Below, piece after piece: positions 1 through 64,000 of a stretch of 64,000 nucleotides of DNA; position 1 is the first letter of the stretch; every line of letters starts with the position of its first letter. The notes beneath the pieces are model-generated. The model did no database searches. It saw only the letters and a program-made list of their open reading frames with translations, and was not told where the DNA came from. The stretch is taken from positions 3,989,444 to 4,053,443 of the forward strand of contig NC_089863.1 in assembly GCF_036373705.1 (NCBI RefSeq). Direction: 5' to 3'. The stretch is from Amia ocellicauda (taxonomy: Eukaryota; Chordata; Actinopteri; Amiiformes; Amiidae). The translations under genes were made by a program, and so were the position numbers.

Positions 1-569
1 TGCAGGCAACGTTTGCCTGCTTATTTCCTGTTGCCCCCCATTCACAATGGGTTTGAATGCTGGAAAACTGCCGGCAAGGGTCCATGCACACAGAAAACAA
101 AGATTGCGGGCAAGAGCGCTGCTGTGGCCCTGGGGCTGAGACGCTACAGTAGCCTGTGGATCCAGAGAGCAGACATGGACCGGCACTCTGGACGCGTCTG
201 TACAAGTGCGATCATTTACCGTTTAAAGATACTGCTACTGCCATATAATACTCTGAGATGGATATTTAGGAGACATCACGCTACAGTGTTATTGTATATT
301 TTTATACAGGCAAAACAATCACCATTCGGCAGCACAACGCTGATTATAATATTGACAAACATAGCAGCCTATTGTTGTGTCTGTATAACTGTATACAGTG
401 TTTAATAGACAGCTGGATGCGTCACTATTCAGACTGTTGTCATACGATTACGAAAATGAATCGCTTTGCTGGTCAGATCGTCGCACATTCTGCACAGCGT
501 GAATGCACCCGTGTATTTGGTTATATCAGAAGTAGTCAAATGTGTTAGACTACACGTAGTAACTTTATT

Positions 570-712
570 TCCGTCTTTATTATTATTTATTTATTGGCAG
601 ACGCCCTTATCCAGGGCGACTAATAAGAGCAATCCAGAGCGCAAAACTACAGTACAGTTCAAAGCATAAAGCAATTTACAATTTACACCCGTGTATAAGA
701 TTAAACAATACA
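570..712 (-). mobile_element. L2-type LINE 3' end fragment
   Basis: The stretch from the TTTATTTATTGGCAGACGCC motif through TTTACAATTTACACCCGTGTATA aligns with the 3' end of the larger L2 relic at 37.86-38.0 kb, in the same orientation. Confidence 0.55.
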
Positions 713-1014
713 ATGTAGTCATATGTATTTGTTATTGTATGCGTTATGCTGGCATTTCTTATATGCATTAATCATGTAAAATATAAATATCCTGTGTTTT
801 ATTAATACAAAAAAAAACGAGCTCACTTGATTATTGTAATATGATCCGAGTCCTGAGAAAACACGGAAGTGAATCATGAAAACGACCCCGAGTTACGAGC
901 TGAGCAGTTTGTACACAAGACAGTGAGCAGCAGTGCTGATTGATACATTGTTTCACAGCAAACGAACCGAACCGATGTTGTTTGAAACTAACCCACTGTG
1001 AGGGGTAACACGGT

Positions 1015-1400
1015 TGCCTGTATAGAGATAATATATTTTGTATGATTTATTGGTACATAACTTCTGACATGTGTGACAGTAGTTAGCATTACATACACCA
1101 ACCTGTTTGTTCATCAATAACACTCAGAATTGCTGCGATTATGTTATTTTCAACCTCCGCCATTTCTAACGACCCGGTCCGGTTCTCGTTCTTGTTCACA
1201 GGTTGCTTAACCTTGTGGTGTTGTGGTCGCAAAAATGCGCCCCTATTCTGATTTTTTTCACGCTTACTGCGTGGACACGCAAGGACTTGACAATGAATTT
1301 GCCGGCAATCATTTTCCTGCTTCATTCACACAGACCTTGCCAGCAACAAAATGCCAGCAAATTGCCGGCAATGGTTTCAGTGTGAATGGGGTTAGAGAGA
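1015..1400. repeat. Dispersed repeat family, copy A
   Basis: Diverged copy of the sequence at about 26970-27380. Shared blocks include CCTCCGCCATTTCTAACGAC, GCTTAACCTTG-TGTTGTGGTC and CATTACATACA. It is probably a non-autonomous DNA transposon; the family was not identified. Confidence 0.5.
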
Positions 1401-1483
1401 GAGAGACACACACATAGAGACAGCCAGAGAGAGAGAGACGGCATGGTTATTGATTGATGGGTGGGTTGGGTTTCGGCTCTTAC

Positions 1484-4400
1484 CTGCAACACGAAGGCCC
1501 CGCAGTCGCTGTCGTTGTTCTGGCGTGCCACGTTCTAAAACACAGGGACAGCGCGGTGAGACAGCACCCCCTGCACCCCCTCACCCCCCAATACTACTAC
1601 CGCGCTTGCATCTTTACAGTCTGTCCCACCCCGGGTGCAGAGAGGGACGCCTACCATTTTGAAGAAGCCCTTCCAACCGGAGAAGAAGTCCGCCTGGTCC
1701 TTTTTGACAGCCTCCGCCTGCAGGTACTTCGCGATGTGCTGAGGAAGGGAGAGAGTGAGTGAGACAGCAGTGGGAGAGAGAGGGAGACAGACAGACAGAG
1801 GGAGAACAAGGTGAAGTAACGCATGAGAAAGACCTAGGAGTCTATGTGGAATCCTCACTTTCTCCATCCAAACAATGTGGGGAAGCAATAAAAAAGGCAA
1901 ACACAATGCTAGGGTATATTGTCAAAAGTGTAGAATTGAGAACAAGGGCAGTGATGTTCAGACTGTACAATGCACTAGTTAGAGCTCATCTGGATACTGT
2001 GGACAGTTCTGGGCTCCACACGTCAAGAAAGATATCGCTGCTCTAGAGGAGACTACGTGGGGACTTGATTCAAGTCTTCAAAATCATGAAAGGCATCGAC
2101 CACATCAAACCAGAGGAGCTTTTCCAGATCAGCAGGGACACACGCACCCGGGACACAAATGGAAATTGGGCTTCAAGGCATTCAAGACAGAAAACAGGAG
2201 ACACTTCTTCACACAGAGGCGTCACAATCTGAACAAACTCCCCAGCGATGTGGTAGAAGCTGAAAATTTGGGAACATTTAAAAATAGACCGAATAGGATC
2301 CTTGGATCACTTAGATATTAATGAACACCAAACGAGCACGATGGGGCGAATGGCTTCCTCTCGTTTGTAAACTTTAGGTTCTGATGAGATGGACGGAGCA
2401 AGCACCGGGCCGCACCTTGGGGCAGCGACGGTTGAGGGTGCGCTGCGAGTCGAAGTAGGTGATGCAGCGGCCGGGCACGTCCACACACACCAGAGACCAG
2501 TGCACCTCCAGGTGGATGGGGATGAGCAGGAGCTGCTTCTTAAAGATGTCCACCTGGAGAGACAGACCCACAGAGAGAGACACAAGCAGATCCGTAAGTC
2601 AACAGAAGGTACGCAAAAGTCATCCCTGTTGTTTCTCCCTTAAACGCACGTGAAGATCAGATGCATCATCCAGTGTGCTTGTAAATGTAAATATTGCGCT
2701 ACTATGCATACTCGTATTGTCTCATTCCACCTCCATGGTCGAGTACTGAGCTGCCCTTGAAGCCATTTGATGTAGAGAAGCCTGTAAATGTTGAATCACA
2801 ACAACGAATCACAGCCAAAAACCAACGTAGGACTTGAAATGATTTGATCTGACGATTCGACACGCATCTAGATACACCATCACCGATATGATACAGGAAA
2901 GATACAGTTCGGAAAATGAACGATTCCGGTTCGATTCGATACAATGCGATTCGGTTCAATTCAAAGTGGTTGGACTTAGAAATACATTTAAAATAATTAA
3001 ATTCACCTCAATGCTAATTAGTGAATTTGCTCATTATTAGATCCCAATACTAGCTTACACTTGTTTTCAGCAACATTATCCCATTTCCTTGTCAACTCAA
3101 CTCGTACTTCCTCGACCAATCATACACACGCAAAGCAAGACAGGCGCGTGTCTCTGATCTCTGATCTCTGAATACGTGCCGATACAGATATTTCTGTAAA
3201 AGGCCAATTTCAGTGCTCCGATATATCTGTCAGGCCCTAATCATCATCATCATCATCGTCGTCGTCGTCTTTTACCCCCCTGCCCACACACTCCCACACT
3301 CCCCCATGGCAAGAGCGCAACATACGTTTTTTGTCCAGCGCTTCACCCCGTCATAGCCTTTAGTCCTCAGCTTGTCGTAGAAGAAACTGTTGAAGAAGTG
3401 AACCTGAGAGAGAGAGAGAGAGAGAGAGAAGAGAGGGGGCGAGTGAGACAGCGTTAAGGGGAAAACTACAGGCGGTGTAAAAATAAAATCATCCCAAATT
3501 CTTCAGTCAGCCCAGAGAGAGAGAGACAGACAGACTGACTCTCCGGGTCCAAGCACGTGTCCAGCGCTCTCACCTTGTCCGGCACCGAGTCCATCACCAG
3601 GTCCCCATACATGTTCATCACCTGCGGAGAAGAGACTCTGTCAGCCAGCAAACAGGCCAATGCCAACCCACTCTCACACATGGACACAAACTAACTCTGC
3701 CACACAGGGACGTGGACACGGACACGAATGCGCGCACATACTAAACTGCCACACGGACGCAGACAAACTCTGCCACACACGTACACGGACACGCATTGGG
3801 ACGCAGACAAACTCTGCCACACGCACACGGACACACACTGGGATGCAGACAAACTCTGCCACACACGTACACGGACACGCATTGGGACGCAGACAAACTC
3901 TGCCACACACGCACACACGGGGGCGCAAACCAACTCTCTCATACACTGGCACACGCACACGGACACTGACTGAACACACCTGGTCGTTCAGCCAGTTCTG
4001 CCCGTACAGGGTGCTGAGGTCGTCCATGGTCAGCACGTGGCGTTTGTAGTTGACCCGGAAGCCGCGCACCATGGCGCTGCCCGACAGACGCTGGTAGGAC
4101 TGGATGAGGTGCTGCACCACGGCCTTCCTGCATTGAGAGGAGGGGAGTCGGGGAGTTAAGACAGGGATGCTAGGCCTCGTGTGAGCAGACGATTCAGGGC
4201 ATGGACCCCAAATATGCATTCACAGTACAGAGACAGAGAGAGACTCCACCGTCCACACAAAAAGAGAGACAGAGAGAGACTCCACCGTCCACACAAAGAG
4301 AGAGACAGAATCAGACGTCCACACAGAAATAGAAAGACAGAGAGAGCATCAGACGTCCACACACACAGACACAAACTCTCTCAGTCTCTCACACACACAC

Positions 4401-6866
4401 ACGTCCCCCTGATCTGACCTGCTGGGTGTGGAGAAGTTCTCGTTGAAGATGTCCTGCAGCTTCTCCACCACCTCATCGACGTGGATGGGGATCAGGCTGC
4501 CGTACTGCTGCAGGAACTCGTCCAGGATGCCTGCAGGACGGGGGGACAGGGGCGGTCAAACGCTTGTCATCCTCGGCAGGATACCCACCTCACCCCGGTG
4601 CCCGTGGCGGCGGCTCACCTTGCACGCAGGTCATGTGCTCGTCCGTGACGGCGCCCTGCAGGCCGGGGGAGCCTTTGTCGCGGCCGGCCTGGGGGGCGGC
4701 GTCGGGCGGGGGGGGGGGCTCCTGGCCGGGCGGACCCCCCATGCTGACCACCTGGCTGATCTGGATCTGGCCCGGCTCCAGGGTGGAGGGGGGCACGCCC
4801 AGGCGGGACGCGGGGAAACCGTTCAGCCCGCGGGACAGGGGCTCTGGGGCAGAGAGGGAGTTCGTCATAGGAGTCAGGCACAGACACAGACACACAGATA
4901 CACACCGGCTGAACACAGACACACACTGTGGAGGAAAATATAAATAATGTTGTGCCTCTGTGCTGTGTGCTGTGTGCTGTGACCCTGTAGTTTTCTCACA
5001 GTAACTATTCATTTCCCTGCATTCTTTCCAATGAATTATGAGAACCTGTTATTTTCTAACTTCTCAGTGACTCCTTTTAATTTATCAGCAACTTACATTT
5101 TCTACTTGTTTCTTATTAGAGTTTAATCGTTTCAAACCTATCTTTGTTATCAGCAAATGACCTTCCAAACGTAGCTGGCAATTTACAGGATAATTATTAT
5201 TCATGAGTAATAATGGTAATATTGATTAGATGGGTCGGCTTACTTTAGAATGCCAGTGAAATTACTGTCATAGTTATTTCAATGACCAATCAGACACTGT
5301 TTGTAAAATGTCAAACCCCTTGAGAGTATGTGCCAGAAATAAGCTTTGTACTTCCTTGAAAACTTTGGAAAAACAGCATTATACTTGTTTAATACGTTCT
5401 GTTGCTGTGTTCTGCTGTTTTTTCTGGAACCAGACAGTCTACTGATCAAAACAAGACCATCCACATTTTGGTAGAAGTATCACAATGTCAAGATAGAAAA
5501 CTGTTTACAGTGTACTAATACACAACAATTTTACATCACTGGATCTGTGTTCTCTGTTTGATAGAACATCAAATAATATATACTGGATTAATCATTAGGT
5601 TGTTCTGAACAAAGCAAGCCTATTTGCAAAGAAATCCGATTTAAACCGAGTGATGTGTGACCGTCTGAATGAGACCCCACCACCGCAGACTGCGCATTTA
5701 CCCCCCGGGCTCTGAATGATGGCGGGCGACACAGAAACTGTAAATCAGATGTGTTTGAGAATGAAACGTGCTGGTAGCAAAGAGAATAAGCTTTCAAACG
5801 ATGTGTGCATTGCAGGAATACAATGTCACTTGTATGCACAGCAGCTGCGTGTAACGCTGCCAAATAATGCTTAAGAGGGTGTAGTAACAGTATATATCTC
5901 TGAAATGTACATTATTTTTCAGTATTTGGTAACCTAAACTTTTTTTTATTGTAACGTCTGGCAGTTTACCGCTTACCTTTGTACCATTTCAGGTTATTCA
6001 CTGGACTTGAACTGCTTACATTTCAATACAAACTGGAAAATTGGGGGTGTGCTAAAACTTTTGACATTCACACACACTCCGACTGAACAGACAAACATTT
6101 TCTGACTGAACAAAGACACACCTCTCACTCACTAACCCTAACCCACCCTCCTAAACAACTCGACACTAACCCATCTCTCTCTTCCTCCCCTCCGTCACTA
6201 ACCTCTCTCCGCTCCTCGCTCCAGTCTGGGCTCTGCGATGGAGGGGTACAGGCCCAGCTCGGGCAGCTGCAGCTGGGAGGCCGCCCCGCCGTTGGGCAGA
6301 GAGCCGGGTGCCCGTGCCTCCTCCTCGTCCTGCTGCTGGGAGGGGGCCCCTGCGTGCCTCCACCTCAGGGGTCTCCGGAGCCCCAGAAGGCCGGAGCGCT
6401 GGGCCCTGTGACGCCACGCCCTCCAGTGGCAGGCCAGCGGGGTGCGGGTGCCCCCCCAGCGCCAGCGCCACCGCCGCACCCTCCGCGCCCGCAGGCCATT
6501 CAGCCGGGGTGGGGCCGCAGCCCTCCCGCTACAATCCCTGGCCTGCAGGCCCCACTCCATGGCCGCCTCCCTGCCCCAGTCTCCTCCTCCTTCCTCATCC
6601 TCCTCCTCCTCCTCCTCCTCCTCCTGGTCCATGCATGGGTTGTCCTCCTCCTCCTCCACCTCTTCTTCTTCTTCCACCACTTCCTCCTCTTCCTCTCCCA
6701 TCCCCCAGCAGCCGTCCCCCCGCCGCCGACCCCGTTTCAGGTGCCCCAGACTAGCGGTCCTGGGTGGGTTGGCCAAGGCCGGGTCCAGGAGCTGCCGGCC
6801 ACCCTGCCCTGGTGCCAGCTCGGTCTGCCAACGGCTCTGTGCCAAGGTCGCCCCGCCGTCTCTCAT
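1484..6866 (-). CDS. senp3: SENP3-type SUMO-specific protease (3' partial)
   Basis: Nuclear/nucleolar cysteine protease of the Ulp1/C48 family that removes SUMO2/3 from substrates. Nine coding exons on the minus strand: 6866-6203, 4843-4619, 4530-4419, 4127-3980, 3621-3574, 3403-3326, 2553-2416, 1738-1655 and 1534-1484. They give 516 codons with closing phases. The final exon (about 37 residues in mammals) lies beyond the left edge. The N-terminal region has a long Glu tract (about residues 57-100) and an Arg/Trp-rich basic stretch, as in mammalian SENP3. The catalytic domain keeps GQNWLNDQ, His443 (VHWSL), Asp460 (YFDSQ), Gln504 and Cys510 (NDSDCGAF), so the enzyme looks active. The start is the ATG at 6866, after a likely noncoding exon near 7.6 kb. 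SENP5 is the nearest alternative. The [15 protein letters not shown] and [17 protein letters not shown] stretches match SENP3, and so does the synteny. Confidence 0.93.
1815..2375 (+). mobile_element. CR1-clade LINE fragment in a SENP3 intron
   Basis: Degenerate coding for the C-terminal part of a CR1-type reverse transcriptase ([20 protein letters not shown], then [15 protein letters not shown] and the FKNRLDR-like end), finishing in the common 3' tail (AGCACGATGGGGCGAATGGC). It lies between SENP3 exons 1655-1738 and 2416-2553, in antisense orientation to the gene. Confidence 0.7.
3715..3965. repeat. About 43-bp minisatellite in a SENP3 intron
   Basis: Roughly four or five imperfect units, each with GACGCAGACAAACTCTGCCACAC followed by CA-rich sequence. 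They recur at about 3757, 3800, 3842 and 3886. Confidence 0.65.
4225..4370. repeat. Short tandem repeat in a SENP3 intron
   Basis: About four imperfect units containing GTCCACACA and AGAGAGACAGAGAGAGACTCC. Confidence 0.5.
4870..6200. other. SENP3 intron without recognised content
   Basis: AT-rich intron sequence separating the first coding exon from the second. No convincing exon, RNA gene or transposon was seen. Confidence 0.4.
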
Positions 6867-7621
6867 CGTCCACGGGCACAACACTGCCTGCGCCAGACTG
6901 CCCACTGGCACAGGTAGAGAGGGAAGACACAGAGAGAGAGAGAAATAAGTTGTTTTTTTTAATGGAGGAGTTGAATGACTTATAATATAAACAAACTGAT
7001 GAGACCCCCGTCTGCAAGAGAGAGAGCAACTCAGTAAGAAGTCAACATGAAGTCACATGACACAGCTGAGGTTGAGCCACGGGGGGGGGACTGAGCTTAG
7101 AAACACGTGTGTCCTTAAAATGCCACCCAGACCCAAACTGTCCACAAACACAAACTTCTTCAATCTCCCAACAACAACACGCAAACCAGTGCACAAGGGC
7201 TCCCGCTACACATTATAATTAACTAATTATGCATGCATAATACATACAAACACACTAATAAGCCGCCCAACACGCAAACAGCGGCGGCTTTGTTCCTGCC
7301 CCCGGTATCGTGTCGTCGCAATCATACACGGCAGACCCAGATTGAGTATCTTCGTGTCTTTCTATGCCGATATTACCCCTCCAAACACGCCATTGGCCCA
7401 CAGTGTGTCCCTGGATGGCCCTGACCGGAGACACGCACGCCTCCTGCTATGTGTCTGCAGTGCAGCACATCTATCCCCGGGCTGTGTCGACTGGCGCCGC
7501 GGACGCGGAGAAAAACACGCCGTGCCACCCGTGTTGCAGAGGCAGCACAACAACAGAGCCCCGCCGCGGCCCGCCGCCCGCTCCCCGGCCCTCCCGCCCC
7601 GGCCGAGGCGGCGCCACTCAC

Positions 7622-7760
7622 CGCCAGATCGAAGCCCAACCGATCAAAGGTGTCTTTCGCGCCCGGTTTCTACGGGTGAAACATCCAGCGCAAGCGGGGA
7701 TTAGATTTTTAACAAGGAGACTTTAATTCCGCCTCATTCAATGAACGCCGTCGCTTCTTG
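7622..7760 (-). other. senp3: Probable noncoding first exon of SENP3
   Basis: The minus strand has a good splice donor (GTGAGTG, complement of 7615-7621) in a CpG-rich block of about 7440-7720. Exon sequence would run leftward from roughly 7700-7760 to 7622 and join the ATG exon near 6.9 kb. The ATG exon has usable acceptors just upstream of its start (AG near 6895-6910). The exact start site is inferred. Confidence 0.45.
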
Positions 7761-7802
7761 ACTGCGCAGCAGGCAGGCAAAGCCGCTTCCGTCGCCGGGC
7801 AT

Positions 7803-7810
7803 TGACGTCA
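7803..7810. promoter_or_regulatory. Full palindromic CRE (TGACGTCA) in the SENP3 promoter
   Basis: A perfect cAMP-response element of CREB/ATF type sits about 50-150 bp upstream of the inferred SENP3 start site in a CpG-rich promoter. Full CRE palindromes close to a start site are usually functional. The assignment rests on position and motif only. Confidence 0.5.
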
Positions 7811-7849
7811 CAGGGGAGCCTTAAAACCGCGCTCCACAATAAAGGAAAA

Positions 7850-8090
7850 GACCTCTCAAGGCGCCCCACCTCAGAAGTGGATGTAGACATTTTCCAGCTC
7901 TGGTTTTCTTATTAAAATGCACACTGTTTTACTACAATACATTTTATTAAGGTACAGCAAGTGTTTTCTTAGCTCTCACCCATCCCTGGCATCTCAAGGC
8001 GCCCCATGTTTCAACTCTTTTTATTATTAACATGCACACTATTTTACATTGTATTTGTTTGGCACAGTAAGTGTTTTGTCTTCGCCTCCC
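7850..8090. repeat. Diverged tandem duplication next to the SENP3 promoter
   Basis: Two copies of a block of roughly 120 bp. Each contains TCAAGGCGCCCCA, then a TTATTA run, ATGCACACT(G/A)TTTTAC, and a final GCACAGTAAGTGTTTT-like end (7856-7970 and 7992-8080). Confidence 0.55.
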
Positions 8091-9785
8091 AGCAGCCTCA
8101 CTGTTATTGTGGCCCCGGCGTGCGTCTCTGTGGTTAGCAGTGCGGGAGACGAGGTATGCTGGACTGCTCACACCCAATCGTTAGGGGGCGCCAGGTGGCT
8201 TCCCACCAGGTCCGGGCAGGTGACCCTGAAGAGGGGACTGGGAGCAGGAGCTAACGTCCGGCAGCTCTGTTGCCATCATCCCCATCCAGGGACCCGAGTT
8301 CATTTCAATAAATGTGTCGATTGAGCTGTTCAGTAATTGCTTAATTGATTAATAACTTAGGTCTTTAAAAATGTAACCCCACTTTTTCTGAATGAAGAAA
8401 AAGAAAACATGTGGGTGCTTGTGTTTCCCCTTTTATGTAGCAAGGTTTGTGATTGAACGTGACATTACAGTTTCATGAGTATAGGCCTGAGGGACACCCC
8501 CCCGCCCCAACAAACACTCACCCCATTAATAGTCAGGCCGGGAGTGTTTGGCGCTTCTACGTTGCGTCATTGTGTTTTGTCTCCTCTCTCTCTCTCTCTC
8601 GTTGAATTCACACCCGTTTCCTTATATGTGTTTATTAAAAAAATCCGGTTTGTCAGGATAGGCAGAGGAATGAGGGTGGGGCGGCCGGCGTGGATAGTTC
8701 AGTCGCAGCGAAACACTGAAGACACACTCACACACAAACACTCACTCACACACAGACAGAGATACACACCAACACACACACACAGACGCATACAGACGCA
8801 CACACACTAAAACACACCAGCACACAAACACACATACACAGAGACAGGCAGACATTAGCTAAGATTCTGCAGACAGCTCCGATAGCCTGTATTCACACGG
8901 GTTGTGTATATATTTACATTTATACTGATTTTAGGTTTTTGCCTCCCATCCTCTCACCCCATGCTCTCCGTTCCCCCTCCCCCAATCACCGGCACATGGT
9001 CACCCTATCGGTGGAACCAGACAACCAGGAAAATCACTTGTTCTTGCCCTTGAGGAGAAAGTGGGGGAGGGGCTCTGTTACAGATGAGTTAATTCAATCA
9101 GTCAAATTTTTATTTATAATGAGGACTTTAATTTAGTTTCAACATCAAACTTCTTAATGGCCTGAACACCTGGAAACCAGCAGTCAATACTCTGATCAAC
9201 CCACGAGGCTATATAGATGCTATATAGGTGCTATATAGGCGAGAGGTGTGAAGACAGTGTAAATTGGGAAGCTGGGGTGTAGAGAAGGTGAGATATAGGT
9301 AGAAGTTGAACTGTCATAGTCTCACCTGTCACCTGTAAACAGGGCTCTCTAAACTGTGACACTGCATCAGCCAATCAGCTTTCCCGCTGTACTGTATTGT
9401 GCAGCCAATCCCCGTTCACACCTGGGTGTCCCGGCACAGGACGGACCAGTCCCCTCTCGGTGTCTCGGTGGGTGAACAGCCGAGGGAAAGGGTTTTGATT
9501 GGTTGAAGAGGAGGAGGAGGAGGAGGGAACTCACCCATGAGTGAGTGCAAGTAGGAGAGGGAAAGAGAGAGAGAGAGAGAGAAAGAAAGAGAGAGAATTT
9601 CATGTTTTTGACAAGCTAAGAATGTCTCTGTACTCCACCACCAAAAGGTGACATCTGACATTTGGATAGCTGATTCGGGGAAGGAGAAGAGGACCGGCTT
9701 ACCTGTCAGCAGAGCAGAGCCAAAAGAGGCCCACAGAGCAAACACACCTTAAAACAGAGTACTGTACCTGATCAAAGTTGTGTGG

Positions 9786-9788
<3 letters not shown>

Positions 9789-9856
<68 letters not shown>
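9789..9856. repeat. (GA)n microsatellite
   Basis: About 34 nearly uninterrupted GA dinucleotides. Confidence 0.9.
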
Positions 9857-9861
<5 letters not shown>

Positions 9862-10139
9862 GTTTTCATGGTAGCCTGCTGAGAAAAGTGCAGAACGTGT
9901 GAGAGTGAAAGAAAGACAAACACGAAAGAAGGAAAGCCAATCCGGGAAGAAATAAAGACAAGACAATAAAACACATCAATAAGAAATAAACACTTGGCAC
10001 CCAAACATGACTGATCTTCACCCAGCGAGGGGGTGATAGATGTCAGCAAAAACCCCGGGGGGAAACGCGCTGATTTGGAGAACAACGTCTCTTTTAAGAA
10101 GGAAGGAAGAACAAATCCAACCACCTGCTTTGTATGGGA

Positions 10140-10242
10140 ATCAGCGGATTGCCGTCCCTGTCCTCCGGTCTGTGGTGAAGAGGGCGGTTGGTCGCTGACA
10201 GGGCGGCCCGTACGAGCGGCTCCGGGCGGCGGGTTCCCCCAG
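10140..10242 (+). other. tnk1: Candidate noncoding 5' exon of TNK1
   Basis: A small GC/CpG-rich patch ends in a strong donor (CCCAG|GTAAGAG, boundary 10242/10243) 3.8 kb upstream of the first TNK1 coding exon. No open frame of interest is present. It could be an untranslated leader exon. The start of the exon is arbitrary and the link to TNK1 is inference. Confidence 0.25.
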
Positions 10243-10410
10243 GTAAGAGACACAGTCCTGCGGAAACCCTGCGGCCACAAGTACCGTCAATATTATACCT
10301 TTTAAAACATGGCAGTGACAGACATTGTACTTTTAATATTAATAAAGTGTTCAAGTTGAGGTTTTGAAATATAAAGCAAAGTAATTGCAGATAAACATTT
10401 GTATTGTCTA

Positions 10411-10411
<1 letters not shown>

Positions 10412-10463
<52 letters not shown>

Positions 10464-10464
10464 G
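10412..10464. repeat. (ATT)n microsatellite
   Basis: About 17 uninterrupted ATT trinucleotides. Confidence 0.9.
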
Positions 10465-10704
10465 TGGCATTTTATTGCCCGTGGATGTGACCTGTTCTTG
10501 ACTTGGGTAATTCGCTATTGCCATGACAGAAATTAGGAAAAAGATTACCTGGGAATCATTTAGGGCAGGATGGGTCAATTAAGACCCGACGGGACGTGTT
10601 TAGTTGTGCGCATGAGCGATAGGCTGTCTGGAAACGAGGACACTTCATGTTTGAAAAGTCCTGACACATTAGAAATCATTATTATCATCATCATCATCAT
10701 CATC

Positions 10705-10925
10705 ATCATCTGATTTCTTAGCAGACACCCTTATCCAGGGTGACTCACAATTGTTACAACATATTGCATTATTTTTACATGTATATCCATGTATACAGCT
10801 GGGAATTTATTGGAGCAATCTAGGTAAGGTACCTTGCTCACAGCAGTGCCCCCCACCTGAGATTGAACCCACCACCCTCCAATCCAGCATCCAGAGACCG
10901 CTACTCCACACTGCCACCCTAATAT
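10705..10925 (-). mobile_element. SINE-like retroelement
   Basis: Starts with the TTAGCAGACACCCTTATCCAGG core next to an ATC microsatellite. It continues through CAGCTGGG, GGAGCAATCTAGGTAAGGTACC and GAGATTGAACCCACCACCCTCC to a tRNA-like end. This is the reverse complement of a common fish SINE layout. Confidence 0.55.
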
Positions 10926-11699
10926 ATACCCTTAATATCAGCAGGAGTAGTAAATTAGGTTCCGTCTCCCTGTGTGTTTCCATCTCAAAGCGTTTTGACC
11001 GGCTGTACTGTTCAACCTGACAACTAAGCCTTGGCCCAGGCAGCTCTTTCTAGGAATGCAGGCTATTTGACGCCGCTGTGTTTGCTCAGACGGGGGGGGG
11101 GGGGGGGTGACAACCAACAAAAACGGGAAAGCAATTATACAATCACAGGTCAACAAGGGTAGGATGTGGGTCTGTGCGGACAGGGCTCTGTGCACAATAA
11201 GAGCGTATTGTTCCAGGGGGGTATCCTGGATGTGGGAGGGTGGGAGAAGCTCTGCAGACAAAAACCTGCAAACAAACCCTGAGCAGCATGTCGTTAATGT
11301 GAGAGTCTGTCTCCAGCCCCTCTGTCCTGTTTGTCGGCTTTCCAGCCCGTTTGAACCTGTAACTTAGAGGGGGTCAAACGCCAGTCCCTGTGGGGTGTGG
11401 GGGGGTTGGCTTTTGTGCCAACAGGAGCTCCCAATTATTAAATAAATGCTGTTGGCTTATCTGAGACAATGATTTGGCCAATCTGAGCCTTTTTATTTTT
11501 TTTAAACACCTTGTGACCTAAGGCACTTGAATTCTCAGACTTTGAGTAAGCTCAACCATAAATAGTCCAATGAGGGAATGACTGAGAGTCCCTGAGGGTT
11601 CGGTTTCAGTGCCAGAAAGTTCCACTGGGACAGAGGTCCCCAGGTGAGAGGGGCCCCCAGGAGCAGGGCTGAGAGACACTGTCACACAGTGCTGTTTCT

Positions 11700-12260
11700 C
11701 AGTGGTGGAGCGTTCTGTTTTTCCAGGGCTGAGACACTGAGACAGAGACAGACACACTGATACAGAAACTGAGACTCTTGAGACATCGAGACACTGAGAC
11801 AGACACACTGACACAGACTCTGAGACACTGAGACACAGAGACAGACACACTGATACAGACTCTGAGACTCTGACTGAGACACTAAGACTGACACACTGCT
11901 ACAGACACTGAGACACTGAGATACTGAGACACTGAGACACAGAGGCAGACACACTGATACAGACTCTGAGACACTGGGATACTGAGACACTGAGACTGAC
12001 ACACTGAGATACTGAGACTCAGAGACACTGAGACTCTGACACACCGACACACTGAGACTCTGACACACTGAGACACTGCGGCACTCACACACTGAGGCAC
12101 TCACACACTGAGACTTTGACACACTGAGACTCTGACGCACTGAGATACTGAGACTCTGGCACCCTGAGACTCTAACATACACACTGAGGCACTGACACAT
12201 GAGACACTGACACTGACACACTGATGCCGATATTAACCTAGACTCTGACAAACTGAGACA
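11700..12260. repeat. Degenerate GAGACACTGA minisatellite
   Basis: Imperfect tandem array built from CTGAGAC, ACACTGA and CTCTGAC elements. It translates into Ser/Val/Cys-rich spurious frames. Confidence 0.75.
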
Positions 12261-12964
12261 CCGATACTAACACGGGACCGAACGCTGAAGCTCACAGGGA
12301 CAATCCCGTTTCCCGAAAGACTGACAGGCGTCGGGCACCGAGGGTGTACGCACCCGACACAAAAACAACCACCGCATCGGAATGAGTCACAACTGCGTCA
12401 GTGCCGATAATCCCTCGGTGATGAATGCGTGCCTGTGCTGCGAGCGATGCGCGGGGAACCAGGTCGGGCAGCGGGCGGGAGCAGCCAGTTCTCATCAGGA
12501 AGCTGGTGCCTACAGACAGTTTAATGTTAGAGGGTTTCTAGCTGCTTTTATGTGTGTGTGTGTGTGTGTGTGTGGTTGTCACACATCACCAATCATCAGA
12601 GACACCCCCGACTCGAGTTTAGCAGTTAATTGACCTAGACACCACACACCTCCCATCAGTGTCTGAGTGTCTATGAGTGCATTGTAGTTTTCTCATACAG
12701 GAACACGGTCACAATTAATTGTGATTTACATTCTCTCTCCCTTCCTCCTCCTCCTCCTCCCCTCTTTCTCTCTCTCACTCAGAGTCTTAAAAAGCCTTTT
12801 TGGCAGGATTAAGTTTCATCAGTGGAGTAAACGCCCTGGCAGAAAGCCCCAGAGCTCAGGAACAGGGCGATGGGGAACAATTAATAACGTACAGTAATTA
12901 CACATTTGTACATTTAACAGATAGACATATTTCTATAGACTGCTTCTCTCTCACTCCCTCAGCT

Positions 12965-14004
12965 ATGCAGTGAGTGTGTGTTTCTCAGCAGTGCAGTGTG
13001 TGTCTCTCAGCAGTGCAGTGTGTGACAGTGTGTCTCTCTCTCAGCAGTGCAATGTGTGACAGTGTGTGTCCCTCTCAGCAGTGCAGTGCGTGACAGTGTG
13101 TGTCTGTCTCAGCAGTGCAGCGTGTGTGTGTCTGTCTCAGCAGTGCATTGTGTGACAGTGTGTGTCCATCTCAGCAGTGCAGTGTGTGACAGTGTGTGTC
13201 CCTCTCAGCAGTGCAGCGTGTGTGTGTATGTCTCAGCAGTGCAGCGTGTGTGTGTATGTCTCCACAGTGTAGCGTGTGACAGTGTGTGTCTGTCTCAGCG
13301 GTGCAGCATGTGACAGTGTGTGTCTGTCTCAGCGGTGCAGTGTGTGACAGTGTCTATTTCTCTCAACAGTGCAGCGTGACAGTGTGTGTCTCCCTCAGCA
13401 GTGCAGAATGTGACAGTGTGTGTCCGTCTCAGCAGTGCATTGTGTGACAGTGTGTGTCTGTCTCAGCAGTGTAGTGTGTGACAGTGTGTGTCCGTCTCCG
13501 CAGTGCAGTGTGCATTGTGTGACAGTGTGCGTCTGTCTCAGCAGTGCATTGTGTGACAGTGTGTGTCTGTCTCAGCAGTGCAGTGTGTGACAGTGTGTGT
13601 CTGTCTCAGCAGTGCATTGTGTGACAGTGTGTGTCTGTCTCAGCAGTGCAGTGTGTGACAGTGTGTGTCTGTCTCAGCAGTGCAGTGTGTGACAGTGTGT
13701 GTCTGTCTCAGCAGTGCAGTGTGTGACAGTGTGTGTCTGTCTCAGCAGTGCAGTGTGTGACAGTGTGTGTCTGTCTCAGCAGTGCATTGTGTGACAGTGT
13801 GTGTCTGTCTCAGCAGTGCATTGTGTGACAGTGTGTGTCTGTCTCAGCAGTGTAGCGTGTGACAGTGTGTGTCCCTCTCAGCAGTGCAGCGTGTGACAGT
13901 GTGTGTCTGTCTCCACAGTGCAGCGTGTGACAGTGTGCGTCTGTCTCAGCAGTGCAGTGTGTGACAGTGTGCGTCTGTCTCAGCAGTGCAGCGTGTGACA
14001 GTGT
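12965..14004. repeat. 34-bp minisatellite ending at the TNK1 start codon
   Basis: About 28-30 units with consensus CAGCAGTGCAGTGTGTGACA followed by GTGTGTGTCTGTCT. The central part (about 13600-13800) is nearly perfect with exact 34-bp spacing. The last unit runs into the first TNK1 coding exon two bases before ATG. Confidence 0.9.
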
Positions 14005-14005
14005 C

Positions 14006-22441
<8,436 letters not shown>

Positions 22442-22936
22442 GAGAGAGAGAAAGAGGGGGGTGGGGGGTTGGAGAGTAGGCAGGCAAGCGAAGGAGAGAG
22501 AGGACATTTGTTAGGGTTTAAAGTGATTAGTTCAATTACAGTCCTAATGGAGTCCTGGAGAACAGGGCTGGGGGGGAGGTGGGCATCAGTTCCTGGCCTG
22601 GCTCGTACAATTGGTCCGTTCCTACGGCCACAGAGGTGCAGCCAGCCAATGAGAGCAGAGCACATAGGATAGGACGTCCCCGCAGGAGAAGGGGCAGGGA
22701 GGGTGTCGGAGTATTATATACTCTGTTTTAGGTATTTATTTTATAAAAGCTGTTTTATTAATAACTTTTATTAGTATTATTCATTGCATATCCTTTTCAC
22801 TGAATTAATTTTTTTAAGTCTAAGTTGACTGTAAATACAGAATGTGTGTCAGAATCTATACAGAATCTGTGTCTTCCCAGTAAAATGTGTTATTAAACTG
22901 GTGGTCTGCAGGGAGGGGTCATGTGATTCACTTCTA

Positions 22937-22942
22937 AATAAA
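22937..22942 (+). terminator. tnk1: AATAAA polyadenylation signal of TNK1
   Basis: First clear AATAAA after the TNK1 stop at 22441. It implies a 3' UTR of about 0.5 kb ending near 22960. Confidence 0.6.
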
Positions 22943-22949
22943 GAAATGA

Positions 22950-24700
22950 AGTATATTTGTCTGTAGTGGGTTTACTGTATACAGATACACTGCCTGACTA
23001 GGTGGGGACCCTCCAGGGAGAGGGAAGCACAGAGAGCGAGAGAGTGAGAGAGATGGGTGGGGCCGGCTCTGCTTTTATTCACCGTCTCCTCTACAGTGGA
23101 AGCAAGTCAGCAAGTCACCACCAGGGGGAGCCTATGTGTAATATTCATGACCCCCCCCCCACAAAGAAAACAACAAAAACAGAAATAAAGACATCGTGGA
23201 ATCAATGCTGCGGTTCCTCCGAGGGAAGGCAGGGCTGTGGCAACAGTCAGATTTTCCAATAGATTCCAACTGTTCTGCGTTGACTTCTGCAATTCTCTCC
23301 AACACATATTCCCCTCTCTCTCTCTCGATCTCTCTCACACACACAAACATTCCCCTCTCCCTCCCTCCCACAACCATACACTCCCTTCTCCCTCCTGCTC
23401 GCTCTCTCACATCCTAATATGCTCTGAATTGCATCTTGGGAGGGCCGTGCTCACACAGGGTCAGAGCAGCGGTGGAGGGACTCGGAGAGACGGACACCAG
23501 CCAAGCCCTCACTTAATTGAACCTTTAATTGAACTAATACTTTCCTAAATCAGCCTTTTAAAGAGTAGAGAGTTGAGTTTAGAATTGGTTCTGTTCTTTA
23601 GTTCTTTATAAGACTCTTTTAGTACACAATTTAAAAAGTCAAATCTGAGCAGATCGTTACTTCAATTAAGTAATTGAGAGCTCAGTGGGAACCAAAAAAC
23701 AGCAAGGTAAGGGCTGCTCCAGGACCGGGGTTGGGGACCCGTGCTCAGACGGACACCTGTACGAACTCTCCCTCTGGGAACAGAGCGAAACAAACCAACC
23801 CAGAGATGCGTAAAAGATTGTTTATTGTTGTGAACAGATAATTAACAAAATGCAGACTGACCGAAACAAACGAACAACAGCTAACGAAAGCAAAAAACAG
23901 ACAAGAGAATTGAACACAGACTAACAGCAGCTCAAACAGGACGTATCGACGACACACCTGTAGCTGTAGAGGCACAAGCGAGAACAACAACTTGTAGTGT
24001 ACATTAATTCTACATTAAAACGTTTCTTTCTATACCTACGTCTGCATACATGTTTTAGGATTATAATTTCTCTCTCCTATATGGCGTCCATGCCGGTGTG
24101 TTCGATGCTGTCCGGTGGTCCTACCCGCTTCTGCCAAGTGGATTCCTGCATAGTGGTCTTGGCTTCTTTTTTTTTTTTGGCATTCGCTGCGACTCTCCCT
24201 CCCTGGCGGTTGTTTTGTTTGGTCCTCACTCGGAAGAACAGAGCGAAACTGGGAGCTCTGCCACCGGGGGGATGACAGAGCACACCAACTGAATAACGTG
24301 TGGGGGGGTTAACGTAAGAGAGAATCTATTGAACAAAGTCACGTGTGAAAAGAAGAGGCATCTCGGGGAGGTGGGGGGTATCTCGGTGGTTCGCCCTGGA
24401 TTTGGCAGCGGTCAGGAGAGAGAGATGGAGGGAGCAGGGGGAGGCCGTGGGAAGAGCTACAGAAAAGACAGGGGGCGCTTTGTTCTCTCCATCATCTGGC
24501 AGATCCTGACTAGTCTGAGGTTTTGATCAGGGCAGTGTAGGGGAGGGTGGAGGAGGCCTTTAAGGCAATACGATGGCTGCTGGAGGAGTGGAGTGATAGC
24601 AGAGTGGGGAGGAAGATAGAGAGAGAAAGAGAGGGGGGAGAGGGAGGGCAGGAGACGTGTTCTTGTCTGCTTGGGGATTGGGGGGACAGGACTGGGGTTC
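22950..24700. other. Intergenic DNA between the TNK1 and PLSCR3 3' ends
   Basis: Low-complexity pyrimidine-rich DNA and probably the PLSCR3 3' UTR (23.83-24.78 kb). No other gene was seen. The two genes converge. Confidence 0.5.
23821..23826 (-). terminator. plscr3: Candidate AATAAA signal of PLSCR3
   Basis: TTTATT on the plus strand, hence AATAAA on the minus strand, about 0.95 kb beyond the PLSCR3 stop. Nothing else with a better claim lies between it and the stop. The 3' UTR length is inferred. Confidence 0.35.
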
Positions 24701-24779
24701 TCCTGCAGCTCTCTCTCCCCGCATTCCTTCCTCTCTCTCTCCCCCTCTCTCTCTCTCCTTGATTCTCTCGCTCTCCAGC

Positions 24780-26875
24780 TCAGGAGAAGACAGTGCTGCG
24801 CTGGTTCGTGTCCCCGACTTTCTCAAAGAACATGAAGTCCTGGAGAGAGAGAGAGAAGGAGGGAGGGTAGGATACAGGAAGATCAGTCCAAGGCCCACAA
24901 TAAACAAAAACAGTGTTGCAGTGTGCGTGTCCCCAGGCCCCCGCGCCGCACTCACGATGAGGAAGCAGGCCCCCATGAGCACGGCCTTCATCTTGACGTC
25001 CAAGTCCATGGGGAACTGAATGCCGAAGTTGTCGGTGTCCGTGAAGACCTCCTTGAGCAGCCCGCTCCACTGCTTACTGATGCGGCCGATGGACGCGTCC
25101 CCGTCACGGCCCTTCAGCTGAGAGAGAGAGGGAGGGAGAAAGTGAGGGAAGAGTGAAAGAATCATTTCTGGGTGATCCGCCCCCTCTCCGCACTCCTCCC
25201 CCTCCCACCTCGAAGTTGACGTCCCCGCAGCAGTTGCAGGCGAAGCAGGGCCCCTGCAGCCGCAGCAGCGTCTCCTTGTTGGCGTTCTGGATGGAGAACT
25301 TGGGCAGGAAGGGGTGCCAGTCCTGCTGCACGTAGCCAATCGTGGTGCCGGGGGGGGCCTGCACCTCCATCTGGGACACAGAGAGAGAGACACATACAGA
25401 GAAAGAGTCATTTTGAGTCAGACTTGCCACACTTCCCTCTCCCTCTCCCTCTCCCTCCCGCTCCTTCCTGCTCCCTCTCTCCCACCCGCTCATGCCGTAC
25501 CTCTTGCAGGCAGCAGGGGCACCAGCAGGTGGCGCAGCGGAAGGGGCGCACCAGGCGGATGACCTCACGGTCGGTTATGTCCTTGATCTTCATGTCAAAG
25601 CTGCGCAGCGAGCCGCAGCAGTTGCGGGTGCAGCAGTCGTTCTTCTCCTTGGCCTTGTAGATCTTCTGGCCCAGGCTGTTCTTGATCTCGTACTGGTTGT
25701 TGGTCTCAAAGCCAATGAAGACTGGAGGGAGAAGGGGAGAAAGAGAGAGAGAGAGGTCAGAGACGCCTCCTTCCCCAGATGTGCAGCTCAGCCCCCGAAG
25801 CACAAAGAGCGCGCTGTGATCGCAGCAGAGTTCGGCTCAGCCTGCCACCGGGCCGGAGGACAACCCAAACACATCTCCTCACCCCCAACGACAACAACAA
25901 CACAAACACGTCTCCTCACCACAACACAGTCTGTAGAGCTGCTTAACGTCTTACTGTTATTGATTCTGTTCTCTTGACTGTGTCTGTAAAGACTTTGGCA
26001 ACAATTGCGTAAACTTGTCATGTCAATAAAGCTCATTTTGAATTTGAAGAGAGAGAGAGTCAGTCAACTGTCTGAGAAAGACACACAACTAATACAAATA
26101 TGACATGACAGGACCCTGACCCAGGCACTTACCTTCCAGAAGCTCCACTTTCTGGTGGATGAGAATCTGATCGATCTGAGGAGGAAGCACAGACGCCCAG
26201 TCAGCAAAACGGCCCACCGGCCACTTCATCGGAGACACGAGACATGAGACACGACACAAGGAGACCTTACCTGGGCGAGATACTCCAGGCCTGGAGGGAC
26301 CCCAACGGGCGACACGGGGGTGTACCCCGCCCCCGAGCGCCCTCCCTCGTACTCAGGCACGGAGGCGGCAGGCGGGCCGGGGCTGACCGCACCAGGCTGG
26401 TAGATCACGGGGCCCTGCTGCATGGGGGGACCCTGCGGCATCGGGGGGCCCGGGTGCATGGGGGGGCCCTGCGGCATAGGGGGTCCGCCGGGGGCAGGTT
26501 GGTACCCCATGGCGAAGCCGGGGGGGGGGGCGGCCTGGCTGGGGTCTCCGTAGCCCCCCTGCGGGACGGGGTAGGGGGGCATGGCGTAGCCCCCCTGCTG
26601 GGGCATGGGGTAAGGGGGCTGGTGTGGAGACGGGTAGCCTGGAGAGCCGGAGAGAGAGAGACCAGGCAGAGAGATTAAAACACCTAATACACACACAGAG
26701 ATGTAAATCAGTGACAGGCTTGATTCACGTGCATGTTAACACTTCTTTTTTCCCTCTTTTCCTTTGTCCACCCCCTCCTCGGCTCCCGCTCCTCATTCAC
26801 ATGAGCTGGTCTAACCGGTCCGGCCAGATTTTCAGCAACAGGTATATTCCACCTGGTTACAAACGCGCGCGCGCG

Positions 26876-26956
<81 letters not shown>

Positions 26957-27852
26957 CCGTCAGTGTCACTGTAATGCAGTCTGTATAGAAATATTATATT
27001 TTGCATGGTTTATTGATATACAACTCCTGACATATGCGTGACAATAGTTACCATTACATACATCACCAACCTGTTGGTTCATCAGTAACACTCAAACCTC
27101 CGCCATTTCTAACGACCTGGTCTGTTTTTCGTTACGGTCACAAGTTCTCGTTCAAAGGAGGCTTAACCTTGTTGTGTTGTGGTCAAAACGCACAAATGCG
27201 CCTCTGCTCTGCTGGTTATGTCAGTTAGTAGCGTACTGCGTCGACAATGCAAAGACGTGACGCTTCATTTTCATTTTCCAGCATTTGTTTTCCTGCTCCT
27301 TTCACAAAGACCCGTTGCCAAAAAATTACTGGCATTTAGACTGGGACCCGAGGTGGAAAATTGCTGGTGTCAAAATGCAGGCAATAACAAGACAGAGAGA
27401 CACGCACAGAGACAAACAGAGAGAGAGAGAGACACACACACACACACACGCAGACACAGCAGAAGACTGGGCCAGACCAATTGTTTCCTGGGAGTTACCG
27501 ACAGCCACAGAGGAGACAGGCAAGCTGCCCCCACCCTGACGCCCACTGGCATCATGGGAAAAAATAGAAAGAAAGAAAGAGAGATACACATATACACACC
27601 CATGGGAGTAGTCATACATCAATAATACAAGAAAATGCATCAACACACACAAAGACCCAGGCGCACACAATGCACACACACTGGAACAAACGGGCTGATC
27701 CAAAGGGGGGGGGCCAGGGCACAGTCACACATAGAGGGACCCAGGTGAAACAAACAAAACACAGCAGACACAGAGGTCCACACACTTGGATAGCAGATAT
27801 AGCGCCTTTCGCGGCAGTGGTCTCGAGGCCCCCCCTCACCTGGTGCGGACAT
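24780..27852 (-). CDS. plscr3: PLSCR3, phospholipid scramblase family
   Basis: Seven coding exons on the minus strand: 27852-27840, 26638-26271, 26175-26133, 25721-25501, 25370-25209, 25117-24956 and 24839-24780. The protein is 342 aa (human 295). In mammals PLSCR3 is a mitochondrial membrane protein tied to cardiolipin movement. The N-terminus (6-127) is a Pro/Gly/Gln-rich arm with repeated GPPMPQGPP-like units. The scramblase domain starts at IDQILIHQ (128). A cysteine cluster (Cys204, 207, 209, 211, 212) is the usual palmitoylation site. The acidic calcium-binding segment [12 protein letters not shown] (296-307) is followed by the hydrophobic C-terminal helix and a short tail ending [18 protein letters not shown]. 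The tiny first coding exon (M-S-A-P plus one base) is typical of the family. Its position next to TNK1 supports PLSCR3 over PLSCR1/2. Confidence 0.94.
26869..26955. repeat. (CG)/(CA)n microsatellite in PLSCR3 intron 1
   Basis: A short GC alternation followed by about 38 CA dinucleotides. Alternating purine-pyrimidine DNA of this kind can adopt Z form. Confidence 0.9.
26965..27385. repeat. Dispersed repeat family, copy B
   Basis: Second copy of the repeat at 1015-1400, same orientation, with several small indels. It lies in PLSCR3 intron 1. Confidence 0.5.
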
Positions 27853-28039
27853 GTTGCAAGAGAGAAAATCGGCGTCCCTCCTCTCTCTCTCTCTCTCTCT
27901 CTCGCTCTGTCGCTCAGGAGGGGTTGCTATGAGATGGGAGGGGGTAAGGGAGGGAAGGAGGAGAGAGAGGGAGAGATTATATTAGGGTGTGTGTCATTGT
28001 GTGTTTATTATTAATATCGAAGTGCATAAATATGTAACA

Positions 28040-28800
28040 TTTGTGTTGCTTCAATGCTTTGTCAACAGGGAGAGAGAGACAGCACGGACACAGACACTCA
28101 CACTCACACTGTGGAAAACTGTACGTCGGCAGACCACAACCGGGCCACACATTCTCAAAATGACCATTGCTAGAAAACTACATTTCCCAGGAAGCATCTG
28201 GGTCCTTTATTTCCACCGTGACCTCGGCCCTGACCCCGACTGCTGGCATTTTGTTTATCGTCTGGCCGAGGAACCAACGGTGTGCGACGAACTCCGGACT
28301 GACTTTGGACAACGAGACTTCGGCCTGGGAAACAAGTTACCACGTCTGGTTGAATGTGACCATACGAGCACGCGAGGGAGCCTCTTCGCCACGTGTGGTG
28401 GAGACTGCGGGCATCTGGATGCCACGGAGCGGCAGGAACCGTATCACGGAGGATCGCGAGGCAGGAAGCGTGACTCTGTGGCACGACAGCAGGAGGCAAC
28501 ACGAGAACAACGGGAAGTGATGGGGGCGCCACAGGACGCTGGCTGGTGCTGGTTGTGCCATCTGTGCCACAGGACGCAATATTCTCCATAACTAGGACTT
28601 CACCAGCATCGTGTCCGCACTCCATCCCCCCTGGACTCGGAGGCACGCTTTGTATTTGATATTAAATTGTACTACCGCACAACTGTAATGCTTAAATTGA
28701 ATCCTGTATTGATTGATATTACCGCACATCTGTAATGCTGTGAGCCACCCTGGGTAAGGGCATCTGCCAATAAACCAATATTCATCATACGTTGTTGATT
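28040..28800 (+). mobile_element. Probable uncharacterised retroelement with a ZNF143-like site
   Basis: A GC-balanced block without clear coding content. A 200-codon open frame at 27989-28591 shows no recognisable domain. It contains AACTACATTTCCCAGGAAGC (about 28179) and ends with GTGAGCCACCCTGGGTAAGGGCATCTGCCAATAAA, the common 3' tail of fish LINE/SINE elements. I infer a retroposed element. An unrecognised gene is less likely. Confidence 0.4.
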
Positions 28801-29440
28801 CCACAGCTCACTCAGGGAGTCTCAATTGTTCTCCTGGGATAATTACATTTATCAACATACTTTCCGCTCGTTAACGGCAATCTCTAATCGCAACCGGGGA
28901 CCCTGAGCTTCGGCACATGGGGTCAAAGTCAGCCGCTGCTGAGAAATTACTTTTACAACGCTGAGGACACAGGGAAGAGGGCGCTTAAGCCATGGAGAAT
29001 GAGACGCTAGGGTTGTTGCACAGGGTGAGCTCCGCAGACCTGCTGCAGAGTCCAGGGCAAGGGGAAGGAAACTGCCAGGCTTCCTGTGCTGTGCGGCGGT
29101 TAAATGCGTCCCCCTGTCACTTCCCCTCACTCAACTTTGAGGGTTTGATTCGAAAAACAAGGGACAGTTTGTGCGCTGGGGTTTGACACCACTGAACTGT
29201 CAAAAAAAGGAAATGAATAGTGAGAAAAGATGGGGGAGAAATAGGGGAAGAGTGAGAGAGGGTGTGAGAGAGAGAGAGAGAGAGCATACACACTGGTGGA
29301 GGTCAGGTCAAGAATGAAATCTCTCGCCGTGTAATTGTTGCACATTTGCATAGTCAAAACCGGCACACAACCGCACACTCCTCCCAGACCGGGGGGAGTT
29401 TTACTGGGCGAACCAAACCAAGTCCCAGAACAAAGAACAC
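28800..29440. other. Unassigned intergenic DNA
   Basis: No exon or known repeat recognised apart from a short GA run near 29270. Confidence 0.35.
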
Positions 29441-30165
29441 AATCAAAATAATTGTGCAGAATCTCTACAACAAACTCTGTACAGGAGTGTCTCTGTAGGG
29501 TGTGTGGAAACACCAAGGACAGCGGGGACCGAGTAGGGAAATGGAAGTAAAACATAATAAAGTTTAAAACGAGAGGAGGCCATTCGCCCCATCGTGCTCG
29601 TTTGGTGTCCATTAATAACTAAGTGATCAAGGATCCTATCCAGTCTGTTTTTAAATGTTCCCAAATTTTCAGCTTCAACCACATCGCTGGGGAGTTTGTT
29701 CAGATTGTGACGCCTCTCTGTGTGAAGAAGTGTCTCCTGTTTTCTGCCTTGAATGCCTTGAAGCCCAATTTCCATTTGTGTCCCGGGTGCGAGTGTCCCT
29801 GCTGATCTGGAAAAGCTCCTCTGGTTGATTTGGTCGATGCCTTTCATGATTTTGAAGACTTGGATCAAGTCCCCACGTAGTCTCCTCTGTTCCAGGGTGA
29901 AGAGGTTCAGGTCCTCAGTCTCTCAGTAGGACATTCCCTTCAGACCTGGAATAAGTCTGGTTGCTCTCCTCTGAACTGCCTCTAGAGCAGCGATATCTTT
30001 CTTGAAGTGTGGAGCCCAGAACTGTCCACAGTATCCAGATGAGCTCTAACTAGTGCATTGTACAGTCTGAACATCACTGCCCTTGTGCTCAATTCTACAC
30101 TTTTGACAATATACCCTAACATCCTGTTTGCCTTTTTTATTGCTTCCCCATATTGTTTGGATGGG
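29440..30165 (-). mobile_element. CR1-clade LINE fragment (copy b)
   Basis: Minus-strand coding remnant of the reverse-transcriptase C-terminus ([49 protein letters not shown]) plus the 3' region. About 430 bp (29440-29870) is nearly identical, in inverted orientation, to 41600-41985. Confidence 0.75.
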
Positions 30166-30169
30166 TTAC

Positions 30170-31714
30170 AAAAAGTATATAGGCCTATATTACCAAAAAA
30201 AAGGATGTTACGAAAAAGGATACATGACAAAATGATTCAGGTGACTTTATGAGGCAGTTGCATGTTTTATGGTGGAGGGATTGCACTCGGCGCAGGGACA
30301 CGGGCTGAACACACAGCGATAAGCCTCAGATATGCACAAGAATAATAACAAAATACACAACAATGCGACCAAAGTTCAGGCTTTTGTTGAAAAGTGTTTT
30401 TTGCGTTGTCTGTGGGGGTTTTTTTGTCTTGGTTTTTTTTGGTAAGAGAAGGGAGTGTTTGGAATTCGAGGGTGTGGTTCCGGCCAGCTCAGAGGGCCCG
30501 GCCCCGGGTTAGTCATCCTACCTGCCGCTCCAGCAAGAGACAATTGAGACGCATTCCTGCCGCTGCACCGATCACCGGAGGTCAGACTCTGGCTTCCTAC
30601 TGGGTGGCAGCAATTAAAAAGGAACAAAAAAAGCAACGGCACGCTTGGAATTACATTTCAAACCCGGGCAACCAACAAAGTCCCTTCTGTCCTCATTACT
30701 GTAGTTTCATGGAGGACTTACATTTATTTCAAGAAACGATCATAAATAACCCAAATAACCGTCTTTAATTACACCAGTTAAAGCACGATAGCTTTATCTC
30801 GCAGCGGCCACAGAATTATTGGCATGTCTAATAATTAACAGACACTGTGCACAGTAAAGAAAACTGTGCTGCGTTTTTGATCGATAAAAGAGGAAATGGA
30901 GGCTTGTGACCGGTGCTGGACAAACCGACCGCGGCGCTGCGCTGGGGTCACGCACAGAACCGTAAACTCCGACAGAGGAAGGGGGCTGGAGATTTAAATA
31001 CACGAGCAATGAAATGTAAACTGTGAATTGAAGACAGTTAAGGGTTCACAGTTAACAGACGGCACCGCTATTCTAATCGTTAGTGAGGGGACAGTGGTGG
31101 GAAAAAATAACGGCACGTTTACCTTGTTGTGGATTCCGTCGCGGAGAAGAAAGGCGCGAAACTAACGGCCCTGTCCAACCGCTTCAAAACACTTGCGTCA
31201 AAATCATAGAAACAGACGGTTATTGGGCTGCCGTACCTTGTATACTGAAACAAAACTGGACGGCCTCAATTTGGACATGAGTACATCGTGTGTCTGATGC
31301 GATTACACGATTTTCATCTCTTATTTTGTGAATATTCCCCCTCGTTCTAACGGGTCACTCGGTCACTCCCAGGCTGGCTGGCTGGATTGGGCCTGAACAG
31401 GGGTCAGACAAACACACGCTAAGGGCACGGCAACAAACTCGCTCTTTGGACAGGTAGTCTGGGATAAAAGACAGGCTGCTTTAACCGGTTATTATTGGCT
31501 GTAACTGTAATATAAAAGCAGCCATACATAGAACCCAATATTGCTCGTTAAACTAATTAGTCATAACTGAGACACTGTAGTGTACCGAATTGTGTGGCGA
31601 AAACCACTACAATAATAATACAGGACTAAAACTAGAGTGATTAAATGTACATTAAAATAAAATACATACAGGCCTGTATATTCTATTCGCACTGGACAAG
31701 TGCGTCTGCTAATA

Positions 31715-31746
<32 letters not shown>

Positions 31747-32449
31747 ACGAGACTAATTGTCCAACTGGGATGAGCTTCATATCAGATATGTAATCTTTGA
31801 AGGACACATCCATCTTTCTATCTTTTCTAGAGAAATTACAGCTGGCTGTGGTTTGATCCATTACAGTGACCACCGAGGAGGAGGGAGGGCTCATTGCCTT
31901 GATGGGATGGGATGGGATGGAGGGGCGGCCATGTCGATACAAGACAACAAGCTCCTCTCTAAACACCATTTCCGCAGCACCAAGTTTTACACTGTGGTCT
32001 AAACCAGCCACGGTACTGGCCAAGGATGTGCAGAGGGCTGCTAGTGTACTGTTGTTGTTATTATTAATAATACTGATACTAATAAAGTGCATCCATTTCT
32101 AGTGATGGGTTGGTTTCTGACTTTAATCGGAGCAATAATAATGCAACAGAAAGCCAGTCCACAGGTCCTGTCATTTGTCTATTACGTACATAAACAGGGC
32201 TTAAGTAAAGTTAGGTAAGGGTAAGGCACAGGTTTTAAGTTTTAAAAGGTATGTAAAATGCTATATCAAATACATGGTCGGCAAAGGGAAAAGTGCCAAA
32301 TGTCTCCGTTATTGAAGTTACAGGGTTGTATTATGTGTACGCACTTGCACACACATGTAAACATGTATAGGTACGCGAAATACACACGGGATACAGTGTT
32401 TTAGAAATCACTGTCTGTATCCAGTGGGTGGTGGAAAAAACACACACAC

Positions 32450-32501
<52 letters not shown>

Positions 32502-32601
32502 CTTTTGTGATGATTCGGAGCCACTCCTTCTTCGGTGTAATTAGATTCGAGTACAGACCCAGCTTTTGTTTGTCCACAAACACAAACACACACACGCACA
32601 C

Positions 32602-32659
<58 letters not shown>

Positions 32660-32920
32660 TGTCTCTCCAGCAGCCCCCTCCCTCGATGCGACTTCATGCG
32701 TGTTTTCTGCAGCGCAGTCCCGCGGCTCCAACTTCTGCACGGATGTTGCGGGGCTGCACTTCTCGAAAGAGGCGCACAGGGGTTTCGCTTCCCGCAACCG
32801 CTCAGCTCAGCTCAGCTCACCCCATCCTCCCTGCCTCCCTCCTTCCCTCCTTCCTTCCCTCCTTCCTTTCCCGCACAAACACAACCCGGACCCGCGCGCT
32901 GCCCCGCACAGCTCGCGCTC
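30170..32920. other. Unassigned intergenic DNA, possibly PLSCR3 5' intron
   Basis: Contains an AAT run (31709-31740), GATGGGATGG repeats (31903-31920), TA runs (32453-32500, 32609-32634) and CA tracts. No supported exon. Confidence 0.4.
32452..32500. repeat. (TA)n microsatellite, with a second TA/CA tract at 32608-32660
   Basis: About 24 TA dinucleotides; the second tract runs from TA directly into CA. Confidence 0.85.
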
Positions 32921-32924
32921 TTAC

Positions 32925-33175
32925 CTGCAGGCGCGCTCGGCTCGGCTCGGCTCGGCTCGGCTCGGTTCGGCTCTCGATCTCTCTTCACGAACAACGAGGA
33001 CGGACGGGTGGGTTTCAGCCTCCGAGAGGAAACTCGCCCCTTCTCCCTCTGACTCCGAGCTGCGCTGCTTTCCTTTTTTCTTTTCTTATTTCTTTCTCTG
33101 CTTTCTTTTCCTCTTTAGTGTGACCGCCTCTTGGGCGTCCTCCTCCGCCCCCTCCAGTTTGACGTGATGCCTGTC
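32925..33175 (-). other. plscr3: Candidate noncoding first exon and promoter of PLSCR3
   Basis: The minus strand carries CCTGCAG|GTAAGAG (donor at 32920-32924) at the end of a purine-rich, CpG-containing block with GAGCC pentamer repeats (complement of 32937-32965). No other minus-strand gene lies between here and PLSCR3. The PLSCR3 ATG exon has a good acceptor just upstream (pyrimidine tract and CATAG, boundary 27927/27928). A spliced 5' UTR across a 5-kb intron is therefore plausible, but it is inferred. Confidence 0.35.
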
Positions 33176-33179
33176 ACAC

Positions 33180-34220
33180 GGTTTTAATTTTCCGATTGCA
33201 GCAACAGGCGCGCTGCCCTGGTGTTGTGTGCACAGATCCCGCTATTAGCACATTGTTGCGCGGATGCCGCACTTGCGTCGTGTTGCTGCGCCTTCACGTT
33301 CACAATGGGAGTGCGCTGCTCAGCATCTCCACCGGATCTGTATTTTAATTTGCATTTGCGACAGATGACAAACTGCAGATGTGATGCAAAACGAAAAAGA
33401 ACTGCTGCTGCACAAAATGGCCTTCCACTCAGTTTGCGGCTGCGGTTCTGAGGACTTTGACGTCCCACCCCACGCATCGCAACCGAACTTCTCACACCTA
33501 AAACTATGTGCGACGTGTCCTCTGCAAGCACGATATCACGACACACACGTGTGCATTGATATTGGAGGTGCTTTAATTGAAATAAGCAGCGGGTGGGCGC
33601 ACACGCATGTGCAACACTACATACAACAACACTACACACTTCTTAGTGTGTTTAAGACGCTTCTGCTATTTCTCTGCCGTGGTTTCCGCCCACGGGTGCA
33701 TTTTGAGTTCACTTCCACTTTCTGCGCCGAGGGGTCTGCGTGGAGAGCTGTCACCGCACGGACCCCACAGCGCAAACCACACGTCCACCGCACAGGCTGC
33801 GTGTAAAAAGACCGCACATGCGTGGGAGTGGCAGTGCAAGGTTTAAACGCACACACCTCCCACCAGCTCCCACTCAGCTCAGCCAGCTGCGGGTCCGTGG
33901 TGAGCCCCGCTCCGCAAGGATACAGTGGATTAAAAGGATTCGTTTGATTAATAATACGTTTGATATTAAGGGTCTGAACGGAAACAGCCGAGCTGCGTGG
34001 AATTAAAAGTGACGCCACAGTCATGGTAGTGCCAGTAACGCAGTGCTTCCGCAAGGGGGCGCAGTTGGCGAGGCTTTTCCAGCCCAGGCGTGTGTTTGTC
34101 TCCGGTCTCCATCCAGGGCTTTGGCATGAATCCGGTTCTGGGGTTATCTTTCTCTTTGCACACAATCAGGGGTACAGTATCAGTGTAAATATCAGTATAA
34201 ATATTGTATAAATATATATT
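33180..34220. other. CpG-containing unassigned DNA
   Basis: Moderately GC-rich with many CpGs beside the candidate PLSCR3 first exon. It could include promoter DNA. I found no coherent reading frame on either strand. Confidence 0.35.
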
Positions 34221-34227
34221 GTCCTAG

Positions 34228-34332
34228 TTTTAGTTTACTCCTATCAGTGTATAGATTATGATGTTTTTATAAAAAAAAATACATTTATTTATAAAAACAT
34301 AATAATCTGTACCCTGATAAGAGTAAACTACC
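34228..34332. repeat. Inverted repeat (MITE-like hairpin)
   Basis: Left arm TAGTTTACTCCTATCAGTGT through GATTATGATGTTTTTATAAA pairs with the right arm TTTATAAAAACATAATAATC through CTGATAAGAGTAAACTA. Arms are about 43 bp around an A/T-rich loop. Confidence 0.7.
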
Positions 34333-35084
34333 ACTGCTCATAGCGCCCAAGATTTACTGAATATGGAATTAACTCAGACTGACGATCTTTAGCGTATCAA
34401 CCAGACTATCTATCTATCTGAAATGTTTAATTGTTAACATATCTTGTTGAGTTATAAGTTTATAATATGTTGATTTTTTTGTATGTGTCAATAAAGTTTA
34501 TTTTAAAACCTAAACCTATAAAAACGTTGTGCGTTGTTGCATCACAAATCGTTATTATATCATCACCTTTAAGTATAGTGTCCTGTGGTGTGACGTCACA
34601 GTCCTGCGCTTTGAAATTTAAAATGGTGTAACAAATCCATTCACCCGAACTTTATTCTAGAAATGTGTGCAACATCAAGGCAATTGTTACAATACAAACT
34701 CTAATCATTGTTTTCTTTTAGGCAGGAAGAGTTTTTGGTAAAGAAATGTAATAGAGAGCCGTCTGCTAGCGAACAGTGACCACCGCCAGTAAACACGTCA
34801 CACAACCACGTCACACAGTCACCTCACAGGGACTGGGTAACACCCGGAACAGGGGAAAGATTTACAAAGACGTCCAAAACAGAAAAATACTTATTCTGGG
34901 ATTTCAGAAACGTGTTTTAATTTAAAATATTGTATCACATAGTGTAAATAATATTAATAATGAACTTTAATAATACTACTAACAACAACAACAACCATAA
35001 TAATAATAATAATCTATACACATTTTCTACAATTTGTTAAACTGAACAGAATTTGTAGTAACAGTGGCAATAAGGTATAGTGCT

Positions 35085-35400
35085 ACAGTAGTTTCACGCT
35101 GGGGCAGTTTTTGTGGAACTGGGAATAGACCCCAAAACTGGTGTCCCCCATGCCACAAGTTTGTTTTAGCTTGGGTTGTTAGCTTTCCAAGGGTTGCTTT
35201 CTAATACTGAAAAGAAAGTCCCCAGAACCATTTTAGGTCCAATTGATAGTGGAAAGGCTCCCCTTCTAAAGTAAGATAGTGTTATGCTGGGGAACTATTT
35301 GATTTCACACCCAAATTGTTGTCCCCTATGCCACAATTTAGTGTCTTAAATTGCATTGAGGGGTCCTCTGAGGGTAGTTTCAAGTATGAAAGTATGCAGA
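35085..35400. repeat. Diverged internal tandem duplication
   Basis: Two related blocks, each with CTGGGG-A/C-A-TTTTG, a CCCAAA-TTGTGTCCCC-TGCCACAA core and T-rich ends, at about 35098-35180 and 35286-35360. Confidence 0.4.
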
Positions 35401-35404
35401 AGAC

Positions 35405-36325
35405 CCCCCTGGCCACAAACTAGATCAGGATCTAGAACAGACCACTCCCATCAGGATAGAAAAGTTTCACCATACAATAAAGGTGATCACTCAGAATAAC
35501 TGTAATTATTTGCAGCGACCCTTCCCTCTAACGGGACAAGTGGACCCAGGAAAATGCCCCCCACAGCATAACAGAGCCTCCGGACCTCCTCACTGTAGGG
35601 GTCCAGCAGTCAGGCCTGTCCCGTTCTCTTGGTGTCCCACACATGCACTCACCCACTTGTCCAGAATATGATGAAGGATGACTCATCTGACCAGATCACT
35701 TTTTCCCACATCTCTGTAGACCATTGTCTATGGTTTGTGCACCACTGAACCGTATGTGCATTTGTCTTTGTAATGAGGGCTTTATGCACTGCAGCCCTAC
35801 TATAATATCCTATGTGTAGTTCTGGACAGACTGTTCTTGCTGACACAGTCTGATCACGTCCTGCATTGACACTCTCAGTCACCTGGGAAAGAGTCTCTCT
35901 TCTGTTTTTCCTTACATATCGCAGTAATGCACGAGCATCGCGGTCATCAAATGTGCGCTTTCCACCACAATGTCCAGGCCTATTGACTGATGTCTTTCCC
36001 ATAGATCTAAATGCAGATGTAACTTTAGTCACTGTTCCTATTGAAACACTAGCCAGTTGAGCGTCTGTGTGACTGAAGCTCCTGATATTTGTGCCCCAAT
36101 AATGACCCCTCTTTTAAAGTCCCTTAGATCCTTTCCTCTTGCCATCTTGATCCAAAATCGAGGTCAGCTGGGCCTGCTCAGCTTTTGTATACATGCCACA
36201 GAGCAGGATAGGATGTTAATTGCTTAATTGTATCATGCAGTACACCTGTCTGGGCGCATCTGCATTCCTTATGTTCCTCAACTCATTTATTCAGGTTTCT
36301 CTTTTAATTTGTCACCCTCTGTATA
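35405..36325 (-). mobile_element. Truncated Tc1-like transposon with transposase remnant
   Basis: The 5' end is at about 36325 with a TA-TACAGAGGGTGACAAATT terminus. A short leader is followed by MARGKDLRDFKRGVIIG and a frame-damaged transposase, including KRTFDDRDARALLRYVRKNR and VIWSDESSFIIF (first catalytic Asp). The C-terminal half is degraded and breaks off near FYPDGSGLF. The rest of the catalytic triad and the second TIR are absent. Confidence 0.75.
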
Positions 36326-36329
36326 TAAA

Positions 36330-37819
36330 CCCGTTGATTTGCTGGGTTAATGTTGTCCGCTCTCTCAGGCACCGCTAGGGGGCAGCTGTGCGCGCATTTC
36401 AGTCCACAGCTGGACACTGCGACTAATTGAGTCCGGACCAGGACTGAGCACCAGGTCACCCGCAGCTACTCCATTTGTCTTGTTCGTGTCAATAGTATTG
36501 CTCCGCTGTTTGTGTTGCTGTCCTGATGCACGTTAGCCTCCTGTTAAAACATCTTCTCTTGGTTCCAATCAAAGTGGGAGGGTTGGCATCTAACACTGGT
36601 GGAGTGGGACCCATTCTTATATATTCATCTACTGACAGTCGCCGATATCATACACAAATAAAATAAGTCATTAAAACGTACTGTATTTCACAGACTATTA
36701 GAACAATCGGGGAAATAAATATTGCAGCGATCTTAGCGCATCACTAATATGATTGCATTTATTTGATCTTGTTGAACTATTTCTGTTTTAACCATTTCAC
36801 CCTAAACAGTAATCACTCTTAACAGCACCTCCTGCCTGTCTGACCCTCACTTTTAAATTAAATTGAATATGCTCCTTGCTCAATATACACATTTTCTTTT
36901 TATTAGGAAAGGATCTAAAGCAATCAATACTAATAAAGTTCAGTCACAGCTACATGTATTTCTGCATCTCCACACAGTAGCAGATCACATTGTACTGACT
37001 GTAAATGTCCAGTGCCTCCAGATGTATTGATAGCCGATGCAATGTGACAAAACGTTGGTTTTAGCAAAGTGTAGTATTTTTAATGTTTAGTTGTTTATAC
37101 ATACATTTAATACACGTTTGCTAGATATCGCAAAAAACATTTCGGTCCAAAGTTTATTGGATTTGAATGTTTAGGGTATGAATAATTTGAAATACGTTTT
37201 TGAACAAATATGCAAATGTGTTATCCAATATTGAATGTCTGAAAATGGCACTGCTGTCATTCATTTGTGCAACACATACTGAATGTAAACTTGCATTTAT
37301 GTCGAACAAAAAACGCTGTAGTCTATGAAGGGTGGGAATAATTCTGGAGGCATGTAATTAGTAGTATTACTATTCACTGCTATAAAGGTGATTGAAATGT
37401 AGGAAAGCACCTGAACACTTAAATAATAATAGAGTACCAAAAGTAAAATGATTGACAACAATTTACACCCCAGTTACACAATGACATGCAATAGCTTTAC
37501 CATTTCACCAGGTATATTCCTTAAGTGAATTGTGAAGAGCCTGCTGTAATAATACGATCTGCTCAGTGTGATGTGCGCAAAACGCGCAGCTAAACACTGT
37601 GGGCTCCAGCTACAGACTCGATTACGCGCATGCGCCGATTAAGGGTCGCTAAATTGCATAGTGCATCTGAAGTGGCGAGGGCTCAGGTAAGAGAAATCAT
37701 ATTTACTGCAATGTTTCTCCACAGTTTTGACAAAAAAATGTGAACAATGGAAATGCGGCACGTGCCAATGCACACACACTTTTAAATGTGTTAAATTGAA
37801 CACACTGTGTTTTAACACA

Positions 37820-37820
<1 letters not shown>
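36330..37820. other. AT-rich unassigned DNA with an orphan promoter-like patch
   Basis: Mostly AT-rich without recognisable features. A patch at 37580-37700 contains a perfect NRF1 site (GCGCATGCGC, 37626-37635) followed by CTCAG|GTAAGA (boundary near 37686). Confidence 0.4.
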
Positions 37821-37864
<44 letters not shown>

Positions 37865-37865
37865 T
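37820..37865. repeat. (ATT)n microsatellite at the L2 3' end
   Basis: About 15 ATT units directly continuing the L2 tail, presumably its terminal simple repeat. Confidence 0.85.
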
Positions 37866-40435
37866 ATTTCTTAGCAGACACCCTTGTCCAGGGCGACTTA
37901 CAAAATATAAGAACAATACAAAGTGCAATTCAAGGCATAATACATTTTACAAATTCACAATTTACACAAGTGTATATGAGATATACAGAAAACAATATAT
38001 AAGGTCTTACATCCTAGATTGTAAAAGCTGATAAGTGCAGACAAGATGTTGAGTCACAGTTAAGAGCTAAGGGAGAAGGAGCAACGGGGAAATCAAAATA
38101 AAGTAATAAAGTAATGCAAAGGCAAGAGTATGACAAAACGCTGTAGAAGTGCTATCTTACAGGAGAATGAGAGACTAAATTACAAGTACTGTCTGAAAAG
38201 ATGTGTCTTGCACCGGAATGAGGTCAGGGACTCTGCTGTTTTGACTTCGGTGGGCAGGTCGTTCCACCACTTAGGGTTCAGGGATGAGAAGGAGCGGCTC
38301 TGGAGGAAGGGGAGTGGAGAGGAGGCAGAGTTAGTCTTCTGGCACTGGAGGAGCGCAGTGGTCTGGAGGGGATGTATGGAGAGACGAGGGTCTGAAGGTA
38401 TCTTGGTGCGGTGTGGTTGAGACAGCGGTAGGTGAGGGTCAGTGTCTTGAACTGAATGCGTGCCGCTATCGGGAGCCAGTGGAGGGAGTGGAGCAGTGGA
38501 GTAGCGTGTGAATCGGGCAGAGAGACACCAGACGAGCCGCAGAGTTCTGGATGAGCTGGAGCGGCGGGTAGTGGATGCAGGCAGGCTGGCCGGGAGGGAG
38601 TTGCAGTAGTGCAGGCGGGAGAGGACCAGGGACTGGACGAGCAGCTGAGTCGGTGAGGAAGGGATGGATGTATGTTGCTCAGGAAGAATCTACAGGTACG
38701 TGTCAGCGTGGTGATGTGCTGGGTGTAGGAGAGCGCAGGATCGAGGGTGACTCCTAGGTTCTTAGCGTAAGAAGAGAAAGAGTGTCGTAGATCCCAAGGA
38801 GATTGAGATGGAGAGGTCATCAGAAGGTGAGGAAGAGGGGTGGAAAGAGGAGATCCGATTTGGAGAGGTTGAGTTTGAGGTGGTGCGAGTGCATCCAGGC
38901 AGAGATAGCAGATAAGCAGGAAGAGATTCGATAGGGGATGAGGGTGTCGGATGAGGGAAAAGACAGGAAGATCTGGGCATCATCTGTTTAAAAATTATAA
39001 GAGAAACCATGGGATGCGAGGAGGGGGCCCAGGGAGCGAGTGTAGAGATAGAACAGGTCGCTGTAGGTAGTAGGAGAACCAGGTGAGAGCAGTCCCAGAG
39101 ATTCCAAGGTCAGCGAGGCAGGAGAGGAGGATGGAGTGATCAATGATGTCAAATGCTGCGGAGAGATCAAGGAGGAGGAGGATTCAGGAGAGGGAGGCCG
39201 CCCGACCAGAGTTGAGGGAGTCAGTGACAGCCAGGAGAGCCGTCTCAGTGGAGTGAGCTGTGCGGAAGCCAGATTGCAGAGGATCCGGGAGTGAGTTATG
39301 GGATAGAAAGGCAGAGAGCTGACGGTGGACCGCCCGCTTGAGGGTCTTTGAGAGGAAGGGGAGTAGGGAGACAGGGCAGTAGTTCTGAGGAGAGGTGGGG
39401 TCAAGGGTAGGTTTCTTGAGGAGTGGGATGACAGCAGCTTATGAGGAGTGAGGAGTTGAGGAGGGAGGAGATGAAGAGGAGTAGATCAGGAGCAGTCGCT
39501 TGGAGGAGGCGAGTGTGGAGAGGGTCCAGGGCACACGTTGTAGGTCTGTGACGTAGGAGGAGAGTGGAAAGTTCAGAGACTGAGAGAGGTGAGAATGAAG
39601 AAAAGGAAGCTTGATCGGTGGGAGGTTTGGGTGTGATGGGAAAGGAGGGGGGGCTGTTGAAGAGCTTGCGGATGTCTGTGATCTTGAAGGAGAAGAAGGA
39701 AGCGAAATCATCTGCAGTGAGAGATGAGGGAGGAGGAGGGGGAGGGGGGGCGAAGAGGGAGGAGAAGGTGGAGTAGAGTTTGCGGGGGTTGTTGACAGAG
39801 TGTTGGTGAGTGAGGAGGAGAATGTGGACAGTAGAGAGCGGTAGAGTTCGAGGGCAGCTGGGAGTTTGGACCTCTTCCACTTCTGTTCAGCGGCACACAG
39901 ACTGGATCGGGTTGAGCGGAGAACGGAAGAGATCCAAGGCTGAGGAGGGGAGGGACAGACAGGACGAGACGTGAGAGGACCGAGAGAATCAAGGGAGGAG
40001 GTGAGGGAGAACAAAGAGGAGGTAGCACAGTTGACAGATAGATGGGCATCAAAAAACAAAGGAAGGTAAGAGAGTGAGGGCAGTGGAGGCAAGGGTGGAG
40101 GGGGAGACAGAGTGGAGATTATGGCGGAAGGTGACACAGGGAGTGGGTGGCGTTGGGAGGGAGGGGAGAGAAAGGGAGAAAGAGATTAAGTGGTGGTCAA
40201 AAATGTCCAGGGGGTGTCACAGAGAGTGTCGAAAGGGAGCAGCCTTTAGAGAAGATGAGGCCTAGCTGGTGGCCTGCCCTGTGAGTGGGGGGAGACAGGG
40301 AGAGAGCGAAGTTAAAGGAGTGAAGGAGGGGAAGAAATCCAGCAGAGTGGGAGGGGTTGGAGAGGTGGATGTTGAAGTCTCCCAGAGGAAGGAGAGAGCA
40401 GGACAGGGATCGGAGAGATCGTCATGGCTGCCTGG
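37862..40435 (-). mobile_element. L2-clade LINE relic
   Basis: Minus-strand frames, broken by many frameshifts, encode the endonuclease C-terminus (GDFNIHLS-like region near 40.37 kb). They also encode reverse transcriptase (SLLNSSLL to PTPQETYP; CNLASAQLTPLRRLSW) and the typical C-terminus (LGVTLDPALSYTQHITTLTR, LHWLPIAARIQFKTLTLTYR). The 3' UTR has the GTCGCCCTGGACAAGGGTGT tail. 5' truncated. Confidence 0.85.
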
Positions 40436-40436
40436 T

Positions 40437-41590
40437 GTTGCTGTGTGGCGTCTCCTCGCTGGAGTCCCGCAGCTAGAGTCCCTGCCCTTTGGAAGCGTTG
40501 CCCTTCACAAGGGGGGCACTGAGGCTGCTGGTGCTGACTGCCGCGCGGAGGACCTGGGGGGTTGTGAAATACCGACCTATAACTAATTAGCAGAGAACAC
40601 ACCTGAATTGTGTTGGATTACACTGCTTTGTTCAAATCCCGCAAGTCACATCCTAGTACAGCATCGGCTGAACTAAGTGCTTGGAATGACTGGAATGCTA
40701 AACTTTATGTAACTGCCTGTTCTGATTGCAGAAAAGGCGATGCTAAGCATACAACACTGTACAACCTCTCTACAATAATATAACAAACAGTAACAAACAA
40801 ACAGTAGCTGGACTTACGAATATAGATGCAGTAAAAATACAATTAAATAAAGTAAACAAAGTAAAAAACCGGTACTTGGCAGAGCTCGGTTGTTCTGTCC
40901 GCGGGTCTGTGTCCTCCTGCTGGGCAGAATGAATCATCAACACAAGTGCAAAACAAGGAGAGTAGGCGCTCAATTTAAACGAGACAAAACACTGCATTGT
41001 CCAGATCCCACAGGTCACGCCCTAGTACAGTGTCGGCCAGACTAAGTGCTTGTGTTTTCATGTGTTTTCCCCACACAGACTTGTGTTAAAAAGGCAAATT
41101 GTTGTGTTGTTATTAGGTGAATTGTAACACAAATTGCACTGTCCTTGAACAAACACACAATGCGTTCAATTTAACACAAAAGTTCTAAGAGCGCAGAGAG
41201 AGTTTCGAAACTAGGGGTTTGAACAAGCACGTTTTGATAAACAAATAGTAGATGGTGGCTTCTAACAATACCTGTAAGCAAGACAAAATTTGCTGTGATT
41301 TGCTGTAGCCCTATAGCACCCGGTTAAATCAAAACCCAGACCCACCCGTTAATAGCAAATTACAAACCTGTGCATCATACTGGCTACAATTATAAGTAGA
41401 AGTCAGCTATCGTCTTACAAATACTGAAGCCCACTAAGGATTGTGGGTGTTCAAGTTATCTATTTGCAGGTGGGTCATGAAACCCGATCAAACCTGTACA
41501 TTGAGGCTATCAAATAACCAACAGCAATCAATCGTGTTTGTGTTCAGATACTATATTGTTGTTTTGCAATGGTGTGTAAGAGCAGGAGCA
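40437..41590. other. Unassigned intergenic DNA with an internal duplicate
   Basis: A motif of about 45 bp (CAAGTCACATCCTAGTACAG, then TCGGC and ACTAAGTGCTT) occurs at 40637-40682 and again at 41006-41052. No gene seen. Confidence 0.4.
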
Positions 41591-41990
41591 GGAGTCTCAA
41601 ACCAGAGGAGCTTTTCCAGATCAGCAGGGACACACGCACCCGGGGACACAAATGGAAATTGGGCTTCAAGGCATTCAAGACAGAAAACAGGAGACACTTC
41701 TTCACACAGAGAGTCACAATCTGAACAAACTCCCCAGCGATGTGGCTGAAGAGACAATTTGGGAACATTCAAAAACAGACTGGATAGGATCCTTGATCAC
41801 TTAGTTATTAATGGACACCAAACGAGCACGATGGGGCGAATGGCCTCCTCTCGTTTTAAACTTTATTATGTTTTACTTCCATTTCCCTACTCGGTCCCCG
41901 CTGTCCTTGGTGTTTCCACACACCCTACAGAGACACTCCTGTACAGAGTTTGTTGTAGAGATTCTGCACAATTATTTTGATTGTTAGTTA
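41590..41990 (+). mobile_element. CR1-clade LINE fragment (copy c)
   Basis: Remnant of the C-terminal coding region and 3' UTR in plus orientation, nearly identical to 29440-29870 in reverse. Confidence 0.75.
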
Positions 41991-42066
41991 TTAATGGCCA
42001 CCAAACGAGCATGATGGGTTGAATGGCCTCTTCTCGATTGTCAACTTATGTTCTTATGTTCTTATG
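41990..42066 (+). mobile_element. CR1 3' terminus with octamer repeats
   Basis: TTATTAATGGCCACCAAACG through GAATGGCCTCTTCTCG, ending in TTATGTTCTTATGTTCTTATG. The repeated 8-bp TTCTTATG unit is the hallmark of CR1 3' ends. Confidence 0.65.
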
Positions 42067-43255
42067 AGCACAGACCACACCGGGCTGGACGGGTCTCTGG
42101 CGGTCCGCTCCGAGTGCAGACGCTTGGTGTCCAGACCACTCTGCACTCTGTCTAAATTTGGCTCCTCTTGGTGCTGCTGGGTATTTATAGGATCCAGGCG
42201 TAGCAGGGTGGGACTGCTCAGCCGGACGGTCACGGACCCGGTAATTGCCCTGTCTCTATCTGCGCTGCCCATCTCGGCTCTGCGATAAAGCTATTCCCCC
42301 CCCACATCTATCTGTCTCTGTCAGATGCCCTTCTTTGTGGCGCTTTGTTGTGCGCCGGAGGGAGGGGTGCTGGAGGGCCCATCTGTCATCAGGCGCTATC
42401 TTTGGCCTTGTCCTGGGACAGAAATAGGCCCAATTAGGGCCGGGCAGGGGCCGGGCGGGCAGGGCCGAGTGGGAACGTGTCGTACGGCCAGTGCGCGCGA
42501 GGTGCCCCTGAGCCCCAGCTCTTCCTGCAATCAGCGATAAGGCACGAGGCGAGGGCAGAGGGGAGCCCGGCGCGTGCAGGCTGGCAGGGCAAAGGGCTAA
42601 ATTGGGCAGAAACAGATTCGTTATTGCTCAGGGCTCCACACAGACACACATACATACACATACGCCGACACAATGGCACATTCAGACACACGCTTGTCTC
42701 TGTGTCAGACTGCAAAGAGGCCCAACAATGACTCGCAACACCCCCGGGGTCACACATCTTAAATACATGTCTTCATAATAAAAACAATGTCCCCCTGCTT
42801 TACACAAATAGTGGCAGGTGTCTGGAACCCCACCCCCAGGTTGAAAGCTGCTTCAGACAACTTCTGCAGGAGATGCAGGGTGCAGCTCGCTCGGACGCAC
42901 TAATGTGCTGACGGTGTGCTGTGCTGATTGCGTTACTGCAGGTTGTCATGCTTTGGCAGGTTTCTGATGTAAACTGTGAGTCTCACTAGCAACCACCCCT
43001 CCCACTCTTGCCCTGAGCTCACCAGGGCAGCTCTTTCCACCCAGGACCAGTCACACCTAGAACTGTTTCTGCCAGCGTCGCCGCCCTGCCCTCAGCGCAG
43101 TGTGGGGCCAAAGCTGGGCCGACAAGGACCACCCCAGGGGCCGAGGGGGGGAACGCAGACTGATGCAGGTGGGCCGGGACATGGAGCCCCCCACTGGACA
43201 TCATGGGACTGGACTGCAGGGAATTACAGGGCCGGAAAACAAATCCTAGCTACCC
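42066..43255. other. GC-rich unassigned DNA, possible regulatory element
   Basis: The block 42330-42620 is GC-rich, not obviously repetitive and contains GATA-like sites (GCTATCTTT, GCGATAAGGC). No exon recognised. It lies upstream of the fold-back element and the osteocrin-like gene. Confidence 0.3.
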
Positions 43256-43257
43256 CA

Positions 43258-43334
43258 GCTAGCGCACGTAGACAAAATGTATCTTGTAAACAACCTTCTT
43301 ATTGTAATTTCACTTCTGAAGCATTCCTTTATAT

Positions 43335-43394
<60 letters not shown>

Positions 43395-44994
43395 TCTGCC
43401 TTGTCACTCCTGAACGATGACTCTGGAGTGAGTGTTGGCATCAGATTGACACTGGATGGACAGCAGAGCCCAGGTGTTGAATTGGTCCTGACATGTGATG
43501 GTGTGCAGTTTGCTGAGCGCTGTGTCTCCCGCAGCGTCACGGTGCTGTGCAGCTCTGACGTTCCCGGGACAGATAAGAGCTGTATTTCTCTGCCTTTACT
43601 TCGCTTTACAGTTTCTACGTGACCGTGCGTATCAGGTCACAGTGCCATATGAGTTCAGTGTTTTCTGCGCTGGCTGCTGGCGCTCTCTGGCACAGTGTGC
43701 TGCAGGTCTGCCCGTGTGCAGCGACAGCGCCGCTGCTGCCCACCGCTCTCAGCTCTTTCCAGACGCCAGACCATCTTTACAGTAGAGCGTATCAGATAGA
43801 TTTCCATTATAGAAGAGCTGTTCTGTGCACAGGTCTGTAAACAACGAATATTTCACAAAAATGTATTTCAGCTGACATGGATTGACGCTGCAGGCAGAAA
43901 AGTGTCCCAGTTGTCGCCCCCTATCAGCGGCCCTGCTGGACTGGACTAGGCTGGACTGGACCGGACAGGACAAATAGCTCACAAATGTTCCCAGTCAGTA
44001 GAAAATGGAAAAGAGAGTGTGTGTGTGTTTGTGTGTGAGATTGTGTGAGAGTGTGTGTGTGTGTGTGTGTGTGAGTTCTGGATGACCCTCAGAACATAAA
44101 CAGTCATGGTGGGGGGGTGGGAGCCCCTAATCACGTCCCCATCTCTGTTCCTCAGGAGTCAACAACACAGGAACACAAATAACACACATCGTGTGCCCAG
44201 CACTGATGACCCTGGGGTTGCCGTATCGGCCCGGGCGCAATTATTGTGTCCTAGAACACAGACACAGACACGCGCACACACACACACTCTTACTTACAAA
44301 TACACAATCTCTCTCTCTCTCTCTCTTTCTCACACACACACACTCACACCGTATCACCATTTTCTACTGACTGGGAACATTTGTGAGCTATTAGTCCAGT
44401 CCAGTCCAGGCCAGTCCAGTCCAGTCCAGCAGGGCTGCTGATAGGGGTGACAACTGGGACACTTTTCTGCCTGCGACGTCAATCAAAAACATTTTTGTGA
44501 AATATTCGTTATTTTCAGATCTGTGCACAGAACAGCTCTTCTATAATGGAAATCTATCTGATACGCTCTACTGTAAAGATGGTCTGGCATCTGGAAAGAG
44601 CTGAGAGCAGTGGGCAGCAGCGGCGCTGTCGCTGCACACGGGCAGACCTGCAGCACACTGTGCCAGAGAGCGCCAGCAGCCAGCGCAGAAAACACTGAAC
44701 TCATACGGCACTGTGACCTGATACGCACGGTCACGTAGAAACTGTAAAGCGAAGTAAAGGCAGAGAAATACAGCTCTTATCCGACCGATTCAACACCTGG
44801 GCTCTGCTGTCCATCCAGTGCCTTTATTACTATTATTATTATTGTTATTATTATTATTTTTATTCAGGCATAAGACTGTTACCTCTTGAGACAATGTATC
44901 AAAGGTTAAAGAAATAAATGTAAGTAAATGCTTCGGAAGTGAAATTACGATTAGAAGGGTGTTTGCAAGAAAAATTGTGTCTACGTGCGCTAGC
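43258..44994. mobile_element. Fold-back element (long inverted repeat)
   Basis: The left arm 43258-44008 is the reverse complement of the right arm 44357-44994, apart from a deletion of about 90 bp in the right arm and differing AAT/ATT tracts. The spacer of 348 bp holds GT/CA tracts. Outer ends are GCTAGCGCACGTAGAC and its complement. Mirror-image open frames (about 73 and 83 codons, RIRSQC-MSSVFSALAAGALWH) arise from the arms and are unlikely to be genes. Confidence 0.85.
43337..43394. repeat. (AAT)n microsatellite inside the left fold-back arm
   Basis: About 19 AAT units; the right arm carries a shorter ATT tract (44826-44862). Confidence 0.9.
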
Positions 44995-44999
44995 TCACA

Positions 45000-45235
45000 C
45001 TCTCACTCACAAGCACACAGACATACTCTCTCTCACACACACAGACACGCTCGCATACACACATACACACTCACACACTCACCCTCACACACAAACACAC
45101 ACACACACACACACACACTCTCTCTTTCTGTCTCTCTCACACACACACTCACCCTCACACACACACTCTCACACATGGTCACATACTCTGACACACACAC
45201 ACACAGACACACAAACTCCCGCCCCTCTCTTCCTA
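45000..45235. repeat. CA/CT-rich simple-sequence block upstream of the osteocrin-like promoter
   Basis: CACACA and CTCTCT tracts from 44990 to about 45225, directly upstream of the TATA box at 45280. Confidence 0.8.
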
Positions 45236-45279
45236 AGATAAACACCCACTGAAGACAGACTCCTCCCTGTCTCCCCGGC

Positions 45280-45408
45280 TATAAACCCAGTGGATGAGGA
45301 GACACAAGAAGACAGAGGAGACGCAGCCCAGCAAATCACTGACCCTCTCGAGCATCTCAGACCCAACACCGACAAGAGACAGAGACAGAGACCAGGACCA
45401 CAAGAACG
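45280..45408 (+). promoter_or_regulatory. TATA promoter and noncoding first exon of the osteocrin-like gene
   Basis: A canonical TATAAA (45280-45285) precedes a likely start near 45310. A noncoding exon then ends in a strong donor (GAACG|GTAAGA, boundary 45408/45409). The matching acceptor CTCTCTCCTGGGCAG abuts the ATG at 46302, so the signal-peptide exon begins exactly with the start codon. A TATA promoter fits a tissue-restricted hormone gene better than a housekeeping gene. Confidence 0.6.
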
Positions 45409-45454
45409 GTAAGATCTCTGCCACATGCCGCCGCTCGCTTCTCTGATCTTTGTG

Positions 45455-45690
45455 GGCAATGCCCTTCATGATTTTGAAGACCTGGATCAAGTCCCCACGT
45501 AGTCTCCTCTGTTCCAGGGTGAAAAGGTTCAGGTCCTCAGTCTCTCAGTAGGACATTCCCTTCAGACCTGGAATAAGTCTGGTTGCTCTCCTCTGAACTG
45601 CCTCTAGAGCAGCGATATCTTTCTTGAAGTGTGGAGCCCAGAACTGTCCACAGTATCCAGATGAGCTCTAACTAGTGCATTGTACAGATG
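45455..45690 (-). mobile_element. CR1-clade LINE fragment in intron 1 of the osteocrin-like gene
   Basis: Shares ATGATTTTGAAGACCTGGAT through CATTGTACAG with the copy at 29.84-30.07 kb. It begins about 45 bp after the noncoding exon. Confidence 0.75.
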
Positions 45691-46301
45691 CCCTGATCTA
45701 GGGAGACTCGCAGCTCAAAGCATGGCAAAGTGCAGTTACACAAACGGTCCAAAATACAGTGAGAAAACGGCTCAGAACAGTGAGACAGAACGCAGAGGAA
45801 CGCTGGAGGAACCTGGGACGCTTCCTTTCGAGGGGCACAGGGCCGAAACACACAACCCTGCTGTCGGGGGAGAGCTGGCTGCTCCGTGGGTGGGTGGGTC
45901 TGTCAGATCGTCGGTGGTCTTCTCTTCACAACCCTGTTATGAGATACAGGGAGGGATGCGTTTGCTGTCGGAAGTAGCATTTCTGTGTGTAATATTTATT
46001 CAGTGTGTGTGTATGTGTGTATGTATTCAAACTTTGTGCGTGTGATATTTTGTTCAGTGTGTGATATTTGTTCAGTGTGTGATATTTATTCAGTGTGTGT
46101 GTGATATTTATTCAATGGGTGTGATATTTGTTCAGTGTGTGATATTTATTCAGATAGTGTGTGATATGTAATGCTCCGTTTTCACACATATACACACCTG
46201 CTGGTTGTTTTTGCTGCTGCTTGTAGTTTCTGCTAATTTTTTTAGAGAATGTTTCAATCATGAGGTTAAAATATCTGTCTCTCTCTCTCTCTCCTGGGCA
46301 G

Positions 46302-47599
46302 ATGTTGAGCTCCAGATGTGCGTTGCCCGCACTGGCCCTTTGTGTACTCCTGGAGGAGGTGTCTGCGTTCCTGGTGCCGCTCAGAGCGAGACGGGTGAGA
46401 GTGCAGCCACACACACACATATCATGATAGCATTAGTATGTGAGTGTGTTGTTAAAAGGTCATAACCCCTAGACAGCTGTTTCACCCCTCGTGTCTTTTT
46501 GAACATCTGCTAAGAAATTATGATTAATAATAACAATAATCATACTAATCCCTGCCCCCTCCACCCTGCTCTTCTCCTCAGGACGTCTGGCAGGACTCTG
46601 ACCTGTCCCTCCCTCTGCCTGAGTCCTCCGACCCCGAGTTCCTGTGGCCGCTGGTGGCTGAAGACACGACCAGCGAGAGAGGGGGCCGCCACGCCCGTCC
46701 TTCCCCCTTCAACGCCCCTCTAGAGAGGATCTCGGGGAGACACGGCGCCCCTGCCAGGAAGAGCAAGAACAAGAGGTGAGGAGACACATAGAGAGATGGA
46801 GATGGGGGGAGTGAGATAGAGAGAGAGAGAGGAGAAAAAGTTTGTCTGTCTGTCTGTCTGTCTTGGGTCTCTATCAGCCTTACCTCTCCCCTCCCTCTCA
46901 ATCCTTCCTTCTGTCTGAGGACGAAAGGCAGGTAATCACTCATCCCCTCTCCCTCTCTCTCTCTACAGGAAACGCATAACTGCACCCTTAGACACCATCG
47001 GCAGCTCCCTGTTCTCCAATCACAGGAGCCGGAAGGTAAGGATGGCGGGGCCAAACACTTTCAGCCAATCGGGTGTCGTAGCGGCGCTGAAGACAGTTGT
47101 ACAATAACGATCGTATTTCTACAGGACTTTAAGCCTCTGTACAAACAATAATACAGTTTTCTCCAATGTACAACAATTTTACAAGGTAATTACAGTAGAA
47201 AAATCGAATCTTGGAGCGCAGCCAGGAATCGACCAATCGTAACTGTGTCCTTGTGGTGCAGAATTTTGACCTTAAGCAGCATTGTAGGCTTGGAGACAGA
47301 CCACCAATCAGAAATGAGCTTTTTAACCACATGGTCCAACCTCACCCATGCTGTGCATTTCGAGGATGGCCAGATATTGTGATGCCCAGATATTGAAAAC
47401 CGCACCAACACAGACACTGATCTTTAATTGCAGTCTAGAAGACAGTGTTCAACACACACAATCATTTTTAAGGTCTGAATATTGAAATTTAGGTGTGTGT
47501 GGGTGTAGAGTGTGTCTGTGCTCCCTTTTATTAATCCTGTATCTCTCTGCCCCACCCCAACAGGAGAACCCCGAGGACTGGGAGTACTACACAGACTGA
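46302..47599 (+). CDS. Osteocrin/musclin-like secreted peptide precursor
   Basis: Four coding exons: 46302-46394, 46582-46775, 46969-47035 and 47564-47599. They give 129 aa; human osteocrin is 133 aa. The start MLSSRCALPALALCVLLEEVSA looks like a cleavable signal peptide. Two natriuretic-peptide-like motifs lie in the C-terminal half: FNAPLERISG (74-83) and ITAPLDTIGSSLFSN (99-113). They parallel the two osteocrin motifs (F-G-S-P-L-D-R-L-S and F-G-I-P-M-D-R-I-G), have no ring cysteines and are separated by a basic linker (KSKNKRKR, 91-98). Osteocrin binds the clearance receptor NPR3 and so raises local natriuretic-peptide signalling. Unlike osteocrin, this protein continues past RSRK (115-118) into an acidic tail ENPEDWEYYTD, a possible tyrosine-sulfation site. 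Motif 2 has Thr where natriuretic peptides usually have Arg (D-R-I). Exon structure and signals are clear. Paralogy to osteocrin is inferred from short motifs. Confidence 0.72.
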
Positions 47600-47879
47600 G
47601 AGACAGCGCCCCACCTGACCTTGGGGGAACAGGAAGAACCATTCCAAGAAGAAAAGGAAACTTAAATCTACAAAATTCCTCCTGTTTACTGTATTTATTT
47701 GCTGTATTTATTAGGCAGGAGCCATTGTGAGGCCGGGGGCGCCCTCTGGTGGCCGCACATGGAAGCAGAGGGCATCCTTGTGGCTGTGGGCACAAGTGGT
47801 TCTTCGTTTGTATTTAATGATGTAACCCCTGAAGTTTGGTTAGTATTTATGCCGAATGTAAATACCTTTTCAGTGATCA

Positions 47880-47894
47880 AATAAACACAATAAA
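47880..47894 (+). terminator. Polyadenylation signals of the osteocrin-like gene
   Basis: Two closely spaced AATAAA hexamers about 285 bp after the stop at 47599. The 3' end faces the PHF23 3' end about 150 bp away (tail to tail). Confidence 0.65.
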
Positions 47895-48068
47895 GCATTA
47901 AAAGTGTGTGGCTTTGCCGTGATTCAGAGTTTCCGGGCACTCTCCCAGATTGGCCCTGGACAAAACAGTCGTATTCAATCTAAAAAAAGAAATAAAATAA
48001 AAACAAACCCAGAAGTGGCAAGAACAGACGCAGCTCGTCGGATAAGATCCCAGAAAAAAAATAATGAG

Positions 48069-48074
48069 TTTATT
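48069..48074 (-). terminator. phf23: AATAAA polyadenylation signal of PHF23
   Basis: TTTATT on the plus strand, about 0.95 kb past the PHF23 stop. The 3' UTR would include the long GA microsatellite at 48858-48913. Confidence 0.45.
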
Positions 48075-48847
48075 TCTCAAGCTACATTTACTGAAGAAAA
48101 CAAAACAGTCAAATAAAACAAAACAAACAAACATATCTTGATGCCGAAAATATAACATCTGCTTGGCTTTCTTTTACTTTCTCACATATGTACAATATCA
48201 GGGGAGGGTATGTACAGTGGGGGGGTTAGGACGGGGACCAGTGGCCCCCCAGAGGGGAGACCAGGAACGTGGGTCAAACCAAACCACTGCTCACAGCAGC
48301 TGGGAACAGAAACGGGTCCGATCGTGAACGAGGGAGCGAAAGAGGGAGAGGGAGCAGAGATGTTAACCAGGGTTAGTTTCCCCTCCCCCTGTTTGAATTT
48401 ACAATGAAAATATAAATACACACACATTATATATACATACACACATATATACACACATATACATGTATGCGTGTGTGTGTGTATAGTTTTGTCGTCTTCT
48501 GCCCAGCCCACCTCACCACTCTACCCGAAAACCCTGCGCCAGCTCTCCCAGGACAACCCCCCCACCCCACCCCTGCCAATTTCAGGACCCCGGGCAGCTA
48601 CACCAGTGCGTCTGGACTTCCTGTCCCCCTGTAGTCCACTTCCTGTGCACCCATTGTCTGAGCCCCACGCTGACGGCTGTCTGGCCTCTCCTCTGGTTCA
48701 CCCCAGCAGCTCTACTCTCTCGGGGGGGGGGGGACAATCATGCCCCCATTTTCCAAAAGACAAAAACTACCTGTAGGAGGGGGAGGGGGCATAGACTCCA
48801 GTCACAGCATGGGGGCAGAAAGGAGAAGATAGAGAGAGGGGTAAAAC

Positions 48848-48857
<10 letters not shown>

Positions 48858-48913
<56 letters not shown>
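48858..48913. repeat. (GA)n microsatellite in the PHF23 3' UTR
   Basis: About 28 GA dinucleotides within the likely 3' UTR. Confidence 0.85.
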
Positions 48914-48917
<4 letters not shown>

Positions 48918-49024
48918 CTGTGGTCGAAGAGTCTGTGTGTGGAGGTGTGTCTGGAAGGGGGGGCCTATGTCCACATGTGCCGATTTCTTGGTTGGGGGAG
49001 AGGGACGGGGGGCCGCTTGGGGGC

Positions 49025-50138
49025 TCAGGGGTCCTTCTTGTGGCCCGAGCGGCGCTGGTCCTGCCGAGAGTCCCTGCACTTGTGGCAGTAGAAGATGTCG
49101 GGCACGTTGGACTTCTTGATCTTGGCGCAAGAAAGGTGCACCCACACGCCACACTGGTTGCACTCGATCATGGGCCGTCCGGCGAAGGGCTTCCCGCAGT
49201 AACACGTCACCAGGTCCCACGAGTCGTCACCTGCGGGGGGAGAGAGCATGTCAGGTATGTGGCAGAGGTACAAATGTCTCTGCACAACCAGACACCCACC
49301 CACACAGACACCCACTCGCACCCTCACAGACCCTCAGATACACAGACACCCTGACAGGTGCATGCTGGGTACTACTGTCCTGCTCACCTGACTCCACCAT
49401 GATGTCCTCGTCGGCGATCCATGTCTCCCCTTCACTGGAGCTGAGGTCTGCCTCCCGCGTTGACTCCTCTCCCAGCGCGTCCGCCAGTGCCTCCCCCGCG
49501 TCCTGACCAGTGCGCAGCTCCGCCGGACCCTCCCCTACCGGCCCGCGGCCCTCGGCCCCCCGGTGGGTGGGGCCGCCCTCAGAGTCTGTGGTCTCGCTCT
49601 GGGCGGAGCTCTTGAGCTTCTTCAGCGCCTTGGTGGGCTTGGGGTTCTTGCTGCGCTTAATGCGGGCCCTCTTCTCCTCGCGACCGGCCAGAGACAACTT
49701 CTTCAGTTTCTTCTCCTTCTTGCGCTCGACCCGCGGGCCCCCAGGGGCTGGGCCCTCGAACAGAGAGTCCTTGAGGCGCATCTTGTCCAGCAGGGAACTG
49801 TCAGAGTGCATGCGGCGCAGGCTCTTGCCCTTGGAAGCGCGGGCCTTGCGCACAAATGTCTGGATGGTGTGCAGGTCGGAACGGGCGTCTGGCCAGTCAG
49901 CACCACCACCACTGCCACCACCGCCCTCCCCCGAGGCCCCCGAGACGCTGTGGGGGGAACTGGAAGAGGCCGGGGACCACTGGGGCTCCTGGAGAGCGGG
50001 AGGAGAGAGAAAAATAGGATAATTAAACTTATTGTTCTTAAACTGTGATAGAGACCCAGAGAGCACACGTGTGTGTGTGAGTCTGCGAGACACCAAGAGG
50101 GCACATGTGTGTGTGTGTGTGTGAGAGACACCAAGAGG

Positions 50139-50189
<51 letters not shown>

Positions 50190-52041
50190 TGAGGCACACT
50201 GATAGGGTGCGATTCTGAGATAGCGAGACACACACACTCACCTCCTTGCTGGCAGGGATATAGCCCGCATAGGCCAGGACAAAGCTGCAGAACTTGTTGA
50301 AGTCTTCCACGGTACGCTTTCTCCTCTCTGGAGGCTGAAACACAGAGGAGGCACGGTGAGCATGCACAGAACGAGGGGCCCCGGGTGAGGCCCCTGCCTT
50401 GCCCCACAGCTCCCTGGCACTCTTATAAACACATACATTAAACAGTCTGCAAATCATTCCTGAGTCAGTCGCACTCATTCAATAATGTCCCTTTACAAAC
50501 ACTAAACACTTTTTTTTTTTTTTTTTATTCGTATACATTTGTTTAAACTGTCGCTTCTCTCGCAGGGCGGGCGCAGAGGGGACCTTGTCACGGGACGGCG
50601 TGGCTCTCACGTTTAGCAGTCGCTCATCCCTGGGCAGGGGAAAACAAAGCGGAGGAAAGACTGACACACAGAGCCAAAGAAACACACGAGCCCTCGAATC
50701 CCAGGCAGCCATGACACGGCCGGGAGGCGCACAGCGGAGGACTTCACCAGCCGGATGGTCTGGCGACAGTGTCCGAGAGAGGGAGGCCGGGTGGTAGAGA
50801 GTTCAAGATGCCTGTTAATGCCTAACCCACCCCTCCCCCAGGCACCAGCCCCGGCACAGCCCCCCCACCCAACTGCCAAGTCACTACACTGTGTTAGGTG
50901 TATACAAGACCCTTGGACAGTCAGTGAATCAGCCTGCATGGACATCTTCAGACCCAGTTTAATCGGTGGGGATTTTAATTGATGCCCACCCACCCCCACA
51001 CATTATTCCACCGATTAATACCAACCACAACAGACAATAGTAAAGGAAAGTTTGACACGACCACCAACCGCCGCCTACGGAGGCTCAGAGGCGCTATAAT
51101 TCAATGTAAGGCAACAGGCAGACTGGGGGTCACATGCTACCAACAGAGCTGTCCGCGGTAACATACACAGTAGTCATAATTTATAATCAAAACACTTACC
51201 AGAGGCTCCGATTTGCATTTCAGCAGGGTATCTGTTTTCAGAGAGAGAGAGATAAAAGGAGAGATTAACTTCGGTTCCTCTTTTTACAACGAAGCGGCGG
51301 TTCGGACGGGGGCGCCGCTCTCTCGGACGCCGTGGCAGCGGGTCTCTCGGTCGGTGTGGGTTCAGGGTTTGTCCGCCGAGCCCTTTCCACAGCCTAACCT
51401 CACCCGACCCCCGTCTCTGTCCGTGTATATCTACCCTCCCGTCGGTTAACAGGCTGGCTTATAAAGGACAGGGGAGAGAGAAAGAGAGAGGGCGCTTTTG
51501 GCTCCTGAGCACCGACACGGTGTCGCTGGGCTCCCGGTAGATCACAGCCACCAGCCCGCCAGTGTGGTCGGGAGATACGCTGGCCAGCCCTGCACCATCG
51601 CCCGGCTCAACACACGGGCGGACAGAGGGACATTTGCGCACTTTGTCCCGGGGTGTCGAGGGTTTATTTCTCCTCTCTCTCGCTACCGACGATGCCGAGA
51701 GAAAGTGCCATCTTTTTTGCTCGGCTGAGTGGCAACCAGGCCTCCCCCTCCGGAGCCCCACCACCCCGCGATAAAACACCCACCCGACACCAAGCGCTGG
51801 ACATCAGTGGATTAAATCAACTTTTCCACTGTTAACCCGGCCGGGAGACTTTTCCCCCCCGGAGGTTTTGCATCCTTTACCCCGCACGGACGCAATCCCA
51901 GAGCCGCGGCCATGCCTGCACCCGAGTCCAGCCGCCACCCGGCACTCACTTCCCCCCGCAAAAAACAGACACTTCTCTGGGGTTTTTCGGCGGAACAGAC
52001 CCGGTCATCGTACCTTTATGCTCGGCCATGATGTCGAGCAT
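49025..52041 (-). CDS. phf23: PHF23, PHD-finger H3K4me3 reader
   Basis: Five coding exons on the minus strand: 52041-52014, 51231-51200, 50334-50242, 49988-49388 and 49230-49025. They encode 319 aa (human 403). PHF23 binds H3K4me3 and is a negative regulator of autophagy through LRSAM1. The N-terminus MLDIMAEHK is followed by the family block [20 protein letters not shown] (21-40). A Lys/Arg-rich middle follows, then a Ser/Glu/Asp-rich stretch ending DEDIMVESG. The C-terminal PHD finger has a complete C4HC3 ligand set: Cys261, 263, 275, 278, His283, Cys286, 300 and 303, with Trp281 in the aromatic cage region. The protein ends GHKKDP. The central region is shorter than in mammals. The only paralogue, PHF13, is less likely given the synteny with ELP5 and CTDNEP1. 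Confidence 0.93.
50080..50195. repeat. GT microsatellite with CCAAGAGGGCAC units in PHF23 intron 3
   Basis: Three short units with GAGACACCAAGAGGGCAC separated by GT runs, then about 22 GT dinucleotides. Confidence 0.75.
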
Positions 52042-52559
52042 TGTCGCCGCAGGCCTCCCGCTCCACACCGGTCTCCCCCGCCCGTGTGCAGCCCCGGCTC
52101 CCCGGAGCCTGAGCCCCGGCCCGGGTTGGAAGTGGGTGCAAAGCCTGGCTGCTCTCGCTCGGTGGAGGAAACCCCTGCCGACGATCGGTCTCCCCCGCTG
52201 GGTGCAACAACGCAGACGAGCCCCAAGAGAGAGAGAGCCGCTCTCTTCCCCCCGCAAAAAGAAAACACCGAAAAAAGAAAACGTTTCTCCGTCACAGCGC
52301 CGTTGAAGTCTCCCAACTCTCCCAAATAAGTCGCCCGCCGCTCAAGTGCGCCCGGCCAGGGGCTGCGCGCCGACTGGGGGGTCGTTTCGTGTGCGTGAAA
52401 TTAAAAAATAAACAAATCCCTTTTTTTGTGCGTGTTTTGGGTTTTCTCTCCAAACAGGCGAAAGTTGCTAAATCCGTCTCCGTGTCGTCTTCAGCGCGCT
52501 GCGCTCCAGCGCCACCATTACCCTGTCAGCTGACTCCGCGGCGGCCCCTGGCGGCGGCT

Positions 52560-52920
52560 ACAAGACGCGGGCGGCGTGCGGGGGGTTATGGGAGATGTAG
52601 TTCCGCCACAGGGCTCGGCTCATAGACAGGCAGGACGCGGGAGGGAGAAAAGAACTACATTCTCCTGCTGCCTCGGCGGTGGCTCGGCCTGGGCGGGGCT
52701 TACTGGGAGATGGCGTCCAATCGGCAGCGCCGCTCCGTTGACGCGGATGAGACCGCTGTGGACTACATTTCCCGTGGGCGGGCGGGAAAGCGGGTTCGCT
52801 GTGGCTCTTGTCAGCGGCTCTGCTCTGGAACTTCATATCCCGACACGCTTAGCGGCATTAAACCCCAAGCAGTCTTTGACAACGAGCTCAGAGCGGCGCT
52901 GGGGGATGTAGTCTTTAGTT
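52560..52920. promoter_or_regulatory. Array of ZNF143/THAP11-type (SBS) elements between PHF23 and ELP5
   Basis: Four good and two weaker copies of the ACTACA-nn-TCCC element occur here. They are at about 52587-52602 (minus), 52653-52670 (plus), 52704-52718 (minus, weak), 52762-52778 (plus), 52829-52846 (plus, weak) and 52899-52913 (minus). Spacing is 50-72 bp. They lie in the CpG-rich interval between the divergent PHF23 and ELP5 start codons. Such elements recruit ZNF143, ZNF76 or THAP11/HCFC1 to housekeeping promoters. Confidence 0.6.
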
Positions 52921-53340
52921 GTGTTATTGTGGGTGTTGATATTGTGACATAAACTTGACAACTAGTGCAATCGAGGAAATTATTATTATGTCTTACAGAA
53001 TAAACAAACAAAAAAAGGTGTATGCAAATGCATGCGTTTAATTAAGTGATACGATGAAACGCTTCTGGATTTAAGCTTCAGTTCCAATATCGATATGTTA
53101 ATTATAATGCATTTGTTTTAAAGTGCTCTAATCGGTATATGGTAAAACTTTTTCTTGTGTGTTTATACCACCCCTTTGAAAGCGAGGGCATCATCATCCC
53201 GGGAGAGGATTGAAGCGGGTGTACATCCACAGGCCCCGCAGGAGCCCCGGTGTGGAGTTGTGAGTGGCCGCGGCGAGCGAGGCGCACAGAAGCGGGGAGA
53301 GACGCGGCCAGCAGGGAGGCTGTAGGGCACCGGTCGCAGC

Positions 53341-56300
53341 ATGCTGCTGGAGCTCATTCAGGGCACAGAAGGCGGAGGATTCGTCGTCATCACAGGTACA
53401 GCGCTTTAATGGCATTACATGTTATGAAACAAACATGGTGGGAGTATAAATCTATTATATTACATGCATATATGTTATTATCTAGTTGTTATAATCTGTA
53501 AATACCCAGAACGGCGGAGTCACGTGTGTTCAGTGCTCACGCAGCATGCCTCACTCTTACAACTCCGCGACTGAACTGAAAAAATAATAATAATCGAGTG
53601 CACACCACACTTATGTTAAAAGTATGTCTATTTCTGATGTATTTTGTGGATCTCAGTTTCCCTGCACATGTAGGCTGTATTATGAAGACACTGCACACCC
53701 AGCACGGCACACTTCTAATTCCCTTAGCAACTGCAGACGTTAAATAAATTTGCTTTTTTAAATTGCATGGCCATTGTTTGTTTTCTTCTGGTCGCACTGA
53801 AAGACTCTCACTTATTTGCCACCGCTGTTACAAGTCACGTAAGCAGACAATACGGATACTGTTTATTAAGTGAAAGTATTTTACATTTTACAAATAAAAA
53901 CATTCAAAATTGTAATACTTGTGATTAAAACTTTTTTTAAATCAATTCTTAAAATCACTTAAAATTTAGCAGACAATACGCATTGAAGTCTCGCTTGACA
54001 ATGTATCTGGTCTGTGTTGTTGCAAAGGGGAGGAAACCCACGCCTGCTATCCAGGTAACAGAGATCTTGTTTAGGGGAAGTAGGGCATGGCAAACCAAAC
54101 TGCCTTTTAGAGAGATCCAGAAATACAATTTAACACATCAGTCATTGTTATTAACATGTTACCCCCCACACTGTGTATTTATCCTGGTGGTTTTAATGGT
54201 TTTCTGTCCCCCCATCCCTCCAGACTCGGCGGAGTGCCCGGCCCGGCCGCTTCTCAAAAGCTTTGTCAATGCGGCGCTGAAACGGTGAGACCCCCCCCCA
54301 TGTCAGGATCCATAAACACACGGCAGACCCCACCCCCCAAACCCACCACGGCCTTTGCCACATTGATCTCAAATCCACCTTAAAACAGTCATCAGACTGT
54401 GAGGAAAAGAACTAAACAATGTTTCCGGTCTGCTGAGTTGGTGTGGCAGTTGTTTACTGGTCATTTGTTTTGTGTTCCTCTTTAGCAGTGCAGGTGTTCA
54501 TAAATGTGATACCAATGTAGCGTTTAAAATGCGATACAAAGGCAGGCCGGCTTTGTAGCTCGTATTGGGGCGGTTCTCTGCACCCTTGAATGCCACCCAG
54601 CCCAGGGACGCCGTGGGTAAATGTGTGGGGCGCGCTGGCGATGCTCTGAGGCTCCGGTGGGGGGTGTAGGGGATCAGGGGCAGATCTGAGCATGTTTGTG
54701 CGCACTGCGTGTGTTGCAGGGGGGAGCAGGTCCACGTCTTGGGGTTCGATGTGTCCGAGGAGGAGCTGCGTTCCGGGCTGGAGGTGGAGGCGGCGCACAG
54801 GTGGGCTTAATAATAATCAAACAAACCCATCGTTATAGCATGCAGACTGTGTACAGTTTACTACTGCAATCTCCCCTGCCTCGCTTACCGCTTACCCCTG
54901 ACCTCTGACCTCCGACCTCCCCCAGGCTGCTGTTCCACGATGGCTACACTGATCCCTTGGGCTGGCGAGGCCGGGACGGGCCCTCGGCGTCCCACTTCTC
55001 CGCTCAGGAGATCGGGACCCGGGTGGGCCAGACGCGGGATGCCGGGCCGGTGACGCTGGTCGTGGACTCTCTGTCCTGGGTCCTCCGGCACAGTCCCCCC
55101 GCCGCCGTCTGCCAGGCACTGCAGGAGCTGCGGAGAGGTGAGGGCGAGAGACAGGAGCCTCCCCCGTACCCGGGCCGATCAAACCCTGGGAATGGACCCT
55201 TGGAGTTGAGCTGGGTCAATTAACTCACTGACGAGCGCAATTAACTAATTAATCGTCTCGTTTCCCCACACAGGGGCGGCGGCGAAGCGTATTGTGCTCC
55301 TCCTGCACTCGGACCTACACCCGCTGGGCGTCGTGGGCAGCGTGTGCCACCTGGCCAGCGCCGTCGTAGCGGTGGCGGCCTACTGCGGGCCGGGGGGGGC
55401 GGGCGGCGAGGCAGGGCCGCAGGGCGTGGCCACATCGACCCGGCGGAGCAAGTCGGGGAAGGTGTTGAGAGAGGTGAGGAGCCAGCATGCTGTACTGTAG
55501 TAAACTGTACTATACTGCACTGTGCTGTAATATTGTGTCTCTGTCCCTGGGCAGGAGGAGGGCTTCTCCGTGGGGGAGGGGTTCCTGGTCCAGGTGCAGG
55601 GCCGACACCCCCAGCCCAGGTGGACCGAGCCTGAGCCCGAGGACACACAGGTAGACACAGTGTCACCTTTTTAATGTTGTTTTTTTTAAATGTATTTAAT
55701 CATTTGTGTTTTACTTTATCTCCCCCTGCTGGAGCCCGAGTCCAAGATCTTTTAACCTTTTATGAAAAGATGACTTTTTAAAAATGAAATTTTAACTGTT
55801 TTTAAAGACTTAGTTGTTTTTAAAGCACTAGTTGTTTGGGTTTTTTGGTTAGTTTTGTTCTGTTTTTTTCTTTTGTCAAATACATTGGCCGTTAGGATTT
55901 TGATTTTAAATGCATCGGACTGTTTTGGTTTGTTTTTTATTTTTATCATTTTATTTGTTTTTTTGATTTGTCCGGTGCATTTTCAGTTAATTTCAATGTA
56001 TTTGACCTTATTTTGTTGGTTTGCAGTTTTGCTCTAATCACTAGTTTGTTTTATTGTTTTGTGCACTTGTTTATTTGAAGTTCATGTATTTTGTTTATGT
56101 TAATCACTAAGATTTTAAATTTTTTAAGTGATTTTAAGAATTGATTAAAAAAAAAAATTAATCACAAGTATTAAAATGTGTTTTGATTATTTTTATTATT
56201 GTAATGTAAAATACTTATACCAATAAAATAGTATTTTACTTCCACTTTGGAGGAACTTGTAGGGGGTTTTCAGGGGGTTGGAATCGAGAATCTTTAGTCG

Positions 56301-56979
56301 CATGCCGGACACAGGGCTATGTTTTAAATGCGCCCCTCGTGTCACAGGCTGTCGACGTCACTTCCCGCAGCCATAGCTCCACAGGAAGTGACCTCTGACC
56401 CAGGCGCCACCTAGGGCGGTTTGAAACTCCCTCGACCTTGGTAATAAGAGAGAAACTAGCAAAGAAAATGGATCGGATAGCTGGGAAAATAGCCGTTCAG
56501 TAATTATTCGAACAAAGACGTTCTAATCCAAACCTCCCTCCCTCTCTCTCTCTGTGCTGCAGGCTGACCCCGCCGCCAACCTGACCTTTAACCTCCGGCT
56601 GTCCGAGGGCGAGCGGCAGGCGAGGGAGAAGCTGCCCCTTCCGTTCGCTTTCAGCTCCGAGCGGTGAGACACTCGAGGGGTTAACGGGCCCCCGCAGGCT
56701 TCCCGGGCCCCTGGAATAACAATAGGGTGACCCCTGGCAATTAAGTTACCCTTTGGGGCCCTAGTGCACTAGAATTGCCCCCTCCAGTCTGTCAGTGGCT
56801 GATTGCTACCCCCTTCCCCTCCCCTCGCCTCCATCTCCCCTCATTTCCTCTCTACGCTCCCCCCCCACAGGAAGTCCGCCCTGCTGCAGCCTCGCTCTGG
56901 CGGCGGCCGGATCCTCTATGAACCCGACGCCGCGGACGACTTCGACCAGGAGGACCCGGACGACGACCTGGACGTCTGA
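53341..56979 (+). CDS. elp5: ELP5, Elongator complex subunit 5
   Basis: Eight coding exons: 53341-53395, 54224-54284, 54720-54800, 54926-55137, 55274-55473, 55555-55650, 56563-56663 and 56871-56979. They give 304 aa, close to mammalian ELP5. ELP5 has a RecA-like fold and forms the Elp4-Elp5-Elp6 ring that helps Elongator modify wobble uridines of tRNA. Recognisable blocks are the N-terminal strand GGGFVVIT; LLKSFVNAALKRGEQVHVLGF; the VTLVVDSLSWVLRHSP Walker-B-like strand; the conserved LTFNLRLSEGERQAREKLPL block; and the acidic end DDFDQEDPDDDLDV, nearly the same as the human C-terminus. As in other ELP5 proteins there is no Walker A lysine motif. The gene is divergent from PHF23 and upstream of CTDNEP1 in the same direction. 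Confidence 0.95.
53870..53985 (+). repeat. Left member of an intronic inverted repeat in ELP5
   Basis: About 110 bp in ELP5 intron 1, from AAGTATTTTACATTTTACAA to TTCTTAAAATCACTTAAAAT. It is the reverse complement of 56112-56215 with few differences. Confidence 0.75.
56112..56218 (-). repeat. Right member of an intronic inverted repeat in ELP5
   Basis: The complement of 53870-53985, in ELP5 intron 6. The pair brackets exons 2-6. Confidence 0.75.
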
Positions 56980-57212
56980 CCTGCGGCCAGATTTACCCCG
57001 TTTCCCTTCCCGATCCAAGCCAGTGGACTGTAGTCCATTCCGGTTCTCCGGACGAGGTGTGCCGTACCCGGCTGCTGGTGGAACCGCGGTTCCCAGCTGG
57101 AAGGATCGGCACAGAGCTGTGGAGAGACGTCTTCCTGGCCTCCTTTCCGTCAGGACTCTGTATCTCGTAGGGAAAAGCAAGAGAAACCAGTGTATATACT
57201 CCTGACTTGTTC

Positions 57213-57218
57213 AATAAA
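57213..57218 (+). terminator. elp5: AATAAA polyadenylation signal of ELP5
   Basis: Occurs 234 bp after the ELP5 stop in the sequence TCAATAAATA. It is the first good signal downstream. Confidence 0.7.
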
Positions 57219-57224
57219 TACCGG

Positions 57225-57960
57225 TTGTGGTTTTGCTGACTTTTGTGGCACGATGTAACTTGACGGTTTGTTTGTTTCTGTGCGGTTCACACTCTTGCCC
57301 ACCAGAGGGCGTGGGCAGACCTGTCCTGATCTGCCCCAGGGGAGGGTGGAAGTGGATCGAGCCCAACTTGTACCTGAACCCCGACCGCTACGGTGGCCCA
57401 GTGGGTAAGATTGATGGGATTGGGGGTCCATCATTCTCTTCGAAGTGGAACCGAAATTCAATGAATGCAAAACCGTGAGATGTCAACTGTAAACAAATAA
57501 AATGACCATTCACCATGACCTTTGACCCCTTTGCCTTATTACACGATCACCTGTTATTTTCCGGGTAAACACCTTTAAGTGCTTTTATAGTGAAGCAGAT
57601 GTATTATTATTAATACAATACGTGTGTGTGGCAGTCTTTCAGCAGTTTCTCATCCCTCATCTGAATCACACAAGTGATGTGGCCCAGTGGCGCTTGGTAC
57701 CCCATGGTTCCGACCGTGCCAAGGCCCAGACACCGCAATCACACAATCCAGTGCCGTTTTATCACTGGCCTTTATCTATGCACCTGTTTTTATTTTCCGT
57801 CCTTTGAAACTTAGGTCTCCCTCAACCCTCCCTCTCTCTGCTGCCGTTGCGTTTGGTTCTGTTCATTGTGTGGGTCATTTAGATCTGCAGACACGTCCTC
57901 TGGCTGATAACTAAACCAGCTTCAGTTATTATCATAATAATAATAAACACACTCCTCGAT
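57225..57960. other. Intergenic DNA between ELP5 and CTDNEP1
   Basis: No exon or named repeat recognised. A CpG-rich promoter for CTDNEP1 begins near 57960. Confidence 0.45.
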
Positions 57961-58011
57961 AATAACGCACGCCTCACGCCGCCTGGCTGCGGGACGTGGG
58001 GACGCACCGGC

Positions 58012-58110
58012 GTGCTTGCGTGATTACGTGCTTGCGTGCTTACGTGCTTACGTGCGGGAGTTTCGTGCGGAAGTGACGCGCTGTCGGCGATGGCGGCTCT
58101 CTGTTGGCTT
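58012..58110 (+). promoter_or_regulatory. ctdnep1: CTDNEP1 promoter with repeated TTACGTGC/TTGCGTGC boxes
   Basis: Four or five copies of GTGCTT(A/G)CGTG-type sequence lie within 45 bp. They are followed by CGGAAGTGACG (an ETS-like site overlapping a half CRE) and GCGATGGCGGC (YY1-like). The ATG of CTDNEP1 is about 0.4 kb downstream in a CpG-rich leader. The motif assignments come from the sequence; function is inferred. Confidence 0.45.
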
Positions 58111-58501
58111 CCGGATTCGCCGTGAAGTAGAGAAGCGGTTCGGACGGCGCTGCTGGACTTTCGGTGTTTTTTTTGGGGGGGGGGGCGCCTTAAAAAAGAG
58201 AAAGAAGAGAAGGAAGAAAGAAGGGAGTTTATTTATTTATTTAGTTTAATTTCTCCCCCCCTTCCCCTCTTTCTCCAGAGCCAACTTACTCTCCTTTGCG
58301 GTTTATTTTACCCGTCTTCGTGTAATTTTATTATTATTGTTTTTATAAGTGACAGGGCGAGCCCCCCACGGGTTCGCCGCACTACCTCCGGGGGCCCCGC
58401 GTAGCTCGGGCGGTCCCTGGCCGGGGAGGGACGGGGGGCGGGCGGCGGCGGCGCTCGGTCGGGCTTCGCGGTGTGGAGCCGCTCCGCGCTCGGCGGCCGA
58501 C

Positions 58502-61500
58502 ATGCTGAAAACGCGCCAGTGCCTGATCGGGATCCGCACCTTCCTCGGGGTCACGTCCCGCATCTGGGGCTTCATCCTCTACGTCCTCAGGAAGCACCTC
58601 CGCACGGTAAGAGCCGAGCCTGAGTGTGTGTCTCTAGTGTGTAAGAGAGAGAAAGTGTGTCTGTGTGTCTCTAGTGTGTAAGAGAAAGTGTGTGACAGTG
58701 TGTCTAGTGTGTAAGAGAGAGGTGTGTGTCTAGTGCGTGTGTGAGAGTGTCTAGTGTGTAAGAGAAAAAGTGTCTGTGTGTCTCTAGTGTGTAAGAGAGA
58801 GAAAGTGTGTTTGTGTGTCGGCTCTGTAGTGTGTAAGAGAGAGAAAATGTGTCTGTGTGTCTCTAGTGTGTAAGAGAGAGAAAGTGTGTTTGTGTGTCGG
58901 CTCTGTAGTGTGTAAGAGAGAGAAAATGTGTCTGTGTGTCTCTAGTGTGTAAGAGAGAGAAAGTGTGTTTGTGTGTCGGCTCTGTAGTGTGTAAGAGAGA
59001 GAAAATGTGTCTGTGTGTCTCTAGTGTGTAAGAGAGAGAAAGTGTGTCTGTGTGTCTCTAGTGTGTAAGAGAAAGTGTGTGACAGTGTGTCTAGTGTGTA
59101 AGAGAGAGGTGTGTGTCTAGTGCGTGTGTGAGAGTGTCTAGTGTGTAAGAGAAAAAGTGTCTGTGTGTCTCTAGTGTGTAAGAGAGAGAAAGTGTGTTTG
59201 TGTGTCGGCTCTGTAGTGTGTAAGAGAGAGAAAATGTGTGTGACAGTCTGTCTGTGTGTCTAGTGTGTAAGAGAGAGAAGGTGTGTGTCTGTGTGTCTCT
59301 AGTGTGTAAGAGAAAGTGTGTGACTGTGTCTGTGTGTCTAGTGTGTAAGAGAGAGAAAGTGTGTGTGTCTGTGTGTCTCTAGTGTGTAAGAGAAAGTGTG
59401 TGACAGTGTGTCTGTGTGTCTAGTGTGTAAGAGAGAGGTGTGTGTCTAGTGCGTGTGTGAGAGTGTCTAGTGTGTAAGAGAAAAAGTGTGTCTCTAGTGT
59501 GTAAGAGAGAGAAAGTGTGTCTGTGTGTCGGCTCTGTAGTGTGTAAGAGAGAGAAAATGTGTGTGACAGTCTGTCTGTGTGTCTAGTGTGTAAGAGAGAG
59601 AAAGCGTGTGTCTGTGTGTCTCTAGTGTGTAAGAGAAAGTGTGTGACAGTGTGTCTGTGTGTCTCTATTGTGTGAGAGAGTGTGTCTAGTGTGTAAGAGA
59701 GAAAAAGTGTGTGTGAGTGTGTCTCTAGTGTGTAAGAGAGAGAAAGTGTGTGTCTGTGTGTCTCTAGTGTGTAAGAGAAAGTGTGTGACAGTGTGTCTGT
59801 GTGTCTAGTGTGTCTCTAGTGTGTAAGAGAAAGTGTGTGTCTGTGTGAGAGAAGGTGTGTGTCTCTAGTGTGTAAGAGAGAGAAGATGTCTGTGTGTGAA
59901 CAAGCTGTATATCTGTCAGACATCGTGTATGTGTGTTTGAAGTGGGGGGGTAACTTACTTTCATAGACACACAATCACTCACTCTCTTACTCAGACTTTC
60001 ACACAGACAGACACAATCACAATTTCAGACACACATGCTCACACACACTCGGGACTGGCTGGGTGTGCTCCAGGGGAAGGACCTCTAGTCCACTCCTGTG
60101 TGACCTGTCCCAGGCTGAAGCGGGGGTTTGTTTGTTTGTACCCTACTGCCCTGTCCTGGCAACTAATCCAGAGTCCACATCTTCAGCCCTGGTCGTTATT
60201 GTTATAGTTCTTATTGTTGTACACAAAGACCAGTCCTGTCAAAGGCAGTGATAGTCAGATGATGTGCTACAAAACACACCTCCTCCTCCATCAGTGGGTC
60301 AGTTTGCGTGTTTTTAAATCGAGAATTTACTCTCCCCGCCTTGGGGAAAAAAACACTTTCTGGTTTATTTTGCATTGCCTGTGCAAGAAAATAATCAATT
60401 TCCTGCACATTTAATGCCTGTATGGAACACGTGGAACTGTATTCCTAAGGTGAAGGTTGTTCGGTAGAGCAATCTCCCCCTCTCTCTCTCTCTGTCTCCC
60501 TCTCTCTCATGTGGAAACAGTTTGACAGCTGTGTGGAGAGCCGGTGTCAATACAAGCCGGTGGCAGCTCTGTGTGTGTGTCGTCGCAACTGTGCGCCAGC
60601 AAACTGTGGAGCCCGTTTAATGGGATGTGTTAATTGTCGCAATGGAGTTTAGCCTCAGGAAAGTTGTGTTAAAGGAGAGAAACAATTAACTGAGGCGACA
60701 TTGTTGTTGTTATATTATGTGTTTGAATTGGAAATCAATTATTCTTATTGGTGTTATAATAGTAGTAATAATACCACTACACACAATAGAAAAAATAATG
60801 TATTTGCAAAACCGTCGGGCTCCAGTCATCTTACAAGCGTGGGCTGCTGCCGGCGTGGGCAGAACTTAATTCTGTCTTTCTCTTTCTTTTTTTCCTTCTT
60901 TCTCACCCCATTTCTGCGCTACAGTAAGACCGGAAACACTCGTCTGTTTTCATGCGTTCGCGTTTTTTCCACCTTAAAAAGAAATCGACGCCGCAGCCTG
61001 TAGAGTCTCGAATGCCACGGGGGTCATTGTGACACAATACAGAGTTCTATTGTAAAAAACAAAACACAACACACACAAAAAACAAACAAACGAAGAAAAC
61101 GGCAAAACAGTTGCTAAACAAATGCGGATCTCTCTTAGGGAGAAAAACAAGAACACGGACTGTCCACCGTTTTGAAGGTGTGCAATTGCGGCACACGGAG
61201 ACCAAGGGGTAAACTGTGACATCAGCGACTGGACTGCAGAGAAGTTTCCAAGAGTGCAGCATGATTAATAAACAACACTATAGCTACAGCATTATACAAC
61301 ACCAGTGCGTATGTAAGGACACAGAGTAATATGGGAGCATGTGAAGATGGGAGAGTGATACAGTGATTCAGTAAGACACTGCAGTGTCTGCACTCCTACA
61401 ACAGTGTGGAGAAGATTGTGTGTGTGTGTGTGTATGTCTATATATATATAATGTATACACACACACGTACATATATTATATATGTACGTGTATATATGTA

Positions 61501-63898
61501 TATATATATATGTGTATATATGTATATGTATGTATGTATGTATACGTGTGTGTGTACAGGGGAATACAGCAGTGTATCGCTATGGGGGATATCAGGCTCA
61601 ATTCCAGGCATCAGGGAAGGAGCCGGCACTTGGTGCTTCGTTAAGTAATTAGCTTCGGCCTGCTGCAGCTTCGTGCGGCTGTGTTGTAGCAGCTCACTGC
61701 CGTCGGGCCCCCGGGCTCTCCTGATCCGCGGCCCCTGTGGTTCCCCCTGGAGCTGCTGCACAGTAACCGGGAAGTCCAGGGGATTCCGGTCGTGTTTTGT
61801 TGCCGATTTCCAGTTGAGCTGCTTTCTCACAGATCTTGTTTTGCTCTGATTGTTCAGCCTTTTTGTTTTGTTTTTCTTTGCCTTCTCCGCTTTTTCCCTT
61901 CTTTCGTTTTTGCCGATTTTTAGTTTTCTGTTTCTGTTCTCAGTTGTTTTAATTTATCATCTTCTTTGCTACCCCATCACCCCCCATGATATAAATTGTC
62001 TTCTCTCTTCTAGCATATTTATGTACATTCCCTGTAATTCACTGCACTATATATCACTGAGCTGAACGTCACTGCACACCACTGTGCTGTATTTAACTGC
62101 ATATCATTCTACTGTATTGCACATCAATGCACAGCGCTGAACTTCACTGCATAGTATTTTACTGCATATCATTGTGCTGTGCTGAACCTCACTGCACATC
62201 CCTGCACTGTGCTGAACCTCACTGCACATCCATGCACTGTGCTGAACCTCACTGCACATCCATGCACTGTGCTGAACCTCACTGCACATCCCTGCACTGT
62301 GCTGAACTTCACTGCACTGTTCTTCACTACATATCGCTGCACTTCACTGAACTTCACTGCCCTGTATTTTACTGCATATCATTGTGCTGTACTTCCCTTC
62401 ACTGCACTGCGCTGAACCTCTTTTCACTTCACTGCACATCACTGCGCTGTATTTCAGTGCACTGTACTTCACTACATAGCACTGCACTTCACTGCATTTT
62501 ACTGCATATCATTACTGTACTTCACTGCACTGCGCTGTGTATATCACTATATATATTTTTACTCACTGAGCAGCAGAGGCTGGCTGCATTAAACCCAACA
62601 CTGAATAACATGGGAGTGGCACAGTGCGGGGGCTGTGGACAGTGTGGGACGGCACAGGACAGAGGCTGTGGACAGTCCGGGACGGCGCAGGGCAGGACTG
62701 TGGACAGTGTGGGAGGGCACGGTACGGGGGCTGTGGACAGTGCGGGGGCTGTGGACAGTGCTGTAGTGCCCTGCAGGCAGCTGAGGTAGGGCCGCAGCAG
62801 TTGGCCTGGAATCCTCTAATGCCAGCACAGCCGCCCCTCTTCCTGTGAAAGAGATCTTTGCCCATTGTAGAGCTGCGCCCCTTCCCTGCCCCCCCTCAAT
62901 GTGCGTCTCCCCTGTGTCGGCTGCAGCACAGGGCCTGGGGGGGGGGGGGGGGAACACGGGGGACTCGCCTCAATGTCACCCTGCCTGATGCCCCTCCCTC
63001 ACTGACACTACTAGACAGCTGAACTGGCTAAAAATAGCCCCGGAGAGAGTTTTGGAGGTGGGGGGGAGCCGGTGCTGCTGCTATCGGAAAAGATTCACAC
63101 ACAGAGAGAGAGAGTGCGCAAGGGTTTATTATTAATACCTTTATCACAGATTTAAAATGTACACACACAAAAAAATATGAATATAGTTTTGTACATCGAC
63201 CTGTTGCTCTCCCCGGGGTCCAGTGCATGCGCCCAGGAGTGCCCTGTGATGACGCCGTGGAGAAGCCAGAGAGGCTAGAACGGGCTCCCCTGGAGCCAGG
63301 AGAGAGAGAGACGGGGAGACAGACAGAGATGAGCAGGGAGCAGAACGCAGCCTCCCATTGGCTGACTGGTTTCCAGCCGAACTCTGTCCTGTGCTTGAGC
63401 TGACGCTTTCAGTTAATTGTGTGCAAATCATTTCAATCCCAACCCCCAGCAGTGTCAGAGTGTGTCAGAGTGTGTCAGAGTGTGTCAGAGTGTGTCAGAG
63501 TGTGTCAGAGTGTGTCAGAGTGTGTCAGAGTGTGTCAGAGTGTGTCAGAGTGTGTCAGAGTGTGTCAGAGTGTGTCAGAGTGTGTCAGAGTGTGTCAGAG
63601 TGTGTCAGAAATCCTGAGACGCTCAGTTCCTCGGCCCGGTCCCTCACCTGTCCCTGTGTGTTTGTGTTGCAGATAATCCAGTACCAGACCGTGCGCTATG
63701 ACACGTTGCCTCTGTCGCCGTTGTCCAGAAACAGACTCAGTAAGTTCAGCCTCTCCTTCAGATCATAGTGATAGTCCTCATATATGAGTAAACATAGTAA
63801 TTCCCTACTAACGAGTTGTCTGTCTCTCTCTCTCCCTCTCTCTGTCCCCCCTCTTTCCCTCTCTGTGTCTCTGTCCTTTTCTCTCTCTCCTGCTGCAT

Positions 63899-63935
<37 letters not shown>

Positions 63936-64000
63936 CAGATGCGGTGAAGAGGAAGATCCTGGTGCTGGACCTGGACGAGACGCTCATCCACTCGCACCAC
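58502..64000 (+). CDS. ctdnep1: CTDNEP1 (dullard), nuclear envelope phosphatase, 3' partial
   Basis: Three coding exons are in the window: 58502-58606, 63673-63739 and 63939 to the edge (78 codons). CTDNEP1 is a HAD-type Ser/Thr phosphatase anchored in the nuclear envelope/ER. With CNEP1R1 it dephosphorylates lipin; it also dampens BMP signalling. Residues 8-30 form the hydrophobic/amphipathic membrane-binding segment. [20 protein letters not shown] follows and is almost identical to the vertebrate family. The catalytic DLDET motif is at 68-72 (nucleophile Asp68, acid/base Asp70), followed by LIHSHH. The rest of the phosphatase domain lies outside the window. Intron 1 is 5 kb and full of minisatellites. 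Phases of all three exons agree. Confidence 0.95.
58612..59885 (+). repeat. Minisatellite in CTDNEP1 intron 1
   Basis: Irregular array of units containing TGTCTCTAGTGTGTAAGAGA, GAGAAAGTGTGT and GTGTCGGCTCTG. Longer segments are themselves repeated: the block at about 58680-58790 recurs at about 59060-59190. Confidence 0.85.
59885..62040. other. CTDNEP1 intron 1, remaining unique and low-complexity DNA
   Basis: TA/TG tracts at about 61420-61550. No additional exon was supported. Confidence 0.45.
62045..62560 (+). repeat. CACTGCA-based minisatellite in CTDNEP1 intron 1
   Basis: Loose array of TGAACCTCACTGCACATCCCTGCACTGTGC-type units, most regular at 62180-62310 (about 34-bp period). Confidence 0.8.
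62625..62765 (+). repeat. GC-rich minisatellite in CTDNEP1 intron 1
   Basis: Imperfect units containing GGCTGTGGACAGTG and GGGACGGCACAGGACA. Confidence 0.7.
63453..63609 (+). repeat. Perfect decamer repeat close to CTDNEP1 exon 2
   Basis: About 15-16 identical copies of GTGTGTCAGA with no visible substitution, ending about 63 bp before exon 2. Confidence 0.92.

Follow-up and report, generated by a model that had tools for sequence, protein, structure and literature searches.

At 4.036 Mb on chromosome C20 of the 988-Mb genome of the bowfin Amia ocellicauda lies a candidate gene with four coding exons, within the 64,000-nucleotide stretch analyzed here (C20:3989444-4053443, hereafter the window). 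We name the gene OSTN2. Its spliced exons give 390 bases, encoding 129 amino acids and a stop codon (third-position GC, 78%); all three coding introns are GT/AG with good consensus, and the reading frame is intact. A preliminary description of this DNA had proposed four in-frame coding exons for a 129-amino-acid secreted precursor, which splicing of 46302-47599 (forward strand) confirmed, and the elements that it listed (FNAPLERISG, KSKNKRKR, ITAPLDTIGSSLFSN, RSRK, and an acidic tail with two tyrosines) are all present in the translation. Because the ATG abuts a splice acceptor, a 5' untranslated exon probably lies upstream, ending at 45408 (Table 1). The first intron holds a repeat copy (45453-45687) that shares 98% identity with 29831-30065 and has partial copies at 1963-2104; its frames resemble what we take to be the tail of a LINE reverse transcriptase, and it is probably a recent insertion. 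A genome-wide search for further copies of OSTN2 returned seven matches, three in OSTN2 itself and four elsewhere, the latter at E values of at least 1.

Table 1. Features of the OSTN2 locus and its neighbors, in window coordinates
Feature	Position	Strand	Basis or remark
TNK-type kinase exons (SAM_TNK, tyrosine kinase)	13931..15386	+	Pfam
Phospholipid scramblase exons	25107..25836	-	Pfam
TATA box (TATAAA), probable promoter of OSTN2	45280..45285	+	Sequence; inference
Probable 5' untranslated exon, donor ACG/GTAAGA	45310..45408	+	Start approximate, inferred from TATA box
OSTN2 exon A: ATG abutting acceptor; closes in phase 0	46302..46394	+	
OSTN2 signal peptide, end inferred	46302-46367	+	Within exon A
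OSTN2 RARR convertase site (predicted)	46383-46394	+	3' end of exon A
OSTN2 exon B: propeptide, motif 1, start of linker; closes in phase 2 within Arg codon AG/G	46582..46775	+	
OSTN2 motif 1, FNAPLERISG	46708-46737	+	In exon B
OSTN2 exon C: end of KSKNKRKR, motif 2, RSRK	46969..47035	+	
OSTN2 motif 2, ITAPLDTIGSSLFSN	46976-47020	+	In exon C
OSTN2 RSRK	47024-47035	+	3' end of exon C
OSTN2 exon D: acidic tail ENPEDWEYYTD and stop	47564..47599	+	No counterpart in OSTN
Two polyadenylation signals AATAAA (47880, 47889)	47880..47894	+	Sequence
PHD-finger gene	49025..50237	-	PHD finger found in last exon (49025-49231)

The neighboring genes presumably correspond to TNK1, PLSCR3, and PHF23, the first two being named after human gene order; the frame of the PHD-finger gene at 49254-50237 had no Pfam match. 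Also in the window are remnants of Tc1/mariner-type transposases at 20651-21217 and 35652-36113 (reverse strand; Pfam DDE_3 and HTH_Tnp_Tc3_2) and, beside the TNK gene, a minisatellite (17308-19191) whose short-repeat frames repeatedly read CYT and LSQHCA by eye.

In the predicted protein, motif 1 occupies residues 74 to 83 and motif 2 residues 99 to 113, with the cores P-L-E-R-I and P-L-D-T-I, neither of which follows the osteocrin pattern P-x-D-R-[IL]. Cysteines are found at residues 6 and 14 only, both in the signal peptide, with none after residue 14, so the mature part has no disulfide ring.

Across 24,736 Pfam models (E up to 10), the sole match of OSTN2 was the Musclin/osteocrin family (PF11037; E 0.28), in register with profile positions 84 to 131 and at 11.5 bits, below the curated cut-off of 21; no unrelated secreted family gave a better match. 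A profile of 97 osteocrins (125 to 136 amino acids, among 120 listed of 390 found) scored the OSTN2 protein at 15.0 bits (E 9.8e-7 as a single comparison). None of 40,000 shuffled sequences reached that score, the best having 10.7 bits (20,000 shuffled within exons and 20,000 as a whole, of which 15,634 and 14,905 were given a reported score). Likewise, 4,332 open frames of at least 30 residues from the window and the fetched loci (L001 to L005 excluded) held none at 12 bits, and the best of them, at 8.6 bits, was OSTN2's own exon C frame. When OSTN2 was combined with a moray protein, P0121 (described below), the two-row profile matched an alignment of 23 osteocrins across both motifs (E 1.1e-6; probability, 91%). 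Queried against PDB sequences, the OSTN2 protein and OSTN yielded no match and two matches at chance level.

The ordinary osteocrin gene of bowfin, OSTN, was located by a genome search with the Pfam Musclin model, whose three matches were its exons (C7:42112510-42117110, reverse strand); spliced, these encode 133 amino acids identical to the database osteocrin of A. ocellicauda (P0001). The exon layout of the two genes is a test of their homology that is independent of profile similarity. In both, the ATG follows an acceptor, coding intron 1 is in phase 0 and intron 2 in phase 2, and intron 2 splits an Arg codon (AG/G) between the motifs, 22 residues after the opening Phe of motif 1 in OSTN2 versus 19 in bowfin OSTN. 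The preliminary description had given the motifs the order and the spacing of those of osteocrin; the order holds, but the spacing is four residues shorter (P77-P102 in OSTN2 versus P90-P119). Identity between OSTN2 and bowfin OSTN is 24 to 34%, depending on the alignment, and most of the propeptide is left unaligned. In bowfin, gar, Albula, and eel, ordinary OSTN (P0001, P0002, P0044, and P0064) has no Phe-Gly opening motif 2, a pair that is present in sturgeon, coelacanth, and most of the listed tetrapod OSTN sequences. The database records labeled "osteocrin-like" from sturgeon (P0003) and paddlefish (P0004) are ordinary OSTN.

The low identity, the largely unaligned propeptide, and a Pfam score below the cut-off for OSTN2 alone are what would be expected of an unrelated secreted protein that had come by osteocrin-like motifs through chance or convergence. 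We regard this as very improbable, given that no shuffled sequence reached the observed score, that intron positions, phases, and the split codon match those of OSTN, and that the moray protein exceeds the Musclin family cut-off. From profile statistics and intron layout together, OSTN2 and OSTN are judged to share common ancestry.

A protein search with OSTN2 alone returned 25 candidates, none at an E value of 10 or below and none an Amia protein like OSTN2; an identical annotated Amia protein of 71 to 226 amino acids would be expected to have been found. The only relative of OSTN2 found was P0121, a hypothetical protein of Gymnothorax javanicus (GJAV_G00197630), the single hit among four candidates from a query of five motif rows, four of which were invented variants. 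Since the search with OSTN2 alone had missed P0121, missing hits elsewhere mean little. Against the unaltered OSTN2 protein, P0121 aligned over its full length with 60 of 134 aligned positions identical (45%; BLASTP E 2e-22 as a single comparison). It passes the Pfam Musclin cut-off (21.3 versus 21) and matches the 97-osteocrin profile at E 8.7e-9 (single comparison).

In their N-terminal parts, the two proteins have in common a signal peptide ending in S-A, R-x-R-R-D followed by W, and A-P-L-E-R, and in their C-terminal parts R-K-S-K-x-K-R-K-R, P-L-D-x-I-G-S-S-L-x-S-N-H-R, and W-E-Y-Y-T; both motifs of the preliminary description are thus conserved in another fish. The motif 2 region of P0121 reads KRKRVTVPLDMIGSSLLSNHRTKK, with Met in the core position where OSTN2 has Thr, so that the replacement of Arg in the D-R-I core, noted earlier for bowfin, is borne out. 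The C-terminal tail, which had been called new, is indeed encoded by an exon that has no counterpart in OSTN, and its W-E-Y-Y-T is kept in P0121, whose tail reads DEAEDSWEYYTE (12 residues versus 11 in OSTN2, with Ser preceding Trp). The similarity continues on the far side of a predicted splice junction, which supports exon D; at 45% identity, tail included, the gene model and the tail both appear to be genuine and conserved. A pseudogene or a chance run of open frames, which would account for the lack of an annotated Amia protein like OSTN2 in the protein search, is extremely improbable, as the frame and splice sites are intact and conservation with the moray extends to the last exon. Three-frame reading of 20 kb near OSTN on its own strand (W.YY, EYYT, and similar patterns) found no tail-like exon, and deriving exon D from a 3' untranslated exon is therefore speculation.

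Genes of the p53 family lie on C20 at 4.88 Mb (best PDB match, p53), on C7 at 31.63 Mb (p63), and on C24 at 21.37 Mb (p73). OSTN2 is 0.84 Mb from TP53 on C20, and OSTN is on the chromosome of TP63, C7. SAM_TNK has two matches in the whole genome, one in the window and one on C7 at 27.42 Mb. Of 11 scramblase exon matches, the 3 on C20 all fall in the window and another 6 lie at 25.49-25.50 Mb on C7; the remaining 2, on C6, count against the pairing, as they involve a further chromosome. The TP53/TP63, TNK, and scramblase places thus put OSTN2 in a block that pairs with the OSTN block. In human, 17p13 and 3q26-29 form a pair of blocks. Natriuretic peptide genes were found on C1, C7, C20, and C24 (seven of nine matches above the cut-off), and four of them lie within 11 kb on C24, about 0.4 Mb from TP73.

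A urotensin pairing of the blocks was considered and dropped. The urotensin model PF02083 had 11 matches in the genome and the pattern CFWKYC had 13, versus 1 for a reversed-pattern control; among the 7 of these 13 places that were read, the right frame was found only in two plus-strand loci, L042 and L047. At L042 (C7:31769373, about 0.14 Mb from TP63), a urotensin-related ACFWKYCV is followed by a stop codon. At L047 (C20, 16.66 Mb), the frame continues beyond the motif and the match looks like chance, leaving no clear urotensin on C20 among the seven places read. An open frame on the reverse strand of the window (3677-4219), with no Pfam match in that piece, resembles SENP3/SENP5 by eye; if this assumption of ours is right, SENP3/SENP5 would be another pair between the blocks.

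The tree comprised 24 rows (OSTN2, P0121, and 22 OSTN rows). OSTN2 and P0121 formed one clade (100/100) against all 22 OSTN rows. A duplication in bowfin only, with OSTN2 joined to Amia OSTN, was rejected (p-AU 2e-5), as was a grouping of P0121 with two elopomorph OSTN rows (p-AU 1e-4). An earlier tree built without the moray protein had left the placement unresolved (OSTN2 end branch, 5.26; OSTN2 with Amia OSTN, p-AU 0.29). The best unconstrained tree set the pair beside neopterygian OSTN (six-row split, 100/97), and a tree constrained to the early vertebrate (2R) placement, in which seven ray-finned OSTN rows were held apart from the pair, was 1.4 log units worse (p-AU 0.26). As the tree neither requires nor rejects 2R, that dating rests on synteny.

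The position in the best tree is that expected had osteocrin been copied on the neopterygian stem, landed by chance in the TP53 block, and diverged fast, and holostean and elopomorph OSTN rows likewise have no F-G before motif 2. Yet a chance landing near TNK and scramblase genes with paralogues on the OSTN chromosome would be an unlikely coincidence, the 2R placement costs just the 1.4 log units given above, and long branches weaken the placement; we hold such a younger duplication to be improbable. OSTN2 is instead likely to be an ohnologue of osteocrin from the 2R duplications. The bowfin is described as a holostean without the teleost duplication (PMC8423624). The earlier suggestion of an ancient osteocrin paralogue gains support from the introns, the profile, the teleost relative, the tree clade, and the paired block. 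Taken together, it is highly probable, on this comparative evidence, that OSTN2 is a real, conserved gene and an ancient paralogue of osteocrin encoding a processed secreted peptide. On the features compared, OSTN2 is assigned to a sister subfamily of osteocrin, outside osteocrin proper.

That the product is a processed secreted peptide is predicted with strong confidence. After signal cleavage, a proprotein convertase would cut at RARR/D, KRKR/I, and R-x-[RK]-K, releasing a peptide of about 60 residues with motif 1 (F-x-A-P-L-E-R), a short motif 2 peptide (P-L-D-[T/M]-I-G-S-S-L-x-S-N-H-R), and a third, acidic peptide containing W-E-Y-Y-T. An acidic setting such as that of the tail is typical of tyrosine sulfation, and its tyrosines could be sulfated.

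Osteocrin is reported to carry tandem natriuretic-like sequences parted by basic residues (PMC10253422) and to bind the clearance receptor NPR-C (NPR3), not NPR-A or NPR-B, so that C-type natriuretic peptide (CNP) is spared (PMC10253422; PMC9578707). By analogy, OSTN2 would occupy NPR3 and spare CNP as osteocrin does, and NPR3 is its putative receptor, a proposal to which we give close to an even chance. D-R patterns occur in at least 115 (motif 1) and at least 117 (motif 2) of the 120 listed osteocrins (of 390 found), which makes the loss from motif 2 of OSTN2 unusual. The loss of this Arg argues against osteocrin-like binding of NPR3 through motif 2, and motif 1 is thus the likelier element; if binding has been kept, motif 1 would make the contact. 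Further partners have been described for osteocrin, namely PTPRU (PMC9578707) and, for osteocrin-derived peptides, GPR1 and GPR68 (PMC6838683), so other receptors are possible for OSTN2 as well.

OSTN2 might be homologous to osteocrin and still stand outside the natriuretic system, having abandoned NPR3, with the acidic C-terminal peptide as the hormone of another receptor. The motif 2 Arg is replaced in both species (by Thr and Met) and the tail W-E-Y-Y-T is identical in both; A-P-L-E-R and P-L-D-x-I-G are, on the other side, also kept in both, which suggests that an old receptor contact is conserved. We consider this departure from NPR3 plausible, though on the whole we lean away from it. 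A broader scenario, offered tentatively and somewhat unlikely in its entirety, is that early jawed vertebrates possessed a pair of osteocrins, one of which, kept at least in bowfin and a moray, became a three-peptide prohormone without the motif 2 Arg and was itself lost in mammals, and that its new Y-Y tail (perhaps from a former 3' untranslated exon and possibly sulfated) signals through a receptor new to the family.

A cichlid prohormone survey gives osteocrin as one gene, OSTN (PMC4992253), and among the matches listed from the open-licence literature, titles and abstract openings yielded no paper on a second osteocrin. A conserved second osteocrin would mean that the natriuretic system, which governs bone growth and heart function, has a further, undescribed hormone. 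It would show how ligands of the clearance receptor diversified, and its role would be testable in the fishes that kept the gene.

Compared with osteocrin/musclin (PF11037), a hormone of bone and muscle, OSTN2 is likewise a secreted precursor of similar length, with a cysteine-free mature part and two motifs around a basic linker. It differs in having RARR at the end of exon A and Glu for Asp in motif 1 (as in the moray), and in motif 2 Arg gives way to Thr in OSTN2 or Met in the moray. Neither OSTN2 nor P0121 has the propeptide block S-L-E-N-D-V-I-E-T-K-x-K-R of osteocrin, with the K-x-K-R cut site that precedes motif 1. Whereas osteocrin ends at an R-G terminus, OSTN2 adds an exon for the acidic Y-Y tail. 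The D-R-I core resembles the ring of the natriuretic peptides (ANP, BNP, and CNP; PF00212). Unlike these, OSTN2 has no disulfide ring and no PF00212 match (Pfam search, E up to 10). Two of the chromosomes that carry natriuretic peptide genes, C7 and C20, also hold OSTN and OSTN2, and OSTN2 would thereby tie the duplication of osteocrin to chromosomes bearing natriuretic peptide genes.
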